Source of the DNA: an uncultured Pelagibacteraceae bacterium
Lineage (GTDB): Bacteria; Pseudomonadota; Alphaproteobacteria; Pelagibacterales; Pelagibacteraceae
Assembly (NCBI GenBank): GCA_902629935.1
Contig: CACOSU010000002.1
Coordinates: 1 to 64,000, forward strand
Length of the DNA: 64,000 bases
Reading direction: 5' to 3'
The notes below the pieces were generated by a model, which worked only from the letters and a program-made list of their open reading frames with translations, was not told where the DNA came from and searched no databases. Within the stretch, counting starts at the first letter, position 1. Each line of letters begins with the position of its first letter. The position numbers and the translations under genes were made by a program. Shown piece after piece: positions 1-64,000 of the stretch.

Positions 1-318
1 AACTGTCTTGAAGCAGATGAAATAGATAAGCGAAATAAAATAACTAAAAATTTAAGGTGCTTAGTTTGTCAAGGACAATCAATTTACGACTCTGATTCTG
101 AATTTGCGAATAGTTTAAAAATTTTAGTTGATAAAAAAATTGATGAAGGACTTTCTGATACCCAAATATATGAATTTTTTCAAAAAAAGTATGGAGACTG
201 GATATTGTATGATCCTAAACTAAATAAAAACACTTATATTCTTTGGCTAATGCCTCTATTGATCTTCCTTTTAGGTGGTGCAATAATCTTAAAAAAACTT
301 AAAAAAAAACAAAATTAA
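1..318 (+). CDS. ccmH: Cytochrome c-type biogenesis protein CcmH (C-terminal part; 5' truncated by window edge)
   Basis: Frame 1 translation NCLEADEIDKRNKITKNLRCLVCQGQSIYDSDSEFANSLKILVDKKI...YILWLMPLLIFLLGGAIIL with the CcmH LRCxxCQGQS motif and C-terminal TM; stop at 316-318. Confidence 0.88.
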   Translation, partial: NCLEADEIDKRNKITKNLRCLVCQGQSIYDSDSEFANSLKILVDKKIDEGLSDTQIYEFFQKKYGDWILYDPKLNKNTYILWLMPLLIFLLGGAIILKKLKKKQN

Positions 319-334
319 TCTGTTAATAAATGCT

Positions 335-835
335 ATGATCCTAAAAAAATTAAATATTATTTTTTTCTTATTATTTTTTTGCACAAAAGTTTTAGCTGTA
401 GAAAATAGTTCACATCAATATAATTTTTTTACAGGAAATTTTGATTTCAGTGATGACAAACAGTCAGCACTACTAGTAGGTTTTCAACATCAAAATGAAA
501 ATTTGGAGAGAAAAACTTTTATTGGAAATATTTCTCCAATAACTGGAGGATTTATAACAGAAAATTCTGCAGTATATATTTATACAGGATTTGAATGGAA
601 TGTAGATATGGGTGCTTTAACTTTTACACCAAGTTTTGCACCTGGATTATATCACAAAGGTGATGGAAAAGATTTAGGTCATGTGCTTGAATTTAAATCT
701 GAAGTGCAATTATCTTATGAGATTTCAAAAACCTCTAGTTTTGGAATATCTTACAATCATGTATCTAATGCTAGTTTAGGAGACAAAAATCCTGGGGCAA
801 ATAGTTATATGTTTAATTTACTAAAAAACTTTTAA
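335..835 (+). CDS. PagL-like lipid A 3-O-deacylase / acyloxyacyl hydrolase family outer membrane protein
   Basis: N-terminal signal peptide, beta-rich 166 aa protein ending FGISYNHVSNASLGDKNPGANSYMFNLLKNF (HxSN...NPG motif, aromatic C-terminus). Confidence 0.75.
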   Translation: MILKKLNIIFFLLFFCTKVLAVENSSHQYNFFTGNFDFSDDKQSALLVGFQHQNENLERKTFIGNISPITGGFITENSAVYIYTGFEWNVDMGALTFTPSFAPGLYHKGDGKDLGHVLEFKSEVQLSYEISKTSSFGISYNHVSNASLGDKNPGANSYMFNLLKNF

Positions 836-843
836 GAAGAATT

Positions 844-1995
844 ATGAATTTAAAAGATTGTCATAACTTTAGTGATTTTAGAAAATTAGCTAAAAAAAAA
901 TTACCATCACCGATATTTCACTACATTGATGGTGCTGCTGATGATGAAATTACTTATGCCAGAAATACAAGTGCATTTGATGATGTTGATTTAGTACCTA
1001 ATGTTTTAAGAGGTGTAGAGAATGTTGATTTATCGACAACGATATTTGGAAAGAAATTAGATTTACCTTTTTATTTATCACCTACCGCTTTACAGAGATT
1101 ATTTCATTACGATGGTGAAAGAGCTGTAGGTAAAGCAGCCAAGAAATATAATACTATGTTTGGGGTATCAGCACTAGCAACAGTAAGTGTAGAGGAAATC
1201 TCGTCGCTTGTTGATACACCTAAAATGTTTCAGTTTTATTTTCATAAAGATAGAGGGCTTAATGATTCATGCTTAGAAAGAGCAAAAGCAGCTAAGTTTG
1301 ATGTTATGGCTTTAACAGTTGATACAATTACAGGAGGAAATAGAGAAAGAGATTTAAGAACTGGATTTACTTCACCACCTAAACTAACATTATCAAGTTT
1401 ATTTAGTTTTGCCACAAAGCCAATGTGGGGAATAAATTATTTAACAAAAGGTAAGTTTGAATTACCTCATCTTCAAGATTTTGTAAAAGAGGGTACTAGC
1501 ACAAATTCTTCAATAGGAAATTATTTCTCTACAATGCTGGATCAGTCAATGAACTGGAAAGATGCCGAACAACTTTGCTCTAAATGGGGAGGCCATTTTG
1601 CTTTAAAAGGAGTTATGAGTGTTGAAGATGCTAAGAGAGCAGTAGATATTGGATGTACAGGAATAATGGTCTCAAACCATGGTGGAAGACAACTTGATGG
1701 ATCAAGATCACCTTTTGATCAACTAGCTGAAATTGTTGATGCTGTTGGTGACAAGCTAGATGTAATCTGTGAGGGGGGAATTCATAGAGGAACTCATATG
1801 CTTAAAGCATTATCATTAGGTGCAAAAGCTTGTTCTGGTGGTAGACTTTATTTATATGCTTTAGCAGCAGCTGGACAAGCAGGTGTAGAAAGAGCTTTAG
1901 AGAAGTATAAAACTGAATTAGTAAGGGACATGAAGTTAATGGGCTGTACTAAAATCAGTGATTTAAACAGAAGTAATTTAAGATTTAGAAGATAG
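844..1995 (+). CDS. FMN-dependent alpha-hydroxy-acid oxidizing protein (LldD/glycolate oxidase family), copy 1
   Basis: HYIDGAADDE, QFYFHKD, LTVDT, ALKGVMSVEDA, SNHGGRQLDG motifs of the FMN-dependent 2-hydroxyacid dehydrogenase family. Confidence 0.88.
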   Translation: MNLKDCHNFSDFRKLAKKKLPSPIFHYIDGAADDEITYARNTSAFDDVDLVPNVLRGVENVDLSTTIFGKKLDLPFYLSPTALQRLFHYDGERAVGKAAKKYNTMFGVSALATVSVEEISSLVDTPKMFQFYFHKDRGLNDSCLERAKAAKFDVMALTVDTITGGNRERDLRTGFTSPPKLTLSSLFSFATKPMWGINYLTKGKFELPHLQDFVKEGTSTNSSIGNYFSTMLDQSMNWKDAEQLCSKWGGHFALKGVMSVEDAKRAVDIGCTGIMVSNHGGRQLDGSRSPFDQLAEIVDAVGDKLDVICEGGIHRGTHMLKALSLGAKACSGGRLYLYALAAAGQAGVERALEKYKTELVRDMKLMGCTKISDLNRSNLRFRR

Positions 1996-2000
1996 TAATC

Positions 2001-3152
2001 ATGAACATAAATGATTGTTATAATTTTGAAGACTTTAGAAAATTAGCAAAAAAAAAATTACCAGCCCCTATCTTTCATTACATTGATGGTGGTGCAGATG
2101 ATGAGGTTACGCTAAATAGAAATACTGAGGCGTTTAATGATTGTGATTTAGTTCCAAATATTCTTAATAGCGTTGGTGAGCCAGATTTATCAACTACAGT
2201 ATTTGGTAGAAAAATTAGTATGCCATTATTTTTATCTCCGACAGCTATGCAAAGCTTATATGATCCGGAAGGCGATAAAGCATCTGCAAGAGCTGCTGAA
2301 AAATTTGATACTTTTTATAGTATGTCTACTATGGCGTCCTTCTCAATTGAGGAAGTTGCAAATATTTCAAGTGGTCCTAAACTTTTTCAGCTATATATTC
2401 ATAAAGACAAATCAATTACTGATGATTTAATTGAAAGATGTTCAAGGGCTAATTTTGATGGTATGTGCATCACTGTAGATACACTTGTGGCTGGAAATCG
2501 AGAACGCGACCATAGAACTGGCTTTACAACCCCGCCCAAATTTACTTTGGATAGTTTGTTAAGTTTTGCAATGAGGCCCGGATGGGTTTTTAAATATTTT
2601 ACTAATAAAAAATTTGAGTTGGCGAATATAAAAAATAAAACTGACAAAGGTACAAATATAGCTAAATCAGTAATGGAATATATAAATGAGCAGTACGATC
2701 CTGCGATGAACTGGCAAGATGCTGAATATTGTATAAAAAAATGGAATAAACCAATGGCACTAAAAGGAGTTATGTCAGTAGAGGATGCAAAAAAAGCAAT
2801 TGATATTGGCTGCACCGCAATAATGATTTCAAACCATGGAGGAAGACAACTTGATGGATCTAGATCTCCTTTTGACCAAGTTAAAGCGATTTCAGATGCT
2901 GTCGGAGATAAATTAGAAATTATTTTAGATGGGGGTGTCAGACGAGGAACGCACGTGCTTAAAGCACTTGCAGCAGGTGCGACAGCCTGTAGTTTTGGAA
3001 AAGCATTCTTATTTAGTCTAGGTGCGGGCGGTCAGTCAGGTGTTGAACGTCTTCTAGAAAATATGCACAACGAAATTAAGAGAAATATGGTACTTATGGG
3101 CTGCAAATCTGTAAAAGACTTAGATAGATCAAAAATTATTTATCGTAATTAG
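2001..3152 (+). CDS. FMN-dependent alpha-hydroxy-acid oxidizing protein (LldD/glycolate oxidase family), copy 2
   Basis: Same family motifs; tandem paralog of 844-1995 with equal length (383 aa) and high similarity. Confidence 0.9.
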   Translation: MNINDCYNFEDFRKLAKKKLPAPIFHYIDGGADDEVTLNRNTEAFNDCDLVPNILNSVGEPDLSTTVFGRKISMPLFLSPTAMQSLYDPEGDKASARAAEKFDTFYSMSTMASFSIEEVANISSGPKLFQLYIHKDKSITDDLIERCSRANFDGMCITVDTLVAGNRERDHRTGFTTPPKFTLDSLLSFAMRPGWVFKYFTNKKFELANIKNKTDKGTNIAKSVMEYINEQYDPAMNWQDAEYCIKKWNKPMALKGVMSVEDAKKAIDIGCTAIMISNHGGRQLDGSRSPFDQVKAISDAVGDKLEIILDGGVRRGTHVLKALAAGATACSFGKAFLFSLGAGGQSGVERLLENMHNEIKRNMVLMGCKSVKDLDRSKIIYRN

Positions 3153-3226
3153 TTATAAAAATTATAAATACTTTTTCATAATGAATAATAGACAACAAAT
3201 ATGTTTTCAGTTACGTTCACAAAATT

Positions 3227-4393
3227 ATGAAATTAGCTCAATCGCTTGATAGACTTGGAACAGAAAGTGCTTTTACAGTACTAGCAGAGGCAAAAAAACT
3301 TGAGGCTCAAGGTCATCCTATGATCCACCTAGGTTTAGGTCAGCCAGATTTCAAAACTCCAAAACATGTTGTTGAAGCTGCAAAAAAAGCTCTAGATGAT
3401 GGTCATCATGGATATGTGATGTCTAATGGTATCCCTGAATGTAGACAAGCAGTTACACGTTGGATTAAAAAAAGATATAACCAAGAAGTTGATTTTGAGA
3501 GAATTCTAATTATGCCGGGTGGTAAACCTACGATGCATTATGCAATACAATGTTTTGGTGAGCCTGGAGCTGAAATAATTCACCCCACACCAGCTTTTCC
3601 AATTTATGAGTCTATGATTAATTATACTGGCTCAACAGCAGTTCCATATGATTTGACAGATGACAAAGATTTAAAATTTAATGCAGATAAGATTTTATCT
3701 TTAATAACCGATAAAACAAGATTGTTAATTTTAATTAATCCAAATAACCCAACAGGAAGTTTTGTAGAAAAACCAGAAATTGATAAGCTAGCTGAAGGAT
3801 TAAACAAACATCCTCATGTAACAATTTTAAGTGACGAAATTTATAGTAGGCAAATTTTTGATGATAAGGAAATGCCAACTTTTTTCAATTATCCAGAGTT
3901 AAGAGATAGATTGATTGTTTTAGAAGGTTGGAGTAAAGCTTACTCAATGACAGGTTGGAGATTAGGTTGGAGTTTTTGGCCAGAGCATTTAGTTGAACAT
4001 GTAAACAAACTACTTATCAATAGTGTTTCGTGTGTTAACGCGGCCGCTCAGTTTGCTGGAATTGCGGCTTTAGATGGCCCAGACGACTCCATTCATGCTA
4101 TGATGGACAAATTTACTCAAAGAAGAAAACTAATTCATGAAGGCTTAAATAGTTTACCAGGAGTAGAGTGTAGTTTACCAGGAGGTGCGTTTTACGCATT
4201 TCCAAAAGTAATTGATACTGGGATGAATGGTGCCGAATTTTGCAAAAAAGCGATGCACGAAGCAGGAGTTGCAATAGTTCCAGGAACTGCATTTGGCAAA
4301 ACTTGTAATGATTATGTAAGATTTAGCTTTGCTGCTTCTCAAGATAATATTTCTAATGCGTTAGAGAATATTAAAAAAATGCTTACTAAATAA
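3227..4393 (+). CDS. PLP-dependent class I/II aminotransferase
   Basis: NPNNPTGS, SDEIYSRQIFD, GWSKAYSMTGWRLGW (PLP lysine) motifs. Confidence 0.92.
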   Translation: MKLAQSLDRLGTESAFTVLAEAKKLEAQGHPMIHLGLGQPDFKTPKHVVEAAKKALDDGHHGYVMSNGIPECRQAVTRWIKKRYNQEVDFERILIMPGGKPTMHYAIQCFGEPGAEIIHPTPAFPIYESMINYTGSTAVPYDLTDDKDLKFNADKILSLITDKTRLLILINPNNPTGSFVEKPEIDKLAEGLNKHPHVTILSDEIYSRQIFDDKEMPTFFNYPELRDRLIVLEGWSKAYSMTGWRLGWSFWPEHLVEHVNKLLINSVSCVNAAAQFAGIAALDGPDDSIHAMMDKFTQRRKLIHEGLNSLPGVECSLPGGAFYAFPKVIDTGMNGAEFCKKAMHEAGVAIVPGTAFGKTCNDYVRFSFAASQDNISNALENIKKMLTK

Positions 4394-4434
4394 ACTGTAT
4401 TTTCTTACGATTTTCATTATTATTAATAATTGAA

Positions 4435-5808
4435 ATGATAGATCAAGTTCATTCACAGTTAAAAAAAATTTTCAATGGTCGATTTTCGACCTCTGAGTCT
4501 ACAAGGGCAAATTATGCCAGAGGTGAAGACACTTATGATCCTATTTTATCTCAAGCTGTAATTTTTCCAGAAACAAATGAGGAAGTTTCGCAAATTTTAA
4601 AAATTTGTAATGAAAATAAAATCCCCGTGGTTCCATTTGGTACAGGAACCTCCTTAGAAGGAAACGCTGTAGGTAATTCCAATGGTATTACAATTTCATT
4701 GGAAAAAATGAATAAAATATTATCTGTTAATGCTGAAGATTTTGATTGCAGAGTTCAAGCAAATGTTACGAGAAAACAATTAAACGAGCACTTAAGAGAA
4801 GATGGCGTGTTTTTTCCAATTGACCCAGGTGCAGATGCAGCTTTAGGGGGCATGGCATCTACATCGGCTTCAGGCACTATGGCGGTGAAATATGGCACAA
4901 TGAGAACTGTTATTTCTGGTTTAACTGTTGTTTTACCAAATGGTGAAATTATAAAAACTGGCAGTAGAACTAAAAAAACTTCTGCAGGTTATAATTTGAC
5001 CAACTTATTTATTGGGTCTGAAGGAACTTTAGGAATAATTACTGAGGTACAGGTTAGATTATCTCCTATTCCTGAAAGTATAATGAGTGCTGTTTGTTAT
5101 TTTCCAGATTTAGATTCTGCAGTAAAAACTGCTCAAGAAGTAATTCAATATGGTGTACCAATTGCAAGAATTGAAATGTTAAATAAAGATCAAATGGAGA
5201 TCAGTATTAAATATTCTAAGTTAGACAATGTAAAAGCCTCCCCAACATTGTTTTTTGAATTTCATGGAAGTGAGACGACAAATAATGAGGCAATAAGTAT
5301 TGTTGAGGAATTATCTAAGAACAACAATGGAAGTGATTTTCAATGGGCGTCTTCAACTGAGGAGCAGAAAAAATTATGGAAAGCAAGACATGATGTTTAT
5401 TATTCTGTTAAGGCATTAGGAAATAATATGAAAGTCTATTCAACCGATGTTTGTGTTCCTATTTCAAAATTAGTTGAGTGTATATCTTGGGCAGAAAAAG
5501 AGGTAAATAGGCTTGGCTTAACAGCACCAATGGTTGGTCATGTGGGTGATGGTAATTTTCATTCAATAATTTTATATGATCCACACGATAAGGAAAAACA
5601 AAAAAAAATAAGACAGTACAGCGACGATCTTATAAATAAAGCTCTAGAACTAGAAGGAACAATAACTGGTGAGCATGGAATTGGGTTACAAAAAAAACAT
5701 TATCTTTTAAAAGAACATATGGATAATATCCCTGTAATGAAAGCAATTAAAAGAAGTATAGATTGTAATAACATTATGAATCCAGGAAAAGTTTTTGATT
5801 TAAATTAA
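4435..5808 (+). CDS. FAD-binding oxidase (D-lactate dehydrogenase / glycolate oxidase GlcD-like)
   Basis: PVVPFGTGTSLEGNA, GSEGTLGIITE, GHVGDGNFHS, GEHGIG motifs of the FAD-binding type 4/GlcD family. Confidence 0.9.
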   Translation: MIDQVHSQLKKIFNGRFSTSESTRANYARGEDTYDPILSQAVIFPETNEEVSQILKICNENKIPVVPFGTGTSLEGNAVGNSNGITISLEKMNKILSVNAEDFDCRVQANVTRKQLNEHLREDGVFFPIDPGADAALGGMASTSASGTMAVKYGTMRTVISGLTVVLPNGEIIKTGSRTKKTSAGYNLTNLFIGSEGTLGIITEVQVRLSPIPESIMSAVCYFPDLDSAVKTAQEVIQYGVPIARIEMLNKDQMEISIKYSKLDNVKASPTLFFEFHGSETTNNEAISIVEELSKNNNGSDFQWASSTEEQKKLWKARHDVYYSVKALGNNMKVYSTDVCVPISKLVECISWAEKEVNRLGLTAPMVGHVGDGNFHSIILYDPHDKEKQKKIRQYSDDLINKALELEGTITGEHGIGLQKKHYLLKEHMDNIPVMKAIKRSIDCNNIMNPGKVFDLN

Positions 5809-5818
5809 TAAAAAATAT

Positions 5819-6772
5819 ATGAAAAAAATTCTCATTACCCGAAAACTTCTAAGAACATGCGAGGACAAGGCAAAAGAAATTTTTAATTCAAATTTTAATC
5901 TCAATGATGAATTATATTCGCAAAATAAACTTATAGAACTTAGTCAGGGTTGTGATGGAATTTTGTCATCACTGACAGACAAATTAGATGCTGAGACAAT
6001 CAATAAACTCCCTGATAGTATTAAAATAATATCAAATTTTGCTGTTGGATTTGGTAATATAGATTTAGAGGCAGCCAAAAATAAAGGAATTGCAGTAACA
6101 AATACACCAGACGTTTTAACAGATGCGACTGCTGAAATTGGGGTTTTATTAATACTTGGGGCTTGTAGAAGAGCTTCAGAGGGTATTGATAGTGCTAGGC
6201 AAGGAGGCTGGAAATGGTCTGCTGATTATCTAATAGGAAAACAATTAACAGGGTCCAGGTTGGGAATTTTAGGTATGGGAAGAATAGGCCAAAAAATAGC
6301 AAAAATTGCAAAATCTTTAGGTATGATTATTCATTATCACAATCGATCAAAATTAAGTGAAGATAAAGAACAAGGTGCAACTTATCATGCCAATTTAAAA
6401 AGTCTTTTGTCAGTATCAGATGTGCTTTCAGTATGTTGTCCTGCATCAAAAGAAACAGTGGATATGATTAATAAAGAGACATTAGAGTACTTACCAAAAG
6501 GTGCTGTAGTTACTAATGTTGCTAGAGGGGATATTATTGAAGATGAAGCTATGATTGATGCTCTTGATAGGAGAAAAGTTTATGCTGTTGGATTAGATGT
6601 ATACAAAAATGAGCCAAATTTAAATCCAGGTTATTTAAAACATAAAAGCGCATTTATTCTTCCACATTTGGGCAGTGCAACAAAAGATACCCGTACTGCA
6701 ATGGCTAACTTAGCTATTGATAATTTGGATGAATACTTCAAGACGGGAAATTGTAAAAATAAGGTAAATTAA
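5819..6772 (+). CDS. D-2-hydroxyacid dehydrogenase (glyoxylate/hydroxypyruvate reductase-like)
   Basis: LGILGMGRIGQKIAKIAKSLGMIIHYHNRS Rossmann motif (Arg at the coenzyme site, suggesting NADPH use), NVARGDIIEDEAM, GLDVYKNEP, LPHLGSAT. Confidence 0.9.
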   Translation: MKKILITRKLLRTCEDKAKEIFNSNFNLNDELYSQNKLIELSQGCDGILSSLTDKLDAETINKLPDSIKIISNFAVGFGNIDLEAAKNKGIAVTNTPDVLTDATAEIGVLLILGACRRASEGIDSARQGGWKWSADYLIGKQLTGSRLGILGMGRIGQKIAKIAKSLGMIIHYHNRSKLSEDKEQGATYHANLKSLLSVSDVLSVCCPASKETVDMINKETLEYLPKGAVVTNVARGDIIEDEAMIDALDRRKVYAVGLDVYKNEPNLNPGYLKHKSAFILPHLGSATKDTRTAMANLAIDNLDEYFKTGNCKNKVN

Positions 6773-6790
6773 AATAAGACTAATCGTAGT

Positions 6791-7690
6791 TTAAGTTCTA
6801 GATAGTAACAGAATTGTAACCCCAATAACAAAAATAATAATTCCAACAATCTCTGTAATTTTTACTTTCTCTTTAAACATATATTTTGAAGAAAAATAAC
6901 TAAACAACAATTCAATTTGACCAACAGCTCTTACAAATGAGGATTGTATTAAGGTGAAAGCATAGAACCAGGATAATGATGCTAATAATCCAGCAACTCC
7001 AGTTAAAAGACATTCGTACTTGTCACGATAAAGTTTTTTAAATTCTGACTTTTCAAAAAAAAATAAATAAATTGTTAAAATTAAAGTTTGTATAAATAAT
7101 CCAATGAATAGTGCCGAAATAGCTTTTCCAAAATTTGAGCTAATATTCTCCAATGTTAAAATAGCTGCTCTAAAATAAACAACACTTAAACCTAAGAACA
7201 AACCTGAAATCAAACCAATTAAAGTAGTTTTTGAAAATAAATTATTAAGAAAAAGTCTTAAATCTTTTACTGATAATAATATAACTCCAAGTGTTGATAT
7301 AATAATTCCACTTATTCCAAACTTATTTAGTTTTTCATTTAATATTAAATATTCAAACAGTGCTACTTGGATAACTTCTGTTTTGCTAAGAGAAGTACCC
7401 ACAACAAAATTTGAAAAATTAAATAAATATAATAAAAAAAATGTAAAGATAACTTGAAAAATTGATGCTAGAAAAATGTTAAGTAAGAAGTCTGATTGTG
7501 TTAAGATTTCTTCTAATACCTGTAAGTCTTTAAAGAATATAAAAAATAAAATTGCTGCAAACGGAAGGGCAAAAGCAAATCTAACATATGTCGAAGCTAT
7601 AGTGGAAATATCTTTATTTAATTTTTTCTGTAAGGATGATCTTAAATTTTGAAAAAAAGCTCCACAAACTGTAACTAATATCCAATTCAT
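6791..7690 (-). CDS. DMT/EamA-family transporter
   Basis: About 10 hydrophobic segments, 299 aa, EamA-like repeats. Confidence 0.8.
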   Translation of the reverse strand: MNWILVTVCGAFFQNLRSSLQKKLNKDISTIASTYVRFAFALPFAAILFFIFFKDLQVLEEILTQSDFLLNIFLASIFQVIFTFFLLYLFNFSNFVVGTSLSKTEVIQVALFEYLILNEKLNKFGISGIIISTLGVILLSVKDLRLFLNNLFSKTTLIGLISGLFLGLSVVYFRAAILTLENISSNFGKAISALFIGLFIQTLILTIYLFFFEKSEFKKLYRDKYECLLTGVAGLLASLSWFYAFTLIQSSFVRAVGQIELLFSYFSSKYMFKEKVKITEIVGIIIFVIGVTILLLSRT

Positions 7691-7803
7691 AAATAATAAT
7701 TTATTTGTATTATGTTTAAAAGTCGACTTTGAATAGTACGATATTGACGATAAATATAAATAATGTTTGTATAAAAATTAAAAATTAATTACAGGGGATT
7801 TGT

Positions 7804-8718
7804 ATGAGTGATAAAATTGCTTTTATTGGAGTTGGAAATATGGGAAATCCAATGGCAGAAAACTTACTTAAATCTGGCCAAAAAATTACTGTATTTGATG
7901 TTTCAAAAGAAATGATGGAGCAAGCTAAAAAAAAGGGACTAAACACATCAGAGAGTATTGAAACTTTAATAAACGATGAGGTCTCAATAGTGATTACAAT
8001 GTTGCCAGAAGGTAAACATTCAAAAGAAATATATTTAGGCGATTATGGAATAATAAATAAAGTTTCAAAAGATTGCTTATTGATTGATTGCTCAACAATA
8101 GACATAGAAACTTCAAAAGAGATTGGAAAAGCTGCAGATAACCAAAATATTATGATGATAGATGCTCCAGTAAGCGGGGGAGTGATGGGTGCACAAAAGG
8201 CAACTCTTAATATAATGGTTGGCGGGTCTAAAGAAGCTTTTGAGAAAGCATTACCTGTTTTAAAAATTTTAGGAAAAAACATCTATCATGCTGGTGAAAT
8301 AGGAAGTGGTAATGGAGCTAAGATTTGTAATAATATGGCATTAGGTATTGCTATGATTGCAGCTTCAGAGTCATTAATGTTAGCTAAAAGATTAAATATT
8401 GATATCAAAAAAGTTCATGAAATAATGAAAAATGCATCTGGTAATAGTTGGCCAATTTCCGTTTATCCACCTCTGCCAGGTTTAATTGATGGCACACCAT
8501 CTAATAATAATTACCGTCCAGGTTTTTCCGCAGGTATGATGAATAAAGATCTCAAACTTGCTTATGAATGTGCAAAAAGTGTGAATGCTGAAACTCCATT
8601 AGGAAAGATGGCATTAGAAATCTATGATCAATTTTGCAAAGAGGGAAATGATACTAAAGATTTTTCAGCAATCTCAAAAGTTATAGGCGGAGATGCTTGG
8701 GATTATCCAATCGACTAA
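7804..8718 (+). CDS. NAD(P)-dependent oxidoreductase of the 3-hydroxyisobutyrate dehydrogenase / tartronate semialdehyde reductase family
   Basis: IAFIGVGNMGNPMAENLLKSG, DAPVSGGVMGAQKATLNIMVGG, GxxxxGxxxK motif region (GSGNGAKICNN). Confidence 0.9.
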   Translation: MSDKIAFIGVGNMGNPMAENLLKSGQKITVFDVSKEMMEQAKKKGLNTSESIETLINDEVSIVITMLPEGKHSKEIYLGDYGIINKVSKDCLLIDCSTIDIETSKEIGKAADNQNIMMIDAPVSGGVMGAQKATLNIMVGGSKEAFEKALPVLKILGKNIYHAGEIGSGNGAKICNNMALGIAMIAASESLMLAKRLNIDIKKVHEIMKNASGNSWPISVYPPLPGLIDGTPSNNNYRPGFSAGMMNKDLKLAYECAKSVNAETPLGKMALEIYDQFCKEGNDTKDFSAISKVIGGDAWDYPID

Positions 8719-8724
8719 ATAAAT

Positions 8725-9813
8725 TTATTGTAAGTGTTTATAAATTGTTGTTCTAGAAACACCCAGTTTTCTTGAGGTAGCAGAAATATTATTTGTTTCA
8801 CTAAAAGTGGATCTGATTAAAGTACATTTTTCTCTTTTAATTTTTGTATCTTCACAATTTTTACATGTATTTGTTTTTTTCTCTTTTTTAACTTTAGTAA
8901 ATTGATTTTCTTTGAAAATTTGACTTCTTACCACAAAAACAGAGGAACCTAAATGATCAGTAATTTTTAATATTTTATTGTTTAATAAATCTGATGCAAT
9001 CGAAGAAAAAGAATTAGTAAAAATTTTATTAAAATTTTCATTTTTAAGATCTACTAATCCATTAAGCATAATCTTTGCACTACTGTTTGCACCCACAATT
9101 AGACCATCTCCATTAATAGCTAACAAACCTACACTTGTCGTAGAAAGGTATTCTTGTCGAGGGTGAAAGGATAAAATTAATTCATGTTCAAACTTTTTCA
9201 AAAATAATTTTGTTTCAATACTTCTGGTTGCAAGATTTACTAAAGCTAAAGTATGTTGTTCTCTAGACATGTAATTAGTAGAAGCATCTATAATTCCAAT
9301 AGTCTTGCCATCATAATTAATTATTGGACTTGCAAAACATGATATATTTTCATGTGCTACAAAAAAATGTTCTTTGCCGGAGACTATTGTTGGTTTTTTT
9401 AATTCTACTGATAATCCCAAGCCATTTGTGCCACAAATTTTTTCAGCCCAAATCGATCCAGGTATTACTGTTTTACCAACATCTGTTTGAAGACACGTCT
9501 TGTCATATATTGTATCTAGTACCAAGCCATTTTCATTTGAATACGCAACCATAAAATTAGTTCCAGCAATTTGTGAGTATAAAAGCTCCAATTCTGGAAG
9601 TACTATTTTTCTAAGGGACTTATTTTTTTCTTTAATTTCATTTAATTCTATGGAAGAAATTACGCTTTGTCTTGGATCTTTAAATGGATTAAGTCCTTTA
9701 GTAATACATCTAGACCAACTATCAGAAATATCTTTGCCCATTTGATAGGACATCATTCCCCTTTTTTTTAAAATATTTTTAAATTCTTTGTTTATCGCTG
9801 ATAAATTGCTCAT
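8725..9813 (-). CDS. AcoR-like transcriptional regulator: GAF-type sensor domain plus Fis-type HTH, lacking an AAA+ domain
   Basis: N-terminus SWSRCITKGLNP, IWAEKICGTNGLGLSVELKKPTIVSGKEHFFVAHENISCFASPI (AcoR-type GAF), C-terminal NNISATSRKLGVSRTTIYKHLQ HTH; no Walker A/GAFTGA in 362 aa. Confidence 0.8.
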   Translation of the reverse strand: MSNLSAINKEFKNILKKRGMMSYQMGKDISDSWSRCITKGLNPFKDPRQSVISSIELNEIKEKNKSLRKIVLPELELLYSQIAGTNFMVAYSNENGLVLDTIYDKTCLQTDVGKTVIPGSIWAEKICGTNGLGLSVELKKPTIVSGKEHFFVAHENISCFASPIINYDGKTIGIIDASTNYMSREQHTLALVNLATRSIETKLFLKKFEHELILSFHPRQEYLSTTSVGLLAINGDGLIVGANSSAKIMLNGLVDLKNENFNKIFTNSFSSIASDLLNNKILKITDHLGSSVFVVRSQIFKENQFTKVKKEKKTNTCKNCEDTKIKREKCTLIRSTFSETNNISATSRKLGVSRTTIYKHLQ

Positions 9814-9897
9814 TTTTTAAAAGATAATTAAAAATTTCATATTCAACAACTAATCATAGGTTGTATTTGTAAACTTTTTGAACACTTAAAAGCAGCA

Positions 9898-9926
9898 TTG
9901 ACTCCAGTGGACTTCGATTTTTTAAT
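9898..9926 (+). promoter_or_regulatory. Candidate sigma70-type promoter of the ADH/ABC operon (TTGACT - 17 bp - TTTAAT) with near-palindrome ACTCCAGTGGACT (9901-9913)
   Basis: Read directly: TTGACT at 9898-9903, spacer ccagtggacttcgattt, TTTAAT at 9921-9926; palindrome core TCCA-G-TGGA. Confidence 0.45.
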
Positions 9927-9958
9927 AAGGTTTTAAAAAAATATAGGGAGATGAAGAA

Positions 9959-11020
9959 ATGAAAGCACAGGTTTTGCACAAGTATGACCCAGCGATGAAA
10001 GAAAAGGTTTGGGTTACAGGTGAAGAAATGCCAGATCCAAAGATTGAGAAGGCATCAGACGTTATTGTTAAAATTGGTGCTGCAGGTGTTTGCAGAACAG
10101 ATTTACATATAATTGAAGGAGTATGGAAACATATTCAAGACCCAGATGGAACATTGTTGCCATGTGTAATGGGACATGAGAATGCTGGATGGGTTGAGGA
10201 TGTAGGTAAAGATGTAACAGAATATAAAAAAGGTGACCCTGTTATTTTGCATCCTTTAATTTCTGGAACAGGTGGTACTTGTTTAGATTGTAGAAGGGGA
10301 AATGATATGCATGCTGCTTCTGGAGCGTTTCCGGGTTTAAGTATTAAAGAGGGAGGATATTCAGAGCTATTAAAAACAAGTGTTAGAAATTTAATTAAGC
10401 TTCCAAAAGTATTAGCACCTAAGGATGTTGCTCCTTTTTCAGACGCAGGTCTTACAGCTTATAGAGTTGTTAAAAAAGCAACTAGACACTTATTGCCAGG
10501 ACAAAGTTGTACAGTAATTGGTGCTGGAGGTTTAGGACATATTGCTATTCAGTGTTTAAAAGCAATGTGTGCTGCTGATATTATAATAGTTGAAAAATCA
10601 GAAGCAGCTTTAAAACACGCAATGGAACTTGGTGGTGATCACGGAGTTTTAATTGACGGAAACGAAATTGAAAAAGTTCAAGAACTTACTAAGGGCAAAG
10701 GTTCTGAAGCAGTTATAGATTTTGTTGGAGAAAAAGGATCTACTGCCATGGGAATTCAAATGACTTCTAATGGTGGTTTTTACTACATTGTTGGATACGG
10801 AGAAGAAATTAAGTCGCTTGCGGTTGATTTAATTATTTCTGAGAAAACGATTGTAGGTAATTTAGTGGGAACGTGGTCTGAATTATATGAATTAATGGAG
10901 TTAGCTGATCGAGGAAAAGTTAAGCTTTCTATGGAAGAATATAAATTGGACGATGCTAATAAAGCACTTCATGATCTTAACGATGGTAAGGTTAAGGGAC
11001 GAGCTGTTTTAGTTCCATAA
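9959..11020 (+). CDS. Zinc-type NAD(P)-dependent alcohol dehydrogenase (MDR family)
   Basis: GVCRTDLHIIEG, GHENAGWVEDVG, VIGAGGLGHIAIQCLKA motifs. Confidence 0.9.
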   Translation: MKAQVLHKYDPAMKEKVWVTGEEMPDPKIEKASDVIVKIGAAGVCRTDLHIIEGVWKHIQDPDGTLLPCVMGHENAGWVEDVGKDVTEYKKGDPVILHPLISGTGGTCLDCRRGNDMHAASGAFPGLSIKEGGYSELLKTSVRNLIKLPKVLAPKDVAPFSDAGLTAYRVVKKATRHLLPGQSCTVIGAGGLGHIAIQCLKAMCAADIIIVEKSEAALKHAMELGGDHGVLIDGNEIEKVQELTKGKGSEAVIDFVGEKGSTAMGIQMTSNGGFYYIVGYGEEIKSLAVDLIISEKTIVGNLVGTWSELYELMELADRGKVKLSMEEYKLDDANKALHDLNDGKVKGRAVLVP

Positions 11021-11047
11021 TTTAAGTAAAGGAAGAAAGAGGAAATA

Positions 11048-12586
11048 ATGAAAATAATGAAAACCTGCTTAACGGCTATTATATCAAGTTTAATGATATT
11101 TAGTCCTATGGCATACGCAGATAAGTGGAGTGATCAATTTCCACATATCAAAGCTACTGGAGATATTCCTGGCGACTGTTCTTATGAGAAGATGTCTAAG
11201 AAAAATTATAAAGGAAAAACTCTTAAAATAAATACTCACGCAATTCCTGTAATGGGAGAGCCAACAGCTCTACACGCTGAGCAGTTTGAAAAATTAACAG
11301 GTGCTAAAGTTGAAGTTACACATACACCAGCAGGTGATTTGTACTCAAAAGCGATGGTTCCTTTTCAAGCTGGACAAGCACCTTACGATATTGTGTTTGG
11401 ATTTTCTAACTTCATCAATGACTGGAAAAGATATTTAGCACCAGTTCCTAAGAAGTACATGAATTCACCTGAGATGAAAGACGTAACTAAATCTCACATG
11501 GGTGTATCATCTTGGGATGGAACTATGTACCAATACCCAGTTGATGGTGACAGACATTATCTAAAATACAGAAAAGACGTAATAGATAATCCTGAAATGC
11601 AGAAAAAATATAAAGCAGATACAGGTAAAGATCTAAAAGTTCCTACAACTTGGAAAGAATATGGCGAAATGGCTAAATACTTCAATGGTTGGGACTGGGA
11701 TGGAGATGGAGAAAAAGAATACGGTTCGGCTGAAGTCATGAAAAAAGACGATTTAATGTTTGCTGCTTTTTTTAGTAGGTCGGTAGCGTACGCTAAAAAT
11801 CCAAGAACTCCAGGTGGTTTCTTTTTTGATTTAGAAACTATGAAGCCAAATATCAATAACCCTGGTTTTGTCGAAGCATTAACTGATTGGGTTGAAGCTA
11901 CAAAATATGTGCCTCCAGGAGGAACAAACTTTGGTCTGGGTGATGAAATCGGATCATTTGGTGGTGGACAAACTTTGTTTAGTTTTTCATGGGATGATGC
12001 ATTTATTGCAGCGATGCAAGATGATAGTCCAATTAAAAATAAAGTTGGTGCAGCTCCACTTCCAGGCGCTAACAAAGTTTGGAACAGAGTATCTAATAGC
12101 TGGGAAAACCAATATAACCAAGCTCCGTACATTGTGTGGGGTTGGGCTGTAGGTGTTGCTAAGAAAAGTAAAGTAAAAAACATGGCGTTCGATTATTTAT
12201 GTTTCTTTTCTAACGGCGCAAACCACCAAGCTGACCTAGCAATTGGAAGATTTGGTGTAAACCCATTTAAAAACTCAGACTTTGACCCAAATATTTATAT
12301 AAATAGTATGGGTTGGGATCCAGAGATTGCTAACAGTTACACTAAAACACTTTTAGATATGGAAAAAAGTAATAACAGAGTTTTCCCTCTAAGAGTTCCA
12401 GGTGTATTTGAATTTACAAGTGCTGTTGCTACAGGTACTTCAAAAGCTTTAGCAGGACAATTATCTCCTCAAGAGGCTTTAGATGAAGTTGCAAAAGAGT
12501 GGGAAGCAATTGTAAGCAGAGTAGGTAAAAAAGCAGTTCAAAAAGCTTATTCTGTTGGTGTCAAAATGGAAGACAACAAACTATAA
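11048..12586 (+). CDS. ABC transporter extracellular solute-binding protein (family 1, sugar/polyol-like)
   Basis: Signal peptide (MAYA-DKW), SBP_bac_1-like fold features (NPWxPDGDG-type WDWDGDGEKEYG loop); followed by two permeases and two ATPases. Confidence 0.85.
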   Translation: MKIMKTCLTAIISSLMIFSPMAYADKWSDQFPHIKATGDIPGDCSYEKMSKKNYKGKTLKINTHAIPVMGEPTALHAEQFEKLTGAKVEVTHTPAGDLYSKAMVPFQAGQAPYDIVFGFSNFINDWKRYLAPVPKKYMNSPEMKDVTKSHMGVSSWDGTMYQYPVDGDRHYLKYRKDVIDNPEMQKKYKADTGKDLKVPTTWKEYGEMAKYFNGWDWDGDGEKEYGSAEVMKKDDLMFAAFFSRSVAYAKNPRTPGGFFFDLETMKPNINNPGFVEALTDWVEATKYVPPGGTNFGLGDEIGSFGGGQTLFSFSWDDAFIAAMQDDSPIKNKVGAAPLPGANKVWNRVSNSWENQYNQAPYIVWGWAVGVAKKSKVKNMAFDYLCFFSNGANHQADLAIGRFGVNPFKNSDFDPNIYINSMGWDPEIANSYTKTLLDMEKSNNRVFPLRVPGVFEFTSAVATGTSKALAGQLSPQEALDEVAKEWEAIVSRVGKKAVQKAYSVGVKMEDNKL

Positions 12587-12599
12587 TTACAAAATACTT

Positions 12600-12629
12600 T
12601 ATGTGGCCATTAATTTTAATGGCCACATA
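12600..12629. promoter_or_regulatory. Perfect 14-bp intergenic hairpin between binding-protein and permease genes (no U-tract)
   Basis: tatgtggccattaa-tt-ttaatggccacata perfect inverted repeat. Confidence 0.75.
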
Positions 12630-12660
12630 TCATAGAAATAATATAATCCATAATTTATAA

Positions 12661-13524
12661 ATGAACTTTAAGCATAAATATTTTTTCCTATTTCCAGGTC
12701 TATTTGTGTTGATTGGAATTTTAATTTTTCCAATTATCTTCGTAGTAAGATTAAGTTTGTCTGGGTGGAATAGTTATAATCCAGGTTTAGATTATATAGG
12801 TTTAGAAAATTATGTCAGATTATTTACGGATGATCCTAGATTCTGGGAGTCATTTTTTAGATTAAGTTTTTTGTCAGTTACAACAGTTATTCTACAATAC
12901 GTGATTGGCTTTGCATTAGCTCATATGGTTTGGAAAGATATTAAGTTTAAAAGATTTTTCAGAGTTCTTTTTTTAGTTCCAATGATGACAACTCCAGTGA
13001 TCATGACAGTTATTTGGAGAACTTTTTTTCATGAGTCTCTTGGGCCAGTAAATGATCTTTTGTCAATTTTTGGAGTAGCTCCAAAATGGTTGACAGATCC
13101 AGTTATCGCAAAATTTACAGTAATTATTGTTGAGGTATGGCAATGGACTCCATTTATGTTTTTGCTTTTACTAGCTGGCTTACTATCTTTACCAAAAGAA
13201 CCTTTTTTAGCTGCTGCAATAGATGGTGCTAGCCCTGTGAGAAAATTTATTTATGTTACATTTCCTTTGATGGCACCAATATCAATTGGAGCAATTATAA
13301 TAAGGCTAATAGAGGCATCAAAAATCATGGATACTGTTTATGTCTTAACCTCTGGGGGACCAGGAACTTCCACTGAAACCTCAAGTTTTTATATCTTCAT
13401 TAAAGGGTTGAGAGAGTTTCAAATGGGATACGCAGCATCAATGTCATTCACTTACTTAATAATCATGATAATAAGCTTAACTATTATAGCAAAAGTCCTA
13501 ACTAAAATTTTACTAAAAGAATAG
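12661..13524 (+). CDS. ABC sugar/polyol transporter permease (MalF-type)
   Basis: 6 TM, EAA loop AAAIDGASPVRKFIYVTFPLMAP. Confidence 0.9.
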   Translation: MNFKHKYFFLFPGLFVLIGILIFPIIFVVRLSLSGWNSYNPGLDYIGLENYVRLFTDDPRFWESFFRLSFLSVTTVILQYVIGFALAHMVWKDIKFKRFFRVLFLVPMMTTPVIMTVIWRTFFHESLGPVNDLLSIFGVAPKWLTDPVIAKFTVIIVEVWQWTPFMFLLLLAGLLSLPKEPFLAAAIDGASPVRKFIYVTFPLMAPISIGAIIIRLIEASKIMDTVYVLTSGGPGTSTETSSFYIFIKGLREFQMGYAASMSFTYLIIMIISLTIIAKVLTKILLKE

Positions 13525-13527
13525 ATC

Positions 13528-14376
13528 ATGAATAAATTTTATATTTTTTTAAAATATTTCTTTATTATAATTTGGACTGTTTTTGTGGTGGCGCCATTTC
13601 TTTGGGCATTAACTACTTCTTTCAAAGATTTTCAGTCAGTAAATGCTGGTGTAACTTATATACCATGGATAGATTTTGAACCTAATTTAGAGGGTTGGAA
13701 GGTTTTAATTAAATCACCAGCGAAAGGTGGTGTAGATATAGTAGAGCCTTACTTTAATAGTTTGTTTGTGACTTGCACTGCAAGTTTAATCAGCATTATT
13801 CTTGGAACATTGTCAGCCTATGCATTATCAAGGTATACCTTTAAGGCGGGATTTGTAAAAAATAATGATATTACTTTTTTCTTTATCTCACAAAGAATCA
13901 TGCCTCCAATTGTTTTATCAATACCTTTTTTCTTATTTTTAAGTGCAATAAATCTTTTAGACAGTCTCGTTGGACTCATAGTTGTTTACATTGTTTTACT
14001 TATGCCAATTGCAGTTTGGATTATGGTAGATTTTTTTAACAAAGTTCCTAGAGAAATTGATGAGACTGCATTAATTGATGGTTGCAACCCCTATCAAGCA
14101 TTTTTAAAAGTTGTTCTGCCAAACTCAATACCTGGATTAATTGTTGCTGGAATGTTTTGCATAATTTTTGGATGGATTGATTTTTTCTTTGCTTTTATTT
14201 TAACATTTACTGAGGTGCAGTTATTACCAGTTAAGATTGTTGCGTTAAATTCATCGGTAACTCCTTGGTGGAGTTTATCAGCATCAGCTTTAGTGTCAGT
14301 AGCACCATTAATTATCGTCGCATTTATTGTTGAACGATATTTATCTAAAGGAAATTTATCAGGAGCTATTAAATAA
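13528..14376 (+). CDS. ABC sugar/polyol transporter permease (MalG-type)
   Basis: EAA loop ETALIDGCNPYQAFLKVVLPNSIPG; TM pattern. Confidence 0.9.
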   Translation: MNKFYIFLKYFFIIIWTVFVVAPFLWALTTSFKDFQSVNAGVTYIPWIDFEPNLEGWKVLIKSPAKGGVDIVEPYFNSLFVTCTASLISIILGTLSAYALSRYTFKAGFVKNNDITFFFISQRIMPPIVLSIPFFLFLSAINLLDSLVGLIVVYIVLLMPIAVWIMVDFFNKVPREIDETALIDGCNPYQAFLKVVLPNSIPGLIVAGMFCIIFGWIDFFFAFILTFTEVQLLPVKIVALNSSVTPWWSLSASALVSVAPLIIVAFIVERYLSKGNLSGAIK

Positions 14377-15455
14377 TGAATTTAATTGCTAATAATTTAT
14401 CATATAAACCAGATGATCAATTTCACTTGAATGAAGTATCTTTCAGTTTTAAAGAGGGGAACCTTTATACAATTCTTGGAAGAACATTATCTGGAAAGAC
14501 AACTTTATTAAAAACAATAGCCGGTCTTGTAACTCCTGATAGTGGCGATATTGAATTTGATGGTAAAAATTTTTTAAAAATTCCTGTTTGGGAGAGGAAT
14601 GTAGCGATGGTTTATCAGCAATTCATAAATTACCCTCACCTCAATGTTTTTGAAAATGTAGCTTTTCCTTTGAAACAAAGAAAAATAGAACAAACTATTG
14701 TTATTGAAAAAGTAATGGATGCATTAAAATCTGTTGGATTAAATGGTTATGAAAATAGAAAGATACAAGAGCTTTCTGGAGGTCAGCAGCAAAGGGTTTC
14801 GCTTGCAAGATCCTTAGTTAAAAGCGCAAAAATATTATTGCTAGATGAGCCACTGGTAAACTTGGATTACAAATTAAGAGAGCAACTTAGAGAAGAGTTT
14901 AAAAATCTATTTTCAAAAGGGTTAGCAGATGAAACAATATTAATTTATTCAACTACTGATCCAAGAGAAACTATGGAATTAAATGGTGAAGTTATAGTTC
15001 TAGATGAAGGTAAGGTCTTACAAGTTGGTCCGGCGAAAGATATATTTGAAAATCCAAATTCATTAAAAGTTGCAGAAATTTCTAATGATCCACCAATGAA
15101 TATAATAGAAGCTAAAATTTTAGATAATCATATTAAATTTGAAGGCATAGATCTAGAGGCTCCAGAACATTTATCTAAGTTAACAGAAGATGGTTTAAAA
15201 ATTGGATTAAGATCATCTGATATTGAATTAAATGAAAATGGACATGAATTTGAAGTTGAACTTGCAGAAATTAGTGGTTCAGAAACATTGCTTCATTTAA
15301 AAAGGGGAAACACAAAAATTATAGTTTTAATAGAAGAAGTTTTAAATTTTAAGATTCATGACAAAGTTAAAATTAATTTTAAAATCGATAGAGCTTATGC
15401 GTTTCATGTTAATGGAAAATTAGCATCTTCACCTTTTGGAGTTTTAGATGGCTAA
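14376..15455 (+). CDS. ABC transporter ATP-binding protein (sugar type, first of pair)
   Basis: Walker A GRTLSGKTT, signature LSGGQQQRVSLARSL, Walker B LLLDEPL; overlaps neighbour by a few bp. Confidence 0.9.
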   Translation: MNLIANNLSYKPDDQFHLNEVSFSFKEGNLYTILGRTLSGKTTLLKTIAGLVTPDSGDIEFDGKNFLKIPVWERNVAMVYQQFINYPHLNVFENVAFPLKQRKIEQTIVIEKVMDALKSVGLNGYENRKIQELSGGQQQRVSLARSLVKSAKILLLDEPLVNLDYKLREQLREEFKNLFSKGLADETILIYSTTDPRETMELNGEVIVLDEGKVLQVGPAKDIFENPNSLKVAEISNDPPMNIIEAKILDNHIKFEGIDLEAPEHLSKLTEDGLKIGLRSSDIELNENGHEFEVELAEISGSETLLHLKRGNTKIIVLIEEVLNFKIHDKVKINFKIDRAYAFHVNGKLASSPFGVLDG

Positions 15456-16521
15456 AATTGATTTAAGCAACATATCTCATTCATACAATCAAAATGACCC
15501 TAATCCAGTTTATGCTTTAAATCCTTTTTCGATGACTTGGGAAAATGGAAATAGATATGCAATATTAGGACCTTCAGGATGCGGAAAAACTACAATGTTA
15601 AATATTGTTTCTGGTTTAGTAAGACCTTCTGCTGGACGAATACTATTTGATGATAAAAATGTTACAGACTTAATAACAGAAGACAGAAATATTGCTCAAG
15701 TTTTTCAGTTTCCAGTCATTTATAATACAATGACTGTTTATGAAAATTTAGCATTCCCACTTAAATGTAGAAATTTTTCTAAAAACAAAACGGATGAAAG
15801 AGTAAATTCAGTTGCCGAAACTTTGAACCTAAAATCTTTTTTAAATTCTCCTGCTAGAAAATTAACAGCAGATCAAAAGCAACTAATATCTTTGGGCAGA
15901 GGACTTGTAAGAGAGGATGTTGCTGCTGTTTTGATGGACGAACCGTTAACAGTTATCGATCCAGATTTAAAATTTAGATTAAGAAGAAATCTTAAAGAAA
16001 TTAATGAGCAATATAAAACAACATTGGTGTATGTTACTCATGATCAAAATGAGGCAATGACTTTTGCTGATAATATAATTGTTATGAGCGAAGGCGAAGT
16101 AGTTCAAACTGGTTCACCAAAAGAACTTTTTGAAAGACCAAATACAACATTTGTTGGATACTTTATTGGATCTCCAGCAATGAATTTATTTGAAAGTGAG
16201 GCTTCATCAAACAATAGTGTTAAAATTAATAATATTTTAATTAAAACACAAACAAATTTATCTAACTTAAAAACTAAAAATATTAAATTAGGAATTAGAT
16301 CGGAATTCATTAAAATTGCACAAAACCAAAATGAAAATTTGGTTGACGTTAATGTTGAAAAAGTTGAGGATCTTGGGAATTATAAGTTAATCACAGCTAA
16401 AATGGGAAACTTTACAATTAAATCAAAAGTTAATAGAGAAACAGAAATTCCAAATCAGAAACTTAAACTTCACATACCTGCCGAGAAATGTTGTATCTAT
16501 GAGGATAATAAATTGATTTAG
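15448..16521 (+). CDS. ABC transporter ATP-binding protein (sugar type, second of pair; degenerate signature motif)
   Basis: Walker A GPSGCGKTT, LTADQKQLISLGRGL at the signature position, Walker B AVLMDEPL, VTHDQNEAMT. Confidence 0.88.
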   Translation: MAKIDLSNISHSYNQNDPNPVYALNPFSMTWENGNRYAILGPSGCGKTTMLNIVSGLVRPSAGRILFDDKNVTDLITEDRNIAQVFQFPVIYNTMTVYENLAFPLKCRNFSKNKTDERVNSVAETLNLKSFLNSPARKLTADQKQLISLGRGLVREDVAAVLMDEPLTVIDPDLKFRLRRNLKEINEQYKTTLVYVTHDQNEAMTFADNIIVMSEGEVVQTGSPKELFERPNTTFVGYFIGSPAMNLFESEASSNNSVKINNILIKTQTNLSNLKTKNIKLGIRSEFIKIAQNQNENLVDVNVEKVEDLGNYKLITAKMGNFTIKSKVNRETEIPNQKLKLHIPAEKCCIYEDNKLI

Positions 16522-16560
16522 AATCAACTAATAATTGAAATTTTCTATTCTGAGGTTAAT

Positions 16561-16576
16561 TGTGACAATCTGTGAC
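16561..16576 (+). repeat. Direct repeat TGTGAC-AATC-TGTGAC (10-bp phasing) upstream of TRAP operon 1
   Basis: Read directly from 16561 tgtgacaatctgtgac. Confidence 0.6.
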
Positions 16577-16621
16577 TCTTTTTAGAAAGACTCCAATTTG
16601 AATTTATGTTTTATTCCTCGC

Positions 16622-16735
16622 CAGTTAATTAACTAATAAGGGAGAAACTAATGATTAAAGAAAAAAAATCATTGAAGGGTTCAAAAACTCCTTCAAGACG
16701 TAAGTTCTTCAAAGCAGCAGCAGCAACTGGTGCAG
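16622..16735 (+). repeat. Shared leader cassette copy A (GTTAATTAAC palindrome, RBS region and Tat signal 5' coding region)
   Basis: cagttaattaac ... actaatgattaaagaaaaaaaatcattgaagg ... ccttcaagacgtaagttctt; matches 21424-21535. Confidence 0.85.
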
Positions 16736-17808
16736 CAGCAGCAACAGCTGTAGCAATGCCAAATGTTGCTTTTGGTGCTCCATTAACATTAAAGATGCAA
16801 GCAGCTTGGCCATCAGGCGCTAACATTTTTTTTGAAATGGCAGGAGATTACGCGAAAATGGTAAGTGACATGTCTGGAGGCGAATTAAAAATTGACGTCC
16901 AGCCAGTCGGTGCCGTTGTAAAAACTTCAGAAATAGGACAAGCAGTAAGTTCTGGTGTAGTAGATATGGGTCACTGGGTGACAGCATATTGGTACGGTAA
17001 GAACGCTGCAGCGTCACTTTTTGGAACTGGTCCGTCATATGGAATGTCATCTCAAGAAGTAATGGGATGGATGGAATATGGTGGAGGAAGAGCTTTATAT
17101 GAAGAGGCAGTAAAAAGTGTAGGATTTAATTACACTGGTTTCTTTCATATGCCAATGCCAGCACAGCCATTTGGTTGGTTCAAAAAGAATGTAACAAAAG
17201 TATCTGATGTTAAAGGTATGAAGTACAGAACTGTAGGTTTAGCGACTAACGTTTTAACTGCTATGGGAATGGTTGTAAGACAATTGCCAGGTGGTGAGAT
17301 ACAACCAGCTATGAAAACTGGTTTGATTGATGCTGCAGAGTTTAACAACCCAACATCAGACTCACAGTTTGGAATGCAAGATGTCTCTAAACATTATCAC
17401 TTAGGAAGTTTCCACCAATCACAGGAAATGTTTGAAGTGCCAGTTAATACAAAGAGACTAAACAGCCTTTCGCCAAAACACCAAGCTATCTTGAAGAATG
17501 CTGCTTATGCTGCAAATTCAGATAACTACTTTAAAGCTTTAGTTAGATATTCATCTGATCTAGCGAAGTTAATGAATGAGCATAAGGTTAATGTTTACCA
17601 AACTTCAGACGCTATCCTAGCAGAACAATTAAAAGGTTGGGATAAAGTTGTTGGTGAGTTTTCAGGAAAAGATGCTTTCTTTAAAAAGGTAGTAGACTCA
17701 CAAAAAGCATATGCTAAGAGAACTATGAAGTATCTGTTGATGAATCAGCCGAACTACAAATTAGCTTATGAAAATGAGTTTGGACCAATTGAGAAAGTTA
17801 AAATCTAA
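16651..17808 (+). CDS. TRAP transporter solute-binding protein (DctP/TakP-like) with Tat signal
   Basis: SRRKFFKAAAATGAAAAT Tat leader; TRAP receptor features (KGMKYRTVG, LPGGEIQPAMKTGLIDAAEF). Confidence 0.88.
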   Translation: MIKEKKSLKGSKTPSRRKFFKAAAATGAAAATAVAMPNVAFGAPLTLKMQAAWPSGANIFFEMAGDYAKMVSDMSGGELKIDVQPVGAVVKTSEIGQAVSSGVVDMGHWVTAYWYGKNAAASLFGTGPSYGMSSQEVMGWMEYGGGRALYEEAVKSVGFNYTGFFHMPMPAQPFGWFKKNVTKVSDVKGMKYRTVGLATNVLTAMGMVVRQLPGGEIQPAMKTGLIDAAEFNNPTSDSQFGMQDVSKHYHLGSFHQSQEMFEVPVNTKRLNSLSPKHQAILKNAAYAANSDNYFKALVRYSSDLAKLMNEHKVNVYQTSDAILAEQLKGWDKVVGEFSGKDAFFKKVVDSQKAYAKRTMKYLLMNQPNYKLAYENEFGPIEKVKI

Positions 17809-17828
17809 TTAACTTTAGTAAATTTTTA

Positions 17829-17858
17829 AAAAGGGGGTTTAAAACCCCCTTTTTTTTT
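17829..17858 (+). terminator. Rho-independent-type terminator between TRAP receptor and permease genes
   Basis: aaaaagggggtttaaaaccccctttttttt: GC stem followed by T-tract. Confidence 0.85.
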
Positions 17859-17884
17859 ACTCTATTTTAATATATTTTTAAGTC

Positions 17885-18469
17885 ATGGAAAACTTCATTA
17901 AATTTGCTGATACATTAAGCACATCAATGGGTAAAGCTTTTTCATGGTGTATCGTAATTTTAATGGGTGGAACTGTTTACGAAGTAGTTATGGCTTATGT
18001 TTTTAATAAGCCAACTCTGTGGAATTTTGATTTTAGTATGCAAATGTATGGTGCAATACTAATGATGTCAGGAGCTTATTGTTTAGCTACAGAAGCTCAT
18101 GTAAGGGGAGACGTAATTTACAGATTATTTAAACAAAAAACTCAAGCCTGGATAGATTTAGTTCTTTATTTTCTATTTTTTTTCCCAGGAGTAGTTGCTC
18201 TAGCTTTTTACGGTTACGAGTATGCTGCAATTGCTTGGAAAATAAAAGAAACGAGTTGGAGTAGCCCAGCTCAAATACAGATTTACATGGTAAAATCAAT
18301 GATACCTGCAGCTGGGATATTATTAATTATTCAAGGTATAAGTGAAGTTTTTAGATCCATTATTTGCATTAAAACTGGTCAATGGCCAGCTAGAATGGTT
18401 GTTGCAGAGGAAACCGAACAAGTTTTGATGAGAACATCTCAAGAGGAAGATAAATCAAATGTTATTTAG
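17885..18469 (+). CDS. TRAP transporter small permease (DctQ-like)
   Basis: 4 TM, EAHVRGDVIYRLF motif typical of DctQ. Confidence 0.85.
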   Translation: MENFIKFADTLSTSMGKAFSWCIVILMGGTVYEVVMAYVFNKPTLWNFDFSMQMYGAILMMSGAYCLATEAHVRGDVIYRLFKQKTQAWIDLVLYFLFFFPGVVALAFYGYEYAAIAWKIKETSWSSPAQIQIYMVKSMIPAAGILLIIQGISEVFRSIICIKTGQWPARMVVAEETEQVLMRTSQEEDKSNVI

Positions 18470-19820
18470 TCTTACAAATCCAGAAGTAGCAATTTTAATG
18501 ATGGGCATATTTTTATTTGCCGTTCTTTTAGGCTTTCCAATTGCATTTACATTAATGGCAATGGGTATTGCGTTTGGATATTACGCTTACTACGACGCCA
18601 CCATGATGGAACATATTTTTGATAACAGAATATTCCAATTATTTGTTCAAAATACATATACCGTAATGGATAATAACGTACTTACTGCTGTTCCTTTATT
18701 TTTATTTATGGGCTACTTAGTAGAGAGAGCAGGAATTGTTGCAAAATTATTTTTTGCAATCAGATTGGCTGCACATAGACTTCCTGCCTCCATGGCAGTT
18801 GCTGCACTAATTACTTGTACATTGTTTTCAACAGCAACAGGAATTATCGGGGCGGTAGTAACTTTGATGGGTTTGTTAGCTTGGCCAGCAATGATTAAAG
18901 CTGGTTATGACAAAAAATTTGCCTCAGGTATTATCTGTTCAGGGGGTTGTTTAGGAATTCTTATACCACCAAGTATTATGTTGATAGTTTATTCTGTAAT
19001 TGCTCAATTGTCTCCACTTAGACTTTTCGCAGCTGCTATTTTTCCAGGTTTACTCTTAGCTGGTTTGTATATTGGTTATGCAGTAATAAGGGCTTGGCTA
19101 AATCCATCAATAGCTCCAAGACCTCCAGAAGAGGATATACCTCCTCGAGCAGAAATTTTAAAAGAAGTATTGGTATCTTTTGTGCCTTTGTTTGGATTGA
19201 TTATGTTGGTTCTTGGAACAATTTTAGCAGGTATAGCAACTCCTGCAGAAGCTGCAGCAGCAGGAGCTTTTGGTGCATTAATTTTGTCATGGTTCTACAA
19301 AACTCTGAAATGGCAGAATTTCAAAGAGTCTGTTTTTTTAACAGCAAAAACAACTGCTATGATAATGTGGCTATTTATTGGATCTTGGACATTTTCATCA
19401 GTATTTTCTTATCTTGGTGGCCATGAAGTATTCGAGCATTTTTTTACGTCTATAAACATTTCAACTTGGCAATTTCTAGTAATTACACAAATTATAATCT
19501 TCCTTTTGGGGTGGCCACTAGAGTGGACTGAAATTTTAATTATATTTGTTCCAATCTTTTTACCTTTATTGGAGATTTTCGGAGTTAACCCATATTTTTT
19601 TGCAATGTTAATTGCTTTAAACTTGCAAACATCTTTTTTAACCCCACCGATGGCAATGTCGGCATATTATTTAAAAGGTGTGCAAAAAACCAATGTTGAG
19701 CTTTTAGATATATTTAGAGGAATTATGCCTTTCTTAGCAATTGTTATTTTTGCAATGTTTTTAATGTACATGTTTCCAGCAATAGCCCTATGGTTGCCAG
19801 AAACATTATTTGCAAATTAA
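18459..19820 (+). CDS. TRAP transporter large permease (DctM-like)
   Basis: 453 aa, GGCLGILIPPSIMLIVYS and LNLQTSFLTPPMAMSAYYLKG motifs. Confidence 0.93.
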   Translation: MLFSLTNPEVAILMMGIFLFAVLLGFPIAFTLMAMGIAFGYYAYYDATMMEHIFDNRIFQLFVQNTYTVMDNNVLTAVPLFLFMGYLVERAGIVAKLFFAIRLAAHRLPASMAVAALITCTLFSTATGIIGAVVTLMGLLAWPAMIKAGYDKKFASGIICSGGCLGILIPPSIMLIVYSVIAQLSPLRLFAAAIFPGLLLAGLYIGYAVIRAWLNPSIAPRPPEEDIPPRAEILKEVLVSFVPLFGLIMLVLGTILAGIATPAEAAAAGAFGALILSWFYKTLKWQNFKESVFLTAKTTAMIMWLFIGSWTFSSVFSYLGGHEVFEHFFTSINISTWQFLVITQIIIFLLGWPLEWTEILIIFVPIFLPLLEIFGVNPYFFAMLIALNLQTSFLTPPMAMSAYYLKGVQKTNVELLDIFRGIMPFLAIVIFAMFLMYMFPAIALWLPETLFAN

Positions 19821-21149
19821 ATGATAGATATTTTTTCCTTAAAAGTTGAAGAAATCGCTTCAAAAATAAAAGATTCTCAACTTACTTCAGTCGAAGTATG
19901 TGAGAAGTATATTGAAAGAATAAATAAATTTGAAAAAGATGTTAAGGCTTGGGCACATTTTGATAAAAAACTTTTACTAGAAAAGGCAACAGAAGCAGAT
20001 GAATATAGAAGATCGGGTAAACCATTAGGTCCGTTGCACGGCGTCCCTGTTGCTCTAAAAGATATTGTAGGAACTCTTGACATGCCAACTGAATGTGGAA
20101 CTTCAATAAGGAAAGGGAAATCTTATTCGCAAAATGCGGAAATAGTTGATTTACTTTTGGCGGCTGGAGCAATTGTAATGGGCAAAACTGCTACAGCTGA
20201 ATTAGCTTATCTTGGTCCTGCTAAAACAACTAATCCACATGATCACTCTAGAACTCCAGGTGGTTCATCGAGCGGGTCTGCTGCTGCTGTTGCATCATTT
20301 ATGGCACCTTTATCAATAGGATCACAAACAGGTGGTTCAGTTATTAGACCTGCATCTTACTGTGGAGTTGTAGGTTATAAACCAACCTATGGATTAATTT
20401 CAAGAAATGGAGTGCTTAAAACTTCAGAAAAATTAGATCATATAGGTGTATTTGGAAGAACTGTTGAGGATGTAGCACTCCTTGCAAAGGTTTTAATTAA
20501 AAAAGATAAATTTGATAATGCATCTGTTTATTATTCAGCTGATAGTATGCTTGAAGAAACAAAAAAGGGACCACTGTTTGAACCAAAATTTATTTTTTAT
20601 AAAACAGACCATTGGAAAAATATTGAAAAAAAATCTAAAGAAGCTTTCGAATATTTTATTAAATCTTTTAAAAAAAATATCGAAATTTTTGATACACCAT
20701 CTTATTTTAAAGACATTCATAAATATCATCAGATAATTTATGAAACAGATTTAGCAAACAATTTTGGATTGTATTACAAAAAGTATAAAAAAAAATTATC
20801 TAAACCCATGCAAGATGCTATTGTTAAAGGCAATAAACATTCAGCAAAAGAATATGCCGGAGCCATAGATTTTATGAAAAGAAGTTACGAATCTTATGAA
20901 GAAGTATTTGAAGATTATCATGGGGTATTGTCACCTTCTAGTCCAGGTGTTGCTCCTAAAAGCTTGAAGAGTACTGGCTCTGCAGAATTTAATAAAGTAT
21001 GGTCTTATTTAGGAACCCCATGTATTTCTCTGCCTCTATTACAAGGAGAAAGCAAAATGCCACTAGGTGTTCAATTAATTGGTGCAAAATTTGATGATCA
21101 TAGATTTTTAGGTGTTGCTAATTGGCTAGAAAAGGAATGTAATAATTAA
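19821..21149 (+). CDS. Amidase signature family enzyme
   Basis: GPLHGVPVALKDI, TPGGSSSGSAAAVA, GSQTGGSVIRPASYCGVVGYKPTYG (Ser-cisSer-Lys). Confidence 0.92.
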   Translation: MIDIFSLKVEEIASKIKDSQLTSVEVCEKYIERINKFEKDVKAWAHFDKKLLLEKATEADEYRRSGKPLGPLHGVPVALKDIVGTLDMPTECGTSIRKGKSYSQNAEIVDLLLAAGAIVMGKTATAELAYLGPAKTTNPHDHSRTPGGSSSGSAAAVASFMAPLSIGSQTGGSVIRPASYCGVVGYKPTYGLISRNGVLKTSEKLDHIGVFGRTVEDVALLAKVLIKKDKFDNASVYYSADSMLEETKKGPLFEPKFIFYKTDHWKNIEKKSKEAFEYFIKSFKKNIEIFDTPSYFKDIHKYHQIIYETDLANNFGLYYKKYKKKLSKPMQDAIVKGNKHSAKEYAGAIDFMKRSYESYEEVFEDYHGVLSPSSPGVAPKSLKSTGSAEFNKVWSYLGTPCISLPLLQGESKMPLGVQLIGAKFDDHRFLGVANWLEKECNN

Positions 21150-21326
21150 ATGCAAAAGTTTACAGTATTTTTAGGAACTTTACTTGCAACTGCATTTCTA
21201 GTTGGCTTGGCTACTACTTTAACTAGATCAACTATGATTGGTTTTTTCGATGTTTTGCCGGTTTATATATTGATGGCAATCGCAATCTTCATGATGATCT
21301 ATGAAGCTTTTTTTGACAAAAAATAA
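21150..21326 (+). CDS. Small (58 aa) hydrophobic membrane protein
   Basis: ATG immediately after amidase stop; MQKFTVFLGTLLATAFLVGLATTLTRSTMIGFFDVLPVYILMAIAIFMMIYEAFFDKK with two TM segments; absent from the supplied ORF track. Confidence 0.55.
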   Translation: MQKFTVFLGTLLATAFLVGLATTLTRSTMIGFFDVLPVYILMAIAIFMMIYEAFFDKK

Positions 21327-21423
21327 TTTTATTTAATTCAAAATTTACTACCTCAGATTGTAATACAATACTTTAAAGTTATTTTAATCTAGACTTAAAC
21401 GCACATTTGTAATTTACTCTGTA

Positions 21424-21535
21424 CAGTTAATTAACAAAGAAGAGGAGATACTAATGATTAAAGAAAAAAAATCATTGAAGGTTTCTAGATCACCTTCAAG
21501 ACGTAAGTTCTTTAAAACTGCAGCTGCAACTGGTG
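21424..21535 (+). repeat. Shared leader cassette copy B (GTTAATTAAC palindrome, RBS region and Tat signal 5' coding region)
   Basis: cagttaattaac ... actaatgattaaagaaaaaaaatcattgaagg ... ccttcaagacgtaagttctt; matches 16622-16735. Confidence 0.85.
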
Positions 21536-22578
21536 TTGCTGCTGTTGCTTTATCTGCTCCAGCAGTTGCTAAAGAAAGAGTTGAAGCTTCTATGGTAGCT
21601 ACTTGGCCTAGAGATTTTCCAGGCCTAGGAACTGGTGCACAAAGACTTGCTCAAAGATTAAGCGATATGAGTGACGGTAGAATTCAAGTTACTTATTATG
21701 CTGCTAATGAAAGGGTAAAAGCATTTGACTCATTTGACGAAGTTGCATCAGGTAACTCTCAAATGTATCACGGTGCTGATTACTACTGGGTTAAAAAACA
21801 CCCTGCTTTTGGATATTTTACTGCGGTTCCATTTGGTTTCACATATGCTGAAATGAATGCGTGGTTAAAATTTGCTGGTGGACAAGAATTGTGGGATGAA
21901 TTGACTGATGATTTTGGAACACAAAGTTTTGCAGCTGGTAATACTGGAGTGCAAATGGGTGGTTGGTTTAATAAGAAAATTAGATCAGCGAATGACTTTA
22001 AAGGTTTAAAAATGCGTATGCCTGGATTAGGTGGACAAGTACTTGGAAAACTAGGTGGTTCTCCAATTTCACTTCCTGGTGGACAAATTTATGAAAACCT
22101 TGTTTCAGGTGCAATTGATGCAACAGAATGGGTAGGACCTTGGAATGATGAGGCTATGAAGTTCCAGGAAGCTGCTAAGTATTATTACTATCCAGGAATG
22201 CATGAACCAGGATCAACACTAGCTTGTGGAGTGAACAAATCTTGGTTTACTAGTTTGTCAAAATCAGATCAGTTAATTATTAAAACTGCATGTGATTGGG
22301 CTGACACAACTACAATGGCTGAATACAATGCTAAAAACGGAGCTGCATTAGCACGATTAGTTAACGAAAGTGGAGTTAAACTAGAGAAGTTTAATGATAA
22401 AGTTTACGATGCTTTCGCTAAAGGTGCTGCTGAAGTTTTCGATGAAGTTCAACAACATAGTGCTCTTGCTAAGAAAGTACATGCTGCCTTTGTTAAAGGT
22501 CGTAAGGAAATTGGTGCTTGGACTAACTTGTCTGACGGGCCATATGTTGCTCAAAGAAATAGAGCATTAGGAGTATAA
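21454..22578 (+). CDS. TRAP transporter solute-binding protein (TakP/FcbT1-like) with Tat signal
   Basis: SRRKFFKTAAATGVAAVALS Tat leader; KGLKMRMPGLGGQVLGKLGGSPISLPGGQIYENLVSGAIDATEWVGPWNDE. Confidence 0.9.
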   Translation: MIKEKKSLKVSRSPSRRKFFKTAAATGVAAVALSAPAVAKERVEASMVATWPRDFPGLGTGAQRLAQRLSDMSDGRIQVTYYAANERVKAFDSFDEVASGNSQMYHGADYYWVKKHPAFGYFTAVPFGFTYAEMNAWLKFAGGQELWDELTDDFGTQSFAAGNTGVQMGGWFNKKIRSANDFKGLKMRMPGLGGQVLGKLGGSPISLPGGQIYENLVSGAIDATEWVGPWNDEAMKFQEAAKYYYYPGMHEPGSTLACGVNKSWFTSLSKSDQLIIKTACDWADTTTMAEYNAKNGAALARLVNESGVKLEKFNDKVYDAFAKGAAEVFDEVQQHSALAKKVHAAFVKGRKEIGAWTNLSDGPYVAQRNRALGV

Positions 22579-22597
22579 TTTAATTCTAATTATTACT

Positions 22598-22626
22598 AGA
22601 GGGCCCTTAAATGGGCCCTCTTTTTA
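22598..22626 (+). terminator. Terminator-like hairpin between TRAP receptor and permease genes (operon 2)
   Basis: agagggccc-ttaaat-gggccctct followed by ttttt. Confidence 0.85.
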
Positions 22627-22647
22627 TATATCAATAAAAGATTTAAT

Positions 22648-23631
22648 ATGATGGCGAAAAATAACTTATCTATTTTAATAAGAATATTTAGTTATTCTAT
22701 CTTAGCTTTAACTTTTGTTTTTTTAGTCAATAATGTTTTAACAGTTTGGTTTGATTGGCCTGGAGTTAAAAAACTTTTTGCTCATTATGAATTATTTGGA
22801 TTTAAAAAATTAAATAAGCCTTTAGAGGGGCTTGCAATAAATTTATCGTATGTTCAATTACTATTTTATTTTGTATCTTTAGCAGGAGTTATATTTTTTG
22901 TTTTAAAATCTATAAAACAAACATTACAAACAGACTCTGAGATCTTATCGAAAATTACAGCTTACGTAGTAAGGTCCTCTTTCTGGGCTGTACTAATTGT
23001 TGGAGTAGCAGACTTTTTAATCTCATTCATGGTAGTAGAAAAACTAGTTGAGCCAATTTTTGGAGAACAACTTAAAATTAATTTAGTAATACCTGCTTTC
23101 AGAATTACATATATACACTTTCCTTTAATATTAGCTTCTTTCGTAATTGGTTATTTTACAAGATCTGTAGGGTTTATTTGGTTAGCAGTTTTAGTCGTTG
23201 GAAGTGAATTTTTAATTGTATTATCAAGATTTATTTTTCAATATGAACAAGCATTCCAAGGTGACTTAGTTCGTTTCTGGTATGCAGCCCTTTATTTATT
23301 TGCAAGCGCTTATGCTTTAATTCATGAAGGTCACGTTAGAGTTGATGTTCTTTACACTGGTTTTAGCGAACGTAAAAAAGCATGGACTAATGCAATTGGG
23401 TCATTAATTCTAGGAATTCCTTTATGTTTAATTGTAATATTTTTAGGCATGGGGGGTAAAGCTAGTATCATCAATGGTCCTGTAATTTCATTTGAAATTA
23501 CGCAGCAAGGTTCAAACGGATTATATTTACTTTATCTAATGGCAGTTTATTTAGCTGTGTTTGCAGTAAGTATGTTAACTCAATTCACTAGCTACTTTAT
23601 GAGTAGCAGTCATAAACTTTTAAAGAATTAA
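22648..23631 (+). CDS. TRAP transporter small permease (enlarged, FcbT2/COG4665-like)
   Basis: 327 aa; C-terminal half SAYALIHEGHVRVDVLYTGFSERKKAW DctQ-like, extra N-terminal TM segments. Confidence 0.82.
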   Translation: MMAKNNLSILIRIFSYSILALTFVFLVNNVLTVWFDWPGVKKLFAHYELFGFKKLNKPLEGLAINLSYVQLLFYFVSLAGVIFFVLKSIKQTLQTDSEILSKITAYVVRSSFWAVLIVGVADFLISFMVVEKLVEPIFGEQLKINLVIPAFRITYIHFPLILASFVIGYFTRSVGFIWLAVLVVGSEFLIVLSRFIFQYEQAFQGDLVRFWYAALYLFASAYALIHEGHVRVDVLYTGFSERKKAWTNAIGSLILGIPLCLIVIFLGMGGKASIINGPVISFEITQQGSNGLYLLYLMAVYLAVFAVSMLTQFTSYFMSSSHKLLKN

Positions 23632-23634
23632 ATA

Positions 23635-26286
23635 ATGGAACATTTATTTTTAGCTTTACTTGTAATTATAATGATTGGAGCATTAGCTTCTGGTTTTCCA
23701 GTAGCTTTTGCATTACCTGGATCAGCAATAATTTCAATAGGGCTTGCTGCTTTTTTTGGTTACTTATTTGCTGGAGATAGTAGTGCTTATTTTGCTGTTG
23801 ATGGCCCCAAAGAATGGTTAACCGCCGGTATTACAAACTTTAGGAGTAACTACTGGGATGTAGAAACTGATACTTTAATTGCAATTCCTTTATTTATTTT
23901 TATGGGGATCATGCTGCAAAAATCAAAAATTGCGGAAGATCTTTTGGTTACGATGGGGCAGTTGTTTGGACCTATCCCTGGAGGCTTAGGGATATCAGTG
24001 ATTTTTGTTGGGGCGTTGCTTGCAGCTACCACGGGTATTGTTGGCGCAACAGTAATAGCAATGGGATTAATATCATTACCCACAATGCTTAATAATAAAT
24101 ATGATAAAAGTTTAGCAAGTGGAATTGTTTGTTCATCAGGAACACTTGGGCAAATTATACCTCCATCAATTGTATTAATTATTATAGCCGATCAATTAGC
24201 TAGCGCAGCAGACGTTGCAAATACTATGCGTCAGACTGATTACAAAATTTTAACTGGTGAATTTAATATGCCCGGAGAATTTAGAGTGGGATCTACTTCT
24301 GCAGGAGATATGTTTTTGGGGGCATTATTACCTGGTTTAGTTTTGGTTGGTTTGTATATGATTTATGTATTTGTATACGCAAGACTAAATCCCAAGGCAG
24401 CTCCTCCGGTTCCATTTAAAGGAAATTTTGATTCAAAATTTTGGATTAAGGTTTTAATAGTAATTATTCCTCCCCTTGCTTTAATTTTTGCGGTTTTAGG
24501 ATCTATACTTTTAGGTATTGCAACTGTTAATCAAGCTGGATCAATTGGAGCAATAGGTGCAACCATGATGGCTGGTTATCGTTTACATAAAGGAAAAAAA
24601 GATGCTTACTATCCAATTATAATTGCAATTTTATCTGTCATTCCAATTTATATTTTATCTAAGAATTATAATTTAAATATTAAGGCTGTAGAAACTAGAG
24701 ATCTTACAGCAATTTTTATCACAGGATTTTTTACAATTACTTTTTTAATTGGAATCGTTTGGAGTTTTTGGAGAGCATACAAAATTGAGAATGTTTTAAG
24801 AGAGGTTGTTACAGAAACATGTGTAACGACTTCAATGGTTTTTATAATTTTATTAGGTGCTGCAATGTTAACCTCTGGATTTAGAGCTTTTGGAGGTGAA
24901 GAGCTAGTAAGAGATTTTCTTCAAGATTTGCCAGGAGGATTTTGGACACAGTTTATTGTTGTAATGGCAGTGATTTTTTTACTAGGTTTCTTTCTTGATT
25001 TTATAGAAATAGCCGTTGTTGTTGTTCCTATCATTGCTCCAATATTATTAGCTGAACCAGGAGCTAATGTAAGTGCAATTTGGCTTGGTGTAATGATTGG
25101 AGTAAATTTACAAACCTCATTTTTAACACCACCATTTGGTTTTGCATTGTTTTACTTAAAAGGTGTAGCTTCAAAACTTGTTACTACTTTAAATATTTGG
25201 AAAGGTGTTGTTCCATTCATTATTTTACAATTAATAGGTCTTGGAATTGTTGGTTTCTATCCATCATTAGTAAATTACTTGCCAGCAAGAACATATTTAA
25301 CTTCGAACGTTGCTCCACCACCGATGAATCCAAAGCTACAATATTGCTTACAAGAGTACAAATTTGCGATTTACAACACTGAAGAACAAAGAATTACTAG
25401 TGCAATAAAAAACATGCAGAAATTAACTCCCGCAAATCTTCCAATGGATAAATTAGACATTTTCGAAGAGCATTTTGATAATGCTCTTGGGACTTTTGCT
25501 ATTGTTAAAAAACTTCAAAAAACAGAGGAAGAATATGAATTATTTACAAAAGATTATAGGGACTTGCATTTCAATGTAAGAAAGATTGAGAAAAAAATTA
25601 GAAAAATAGACCAGAAAATTAAAAAAACAAAAGCTGAAATTAGAAATTTAGATGATGATGACTTGTCAGATAAAAATAAATTAGAATTAAAGATCGAAAA
25701 TTACGAGCTAGAAATTAAAGAACTTCAAAATAAAGTTCCTGAAAGTTGGAAAGCTAAAAATGGAGAGTTTGAAATATTGCACAAAGCAAAAAACACAAGA
25801 ACTAAAAGATATAGAAAAAACGTTGATGAAGCTTATGAAACTCTGGATCAAATAGCGATGTTTATAAATGACAATGAAAAATTAAAAGAACTTTCACCAG
25901 AAATAAAAGAATTAAAATATAATATTGATAATAGAAATTACGAAAACGCAATATCAATAATTGATAATCTTTTTGAAAAACTAGGAGAAATCTCTGGAAC
26001 CGAAGAATTTGCAAATAAATTAGATGACCTAATATCTGTTATAGATAATGATGAGGTAGATGAGCAAAAATTGTCTGAAGTAAGTTCAGAGACTTTTGAT
26101 CTTTTCAATTTAGAAGTTTCATGGAGAGATGATGCTAATAAGAATTTGATGCCTGAATTAATTAAATATAATGATGTTATCAAACATAATATTGGTCTTA
26201 GACTTCAAAACAGATTAACTAAAGAACAAGCTAAATTTGTTGCTAGGTGTAACTCAGTTCATAGAGATATATCTTTAAACTTTTAA
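23635..26286 (+). CDS. TRAP transporter large permease (DctM-like) with long charged C-terminal extension
   Basis: 883 aa; SGTLGQIIPPSIVLIIIADQLA and VNLQTSFLTPPFGFALFYLKG motifs; extension about 25306-26286. Confidence 0.9.
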   Translation: MEHLFLALLVIIMIGALASGFPVAFALPGSAIISIGLAAFFGYLFAGDSSAYFAVDGPKEWLTAGITNFRSNYWDVETDTLIAIPLFIFMGIMLQKSKIAEDLLVTMGQLFGPIPGGLGISVIFVGALLAATTGIVGATVIAMGLISLPTMLNNKYDKSLASGIVCSSGTLGQIIPPSIVLIIIADQLASAADVANTMRQTDYKILTGEFNMPGEFRVGSTSAGDMFLGALLPGLVLVGLYMIYVFVYARLNPKAAPPVPFKGNFDSKFWIKVLIVIIPPLALIFAVLGSILLGIATVNQAGSIGAIGATMMAGYRLHKGKKDAYYPIIIAILSVIPIYILSKNYNLNIKAVETRDLTAIFITGFFTITFLIGIVWSFWRAYKIENVLREVVTETCVTTSMVFIILLGAAMLTSGFRAFGGEELVRDFLQDLPGGFWTQFIVVMAVIFLLGFFLDFIEIAVVVVPIIAPILLAEPGANVSAIWLGVMIGVNLQTSFLTPPFGFALFYLKGVASKLVTTLNIWKGVVPFIILQLIGLGIVGFYPSLVNYLPARTYLTSNVAPPPMNPKLQYCLQEYKFAIYNTEEQRITSAIKNMQKLTPANLPMDKLDIFEEHFDNALGTFAIVKKLQKTEEEYELFTKDYRDLHFNVRKIEKKIRKIDQKIKKTKAEIRNLDDDDLSDKNKLELKIENYELEIKELQNKVPESWKAKNGEFEILHKAKNTRTKRYRKNVDEAYETLDQIAMFINDNEKLKELSPEIKELKYNIDNRNYENAISIIDNLFEKLGEISGTEEFANKLDDLISVIDNDEVDEQKLSEVSSETFDLFNLEVSWRDDANKNLMPELIKYNDVIKHNIGLRLQNRLTKEQAKFVARCNSVHRDISLNF

Positions 26287-26289
26287 TTA

Positions 26290-27528
26290 ATGGAAAATTA
26301 TATTTTACCAAAAAAACAGGCTATTATTGTTTTTTTTGTATTTGCATTTGGTTATTTTTTATCATGTTTGTTACGTGCAATTACTGCAACACTTTCACCA
26401 GTATTAACCTCAGAATTTAATTTATTAGCAGCTGATTTAGGATTATTAGCTGGAGGTTATTTTTTAGGTTTTGCTTGTATGCAAATACCGCTTGGATATT
26501 TGTTAGATAAATATGGACCAAAAAAAATTGTCTCTTCTTTTTTATTAATCGCATTGGTTGGAACAGGATCATTTGCTTTAGCTGAAAGTTTTTCAGGATT
26601 GTTAGTTTCACGAATTCTAATTGGTGTAGGTGTAAGTGCTTGTTTGATGGCTCCGTTAACGGGTTACAGAATATGGTATGCTGAAAATCAGCAACAAAGA
26701 GCAAACTCATGGATGCTAATGATTGCATCATTAGGTTTTTTGTCATCCACATTGCCTGTACAACTTTTATTGCCTAGTTTCGGATGGAGATGGATATTTG
26801 GTGGTATCGCCATCTTAATTTTAATTAGTATTTTTTTAATGTTAGTTTTCATTCCAAAATGGAATTTAACTAAAAATAAAGAGTTAGAAGAGCCAAGTAA
26901 TACTGGAACTTTATCAGAAGTTTGGAAAAATAGATTTTTTATAAGTGTAATTCCAATGGGTTTATTTAATTATGGGGGCTTAATGGCTATACAAACTTTA
27001 TGGGCAGGCCCATGGATGACTAGAGTTGCTGGTTATACACCACTTCAGAGCGCTACAGGATTATTTTGGATCAATGTAACTATGTTGGTATCCTTTTTTT
27101 TGTGGGGTTATTTTTTACCAAAAATTTCAGGTATAGGTTTTACTGCAAAAAGAATACTTAAATTAGGTTTACCAATTAGTTTTTCTGTAATGTTTGTGAT
27201 TATATTGCTAGGCCCAAAAGCAGGTGCCTTCTACATAACTCTATTTATTTTAAGTTCAATTTTTTTATCAGTTACACAGCCAGCTGTGGGCCTTTCTTTT
27301 TCAGGTTATTCTGCTGGTAAAGCACTAACTTCATTCAATTTATTAATATTTGCTGGAACATTCATAATGCAATGGCTAATGGGCTTAGTGATAGATATCG
27401 TTAAAGCTATGGGTTACACAGAAATATTTGCTTTTAAATCAGCTTTTTCAGTTTTCTTAATCTTAAGTATTATTTCTTATATATTTTTTTTAATATTAAA
27501 TAGGAAAAAATATGAAAATAAAACGTAG
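26290..27528 (+). CDS. MFS transporter
   Basis: 12 TM, GYLLDKYGPKK MFS loop 2-3 motif. Confidence 0.85.
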   Translation: MENYILPKKQAIIVFFVFAFGYFLSCLLRAITATLSPVLTSEFNLLAADLGLLAGGYFLGFACMQIPLGYLLDKYGPKKIVSSFLLIALVGTGSFALAESFSGLLVSRILIGVGVSACLMAPLTGYRIWYAENQQQRANSWMLMIASLGFLSSTLPVQLLLPSFGWRWIFGGIAILILISIFLMLVFIPKWNLTKNKELEEPSNTGTLSEVWKNRFFISVIPMGLFNYGGLMAIQTLWAGPWMTRVAGYTPLQSATGLFWINVTMLVSFFLWGYFLPKISGIGFTAKRILKLGLPISFSVMFVIILLGPKAGAFYITLFILSSIFLSVTQPAVGLSFSGYSAGKALTSFNLLIFAGTFIMQWLMGLVIDIVKAMGYTEIFAFKSAFSVFLILSIISYIFFLILNRKKYENKT

Positions 27529-28330
27529 GAATTTTTTTTTGGAATTACTTATTGGTATTGTTGCAATTTACTTAATTATATTAATTTTCTTATTCTTTTT
27601 TCAAAGAAATTTAATGTATCATCCTGATGAGAATAATTATTCTGGAGATAATTTAGAAGTTAACATTGAAAAAGTTACCATCAAAACAACTGATAATATT
27701 AATCTTTTAGGCTGGTTTCATAATAAAAATTTAAAAAGTTATAAAACAATAGTTTATTTTCACGGAAATGCAGGGACACTTGAAAACAGAATCCATAAGT
27801 TAAATCATTTTAAAGACATGGATGTTAATTTTTTAATTATTGCATGGAGAGGCTTTAGCGGTAATAAAGGAAAACCAAGTGAGGAAGGTCTTTATACAGA
27901 TGGTGCTAGTGCAATAAACTGGCTCAAAGAAAAAGGTCTAAATGAAGAGGATATAATTATTTATGGAGAGTCATTAGGAACTGGCATTGCCACTGAAATT
28001 ACTCAGAATAAAAATTTTGCTGGATTAATATTAGAAACGCCCTTCACATCAATGATAGAGGCTGCGAAAAATTTTTATCCATATATTCCAGTAGGTTTAA
28101 TTTTAAAAGATAAGTATGAAAATAATGAAAAAATTAAAAATATTAATATTCCAGTATTAGTAATGCATGGTGAGGCTGACCAAATAGTTCCATTTTGGAT
28201 GGGTAAAAAAATTTTTAATTTAGCAAGTGAACCCAAATATTCATATTTTACAAAATATGACGATCATATGATGGAATATGATGATAAACTTGTATTAGCT
28301 CTTAAATCTTTTGTTGATAGTTTAAATTAA
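27512..28330 (+). CDS. Alpha/beta hydrolase (ABHD13/17/Bem46-like), N-terminal TM anchor
   Basis: YFHGNAGTLENR, IIYGESLGTGIA nucleophile elbow, VMHGEADQIVP, DHM; overlaps preceding gene. Confidence 0.85.
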   Translation: MKIKRRNFFLELLIGIVAIYLIILIFLFFFQRNLMYHPDENNYSGDNLEVNIEKVTIKTTDNINLLGWFHNKNLKSYKTIVYFHGNAGTLENRIHKLNHFKDMDVNFLIIAWRGFSGNKGKPSEEGLYTDGASAINWLKEKGLNEEDIIIYGESLGTGIATEITQNKNFAGLILETPFTSMIEAAKNFYPYIPVGLILKDKYENNEKIKNINIPVLVMHGEADQIVPFWMGKKIFNLASEPKYSYFTKYDDHMMEYDDKLVLALKSFVDSLN

Positions 28331-28378
28331 GCCATAATCTAAACAAAGATAATTCAAATTTTTTTTTTAAGTTAATTT

Positions 28379-28942
28379 ATGAAAAATTTTTTCTTATTTT
28401 TTATTATTCTTTTTTCTTTAAATAATCTATCAAATGCCAAAGAAAATTTAGCATCTGTAGACAGCCTTTTTCATATTGATCAAATGAATTCGCACGATGA
28501 AAATTTTGCATTATATTTTAAAACTCGTGAAAAAGCTGTCTTAGCTCGAGGAGAAAATTCAAATTATATTAATGATTTTCCAAAAGATCTTTATATTTAT
28601 AACTATAAAACGAAAGAGTCTTTGCCATTAATTTCTTATGAATGGTTTCCCAAAACAGCAAAATATTTTTTGCAAGAGTATGATTTCCCAGTTTTTCCAG
28701 ATGATTTTGCATATTATCTTTTAAAAGATAACAAAACTCTGGTGATGATTAGTGCTGTAAAAAGTCTAAAAGCTAATTTTAAATTTGATATTGTTGAAAA
28801 AAAGTTAGAGCTTTATCCTATAAATGGAAAATTTGATTTTATTATTTCTTCGATAGCTAAAAATTGTGGACATTATGAATTTAAAGAACACTACAAATGT
28901 AGTTTTTATAAACCTTTAATTTCCAGTACTTTAATTAATTAA
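28379..28942 (+). CDS. Hypothetical secreted protein
   Basis: N-terminal signal peptide MKNFFLFFIILFSLNNLSNAKE; no family recognised. Confidence 0.6.
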   Translation: MKNFFLFFIILFSLNNLSNAKENLASVDSLFHIDQMNSHDENFALYFKTREKAVLARGENSNYINDFPKDLYIYNYKTKESLPLISYEWFPKTAKYFLQEYDFPVFPDDFAYYLLKDNKTLVMISAVKSLKANFKFDIVEKKLELYPINGKFDFIISSIAKNCGHYEFKEHYKCSFYKPLISSTLIN

Positions 28943-29852
28943 TTTGAGTAAATGCCTCTGCGAATTTTTCGGCCTCAAAAATTTGTAAATCATCCTCTTT
29001 TTCACCTAATCCAAGTGCAATAATTGGTAGTTTATATTTTTTAGCAACAGCTAAAAGAATACCTCCTTTTGCTGTGCCATCTAATTTTGTCATAATAAGA
29101 CCAGTTATTGGAATAATTTTATTAAATTCTTCAACTTGATTAATTACATTTTGGCCAGAAGTTGCATCCAAAACTAAAATAACATCATGTGGAGCATTAG
29201 GATCAATTTTTTTAGTAACGTTTGCAATTTTTTTATATTCTTCCATCAAATTTTTTTTATTTTGTAGTCTTCCAGCTGTATCAATTAAAACTTGGTGAAA
29301 ATTATTGTTTAATGCTTCTTCAATAGCCTTGTAAGCAACTGATGCAGGATCAGAACCTTGAGATGATTTTGTAATTTGAACATCAACTTTGTTTGCCCAA
29401 TTTTCTAGTTGATCTATAGCTGCTGCTCTAAAAGTATCTGATGCAGCTAGCATTACTTTGTTTCCATTACCCTTTAATATTTTGCTTATTTTTCCAATAG
29501 TAGTTGTCTTTCCAACACCATTGACACCTGAAATTAATGTTGCATTTAATTTTTCTTTTTTTTTGAAGAATTCAATATTTTCTAAAGGTTTCATTATTGA
29601 AATAATATAATTTTTTAAAATATTATTTATTTCGTCAGTTAAATCTTTATTGGGATCAATTTTTGTTTGAGAAATTATTTCTCTTATTTCTGAAGCAGAA
29701 ACAATTCCAACATCAGATTGAATTAAGTAATCTTCAATTTTGTCTAATGTTTTGTCATCAATCTCTTTTTTTACAACTATATCTCTTAAACCCGTTGTAA
29801 AAGCTGAGGCACTTTTTTTAAAGCCTGATTTAAATTTCTCAAAAATTCCCAT
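28935..29852 (-). CDS. ftsY: Signal recognition particle receptor FtsY (NG domain only)
   Basis: GVNGVGKTTTIGKI, AASDTFRAAAIDQL, LIDTAGRLQNKKNLMEE, TKLDGTAKGGI. Confidence 0.95.
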   Translation of the reverse strand: MGIFEKFKSGFKKSASAFTTGLRDIVVKKEIDDKTLDKIEDYLIQSDVGIVSASEIREIISQTKIDPNKDLTDEINNILKNYIISIMKPLENIEFFKKKEKLNATLISGVNGVGKTTTIGKISKILKGNGNKVMLAASDTFRAAAIDQLENWANKVDVQITKSSQGSDPASVAYKAIEEALNNNFHQVLIDTAGRLQNKKNLMEEYKKIANVTKKIDPNAPHDVILVLDATSGQNVINQVEEFNKIIPITGLIMTKLDGTAKGGILLAVAKKYKLPIIALGLGEKEDDLQIFEAEKFAEAFTQIN

Positions 29853-30676
29853 TAAATTTTAAAATTTATCTCCTCAATATCTGAAACTGGTCCTTTCATA
29901 TGAATACTATTGTTTTCATCAATTGAAATTGTCAATCTACCTTTAGAAAATTCAATATCAACTTTATCATTTACCAGTCCGTTTTGTTTTGCGGCAAAAG
30001 CTGTTGCGCAAGCTGCAGTTCCACAAGCTTTGGTAAGTCCAGCTCCTCTTTCCCAAACTCTAACTTTTATCAATTCTTTGTTAACAACAGTTGCTAAAGT
30101 AACATTACATTTTTCTGGAAATAGAGAGTGGGTTTCGATTTTTGGTCCAATTTTTTCAATTTCAAAATTTTCGTTATTATCAACAAAAAAAACTACATGT
30201 GGGTTTCCAACATTTACAGCAGTTCCACCAGAAAATTCGTTATTATTTTTGTCATTAATTTTAATTCCTAAATTATTCGTATTTAATTCTTTAGACAATG
30301 GAATCTCATCCCATTTTGTTTTTGCAACACCTATTTCTGTAGAAACCATTTTATCTCCAACAATATTTGATTTTAATTTGCCAGATAAAGTTGTTAGGAC
30401 AATTTCTTTTTTGTTATTTTCTTTGCCTAATAAATCAGCAATACATCGCGTACCATTTCCACACGCACCAGACATTCCTCCATCTGAATTATAAAATTCT
30501 AGTGAAGCATCTGAAATATCATTTTTTTTAATCAATATTAGTTGGTCACAACCAATAAATTTTCTGTCACAAATCTTTATTATTTGCTCTTTCGTCAAAT
30601 TTGTAATTGTTTGCCTATTATCTATGATGACAAAATCATTACCTAAACCGTCCATTTTAAAAGCTTTAATATCCAT
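29852..30676 (-). CDS. dapF: Diaminopimelate epimerase
   Basis: MDGLGNDFVIID, GACGNGTRC, GAGLTKACGTAACA catalytic cysteines. Confidence 0.95.
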   Translation of the reverse strand: MDIKAFKMDGLGNDFVIIDNRQTITNLTKEQIIKICDRKFIGCDQLILIKKNDISDASLEFYNSDGGMSGACGNGTRCIADLLGKENNKKEIVLTTLSGKLKSNIVGDKMVSTEIGVAKTKWDEIPLSKELNTNNLGIKINDKNNNEFSGGTAVNVGNPHVVFFVDNNENFEIEKIGPKIETHSLFPEKCNVTLATVVNKELIKVRVWERGAGLTKACGTAACATAFAAKQNGLVNDKVDIEFSKGRLTISIDENNSIHMKGPVSDIEEINFKI

Positions 30677-30730
30677 ATATAGATATTTAACTTATTTATT
30701 GACTTTTTGAACCTCTATTATAGGTTGTTG

Positions 30731-30813
30731 CCGTTTCCGCAAAAACATTAACTTTGCGGTGTCTTTGGAAACAAAGAGATCGACACTAGTCAGCGAGGGT
30801 TCGCCCACTAGTG
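30731..30813 (+). ncRNA. Candidate structured RNA / ffh 5' leader (three hairpins, one GAAA and one UUCG tetraloop)
   Basis: CCGCAAA(30737-30743)/TTTGCGG(30753-30759); CTTTG-GAAA-CAAAG (30763-30776); CACTAGT(30784-30790)...GGG-TTCG-CCC...ACTAGTG(30807-30813); noticeably more GC-rich than flanks. Confidence 0.6.
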
Positions 30814-30836
30814 CGTTACTGCTATGCGTAATAAAT

Positions 30837-32195
30837 ATGTTTGAAAATTTAACAAATAAATTTGAAGAAATTTTTTCTTCTCTGAAAAAGGCACCTTCAC
30901 TTGATGAAGCTCAAGTAGATGAAGGTTTAAGAGGTATTAGGCAAGCCTTACTTGAAGCAGATGTCTCTTTGGATGTTGCAAAAGATTTTATTGAAAAAGT
31001 TAAGCCAAAAGCATTAGGCCAAGAGATAATAAGGTCTACCTCTCCTGGGGATATGGTTGTTAAAATTGTTTATGATGAGCTTGTAGACTTATTAGGTGCA
31101 ACAAATAACGAGATAAACTTAAACGCAGTACCGCCTGTGCCAATGATGTTAGTTGGGTTACAAGGTTCTGGAAAAACAACAACAACAGCAAAATTAGCAA
31201 AATTTTTAGAAAAGAATAAAAAGAAAAAAGTGATGATGGTCAGTCTAGATATTTATAGACCAGCTGCTCAAGAACAACTTAGATCTTTAGGAGAACAAAA
31301 TAATATTTTAACTTTACCTATTATAGAAGGTCAGCAACCTGCTGATATCTGTAGAAGAGCAATAAGTGCCGCTAATTTAAATGGAGCTGAAATAATTTTA
31401 TTTGATACTGCTGGTAGAACTCAAATTGATTTACAAATGATGAGTGAGATTAAGCAAATTGAAGCTGTCATTAATCCAACAGAAACTTTCTTAGTTGCAG
31501 ATTCTTTAACAGGTCAAGTTGCAGCCTCAGTGGCAAAAGAATTTAAAAATACAGTTAATTTATCTGGAATTATTTTAACTAGGGCTGATGGTGATGCAAG
31601 AGGTGGAGCCGCAGTGAGTATGAAATATGTTTCAAACGTTCCAATTAAATTTTTAGGGATAGGAGAAAAAATAGATAATCTTGAAGTATTCCATCCAGAT
31701 AGAATTGCAAACAGAATACTAGGTATGGGGGATATTGTATCTCTTGTAGAAAAGGCGGCTCAAGATTTAGGAGAAGAAAATCTTAAAAAAGCAGAGGAAA
31801 ATTTAAAAAAAGGTCAATTCTCTATGGAAGATTATTTATCTCAATTAAGACAAATGAAAAAAATGGGTGGTATTGAGGGAATTATGTCTTTTATGCCCGG
31901 AGTTTCTAAAATTAAATCCCAAATGGACTCAGCGGGAATTGATGAAAGTATAATTACTAAAAATGAAGCTGTTATTTTGTCAATGACAAAAAAAGAAAGA
32001 GAGAACCCAAAAATAATAGATGGTTCTAGAAAAAAAAGAATTGCTAATGGCTCTGGCACAGATCCGGCCACTATCAATAAATTGCTTAAGCAATTTAAAA
32101 TGATGTCTGAAATGATGAAAAAGATGTCAAAAGGAAATCTGAAAGGTATGTCTGAAAAAGGTATACCGCCAGAGCTATTTAACCAATTAAAGTAA
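30837..32195 (+). CDS. ffh: Signal recognition particle protein Ffh (start revised from ORF track 30759 to ATG at 30837)
   Basis: [13 protein letters not shown]..., [38 protein letters not shown]-terminal Met-rich M domain. Confidence 0.95.
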
Positions 32196-32208
32196 AAAAG
32201 GAGAAGAA

Positions 32209-32721
32209 ATGTTAAAATTAAGATTATCAAGAGGTGGAACAAAAAAGCGTCCTGTTTATAAGGTTGTTGTTGCCGACAGTCGTTTTGCAAGAGATGGAAG
32301 ATTTATAGAAAAGGTTGGTTTCTTTAATCCTCTATTACCAAAAGAGAAAAAAGAAAGAGTGGGTCTAGAAGCTGAGAGAATTAAATATTGGCTTGGTCAA
32401 GGAGCTCAACCAACAACTAGAGTAGCAAGAATTTTAGGTGAGAACGAACTAATGCCTATGCCTGCAAATGGAAATAATCCAAATAAGGCAGTGCCAAAAA
32501 AAGAGAGAAATAAAAAAGAAGAGGATAATAAAGAAGCTCCAAAAGCAGAAGCAGCTCCAGCAGCAGAAGCTCCTAAGGAAGAAGCTCCTAAAGCAGAAGC
32601 AGCTCCAGCAGCAGAAGCTCCTAAGGAAGAAGCTCCAGCAGCAGAAGCAGCTCCAGCAGCAGAAGCTCCTAAGGAAGAAGCTCCTAAAGCAGAAGCTCCC
32701 AAGGAAGAGGAAAAAAAATAA
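32209..32721 (+). CDS. rpsP: 30S ribosomal protein S16 with long Ala/Pro/Glu/Lys tail
   Basis: [41 protein letters not shown]; tail of [16 protein letters not shown] repeats. Confidence 0.95.
32536..32712 (+). repeat. 48-bp (16-codon) tandem repeat, about 3.6 copies, within the rpsP C-terminal tail
   Basis: Units beginning gct at 32536, 32584, 32632 and a partial at 32680, encoding [16 protein letters not shown]. Confidence 0.85.
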
Positions 32722-32735
32722 ATTAGAGGTTATTT

Positions 32736-33422
32736 ATGTGGCAAGCTCAAGTGTTTACACTTTATCCAGAAGTTTTTCCTGGTCCTCTATCCAAAGGACT
32801 TTATGGTAAAGCTTTATCAAATAATTTATGGAAACTAAAAGTTGTAAATATACGAGACTCAGCTGATGATAAACATAAAACAGTAGATGATACACCCTAT
32901 GGAGGTGGCTCTGGAATGTTGTTAAAAGCAGATGTTCTTGCAAAGTCTTTAGATAAAAATAAAAATGAGAATGAGAGAATTTTATATTTGTCACCAAAAG
33001 GAAAAAAATTTGATCAAAATTTAGCAAAAGAACTTGCTGATGAAAAATCATTGTCAATTATTTGTGGTCATTTTGAAGGTGTCGATGAAAGAATACTTTC
33101 AACAAGAAAGATTGAGGAGATTAGTATTGGAGATTTTGTTCTGTCAGGTGGAGAGTCAGCTGCGTATGTAGTCATAGATAGTATTTTAAGATTACTGCCA
33201 GGTGTATTAGGAAATGAAAACTCTAAATTAGATGAAACCTTTGAAAATGGTCTTCTAGAGTACCCTCAATATACAAAACCTCAAGTTTGGGAGGAAAAAG
33301 CCGTACCAGACGTACTATTATCAGGGGATCATAATAAAATTAAACACTGGCGTTTATCTCAATCTGAGGCTATAACACGCGACCGAAGACCAGATTTATG
33401 GGAAAAATATAAGAAGAATTAA
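32736..33422 (+). CDS. trmD: tRNA (guanine-N1-)-methyltransferase TrmD
   Basis: [43 protein letters not shown]. Confidence 0.95.
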
Positions 33423-33438
33423 CTTGATAAATATTAAC

Positions 33439-34011
33439 ATGAAAACGATTGAAGAAATAAACCAACATAACGTTAAGAAAATACTTTCAGAGAAAAAAAT
33501 TCCTGAATTTTATCCTGGAGATGTTGTTAAAGTAGGTGTGAGGATTACTGAGGGTAAAAAAGAGAGAATTCAGTATTTTGAAGGGGTTTGTATTGCTAAA
33601 AAAAGTAGAGATTTAAACTCATCTTTTACCGTCAGAAAAATTTCTTTTGGTGAAGGTGTTGAGAGAACCTTTCCTTTATTTGGAACATTAATTGACTCAA
33701 TCAAAGTTATCAGATCTGGTAAAGTAAGAAGAGCTAAACTATATTATTTAAGAGACAGAACAGGTAAATCAGCAAGAATTGCTGAAAAAATTAGAAAAAA
33801 AATTGGTATTGATATCGATGTAAAACCAGAAACAGTTACAGAGGAAAATGTAGTCCCAGTAGCAGAAACTCTAAATGAAGAGAAAGCTTCAGCAGGAGAA
33901 GCTTCTAAAGCAGAAGAAGCTCCTAAGGCAGAGGCAGCACCAGCAACAAAGGCTACTAAAGAGGAAGCTCCTAAAGAAGAAAAGTCAGAGGGTGCTTCAG
34001 AGAAAAAATAA
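33439..34011 (+). CDS. rplS: 50S ribosomal protein L19 with Ala/Pro/Glu/Lys tail (ATG at 33439; TTG at 33424 in the ORF track is also possible)
   Basis: [66 protein letters not shown]. Confidence 0.93.
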
Positions 34012-34021
34012 TATTTTTTCA

Positions 34022-35425
34022 ATGGCCACAACACTTTACGATAAAATTTGGAAAGATCACTTAGTAGATCAACAAGAAGATGGTACAGCATTATTGTTTG
34101 TTGATAGACACTTAGTGCATGAGGTAACCAGTCCTCAAGCTTTTGAAGGTTTAAGAAATTCAAATAGAAAAGTAAGGCACCCAAAATTGACTTTAGCTGT
34201 TGCAGATCACAATGTCCCAACTACAGATAGAACAAAAGGAATTGCTGATACTGATTCAAAAATACAGGTAGAAACTTTAGAGGCGAATTGTAAAGAGTTT
34301 GGAGTTCAACTTTTTAGTATGAATGATAAAAGACAAGGTATTGTTCATGTAACAGGTCCAGAACAAGGTTTCACGCAACCAGGAACAGTTATTGTTTGTG
34401 GGGATAGTCATACCGCTACACATGGTGCCTTTGGAGCGTTAGCTTTTGGAATAGGAACTTCAGAAGTTGAGCATGTATTGGCTACACAAACATTAGTTCA
34501 GAAAAAAGCTAAAAATTTTAGAATTAATGTAAATGGAAAATTACCTTTGGGTGTAACTTCAAAAGATGTCATTCTTCAAATTATTGGTAAAATAGGAACA
34601 GCAGGTGGAACAGGATGTGTTTTGGAATATGCTGGAGATCTAATAGAGTCTTTAAGTGTAGAACAACGTATGACTATTTGCAATATGACAATAGAAGGTG
34701 GCGCAAGAGCTGGATTGATTGCACCTGATGAAAAAATATTTCAGTATCTAAAAGACAGACCTATGTCTCCTAAGGGTGAAAATTGGCATAAAGCAATAGA
34801 ATATTGGAGTAGTTTAAAAACTGATCCTAGCGCAAGTTTTGATAAAGAGATGAGTTTACAAGCTGATGAAATTGTACCAATGATTACTTGGGGAACATCA
34901 CCACAAGACGTAATAACTATTGATGGAAATATTCCAAATCCAAAAAACGAAAAAGATGAAGACAAAAAAAATTCTTTAGAAAGAGCATTAGATTATATGG
35001 GTTTAAAACCAGATATGGCAGCTACAGATATTAAGATTGATAAGGTTTTTATTGGCAGTTGCACAAATGGCAGAATTGAGGATTTAAGAGAAGCAGCTCA
35101 AATATTAAAAGATAAAAAAATAGCTTCACATGTTCATGCAATGGTTGTTCCAGGGTCAGGATTAGTTAAAGAACAGGCAGAGCAAGAAGGATTAGATAAA
35201 ATCTTTGTAAATTCAGGGTTTGAATGGAGAGAGCCTGGATGCTCAATGTGCTTAGCAATGAATGCAGATAAATTAAAACCAGAAGAAAGATGTGCCTCTA
35301 CATCTAATAGAAATTTTGAAGGTAGACAAGGTAGAGGGGGAAGAACACATTTGGTTAGCCCAGGTATGGCAGCAGCAGCAGCTATTTCTGGAAATCTAGA
35401 CGATGTAAGAAAATATCAAAATTAG
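34022..35425 (+). CDS. leuC: 3-isopropylmalate dehydratase large subunit (start revised to ATG at 34022)
   Basis: [56 protein letters not shown]; Fe-S cysteines. Confidence 0.95.
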
Positions 35426-36031
35426 ATGAGAAAATTTAATACACTAAAAAGCATTCCTGCATATTTACCAATTGTGAATATTGATACGGATATGATTATT
35501 CCAAAACAATTTTTAAAAACAATTAAAAGAACTGGTCTTGGAAAAAATTTATTTTTTGAAATGAGATATGATGAAAATGGAAATATAATGAATGACTTTG
35601 TTTTAAATAAAGATCCATATAATAATTCTAAAATTTTGATTGCTGGTAACAACTTTGGCTGTGGCTCCTCTAGAGAGCATGCACCTTGGGCTTTGCTAGA
35701 TTTTGGCATCACTTGTGTGATTAGTTCCAGCTATGCAGATATTTTCTATAATAATTGTTTTAAAAATGGAATATTACCAATAATTCTCGAAGATGAAAAA
35801 ATAAAAGAACTGTCTGAATATGCTAAGAGGAAAGAAGAAATTTCAATAAATTTGAGTGAAGAAAAAATTTTATATGGAAATAATGAAATTAATTTTAAGA
35901 TTGATCCTTTTAAAAAAAAATGTCTACTAGAAGGTTTAGATGATATTGCCCTGTCATTAAAAAAATCCGAAAAAATAGAAAAATTTGAAAATAAATTAAA
36001 AGACCATAAACCATGGATAATGAATGATTAA
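35426..36031 (+). CDS. leuD: 3-isopropylmalate dehydratase small subunit
   Basis: [30 protein letters not shown]. Confidence 0.95.
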
Positions 36032-37130
36032 AGTAAAAAAAAGAAAAATACTTTTACTTCCTGGTGATGGTATTGGTCCAGAAGTAATAAGTGAAGTTAA
36101 AAAAATAATAACTTGGTTTAATGATAAAAAATCTTTAGATTTTGAGATTGATCAAGAACTTATAGGTGGATGTTCTTATGATAAGTATGGTACTCCAATT
36201 ACTGATGAAGTTTTTTATAAAGCTTTAGAGAGTGAAGTTATTATGTTAGGAGCAGTTGGTGGTCCTACTTGGGATAGTTTAGAATTTTCAAAAAAACCTG
36301 AAAGAGCACTATTAAAGCTTAGAAAGGAATTAAAATTATTTGCAAATTTAAGACCTGCTATTTGTTTTGAGCAATTGGTTGACGCTTCAACTTTAAAGCC
36401 AGAAATAGTCTCGGGTTTGGACATCATGATAGTACGGGAGCTTACGGGTGGTATATATTTTGGTGAGCCAAGAGGAATTAAGCCAATAGAAAATGGTGAA
36501 AGAAAAGGAATAAATACTCACACATATACCACTAGTGAAATTAAAAGAGTGGCAAGAGTAGCTTTTGATTTAGCAAGGAAAAGATCTAATAAAGTTACAT
36601 CAAGCGAAAAATCAAATGTGATGGAGGCTGGACAGTTATGGAAAGAAGAGGTTCAAGAATTACATAATAAAGAATATAAAGATGTAGAACTGAGTCATAT
36701 GCTGGCAGACAACTGTGCTATGCAACTTTTAAGAAACCCAAAACAATTTGATGTAATCGTAACTGATAATTTATTTGGAGATATGTTATCTGACCAAGCT
36801 TCTATGTTAACTGGATCTTTAGGCCTACTGCCTTCTGCATCTTTAGGTGCAAAAAATAAAGATGGTGAGATGAGAGCAATGTATGAGCCTATTCATGGGT
36901 CTGCTCCAGACATTGCGGGAAAAGGCATTGCAAATCCGATCGCTTCAATTTTAAGCTTTGCAATGGCATTAAGATATTCATTAGATCTTGATAAAGAAGC
37001 AGATATTTTAGAAAAAGCAGTCCAAGACGTTCTTAACGATGGTTTAAGAACTAAAGATATAATGTCAGATAGTATGAAAGAAATATCAACTTCAGCAATG
37101 GGCGATGCGATAATTTCAAAATTGCAATAA
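36024..37130 (+). CDS. leuB: 3-isopropylmalate dehydrogenase
   Basis: [58 protein letters not shown]. Confidence 0.95.
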
Positions 37131-37156
37131 AAAAGGAATTATTCTAAGGTTTAAAA

Positions 37157-38920
37157 ATGCCAAGTTATACAGCTCCAGTAAAAGATATGATGTTCCTCTT
37201 TGAAAAATTAAGAGATAATAAAAATTATAATGAGCTTAAGAAGTATAATGAAGTAACCCCAGACTTGGTAAAAGATATTTTAGAGGAAGCAGCTAAGATA
37301 AATCAAAATTTAATTTTACCACTCGCTAAAGCAGGAGATGAAAATCCAGCTGTTTTAGAAAATGGTATTGTTAGAACTCCTCCAGGATATAAAGAAGCGT
37401 ACCAGAAGTATATTGAGGATGGCTGGACGTCGTTGTCTTGTGATCCCAAGTATGGAGGCCAAGGAATGCCAAAAACTGTAAGTGCGTTCTTTGATGAAAT
37501 GTTATCTTCTGCAAGTTTATCATTTAAATTATATAGTGAATTAAGTATTGGTGCTTACAATTGTATAAATCACCATGCATCAAATGAAATAAAAGATAAA
37601 TATTTACCAAAAATTGTGGAAGGTAAATGGAGTGGTACAATGTGCTTAACAGAGCCAGTTTGTGGAACAGATTTGGGTTTATTAAAAACTAAAGCGATAA
37701 AACAGCAAGATGAAACGTATAAAATTAGTGGTCAAAAAATTTTTATAACTTCGGGTGACCACGATTTAACTGAAAATATTATTCATTTAGTTTTAGCAAG
37801 ATCTACTGACTCTCCTTCTGGTACCAAGGGTATTAGTTTATTTCTAGTTCCAAAATATATTGTAAATGAAGACGGTAGTGTTGGTCCAAGAAATGGTATT
37901 TCAACTGGATCTATTGAAAGCAAAATGGGCATTAAAGGTTCAGCTACATGTGTGTTAAATTTTGATGATGCAACTGGTTATATGATAGGTACTAAAGACA
38001 AAGGTCTTAGTGCCATGTTTACTATGATGAATTTAGAAAGAATAGTTGTTGGTATTCAAGGTTTAGGAATTTCTGAAATTGCTTATCAAAACTCTCTTGC
38101 TTACGCAAAGGAAAGAAAGCAAGGAAAAACAAATAATTCTAAATCTTTAAATGGAGCGGATTTTATTATTGAACATGCAGATATTAGAAGATCTTTATTG
38201 AATATGAAATCAATAATTGAAGGTGAAAGAGCTTTATGTTTTTGGTTGTCTCAACAAACAGAGGTAAGTCTTTATCATCCAGATGAAAAGATAAAACGTG
38301 ATGCTTCAGATTACGTTTCATTAATGACACCTGTAGTTAAATCACTATTTACTGATTTAGCGATGGAAATTACAAGTGATGCGATGCAAATACATGGTGG
38401 ATATGGTTATACAAAAGATCAAGGCATAGAACAATTGTATCGAGACAATCGTATTACCCCTATTTATGAAGGAACAAATTCAGTGCAAGCTGCAGATCTA
38501 GTATTTAGAAAATTGTTTAATAAAAATGGTAATATTATTAGTAAGTTTTTAGAAATGGTTAAGTCAGAATGTGAGTCTAAAAATGGAAAAGTAAAAACAT
38601 TTTCCAAAGAATTAAATTATTATCTAGATATATTGTCTAAGTTTACAGACTGGATAGGAGATAAAAATAAAATTGAAAAAGATGATGTGAGTGCTGCCGC
38701 AAATGATTATTTAAAAAGTTTAGGCTACATCTCAATTGCTTACGCTTGGATTAAAATTTTGGATGTAAGTTTCAATGATTTTGATACAAACGCAGAGTTT
38801 TATAGTGATAAGATAAATACCGCTAAATTTTATTTTGATAAAGTTCTGCCTCGAGCTGAGTATCATTACAAATCTGCAATTTCTGGAAGTTCAAACATTA
38901 TGAATTTTAAATTTAACTAG
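37157..38920 (+). CDS. dmdC: Acyl-CoA dehydrogenase, DmdC-like (methylmercaptopropionyl-CoA dehydrogenase candidate)
   Basis: 587 aa ACAD with CLTEPVCGTDLGLLKT, FITSGDHDLTENIIHLVLAR, QIHGGYGYTKDQGIEQLYRDNRITPIYEGTN; adjacent to a DmdB-like ligase and DmdA. Confidence 0.78.
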   Translation: MPSYTAPVKDMMFLFEKLRDNKNYNELKKYNEVTPDLVKDILEEAAKINQNLILPLAKAGDENPAVLENGIVRTPPGYKEAYQKYIEDGWTSLSCDPKYGGQGMPKTVSAFFDEMLSSASLSFKLYSELSIGAYNCINHHASNEIKDKYLPKIVEGKWSGTMCLTEPVCGTDLGLLKTKAIKQQDETYKISGQKIFITSGDHDLTENIIHLVLARSTDSPSGTKGISLFLVPKYIVNEDGSVGPRNGISTGSIESKMGIKGSATCVLNFDDATGYMIGTKDKGLSAMFTMMNLERIVVGIQGLGISEIAYQNSLAYAKERKQGKTNNSKSLNGADFIIEHADIRRSLLNMKSIIEGERALCFWLSQQTEVSLYHPDEKIKRDASDYVSLMTPVVKSLFTDLAMEITSDAMQIHGGYGYTKDQGIEQLYRDNRITPIYEGTNSVQAADLVFRKLFNKNGNIISKFLEMVKSECESKNGKVKTFSKELNYYLDILSKFTDWIGDKNKIEKDDVSAAANDYLKSLGYISIAYAWIKILDVSFNDFDTNAEFYSDKINTAKFYFDKVLPRAEYHYKSAISGSSNIMNFKFN

Positions 38921-38922
38921 GA

Positions 38923-40539
38923 ATGAGCCATTACGATACAAATTTAGGTAAAAATAAAGCTAATCACGTACCTCTTACTCCACTAACATTTTTAAAAAGG
39001 GCAAAAGAAATTTATCCAAATTATGAAGCTTTAATCTATGAGCATAGAAAATACACTTGGGAAGAAGTTTATAAAAGAGTTGTAAAATTTGCTAGCGCAT
39101 TATCAAAAATAGGTGTTAAAAAAGGCGATACAGTTTCATTCTTGGCATTTAATACACCAGAAATTTTTGAAGCACATTACTCAGTACCAATGACGGGTGC
39201 AGTTATTAACACTATAAATATAAGATTAGATGCTAAAACAATTTCTTACATTTTAGATCATAGTGAAGCAAAGGTGCTTGTAGTAGATAGACAATTACAT
39301 GGAGAAGTAAAAAAAGCGTTAAAATCTCTAAACAAGAAAATTACTATAATTGACATTAATGACGAATATGCTGATCAGTCTAAATTAGAAAAAATTGGAG
39401 AACTAGAATACGAGAGTTTTTTAAATACAGGTGACGAAAATTTTCAGTGGGAAATGCCAGAAGATGAGTGGCAAGCAATATCATTGAGCTATACGTCAGG
39501 AACTACAGGAAATCCAAAGGGAGTAGTATATCATCATAGAGGAGCATATTTAATGTCAACAGGAAGCTCAGTAGCCTGGAATATGCCAAACAGATTAAAT
39601 TTTTTGACAGTTGTTCCAATGTTTCATTGTAATGGCTGGTGTTATCCGTGGACAGTTCCAATGCTAAATGGTCGAACAATTTGTTTAAGAAATATAGATA
39701 TTAAAAAAATTTTTGAACTAATTGATAAATATCAAATTACACACTTTGGTGGTGCACCAATAGTGTTAAATATGATTACCGGAGCACCTGAGAGTGATCA
39801 AAAAAAATTAAAACAAAAAGTTTATGTACTAACTGCTGGAGCTCCTCCTCCAAGTATAATTTTTAAGAAAATGAAAGCTCTTGGTTTTGAAGTAATGCAT
39901 GTATACGGTTTAACAGAAACTTATGGGCATGTTACACAGTGTGCTTGGAATGATGAGTGGAATGATTTTGATGAAGAGAAGCAAAATGAAATTAAAGCAA
40001 GACAAGGTGTCAAATATCCAAACACTGAAGGAGTAACTATTTTAGATCCTGAAACAATGAAGGAGGTCCCTAAAGATGGAAAGACAATTGGTGAAATCAT
40101 GATTAGAGGAAATGTGGTAATGAAAGGATATTTTAAAGATAAAGATGCGACTGATAAAGCTATGAAAGATGGATGGTTTCATAGTGGCGATTTAGCTGTA
40201 ATGCATCCTGACGGATATATTAAAATTCAGGATAGATCAAAAGATATAATTATTTCTGGAGGAGAAAATATTTCTTCAATTGAAATTGAGAATACTCTTT
40301 CTAAACATCCTTCTGTTTCTATTGCTGCAGTTGTTGCAAAACCTGATGAAAAATGGGGAGAAGTTCCATGCGCATTTATTGAAGCAGTCAAAGATAAACC
40401 AGTTAGCGAAAAAGAATTAATTGATTTTTGTAAAGAGACATTGGCAGGATTTAAAGTTCCAAAAAAAGTTATTTTTTGTGAATTGCCAAAAACTTCGACA
40501 GGAAAAATACAAAAATTTGAATTAAGAAAACAAGTTTAG
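38923..40539 (+). CDS. dmdB: Acyl-CoA ligase, DmdB-like (methylmercaptopropionate-CoA ligase candidate)
   Basis: SYTSGTTGNPKGVVYHHRG AMP-binding motif, DRSKDIIISGGENISSIEIE, KTSTGKIQKFELRK; located with dmdA. Confidence 0.78.
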   Translation: MSHYDTNLGKNKANHVPLTPLTFLKRAKEIYPNYEALIYEHRKYTWEEVYKRVVKFASALSKIGVKKGDTVSFLAFNTPEIFEAHYSVPMTGAVINTINIRLDAKTISYILDHSEAKVLVVDRQLHGEVKKALKSLNKKITIIDINDEYADQSKLEKIGELEYESFLNTGDENFQWEMPEDEWQAISLSYTSGTTGNPKGVVYHHRGAYLMSTGSSVAWNMPNRLNFLTVVPMFHCNGWCYPWTVPMLNGRTICLRNIDIKKIFELIDKYQITHFGGAPIVLNMITGAPESDQKKLKQKVYVLTAGAPPPSIIFKKMKALGFEVMHVYGLTETYGHVTQCAWNDEWNDFDEEKQNEIKARQGVKYPNTEGVTILDPETMKEVPKDGKTIGEIMIRGNVVMKGYFKDKDATDKAMKDGWFHSGDLAVMHPDGYIKIQDRSKDIIISGGENISSIEIENTLSKHPSVSIAAVVAKPDEKWGEVPCAFIEAVKDKPVSEKELIDFCKETLAGFKVPKKVIFCELPKTSTGKIQKFELRKQV

Positions 40540-40545
40540 GTAATT

Positions 40546-41319
40546 TTGATTTTTCAAATTGAAAATAAAAACATCCATGCTTCAGATGCTGGACAGGGAA
40601 TAGACCCAGGTAAAGAAACTATTGTATTTCTTCATGGAAGTGGTCTTTCCCACATTGTGTGGTCTTTAACAGAACAATTTTTTTCTAATAAAAATTTTAA
40701 TGTTTTATCTATAGATTTACCAGGTCATGGAAATTCAGATGGTCCTTGTCTTGATACAATTGAAAAAATTGCTGATTGGTTAGAACAAGTATTTATTTCA
40801 TTAAATTTACAAAAATTGACTTTAGTTGGACATTCTCAAGGATGCTTGGAGATACTTGAGTACGCATCAAAGTATAAAAATAGATTGAAAAAAATAGTTT
40901 TTATTGGTGGTTCAAATAAAATGCCAGTTCATTCAGATTTAATTGATTTAGCAAAAAATGGAGATTCTGATGCAGTCAAATTAATGATGAAGTGGGGATA
41001 TGAAGGATCAAAAAAATTTATTGGAGGTAATCCTGTAGAAAAAATTATTCAGTCGCCAAGAGATATTAGAGAAATATTGGCAGTAGACCTTCTTGCTTGC
41101 AATAATTATAAAAACGGTGCTGATGCTGCAAAATCAATAGAATGTCCATCTCTATTTATTTTTGGATCTTTAGACAAAATGGTAAACTTAGAAGTAGGTA
41201 AAAAATTTTCTAATTTAGTCAAAAACTCAACAGTACATATAATTGAAGGATGTGGTCATATGATTATGATTGAAAAAGCATTTGAAATGAGAGACAAGGT
41301 CTTAGAATTTTTAAAATAA
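40546..41319 (+). CDS. Alpha/beta hydrolase embedded in the dmd-like cluster (TTG start)
   Basis: [24 protein letters not shown] nucleophile elbow, [17 protein letters not shown] catalytic His; preceding and following genes nearly abut. Confidence 0.85.
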
Positions 41320-42428
41320 TGAAAACTTTTTCAATAGCAAAATCAAGAAGACTTAGAGGCACTCCTTATACCTCAAGAATAGAAAAACAAGGTGTTACAG
41401 CTTATACTATATATAATCATATGCTATTGCCTGCTGCATTTGGTACATTGGAAGATTCTTACCATCATCTTAAGGAATATGTACAGGTATGGGATGTTTC
41501 TGCAGAAAGACAGGTAGAAATTTCTGGAAAAGATTCTGCAAAATTAGTTCAATTAATGACATGTAGAGATTTATCAAAATCAAAAGATGGAAGATGTTAT
41601 TATTGTCCGATAATTGACGATAATGGAGGGCTTATTAATGATCCAGTAGTTTTGAGGTTAAACGAAAACAAATGGTGGGTTTCACTTGCTGACTCGGATG
41701 TAATATTATTCGCTAAAGGATTAGCAATAGGAAATAAATTTGATGTTAAAATTGTTGAACCTAATGTTGATATAATGGCAGTACAAGGTCCAAAGTCATT
41801 TAATCTGATGGAAAAAGTTTTTGGAAATAAGATTGTAAATTTAAAATTCTTTGGTTTTGATTATTTTGAATATGGTGGTGATAAACACTTAATTGCAAGA
41901 TCTGGATGGTCTAAACAAGGTGGTTATGAAATTTATGTTGAGCATAATGACTCAGGATTAAAATTATATGATCATCTGTTTGAGATTGGAAAAGAATTCA
42001 ATATTAAACCAGGATGCCCTAATTTGATTGAAAGAATTGAAAGTGGATTACTTTCTTATGGAAATGATATGGATAATGGAGATAATCCATATGAGTGTGG
42101 GTTTGATAAATACATTAATATAGATAGTGATATTAATTTTTTAGGAAAAGAAAAATTAAAACAAGTTAAATCAGAAGGAATTAAAAAAAAACTAATGGGA
42201 GTAAAGTTAGACACTGATAAAATTAGTCTTACAGGTTCGTTAGATCTGACTGATCAAAATAACAAAATAATTGGAGAATTGAGATCAGCCTGTTATTCGC
42301 CACATTTTAAAAAAGTTATTGGTATTGCTATGATGAAAAAAGACTACTGGAATACTGATCAAGATGTAAAAGTTAAGATAAATAGTGAAAATTGTACCGG
42401 TAAAGTTTGCGATTTACCTTTTATTTAG
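41319..42428 (+). CDS. dmdA: Dimethylsulfoniopropionate demethylase DmdA (GcvT-family)
   Basis: 369 aa [38 protein letters not shown]...[20 protein letters not shown], strongly resembles SAR11 DmdA. Confidence 0.9.
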
Positions 42429-42443
42429 TATAAAAGCTCTAAC

Positions 42444-43439
42444 ATGAACATAGCTATAGTAGGTGCAACAGGTAACGTAGGAAGAAAAACTCTTGAAGTT
42501 TTCGATAAAAAAAATTTTAAGTTTAATAATTTGTATTTAGTAGCATCAGAAAAAAGTGCAGGAAAAAAAATCACGTTTAGAGACAAAGAATATGAGATTG
42601 AAAATTTGGAGAACTATGATTTTTCTAAAGCAAATATTACTTTTTTTGCAGCTGGAGGAAAAATTGCAGAAAAGTATGCAGAAAATGCAGCTAAAAATAC
42701 TATAGTAATTGATAATTCAAGTTTTTTTAGAATGGATCCGGAAGTTCCTCTAATTGTTCCACAAGTAAATGGATCTGAGATAAAAAAAATGAAAAAAAAT
42801 ATAATTGCAAATCCAAATTGTTCAACAGCACAACTTGTTATTGCACTCAAACCACTTCATGATTTGTTTAAAATAAAGAGAGTTGTAGTTTCAACTTATC
42901 AATCTGTTTCAGGTGGTGGTAAGGCTCCAATGGATGAATTAATTGAACAAACTAAATTATACTTAGAAGGAAAAAAAATTGAACCAAAAAATTTTACTAA
43001 ACAAATTGCGTTTAATATTATTCCACACATAGATGTATTCGCAGAAGATGGTTACACAAAAGAAGAATTAAAAATGGTGAATGAAACAAAAAAAATTCTA
43101 GACAATAAAATTGAACTAACAGCAACTTGTGTAAGAATTCCAGTTCTAGTGTCACATTCTGAAGCTGTAAACATAGAGTTTGAAAAACCATATAATTTGG
43201 AAAAAGCGAGAAATGCCCTAAATAACGCAGAAGGATGTGTAGTAATTGATAAAAGGGAAAATGGTGGTTATAGCACTCCAATTGATGCCACAGGTAGCGA
43301 TGATACTTATATATCAAGAATTAGAGAAGATAAAACAAATCCTAATTCTTTAAATTTATGGATTGTTTCTGATAATTTATTAAGAGGTGCTGCACTTAAT
43401 TCTGTTGAAATTGCAGAAACAATAATTAAATCAAATTAA
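42444..43439 (+). CDS. asd: Aspartate-semialdehyde dehydrogenase
   Basis: IAIVGATGNVGRKTLEV, IIANPNCSTAQLVIALKPL, YQSVSGGGK. Confidence 0.95.
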   Translation: MNIAIVGATGNVGRKTLEVFDKKNFKFNNLYLVASEKSAGKKITFRDKEYEIENLENYDFSKANITFFAAGGKIAEKYAENAAKNTIVIDNSSFFRMDPEVPLIVPQVNGSEIKKMKKNIIANPNCSTAQLVIALKPLHDLFKIKRVVVSTYQSVSGGGKAPMDELIEQTKLYLEGKKIEPKNFTKQIAFNIIPHIDVFAEDGYTKEELKMVNETKKILDNKIELTATCVRIPVLVSHSEAVNIEFEKPYNLEKARNALNNAEGCVVIDKRENGGYSTPIDATGSDDTYISRIREDKTNPNSLNLWIVSDNLLRGAALNSVEIAETIIKSN

Positions 43440-43443
43440 GTAA

Positions 43444-43824
43444 ATGGAAAATAGACCTTTATCACCACATATACAAATTTACAAATGGCATATTTCTTCA
43501 TTAGTATCAATTTCACATAGAATTACAGGAATAATAAATTTTTTTGCGATTAGTTTAATTTGTTTTTGGTTTGCTTTTATGCTTCTAGGCGAAACTAACT
43601 ATCAAATAATTAAGAATTTTTTACAAACATTTGCAGGAAAATTTATTTTGATCGGTATAACTTGGTCATTTAGTTTTCAAATGTTAAGTGAGATAAGACA
43701 TTTAATTATGGATTATGGTTATGGATTTGAATTACAAACAACAAAAGTTACTGGACTATTTGTTATTTTTGGATCAATTATTTTAACTATATTAATTTAC
43801 TTATTTGGGAGAGGTTTTGTATAA
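43444..43824 (+). CDS. sdhC: Succinate dehydrogenase cytochrome b556 subunit
   Basis: RPLSPHIQIYKWHISSLVSISHRITG; EIRHLIMDYGYG. Confidence 0.93.
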   Translation: MENRPLSPHIQIYKWHISSLVSISHRITGIINFFAISLICFWFAFMLLGETNYQIIKNFLQTFAGKFILIGITWSFSFQMLSEIRHLIMDYGYGFELQTTKVTGLFVIFGSIILTILIYLFGRGFV

Positions 43825-44153
43825 TGTTATCAGCAACAAAAAAGTGGATTTTTTTAAGAATAAGTTCATTAATTCTATTACCCCTAATGTTTTGGTTTAT
43901 AATAAATTTAGTTAACTTTTATGACAAAACATATGTTGAAATAGTTGGGTTTTTAACAACTCAACCATCTAAAATTTTAATAGGGTTATTTTTGGTATTT
44001 TCTTATTTTTTTTCAGCTTTAAGCATAAGTGAGGTTTTTGAGGACTATATTCAAAGCGAAAAAATCAAAAATGCCGCAAACAAAGCCCTTAATTTTTTTG
44101 CTATAGTATTTCCAATTATTACAATTATTGTTATTTCTAATTTAGGTAGATGA
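43824..44153 (+). CDS. sdhD: Succinate dehydrogenase membrane anchor subunit
   Basis: Three TM protein between sdhC and sdh[19 protein letters not shown]. Confidence 0.85.
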
Positions 44154-45925
44154 AAGAATATAATATCATAGAACATGAGTACGATGTTGTTGTGCTAGGA
44201 GCTGGAGGCTCTGGATTAAGAGCGGCTGTAGGACTTAGTGAGGCCGGATTAAAAACAGCTTGTATCTCAAAAGTATTTCCAACTAGAAGTCATACATCAG
44301 CTGCACAAGGCGGTATTTCAGCATCTCTCGGAAATATGGGTGAAGATGATTGGAGATGGCACATGTATGATACTGTAAAAGGTGCAGATTGGTTGGGTGA
44401 CCAAGACAGTATTGAGTATTTGTGTAAAGAGGCGCCAAAAGCTGTATTAGAATTAGAACAATATGGAGTTCCATTTAGCAGAACTGAAGAAGGAAAAATA
44501 TATCAAAGACCGTTCGGTGGTATGACAAAAAATTATGGTAATGGAATTGTCCAAAGAACGTGTGCAGCAGCAGATAGAACTGGACATGCAATTTTGCATA
44601 CACTTTATGGTCAAGCGTTAAAACATAATACAGAATTTTTTATAGAATACTTCGCGTTAGATTTGCTAATGAAAAATGGTGAATGCAAAGGATTGATTGC
44701 TTGGAATTTAAATGATGGGACTATACACAGATTTAGAGCTCACACAGTAATTATTGCTACCGGTGGATATGGAAAAGTTTATTATTCAGCAACATCTGCA
44801 CATACATGTACGGGCGATGGTAATGCGATGGTGTTAAGAGCAGGTCTGCCACTACAAGATATGGAATTTGTACAATTTCATCCTACAGGGATATATGGTC
44901 ATGGTACCTTGATAACAGAAGGAGCACGAGGAGAAGGAGGATATCTAACAAATTCAAAAGGTGAGAGATTTATGGAAAGGTATGCTCCAAACGCAAAAGA
45001 TTTGGCATCACGAGATGTTGTAAGCAGGTCAATGTCAATTGAGATTAATGAGGGAAGAGGAGTTGGAAAAGAACAAGATCATGTCCATTTAAATTTAAAT
45101 CATCTTGATAAAGAAATTATTGAAAGCAGGTTGCCAGGAATAACAGAGGCTGCAAGATTATTTGCAAATGTTGATGTCACAAAAGAACCAATTCCAGTAG
45201 TACCAACAGTTCATTATAATATGGGAGGTATTCCTACTAATTATAAAGCAGAGGTGTTAACTGTTAATGGTTCTGAAAAAACTGTGCCTGGATTGATGGC
45301 AATTGGTGAAGCAGCATGTGTTTCTGTACATGGTGCAAATAGGCTTGGATCTAATTCATTAATTGACCTGGTAGTATTTGGAAGAGCAGCAGCAAAGAGA
45401 GCTGCTGAATTAATAAAACCAGGAACACCACATGAAGAAATATCTGAAACTGAAACTCAAAAATGTTTAGATAGATTTGATAAACTTAGAAATGCTAATG
45501 GAAATAATAGCACTGCAGAATTAAGACTTTCAATGCAAAAAACTATGCAATCAAAGTGTGCTGTATTTAGAACAGAAAAAAATTTGAAAGAAGGTGTTGA
45601 GGATATTAGAAAAACCTATGATGGAATGGACTCTATATCTGTTAAAGATAGATCTTTGGTATTTAACACAGATTTAGTAGAAACCTTAGAATTTGATAAT
45701 TTAATAAGACAAGCTGTAACAACCGTGGATTCAGCTTACCATAGAAAAGAAAGCAGAGGTGCACATGCAAGAGACGATTACCCTAAAAGAGATGATGCAA
45801 AATATATGCAACATACACTAGCTTGGTGTGATGGAAAAAATACTAAAATAAGTTATAGAGATGTTCATAAGTCAACATTAACAAACGAAGTTCAATATTT
45901 CCCACCTCAAGAGAGAGTATATTAA
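44150..45925 (+). CDS. sdhA: Succinate dehydrogenase flavoprotein subunit
   Basis: [66 protein letters not shown]. Confidence 0.97.
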
Positions 45926-46704
45926 TGGTTCAAATTAGTTTGCCCAAGAATTCAGAAGTTAAAAAGGGCAAATACTTTCAAGATAAAACTGGTTCTAAAA
46001 ATATAAGAAAAGTTAACGTATATAGATGGGATCCATCAACTGGGGAAAACCCTAGAATAGATACATATGAAGTTGATATGGATAATTGCCCATCTAAAGT
46101 ATTGGATATTTTAAATAAAATTAAAAATGAAATTGATCCAACATTAGCTTATAGAAGATCTTGTGCTCATGGAGTTTGTGGCTCATGTGCTATGAATATG
46201 GGAGGAAAAAATGGACTTGCTTGTACAAAATCTCATGCAGAAATTGACGGTGACATAGACATTTATCCATTACCACATTTAAAAGTTAAAAAAGATTTAA
46301 TAGGAGATTTAGATGGACTATATAAACAATATCAATCAATTGAACCTTGGTTAAAAAATAATTCAACGAAACAAACAAATGAAATTTATCAATCTAAAGA
46401 TGATAGAGCAAAATTAGATGGTGCATACGAATGTATTATGTGTGCATGTTGTTCTACATCATGTCCAAGCTATTGGTGGAATGGCGATAAATATTTAGGT
46501 CCAGCAGTTCTCTTACAAGCTTATAGATGGATAATCGACAGTAGAGACGAAGATAGAAAACAGAGACTAAAAAAAGTTGCAGATGAATTAAAACTTTACA
46601 GGTGTCATACGATTTTAAATTGTACAAGCGCATGTCCTAAAGGCTTAAATCCTGCAAAAGCTATCGCAGAAATAAAAAAAATGCTAGCAACAGCTAATGT
46701 TTAA
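45925..46704 (+). CDS. sdhB: Succinate dehydrogenase iron-sulfur subunit
   Basis: [59 protein letters not shown]. Confidence 0.97.
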
Positions 46705-46743
46705 ATAGACTAAACAAGAATTTTGCTTTAAAAAACCTTATTC

Positions 46744-48237
46744 ATGAAATTAATTGAACACTTTGTAAATGGAAAAATAATTTCAGGCTCATCAAATAGG
46801 AATGGAAAAGTATTTAATCCAGCTACTGGAGAGCAAGATACTGAAGTACGACTTGCAAGCAAGAGTGATTTGGATAATGCTGTTGAAATAGCAAAAAAAG
46901 CTTTTGAAACTTGGTCTCTAAAGCCTTCACTTCAAAGAGCAAGAATAATTTTCAAGTTTAAAGATTTAGTTGAAAAAAATTCTGAAGAGCTCACAAAATT
47001 GATTGTCTCAGAACATGGAAAAGTTTATGAGGATGCAAAAGGCTCCCTAACAAGAGGATTAGAAGTAGTAGAATTTGCTTGTGGAATTCCACATTTGTTA
47101 AAAGGTGAGTACTCAGAAAATGTAGGCACAGATGTTGATAGTTATTCTATGAGACAGCCGCTAGGTGTGGTTGCTGGAATTACTCCATTTAATTTTCCTG
47201 CAATGGTACCAATGTGGATGTTTCCTATAGCTATAGCTTGTGGGAATACTTTTATTCTTAAACCTTCGGAAAAAGATCCATCTTGCCCTTTGAGATTAGC
47301 TGAATTACTTTCTGAAGCCGGTCTCCCTGACGGAGTGTTTAATGTAATAAATGGGGATAAAGAGGCTGTTGATGCAATTTTAGAAAACAAAGATGTCAAA
47401 GCTGTTAGTTTTGTAGGTTCTACTCCTATCGCAAAATATATATATGAAAATTCAGCTAAAAATGAAAAAAGAGTTCAAGCTTTAGGCGGAGCTAAAAATC
47501 ATTTAGTTGTAATGCCAGATTGCGATTTAGATGGTGCAGTTAATGGTTTAATGGGTGCAGCATATGGTTCAGCTGGTGAGAGATGTATGGCTCAATCAGT
47601 TGCTGTTGCAGTTGGAGATATTGGAGATGAGCTCGTATCAAGATTATCAAAAAAAGCTGAGGCTTTAAAAGTAGGCCCTGGAATGGACAAAACATCAGAA
47701 ATGGGGCCTTTGGTTACCAAAGAACATTTAGAAAAAGTTACTAGTTATGTTGATTTAGGTGTAAAGGAAGGAGCAAAATTAGTAGTCGATGGAAGAGGTT
47801 TAAAACTTCAGGGTTATGAAAATGGTTTCTATATTGGTGGATGTTTATTTGATCATGTAAGTAAAGATATGAGAATTTATAAAGAAGAAATATTTGGTCC
47901 AGTATTATCAGTTGTAAGAGCAAAAACTTTTGAAGAGGCTGCAAAATTAATCAATGACCATGAGTATGGAAATGGAGTTAGTATATATACAAGAGATGGT
48001 GATGCAGGTAGAACTTTTGCAAGTAAAATTCAAGTAGGTATGGTTGGAATAAATGTACCTATTCCAGTACCGATGGCATTTCATAGCTTTGGCGGTTGGA
48101 AAAGATCTATATTTGGAGATAGTGGAATGCATGGTATGGAAGGAATAAAATTTTATACTAAACTTAAAACAGTAACATCTAGATGGCCTTCAGGTGTCCG
48201 ATCGAATGCGGAATTTGTTATGCCAACAATGAAATAA
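46744..48237 (+). CDS. mmsA: (Methyl)malonate-semialdehyde dehydrogenase (CoA-acylating)
   Basis: PLGVVAGITPFNFPAMVPMWMFP, SAGERCMAQSVAVAVG, MAFHSFGGWKRSIFGD. Confidence 0.92.
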   Translation: MKLIEHFVNGKIISGSSNRNGKVFNPATGEQDTEVRLASKSDLDNAVEIAKKAFETWSLKPSLQRARIIFKFKDLVEKNSEELTKLIVSEHGKVYEDAKGSLTRGLEVVEFACGIPHLLKGEYSENVGTDVDSYSMRQPLGVVAGITPFNFPAMVPMWMFPIAIACGNTFILKPSEKDPSCPLRLAELLSEAGLPDGVFNVINGDKEAVDAILENKDVKAVSFVGSTPIAKYIYENSAKNEKRVQALGGAKNHLVVMPDCDLDGAVNGLMGAAYGSAGERCMAQSVAVAVGDIGDELVSRLSKKAEALKVGPGMDKTSEMGPLVTKEHLEKVTSYVDLGVKEGAKLVVDGRGLKLQGYENGFYIGGCLFDHVSKDMRIYKEEIFGPVLSVVRAKTFEEAAKLINDHEYGNGVSIYTRDGDAGRTFASKIQVGMVGINVPIPVPMAFHSFGGWKRSIFGDSGMHGMEGIKFYTKLKTVTSRWPSGVRSNAEFVMPTMK

Positions 48238-48246
48238 AGGAAATCA

Positions 48247-49209
48247 ATGACAAAAATATCTTTAATTGGTGCAGGCCAAATTGGTGGCACTCTTGCACAT
48301 TTAATTGGAACAAAGGAATTAGTTAACGAAGTAGTTTTATTTGATGTAGCTAGTGGAATTGCTAAAGGAAAGGCTTTAGATATTGCACAATCTTCGTCAG
48401 TTGACGGATTTAATGTTAAACTCTCAGGAACTGATAAATACGAAGATATAAAAGATTCTGACGTAATTATAATTACTGCTGGTGTACCAAGAAAACCTGG
48501 AATGAGCAGAGATGATCTTCTTGGAATAAATTTAAAAATTATTAAACAAGTTGCAGAAGGTGTTAAGAAGAATGCTCCTAATGCTTTCGTGATTTGTATC
48601 ACAAATCCTTTAGATGTTATGGTTATGGCATTTCAAAAATTCTCTGGTTTACCGTCAAGTAAAGTTGTTGGAATGGCAGGTATTTTAGATAGCTCAAGAT
48701 TTAAATTATTTTTATCACTTGAACTTAATGTACCTGTAAAAGAAATTGAGGCAATGGTTATGGGTGGTCATGGTGATACTATGGTTCCAATGCCGAGATT
48801 TACAAAGATTTCAGGTAAACCATTATTAGATCTTGTAAAGGATGGAAAAATTTCTGCAGATAGAGTTGAAGAAATTAATCAAAGAACAAGAGACGGTGGT
48901 GCTGAGATAGTCAAGTATTTAGAAAAAGGATCAGCCTTTTATGCACCTGCAGCATCTGGTGTTCAAATGGCAGAGTCATACTTAAATGACCAGAAAAAAT
49001 TGTTACCTTGTGCCGTTAAACTAAATGGAGAATACGGTGTCCAAAATGTTTATGCAGGTGTGCCAGTTGTCATTGGAAAAGATGGTGTGGAAAAAATCGA
49101 ACAGATTGATTTAGATGATTTAGAAAAAAAGGAATTTATGAAATCAATAGACGCTGTAAAAGCTCTATGGGAAGCTGCATCTAAAATAGATCCTGATTTA
49201 TCTAAATAA
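48247..49209 (+). CDS. mdh: Malate dehydrogenase
   Basis: [44 protein letters not shown]. Confidence 0.96.
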
Positions 49210-49211
49210 CA

Positions 49212-50372
49212 ATGAATATCCACGAGCATCAAGCTAAACAAATATTAAAGAAATATGGTGCTACAGTTCCAGAAGGAGTATTTGCTCTTAATGTTGATGA
49301 GCTCATAGAAAAAGCAAAAGCACTAAAAACTCAGAAATACGTCTTAAAAGCACAAATTCATGCTGGCGGTAGAGGAAAAGCTGGCGGTATAAAAATTTTA
49401 AACTCTATTGAGGAATTAACGGTAGCAGCTAATGAGTTACTTGGAAAAACATTAGTTACTCAACAAACGGGACCTGAAGGTAGAGAGGTAAAAAGATTAT
49501 ACGTAGAAGAGTCCTCAAATATAGATCAAGAGTTTTACCTTTCATGTTTAGTTGACAGGGCAAGTTCTAAAATCGCATTTATATCAAGCGATCAAGGTGG
49601 AATGGATATTGAGAAAGTTGCACGTAGTTCACCTGAAAAAATTACAACTACAAAAGTTGATATGAGAAATGAAATTTCAGATTTAGATTGTGAAAAAATA
49701 ATTAAAATTTTTAATTTAAATAAAAATACAAAAAAACAAGCAATATCGTTAATTAAATCAATATATAAAATGTTTGTGAGTACTGATGCAAATATGGTTG
49801 AAGTAAATCCATTAATTTTGACAAAAGAGGAAAAAATTGTTTGTTTAGATGCAAAAGTAAATTTTGATTCAAACGCTTTATTTAGACATCCAGAAATTGT
49901 CAAATTGAGAGATTTAAACGAGGAAGATTCAACTGAGATAGAAGCTAGCAAGCATGATCTCGCCTACATCAAACTAGATGGAAGTATTGGTTGTATGGTG
50001 AATGGAGCTGGATTAGCAATGGCAACGATGGATATAATTAAATTGTATGGCAAAGAGCCAGCAAATTTTTTAGATGTAGGTGGTGGAGCGTCTAAGGAAA
50101 AAGTGTCCGCTGCATTAAAGATAATTCTTTCAGACAAAAATGTTAAAGGTATTTTAATAAATATTTTTGGAGGAATCATGAGATGCGATGTTCTTGCCCA
50201 AGGAGTAATTGATGCAGCTAAAGAAATTAATATTAGTGTACCTTTGGTAGTAAGATTAGCAGGTACAAATTTCAAAGAAGGAAAAGAAATTCTTGAAAAT
50301 TCAGGATTAAAATTAATTTCTGCAGAAAATTTAGATGATGCAGCTAAGAAAATTGTTGAGGCAATAAAATAA
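49212..50372 (+). CDS. sucC: Succinyl-CoA synthetase beta subunit
   Basis: [50 protein letters not shown]. Confidence 0.97.
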
Positions 50373-50373
50373 T

Positions 50374-51249
50374 ATGTCAGTTTTAGTAAATAAAAATACT
50401 AAAGTAATTTGTCAGGGATTTACTGGTGCACACGGAACTTTCCATTCAGAGCAAGCTATAAAATATGGAACTAACCTTGTTGGAGGTGTTACACCAAAGA
50501 AAGGTGGACAAAAACATTTAGAGAGACCAGTTTTTAACAGCGTGTTAGAAGCAAAAAATGAAGTAGGAGCTGATGCGACTATGATTTATGTACCCGCTAA
50601 ATTTGCAGCCGCCGCTATCATTGAAGCTATTGAAGCATCAGTCGAACTTATTGTTTGTATAACAGAGGGAATTCCAATTCAGGATATGCTTAAAGTAAGA
50701 CAAAGATTAAATGGTTCTAATAGCAGATTGATTGGACCCAATTGTCCAGGAATTATCACTCCAGACGAATGTAAAATCGGAATTATGCCGGGTAATATTC
50801 ACAAAAGAGGAAGCGTTGGAATTGTATCAAGATCAGGGACATTAACATATGAGGCAGTAGCACAAACAACTGAAAATAGACTTGGTCAATCAACCTGTAT
50901 AGGAATTGGTGGAGATCCTATTAATGGAACTAATTTTATAGATTGTTTAGATTTATTTTTAAATGATGATGAAACAGAGTCTATTTTAATGATAGGCGAA
51001 ATTGGAGGGACAGCCGAAGAAGAAGCTGCTGACTTTATAAAAAATCATAAGATTAAAAAACCTATAGTTGGATTTATTGCAGGAATTACAGCTCCTCCAG
51101 GCAGAAGAATGGGTCATGCTGGTGCCATAATATCAGGTGGCAAAGGTGGAGCCGTAGATAAAATTGAGAAAATGGAAGAATGTGGCATTACAGTTGCTAA
51201 ATCACCATCAATTATTGGAAAAACTTTATTTAATAAACTGTCTAATTGA
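50374..51249 (+). CDS. sucD: Succinyl-CoA synthetase alpha subunit
   Basis: [58 protein letters not shown]. Confidence 0.97.
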
Positions 51250-51284
51250 AAAATAATATTAGAGGGATATATTGAATAAAAAAG

Positions 51285-54203
51285 ATGTCTTCATCAAATA
51301 ATCTCGATTTCAAAAAAACTTCATTTTTAAATAAGTCTAATAGTGCATTTATAGAGGAAATGTATTTAAAATTTATTAATAAAGATGCTGATCTTCCAGA
51401 AAGTTGGGTAAATTATTTTGAGGGGATTGGTGAAGAATTAAATATAATAGCTAAAGAAATTAATGGTCCATCTTGGGGACCAACTAAAAAAAAAATAAAT
51501 ATCGATGAATTGCAAAAGAAAATTGAAGATCAGGATATAAGTTACGTTAATAACTTCAAATTAGATAAATCAGAAAAATTTAATTTTCAATTACTTGCTG
51601 ACTCAAATAAGGATTCAATAAGCGCAGTAGCATTAATTAGAGCATATAGATTAAGAGGGCATTTATTAGCAGATCTTGATCCATTAGAAATGAGAGAATC
51701 TGAATATTTAGATGAGCTTCATCCTGATTTTTATGGTTTCAAAAAAGAAAATTACGATAAGAAAATATTTTTAAATGGAGTCATTAATCTCAAGTATGCA
51801 AACATAAGAGAAATACTTAAATTTATGAAGAAAACCTATTGTGGAAAAATAGGTTATGAGTTTATGCATATTTCTAACCCAGTAGAGAGAAAATGGTTTA
51901 GGGACAGAATAGAACAAGATAAAAATGCACTTCAGTTTACAAAAAATGGTAAAGAGGCAATTTTAAATAAACTAGTACAGGCAGAAGGATTTGAAAAATT
52001 CTTAGCTACCAAATACGTAGGAACCAAAAGATTTGGTTTAGATGGTGGAGAAAGTTTAATACCTGCTCTTGAGCAAATAATAAAAATCGGTGGGCAAAAT
52101 AATATAAAAGAAGTAAAAATAGGAATGTCTCATAGAGGCAGATTAAATGTTTTAGCAAATGTTTTACAAAAGTCTTATAAGAAAATTTTTAACGAATTTG
52201 CTGGTGAGTTTAGTTCTGATACTGAAGATAGTGCTGGAGATGTAAAATATCATCTTGGAGCATCTTCAAATAGAGAGTTTGATGGTAATTCAGTTCATGT
52301 AAGCTTAACGGATAACCCTTCTCATTTAGAAGCTGTTAATCCTGTAGTTTTAGGGCAAACAAGAGCTAAACAATTTTTTCACAAAGATAGAGAGAGAAAT
52401 AAAGTTATACCTATTCTAATTCATGGAGATGCAGCTTTTGCCGGACAAGGTGTTGTATCTGAGTGTTTTGCAATGTCTGGACTACCTGGCCATAATACTG
52501 GAGGCACTATTCATATCATTGTTAATAATCAGATAGGATTTACTACGAGTCCTAGATTTGCTAGGTCTTCACCTTATCCATCTGATGTTGCAAAAATGGT
52601 AGAAGCACCAATTCTGCATGTAAATGGGGATGATCCAGAAGCTGTTGTTTATGCAACTAGAATAGCAACAGAATTTCGGTTAAAATTTAATAGAGACGTA
52701 GTAGTAGATTTAATTTGTTATAGAAGATTTGGACATAATGAGGGAGATGAGCCTTCATTTACACAACCCTTAATGTACAAAAAAATTAAATCTCATCCAA
52801 GTGTTTACAAAATTTATGGTAATAAACTTGTAAACGAAAAATCTATAACTCAAGAATTGTTAAATCAAAATGTCAAATCATTTAAGGATTTGCTAGATCA
52901 ACAATACAAGAGTGCAAAAGATTATAAGCCTCAGATAGAATGGTTTGAAGGAACATGGTCAAGATATAAACCTGAAAGAGGCAAAGATAAAAGAGGTATA
53001 ACAGGTTATGAAGAAAATAAGTTAAAATTAATTTCAGATAAAATAAATGCTATTCCTGAAAATAAAAATATTCATAAAACTATTACTAAGATATTTAATG
53101 CAAGAAAAAAAAGTATTGAGAAAGGTACTGGAATCGATTGGTCTTCTGCAGAGGCTCTTGCATTTGGATCATTACTTGAGGAAGGGTATCCAGTTAGACT
53201 TGTAGGACAAGACTCTGGTAGAGGAACTTTTAGTCAACGACATTCTGTTTTGAGAAATCAAAAAGATAATTCTAGGTACGTTCCACTTAACAACATTTCT
53301 GAGAATCAAAGTCAATTTGAGGTAGTAGACAGTTTTTTATCAGAACTTGCAGTTTTAGGATTTGAATATGGTTACAGTCTTGTAGAACCAAACACCCTTA
53401 CTCTTTGGGAGGCGCAATTTGGTGATTTTGCAAATGGTGCTCAAGTAGTAATTGATCAATTTATTGCATCTGGAGAGAGAAAATGGAATAGAGCTTCTGG
53501 TATAGTAATGTTGTTGCCTCATGGATACGAAGGACAAGGACCAGAACATTCCTCGGCAAGATTAGAGAGATTTTTACAATTATGCTCCAACGATAATATG
53601 CAAGTAATGAATTGTACGACACCAGCAAATTATTTTCATGCTTTGAGAAGACAAATGCATAGAAGTTTCAGGAAGCCATTAATTATAATGTCTCCAAAAT
53701 CTTTATTAAGAAATAGATATTGTGTCTCAAATTTAGAGGATTTTAACAAAAAAAATACTTTTCATAGGGTATTGTGGGACCATGCTATCGATCCTAAGTC
53801 AAAAGGATTTATTAAACTTAAAGAAAGTTCTCAAATTAAAAAAGTAATTCTTTGTTCTGGAAAAATATACTTTGATTTATTAGATGCTAGAGAAAAACTT
53901 AAAAGAGATGATGTTGTGATGTATAGAATTGAGCAATTATATCCGTTTCCTGCAAAAGCTTTGGTTAAAGAGTTAAAACCATATACTAAAAATGCTAAAT
54001 TTTTCTGGTGTCAAGAAGAACCAAAAAATATGGGTGCTTGGTTTTCAGTAAGAGATTATATCCAATGGACATTAGATACATTAAAGGCTAATAATAATAA
54101 CGTTTCTTATATAGGAAGAAGCCCAGACGCAACCCCTGCAACAGGATACGCTAAAAGGCACAATTCTCAACAACAAGAAATAATTAAAGAGGTATTTAAT
54201 TAA
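51285..54203 (+). CDS. sucA: 2-oxoglutarate dehydrogenase E1 component
   Basis: [72 protein letters not shown]. Confidence 0.97.
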
Positions 54204-54208
54204 TTATA

Positions 54209-55507
54209 ATGAGTGAAAAAATTTTAGTTCCAACTCTTGGTGAAAGTATAACCGAAGCCACTGTTGCTAAATGGTTAAAAAATCCCGGCGATGTAGTTCA
54301 AGTAGATGAACCAATAGTAGAACTTGAGACAGATAAGGTAAATTTAGAGGTGCCATCACCAATTGCTGGAGTATTATCAGAGATAAATTCACAAGATGGA
54401 TCAGTTGTTGAAGTAGGAGCATTATTAGGTTCAGTATCAGCAGAAGATGGTGTGGTTAAATCTGCGCCAAAACCCCAAAAAGAAATCAAGCAAGAGGAAT
54501 TAGTTCCTGCAGAGAGCAATGTAATAAAATTAGATGCAAATAAAAAAGAACCAAAAGTATTTGAAGAACAAGAGATAGAAAAACCCAAAGAGAAACCCTT
54601 AGTTTTAACTGAGGAAATTAAATTAGATGTTGCTCCAAAAATAGATGTTAATCCAACATTGTCTCCAGCAGTAAGAAAAATTGTAACCGAAAATAATATC
54701 GATATTAATTCAATTCAAGGTTCAGGAAAAGATGGGAGAGTTTTAAAAGGAGATTTAATAGGTTTGATGGGTACAAATCCAAAACCATCTGAAAGAAAAA
54801 TTCAATATGGTGAAGAAGAACGAATTAAGATGACCAGGTTGAGACAAACTATTGCGAAAAGATTAAAGCAAGCTCAAGAGAATGCTGCTCTTTTAACAAC
54901 ATTTAACGAGGTTGATATGAGCAGTGTAATGGAAATGAGGAAAGAAAATCAAGAGGACTTCCAATCTCGTTATGGGATAAAATTAGGATTTATGTCTTTC
55001 TTTGTAAAAGCATGTGTAGTTGCTTTAAAAAATTTCCCTGCAGTGAATGCTGAAGTAGATGGAGATGAGATTATCTATAAAAACTATTACAATATTAGTT
55101 TTGCTGTTGGAACAGATAAGGGTTTGGTTGTTCCAGTTTTAAGAAATGCAGATGAATTATCCTTTGCTGATATTGAAAAAAATATTAAAGAAATTTCAGA
55201 AAAAGCTCGAGATGGAAAGCTAACCATTGAGGATCTTCAGGGAGGAACATTTACTATAAGTAATGGAGGCGTGTATGGGTCTATGCTTTCAACACCAATA
55301 CTAAATTTACCTCAATCTGGCGTGTTAGGCATGCATAATATAGTAGAAAGACCTGTAGTTGTAGATGGTGAAATCAAAATAAGACCGATTATGTATTTAG
55401 CATTATCATATGATCATAGAATTATTGATGGGAAAGAATCTGTATCCTTCCTTAAAATGATTAAAGAAAACTTAGAAGACCCTAGAAGGTTGTTTTTAGA
55501 TATTTAA
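54209..55507 (+). CDS. sucB: 2-oxoglutarate dehydrogenase E2 (dihydrolipoyl succinyltransferase)
   Basis: [11 protein letters not shown] lipoyl site, peripheral subunit binding domain, [17 protein letters not shown]. Confidence 0.96.
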
Positions 55508-56907
55508 TGTCAGAAAAATTTCAAGCTGTAGTTATTGGAGGTGGACCTGGTGGCTATGTTTGTGCAATCAGACTTGCTCAATTAGGATTAAAAACGGCGT
55601 GTATAGAGTCTAGAGGGTCCTTGGGAGGTACTTGTTTAAATATTGGTTGTATCCCATCCAAAAGCTTACTTAATTTATCTGAAGAATTTCATAAAGTTAA
55701 AAGATTAGCAAATAAAGGTATTGAAGTTGGTGAAGTAAAATTAAATTTAGACAAAATGATGAAGAGTAAAGATAAAGCTGTTACAGTTCTTACAAAAGGT
55801 GTCGAATTTCTTTTGAAAAAAAATAAAGTTACTTACTTTAAAGGTCACGGAAGTTTTAAATCTAAAAATCAAATTTTAATAAAGGATGACCAAAATAAAG
55901 AAACTATAATCCAAACAGAAAAAACAATTATTGCAACAGGATCGGTTCCAGTTTCACTACCAGGAATAGAAATAGATGAGAAAACAATTGTTTCATCAAC
56001 AGGTGCTTTAAAATTAGAGAAAGTTCCTCAGAAAATGGTGGTAGTAGGAGGAGGCTATATAGGATTGGAGATGGGATCTGTATGGTCAAGACTTGGAGCA
56101 GAAGTTCAAGTAGTTGAATTTTTAGATCACATCACACCTGGAATGGATAAAGAAATTTCTTCAGAATTTATGAAAATTTTAAAAAAACAAGGAATGAAAT
56201 TTAATATGCAAAATAAAGTTGAAACAATTAAAAAAAATGCAACGGGAGCAGTTGTTTCAACAACAGATAAAGATGGTAATAAAAATAATTTTGAGTGCGA
56301 TGTTGTTTTAATTTCTGTTGGTAGAAAGCCTAATACTGATGGTTTAAATTTAGAGTCTGTAGGAGTAGATCTTGATGAAAGAAATAGAATTAAAACTAAT
56401 AAAAGTTTTAAGACAAATGTTGAAAATATTTATGCAATAGGTGATGTAATTGTTGGTCCGATGCTTGCACACAAAGCAGAGGATGAAGGTATAGCAGTTG
56501 CAGAAAATATAGTTGGTCAATCTGGGCATGTAAATTATGACACAATCCCAGGAGTAGTTTATACAACACCAGAAGTAGCCTCAATTGGTAAAACTGAGGA
56601 ACAATTAAAAGAATTAAATAAAAAATATAAAGTAGGGAAATTTTCATTTATGGCTAACTCAAGAGCCAAAGCTATAGATGATTCAGAAGGTTTTGTTAAA
56701 ATCTTAGCTGATGAGCAAACTGATAAAGTATTAGGTGCACATATAATTGGACCTCATGCAGGAGAATTAATTGCAGAGATTGGTGTTGCAATGGAATTTG
56801 GTGCAAGTTCAGAGGATATAGCCCGAACTTGTCATGCTCATCCGACGTTTTCTGAAGCAGTTAAAGAAGCTGCTTTATCAGTAGATAAAAGAGCAATACA
56901 CTCTTAA
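55507..56907 (+). CDS. lpdA: Dihydrolipoyl dehydrogenase
   Basis: [52 protein letters not shown]. Confidence 0.97.
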
Positions 56908-56929
56908 TTTTTTTTCATATTATAAAAAT

Positions 56930-58885
56930 ATGAAATATCCGATTCTTGTACCAAATATTTTTAATCATCCATTTACTTATGAAAGTAGTTTAAATCTTAA
57001 AGTTGGTGATTATGTAATGGTTCCTTTTGGAAAATCTAAAATTACTGGTGTTGTTTGGGATGAATTTGAAAAAAATAATAATAAAAATTTTAAGACAAAA
57101 AAAGTAATCAAGAAATTAGACGTTAATCCGTTAAAAAAAAATACAATAAATTTTTTGAACTGGTTTGCAGAATATAATCTGATCCCAAAGGGTATGGCAT
57201 TAAAGTTAGTACTTTTAAGTAGTGATGCGGTAGAGAACAAAGAAACTCAACTTTATCAAATATTTGATAGCAAAATTAAACAAAACTTAATCAAGTTATC
57301 TAGTGATCAAAATAAATCTCTAAAAAAAATGAATATTTCAAATAAAAAATTTAGAGTTCATGTTTTGCAAGGCACGACTGGATCAGGAAAAACTTTAGTT
57401 TATTTTGAAGCGTTAAAACCTTTGATTGAGAAGGATTTTCAAGGATTAATTTTGTTGCCAGAAATAGGTCTAACTAGTCAGTTTGAACAAAAATTTTTAG
57501 AATATTTTGGTTTTAAACCTGCAGTTTGGCACTCAGGTATTTCAAAAAAAAAGAAAGAATTAATTTGGAGTGGTATCTCTAATGGCAAAATAAAAATAGT
57601 TATTGGTGCAAGGTCTTCATTATTTTTACCATTTAAAAAATTAGGAATAATAATTGTTGATGAGGAACATGATCAATCATTCAAACAAGATGAAGGCATA
57701 ACTTACAATGCTCGTGATATGGCAATTTCTAGAGCATCTTTTGAAAATATTCCAATCAATTTAATTACCGCTGTTCCTTCTATCGAAACTTTTGAAAATA
57801 TTAAAAAAGGTAAATATGAAGTTTCTAGATTAAATGAAAGGTATCAAAATGCAGCTTTACCTAATTATGAAATTATTAATTTAAATAATACTAAACTTGA
57901 AAAACAATCATGGCTATCAAATAAAATTATTGAAAAAGTAAATTTACATTTGGAAAAAAAAGATCAAGTTTTGTTTTTTTTAAATAGAAGAGGTTTTTCT
58001 CCAAATGCTTTATGCAATAAGTGTTTTACTAGTTTTACATGTCCAAATTGTAGTATCAATTTAGTTTATCATAAAAATAAAAATAACTTATTATGCCATT
58101 ATTGTGGATATAAATCTGATCTTAAAAGGAATTGTACAAAAGAAGGCAATTGTGAATTTATTTTTAGTGGTCCTGGTGTTGAGAGAATTTCAGAAGAGGT
58201 AAAAAGAAAATTTCCAGGTAAAAAAATAGAGATCTTTTCAAGTGATACAATGAATAAAAAGGATTCTAAAGAAAAAATAGATAAAATTATTAATAATGAA
58301 ACACATATTCTAGTTGGAACTCAATTAATTTCAAAAGGTTTTCATTTTCCAAGCTTAAATTGTATTGTTGTTGTTGATATCGATCTTTCATCTCAAGGAC
58401 ATGATCTAAGAGGTGCAGAAAAAAATTTACAGCTTTATCATCAACTTTCAGGACGCGCAGGAAGGACTGGAAAACCAGCAACTGTATATTTTCAAACTTA
58501 TGAAAATAATACTAAGATGATTTCAGAAATTACAAGTAAAAATCCAGATAATTTTTTAGAAAGGGAACTGGAGATAAGAAAAAAAAATAAACTACCTCCA
58601 TTTCAAAGGTTTATTTCTTTAATCTTAACTGGAGATAATGAAATTAAATTAGAAAAAGAAGCTATTAATTTTAAAAATTTTATTGAAAACAAAATAGAGG
58701 GAAAAATATTAGGTCCAGTGAATGCTCCGTTATTTAGATTAAAAAGAAAATTTAGAATTAGATTTTTGATTAGAGGCTTAAAATCCATGAAACTACAAAG
58801 CTCTCTTGCAAAAATTATTCCAAAATATAAATTTTCTTCTGGAATAAAACTTTCAGTTGATGTTGACCCAATTAACTTCAATTAA
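56930..58885 (+). CDS. priA: Primosomal protein N' (PriA helicase)
   Basis: GTTGSGKTLVYFEAL, VDEEHDQSFKQ, paired Cys zinc motifs CNKCFTSFTCPNCS / CHYCGY, LSGRAGRTG. Confidence 0.93.
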   Translation: MKYPILVPNIFNHPFTYESSLNLKVGDYVMVPFGKSKITGVVWDEFEKNNNKNFKTKKVIKKLDVNPLKKNTINFLNWFAEYNLIPKGMALKLVLLSSDAVENKETQLYQIFDSKIKQNLIKLSSDQNKSLKKMNISNKKFRVHVLQGTTGSGKTLVYFEALKPLIEKDFQGLILLPEIGLTSQFEQKFLEYFGFKPAVWHSGISKKKKELIWSGISNGKIKIVIGARSSLFLPFKKLGIIIVDEEHDQSFKQDEGITYNARDMAISRASFENIPINLITAVPSIETFENIKKGKYEVSRLNERYQNAALPNYEIINLNNTKLEKQSWLSNKIIEKVNLHLEKKDQVLFFLNRRGFSPNALCNKCFTSFTCPNCSINLVYHKNKNNLLCHYCGYKSDLKRNCTKEGNCEFIFSGPGVERISEEVKRKFPGKKIEIFSSDTMNKKDSKEKIDKIINNETHILVGTQLISKGFHFPSLNCIVVVDIDLSSQGHDLRGAEKNLQLYHQLSGRAGRTGKPATVYFQTYENNTKMISEITSKNPDNFLERELEIRKKNKLPPFQRFISLILTGDNEIKLEKEAINFKNFIENKIEGKILGPVNAPLFRLKRKFRIRFLIRGLKSMKLQSSLAKIIPKYKFSSGIKLSVDVDPINFN

Positions 58886-58993
58886 CCTGAGAAAAGAGGC
58901 CTTTTTTACGAATCCGCTACTTGAAGACATAAGGGTCATATGCTATTCAGAGCGTGATTTTTAAATAATCTTCAACATTATAGAGGAACCAAG

Positions 58994-59551
58994 TTGAGTA
59001 AAGACACCGGATTTTCAATAACTTCAGCTGAAAGGTATTCTCTTGCGCTTTTTGAACTTTCAGAGGAAAACAATCTTTTAAGTCAGATTGAAGATCAGTC
59101 TTCATCTATTCTTAATTTAATTGATCAAAGTGAAGATTTTTCTAATTTGATTAAAGATCCAACTACAAGCCAAGAAGATTTACTTAAAGTAATCAATACA
59201 ATCTCTGAAAATAATAAATTTGAATCTTTATTTAAAAATTTTTTAAGCTTCTTAATTCAAAAAAGACGCTTCTTTTTTATTGAGCGTATTCTTAAAAGCT
59301 TTATTGAAATTTGTTCAAGAAAAAGAGGTGAACTTAAGGCAGAATTAAAATCAGCAAAACAATTATCTAATGAAGAAATTGCAAAAATTACAGATGAGTT
59401 GACAAAAAATTTTAGCTCAAAAATAAAATTAAACTACAAACATGATGAAAGTTTAATAGGAGGTTTGGTAGTACAAGTTGGAAGTACTATGGTCGATACC
59501 TCAATTAAAAATAAATTACAACAAATCGAAAATAGAATGATAGAGGCATAA
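58994..59551 (+). CDS. atpH: F1F0 ATP synthase delta subunit (TTG start)
   Basis: AERYSLALFELSEE, LIGGLVVQVGSTMVDTSIKNKLQQI; upstream of atpA. Confidence 0.94.
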   Translation: MSKDTGFSITSAERYSLALFELSEENNLLSQIEDQSSSILNLIDQSEDFSNLIKDPTTSQEDLLKVINTISENNKFESLFKNFLSFLIQKRRFFFIERILKSFIEICSRKRGELKAELKSAKQLSNEEIAKITDELTKNFSSKIKLNYKHDESLIGGLVVQVGSTMVDTSIKNKLQQIENRMIEA

Positions 59552-61087
59552 ATGGAAATAAATCCTTCAGAAGTTACAAAAATATTAAAAGAACAAATTA
59601 AAAATTTTGGTGATAAAGCGGAGGTCACAGAAGTTGGTCAAGTTTTATCAGTTGGTGATGGTATTGCTAGGATTTATGGTTTGGATAATGTTCAGGCTGG
59701 TGAAATGGTAGAGTTTGCAGATGGTTCAAAAGGTATGGCTCTAAACTTAGAAAGTGAAAACGTTGGTGTCGTAATTTTTGGTGATGACAGAAATATTAAA
59801 GAAGGTGATGTAGTAAAAAGAACTGGTAATATTGTTGATACACCGGTTGGAAAAGAATTATTAGGAAGAGTAGTTGATGGTTTAGGAAATCCTATTGATG
59901 GAAAAGGACCATTAGATAAAGGCATTAAAAAAAGTAGGGTGGAAGTTAAAGCGCCTGGTATTATTCCACGACAATCAGTAAGCGAACCAATGCAAACTGG
60001 TCTAAAATCAATTGATAGTCTAGTTCCTATTGGAAGAGGACAAAGGGAATTAATTATTGGTGATAGACAAACTGGTAAAACAGCAGTTGCAGTAGATGCA
60101 ATTATTAATCAAAAAAAAATCAATGAATCTGGAGATGAAAAACAAAAACTGTATTGTATATACGTTGCAGTTGGACAAAAAAGATCAACAGTAAGACAAA
60201 TTCAAAAAACATTAGAAGAAGCTGGAGCTATGGAGTATACAACAATCGTTGCTGCTACTGCATCGGACTCTGCTCCTTTACAATTTTTAGCACCATACAC
60301 AGGTTGTACTATGGGTGAGTATTTTAGAGATAATGGAATGCATGCATTAATAATTTATGACGATTTGTCTAAACAAGCAGTTGCTTATAGACAAATGTCA
60401 TTGCTATTAAGAAGACCCCCAGGACGTGAGGCTTATCCTGGAGATGTATTTTATCTTCATAGTAGATTACTTGAAAGAGCAGCTAAATTAAGTGATGAAC
60501 ATGGTGGTGGATCACTTACTGCACTTCCAATTATTGAAACACAAGGTGGAGACGTATCTGCGTTCATTCCAACTAACGTTATTTCAATTACAGACGGACA
60601 AATTTTTCTTGAAACAGAACTATTTAACCAAGGTATAAGACCTGCAATTAACGTAGGTTTATCGGTATCTAGGGTTGGTTCATCAGCTCAAACAAAAGCT
60701 ATGAAAAAAGTTTCTGGTTCAATGAAACTAGAGCTAGCACAATACAGAGAAATGGCGGCTTTTGCTCAATTTGGATCTGATTTAGATGCATCTACCCAGC
60801 AACTTTTGAATAGAGGCTCTAAGTTAACTGAACTTTTAAAACAAAAACAATATTCACCCATGACTGTTGCAGAACAAGTTATTTCAGTATTTTGTGGAGT
60901 AAAAGGTTATCTGGATGATATTGATTTAAAAGACGTTGCTGAATTTGAGAGTAAGATTATTGAAAAATGCAAATCAGATAAGCCTGAAATTATCGAGTCA
61001 ATTTTAAGTTCAGGAAAACTTGAGGATGATAAAGAAAAATTACTTGTTGAAGTAATCACTCAATTAAAAGGAAATTTTAAATCTTAA
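59552..61087 (+). CDS. atpA: F1F0 ATP synthase alpha subunit
   Basis: [63 protein letters not shown]. Confidence 0.98.
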
Positions 61088-61093
61088 TAATTT

Positions 61094-63386
<2,293 letters not shown>

Positions 63387-63387
<1 letters not shown>

Positions 63388-63779
63388 TGAGTGAAGAGTT
63401 TAAAGTTGAAATAGTAAATCCTGAAAAATCTTTTTTAGTAAAAGACGATGTTTCAGAAGTTGTGGTCCCTGCTTTTGAAGGAGAGATGGGAATATTGAAG
63501 GATCATATTTCTATTATTTCTTTTTTGAAACCTGGAATAATTAAGATTTTATCGAAATCAGGAGATGAAAATTACTATGTTGAAGATGGAATCGTTGAGT
63601 TTAAAAATAACAACCTATCTATTCTAACAAGTACAATTTTTAATATTGCTGATATGGAAAAATCAAAGCAACAAGATTTACTTAAACAGGCAGAAGAAGA
63701 GGCTAATAAAACCGATACTAACGATCAATCTAAATATTTAGCAGATCAAAAAGTTGAAGTTTTAAAAACACTAAATTAA
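63387..63779 (+). CDS. atpC: F1F0 ATP synthase epsilon subunit
   Basis: FKVEIVNPEKSFLVKDDVSEVVVPAFEGEMGILKDH; follows atpD. Confidence 0.94.
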
Positions 63780-64000
63780 TTTTTTTACTCTTTCTTTAAG
63801 TTCTTTGTAAACATGATGTTTAAAATCAACTACAACATCAGTAATTAAATCTAAGTCAATCCACTTCCAATCTAAAAATTCTGGATTAGATGTATTAATA
63901 TTTATTTCATTATCATTTCCAATAAATCGCATTAAAAACCATTTTTGCTTTTGACCTTTGTACTTACCCTTCCAAATAATACCTAGTAATCTATCAGGTA
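63771..64000 (-). CDS. rppH: RNA pyrophosphohydrolase RppH-like Nudix protein (C-terminal part; truncated by window edge)
   Basis: Reverse-strand translation LLGIIWKGKYKGQKQKWFLMRFIGNDNEININTSNPEFLDWKWIDLDLITDVVVDFKHHVYKELKERVKKLI*; stop complement at 63771-63773 overlaps the atpC 3' end. Confidence 0.85.
   Translation of the reverse strand, partial: PDRLLGIIWKGKYKGQKQKWFLMRFIGNDNEININTSNPEFLDWKWIDLDLITDVVVDFKHHVYKELKERVKKLI

Follow-up and report, generated by a model that had tools for sequence, protein, structure and literature searches.

The dapF-ffh intergenic region and its RNA

The window, i.e., the whole stretch of 64,000 nucleotides that was analysed, stems from the AT-rich genome of an uncultured Pelagibacteraceae bacterium. 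Positions 30725-30836 belong to the divergent gap between dapF (29852-30676, minus strand; Pfam PF01678) and ffh (30837-32195, plus strand; PF00448, PF02978, PF02881), which codes for the SRP54 family signal recognition particle protein and starts with the ATG at 30837. Sequence and placement are as the original prediction had described them. On the plus strand ffh is followed by rpsP (ribosomal protein S16, 32209-32721; PF00886), which we propose to be the real target of the element and the gene of its ligand, by trmD (tRNA (guanine-N1) methyltransferase, 32736-33422; PF01746) and by rplS (ribosomal protein L19, 33424-34011; PF01245), the true start of which may lie a few codons later.

A scan of the region against Rfam (cmscan) yields a single strong match, to RF01793 ('ffh'), at 30769-30821 on the plus strand. 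It covers the full model (1-52) with 56.9 bits (E 1.7e-9; the gathering cut-off is 35 bits), and the genome has one copy. The segment is a known RNA, a member of RF01793, and probably forms the 5' leader of an mRNA which comprises ffh, rpsP, trmD and rplS. The 'ffh motif' was described in 2009 as one bulged hairpin ahead of ffh with unknown function, from the gap between dapF and ffh in Candidatus Pelagibacter ubique (PMC2704228). The locus is the same, as are the bulged hairpin with its two near-invariant cytosines, the covarying stem and, in the window, the position upstream of ffh. With the confident Rfam match and the 2009 paper, the novelty initially supposed for the segment is lost. The same intergenic position has furnished expression evidence in other alphaproteobacteria, i.e., the roughly 120-nt sRNA candidate sm5 of Sinorhizobium (PMC2573895) and an RNA-seq peak termed 'ffH leader RNA' at the equivalent locus of Bartonella (PMC7717549); neither report proposes a mechanism or a target. 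What is added here are further hairpins, a better model and a reassignment from ffh to the rpsP operon.

The view that the segment is not an obvious ffs (4.5S RNA) gene holds. At E values up to 10 the Rfam scan found nothing for RF00169 in the vicinity of the element, and a separate 4.5S candidate is located elsewhere in the genome (contig C12, 16932-17024, minus strand; L002, genome G000). At 35.5 bits (E 3.6e-6) this candidate remains below the RF00169 cut-off of 40 bits; the 4.5S RNA of SAR11 thus appears to be divergent. What the segment has in common with 4.5S RNA is a link to Ffh by name only.

Three hairpins, two of which share a strand

Hairpin P3, the core of RF01793, spans 30784-30813 on the plus strand. 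It consists of a 7-bp stem (CACTAGT/ACTAGTG), a C.C mismatch (30791/30806), a position x-y (30792/30805) and a terminal GCGA/UCGC helix (30793-30796/30801-30804). The bulge of the published motif is thereby resolved into the C.C mismatch and a covarying pair. Double changes are present at 10 of the 12 pairs, in an alignment of 36 sequences as well as in one of 98 model-aligned sequences. In the latter the C.C mismatch is kept in 96, and x-y, an A.C in the window, is A.C in 66, G-U in 9, C-G in 8, A.A in 7, G-C in 4 and U-A in 2. A UUCG tetraloop closed by GGG and CCC, as originally drawn, fails because the homologues read GCGA-GUU-UCGC and offer no GGG with which CCC could pair. An extension of P3 by pairing of AUCG/CGAU with the tail was considered and discarded; a G-to-A change in SAR11 is not tracked by its partner.

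P2 (30757-30782, plus strand) adjoins P3 on its 5' side and takes the form XGGU...AUCX', with an outer helix CGGT/ATCG (30757-30760/30779-30782) and an inner helix TCTTTG/CAAAGA. The sequence ahead of ffh was collected from about 115 homologous loci. P2 shows double changes at 7 of 10 pairs in the 36 sequences and at all 10 in the 98. Over P2 and P3 together 90.1% of cells pair in the 36 sequences compared with 73.0% in shuffles, and the covariation score is 0.504, where shuffles give 0.187 and slid controls do not exceed 0.137; kinship among the sequences inflates such shuffle-based statistics. The 98 model-aligned sequences score 0.446 versus 0.153, in an alignment which is structure-fitted and hence leans towards the structure. 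Covariation, the check which had been suggested for this RNA, is strong in P2 and P3.

P1 (CCGCAAA/TTTGCGG) occupies 30737-30759 on the plus strand with its strands at 30737-30743 and 30753-30759 and exists in the aligned Pelagibacterales sequences and in part of the other families. Together with the second hairpin, at 30762-30767/30772-30777, it had been predicted correctly from the window alone. The bases CGG at 30757-30759 belong both to the 3' strand of P1 and to the 5' strand of P2. Base 30757 covaries with its partners in both helices: in 29 SAR11 sequences the triplet is G/C/G in 22 and A/T/A in 7, and as these sequences are related this corresponds to few independent events. Among the 98 sequences a P1 which overlaps P2 can be formed in 29 where 10.2 are expected; outside SAR11 it is 20 of 83 where 8.1 are expected. 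These alignments support the view that P1 and P2 are mutually exclusive or exchanging helices. The switch proposed initially, a pairing of GTTTCC with GGAAAC, is a different one and is not conserved. The loop letters of P2 vary, e.g., GGTAAC in L003, and the conserved overlap is CGG 30757-30759. The single-hairpin model RF01793 lacks P1, and its 5' flank corresponds to the 3' half of P2.

Single-sequence folding is weak on the plus strand (z -1.68; reverse strand -3.80), and for this reason the structural evidence rests on the homologues. An RNA from the reverse strand was rejected in spite of its somewhat better lone fold: the TTGAC box, the distance to ffh and rpsP, and the orientation of the published transcripts favour the plus strand. 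Likewise, a helix P0, which would close the element by pairing its 5' end with the tail, was dismissed. In SAR11 the 5' and tail segments of one sequence pair slightly more stably than swapped ones (23 of 5000 swaps as good), but other families give no signal (2422 of 5000), and the transcript probably starts downstream of the 5' segment.

The sequence TTGACT (30699-30704, plus strand) is a probable -35 box, followed after a 16-nt spacer by a weak -10-like TAGGTT (30721-30726, plus strand). Owing to this weak -10 hexamer a generic promoter scan did not list the pair. The TTGAC box recurs at the same hairpin-relative position upstream of P1 in SAR11, in other alphaproteobacteria and in the family in which rpsP alone follows. 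From its position, transcription probably starts near 30733, at P1. Downstream of P3 a conserved single-stranded tail (30814-30826, plus strand) has a consensus of about C-R-W-U-W-N-N-N-G-Y-U-K-G; across the 98 sequences U occupies position 4 in 90% and UU positions 10-11 in 85-94%. There is no terminator-like site between 30600 and 30900, and SAR11 tails have no U-run.

In the window 23 nt separate the end of P3 from the ATG of ffh, and no Shine-Dalgarno sequence is evident in front of it, as had been noted. Across loci this distance varies between 17 and more than 200 nt, which makes it unlikely that P3 generally acts by covering a ribosome site. In L045 and L047 palindromic repeats of the type CCTCAGGATGAGG are inserted between P3 and the ffh start codon, which shows that the spacing can vary freely here. 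ffh usually begins with ATGTTTGA, and the TGA contained in this start can therefore terminate a reading frame which comes from upstream. An example in the window is ATG CGT AAT AAA TAT GTT TGA, from 30823.

RF01793 is detected in 131 of 147 Pelagibacterales genomes. A model built on P2 and P3 (R1) recognizes the element in 203 of 385 alphaproteobacterial genomes compared with 106 for RF01793, i.e., in nearly twice as many. Of 80 loci searched with R1, which were centred on rpsP or came from f51, nearly all have a strong match upstream.

The rpsP operon and a family without ffh

In 141 genomes the positions of element and rpsP could be compared. In 139 of them rpsP follows the element on the same contig and in the same orientation, at a median distance of 1549 nt (minimum 44 nt, in family f51; maximum 5069 nt). 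In the two exceptions the genes are on different contigs, and in one of these, G497, ffh itself is split by a contig break. The first gene after the element is ffh and not rpsP in most genomes; rpsP is the gene common to every arrangement, with trmD having been checked less widely. In G427 the gene for L19 is about 2 Mb away, yet the element remains ahead of ffh-rpsP. In the window no rimM separates rpsP from trmD (32721-32736), whereas it is present at this place in f51 and G427.

The family f51 is a group of marine alphaproteobacteria represented by 18 genomes (G195, G319, G414, G490 and G527-G540; loci L121-L139 and L217), six of which have a completeness of 90% or more and little contamination. 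Genomes of the family are labelled PS1 clade, OCS116 cluster or Hyphomicrobiales AH-657-K06. In the four f51 genomes tested with TIGR00959 neither Ffh nor the usual cross-match to FtsY was found. The SRP GTPase domain PF00448 is above cut-off in none of the 18, a sub-threshold match of 20.5 bits in one genome being the only signal, and 4.5S RNA (RF00169) was detected in none of the 18. The same searches produce matches in control genomes. A literature search brought up no paper on the absence of SRP in f51.

RF01793 is present in 14 of these 18 genomes, and here its neighbour is rpsP, there being no ffh. In all 14 f51 loci and in five contigs of named genomes (at least two of them from the same genomes) the TTGAC box is followed by P2, P3, the tail, a stretch rich in purines and the ATG of rpsP. 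The operon reads rpsP-rimM-trmD-rplS. In G195 (L217) dapF is still the divergent neighbour, so that ffh seems to have been excised between the leader and rpsP. ftsY, which adjoins dapF in the window, is missing from that place in G195. The rpsP gene of f51 may simply have inherited the leader upon deletion of ffh; compensatory changes argue that the structure is still under selection. Within f51 93.7% of cells pair, and 17 cells have double changes compared with 5.4 in shuffles. If the loss occurred once, at the base of f51, all of the sampled changes came after it, and the leader structure has been maintained without ffh.

As a side observation, the S16 and L19 proteins of SAR11 (32209-32721 and 33424-34011) and the S16 of f51 (L217, 5222-5737) have long low-complexity C-terminal tails rich in Ala, Glu, Pro and Lys (or Ala, Pro and Val).

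The probable target operon and the proposed ligand

What the leader responds to has to be weighed against these arrangements. Meyer et al. (2009), and subsequently the original prediction, considered an autoregulation of ffh, with the leader bound by Ffh or by the SRP composed of Ffh and 4.5S RNA. Ffh does bind RNA, the gene next to the element is ffh in nearly all genomes, and GUCAG in the 5' strand recalls the SRP RNA loop. The latter is a resemblance only. We rejected a mimicry of the 4.5S loop by GUCAG and A.C; in other families the A.C at x-y is exchanged for Watson-Crick or G-U pairs (C-G, G-U or U-A), and Meyer et al. themselves found no likeness to the Ffh site (PMC2704228). The element and its selected structure persist in f51, where Ffh, FtsY and 4.5S RNA are undetectable. 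Of the autoregulatory ffh leader the structured leader stands, as borne out by covariation, the TTGAC box and the lack of a terminator between hairpin and ATG; a general role specific for ffh is not supported, given the evidence from f51. We regard control by Ffh as improbable. The least probable reading is an independent trans-acting sRNA with its own promoter which ends at a U-rich tail, ffh and rpsP being transcribed by read-through. The Sinorhizobium candidate of about 120 nt (PMC2573895), the RNA-seq peak of Bartonella (PMC7717549), the Rfam classification of RF01793 as sRNA and U-rich tails in some lineages are in line with it. The window has no terminator after P3, which ends 23 nt ahead of the ATG; 139 of 141 genomes keep the place before ffh or rpsP, as would be the case for a cis element, and the Bartonella authors themselves think that leader RNAs are more likely cis-acting (PMC7717549).

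The element probably serves the rpsP operon rather than protein targeting, because f51 keeps it without a detectable SRP, rpsP follows in the same orientation in 139 of 141 genomes, L19 is encoded elsewhere in G427 and the operon lacks RimM in the window. The leader of this operon could sense another product (TrmD, L19 or RimM) or a more general signal, for instance Rho, an RNase or control by growth rate. All operons inspected have trmD linked, and the unfixed spacer length would fit a control of transcription or stability. The separate location of L19 in G427 and the lack of rimM in the operon of the window speak against these two products. TrmD is not known to be the ligand of a leader, which counts against it as the sensor. 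On balance we consider a sensor other than S16 rather unlikely.

That the conserved role of the leader is control of the rpsP operon, with S16 as the most likely autoregulator, we hold with slightly more confidence than doubt, judging from gene order and covariation. A conserved structured RNA is located 5' of the operon which encodes the proposed ligand, and it stays with rpsP upon rearrangement, as seen from the loss of ffh in one clade (f51) and the unlinking of L19 in one genome (G427). Many known leaders of ribosomal-protein operons have no obvious rRNA mimicry. A transcript initiated just upstream of P1 would fold into P2 and P3, plus P1 in SAR11 and its relatives. Surplus S16 relative to 16S rRNA would bind the P2-P3 core and thereby lower the expression of its own operon; ligand and sign are inferred. 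ffh would be co-regulated where it resides inside the rpsP operon. Premature termination or destabilisation of the mRNA is favoured, at low confidence, over blocking of the start site, since the first start codon lies at a variable distance. The broader statement is advanced more tentatively and could well fail: RF01793 may be an S16 autoregulatory leader with a strand-sharing P1/P2 switch which extends through much of the Alphaproteobacteria and is misnamed for ffh. A literature search uncovered no paper which links the ffh motif to S16. The closest counterpart is an S16 leader predicted in Flavobacteria in the 2020 survey by Eckert and Weinberg (PMC7247131), likewise ahead of rpsP(-rimM) and with S16 as the likely ligand. 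It stems from a different phylum, ffh is unmentioned in that paper, and the two RNAs are set side by side by description only.

A 2024 review notes that nothing is known about the regulation of the rpsP operon and describes it as rare in this respect among ribosomal-protein operons (PMC10931766). The apparent lack of the entire SRP pathway in a free-living bacterial family would be surprising in itself, and the family deserves a study of its own. For the leader the SRP-less f51 acts as a natural gene deletion, in which the element does without Ffh. The name of the RNA points at protein targeting, f51 to the rpsP operon.
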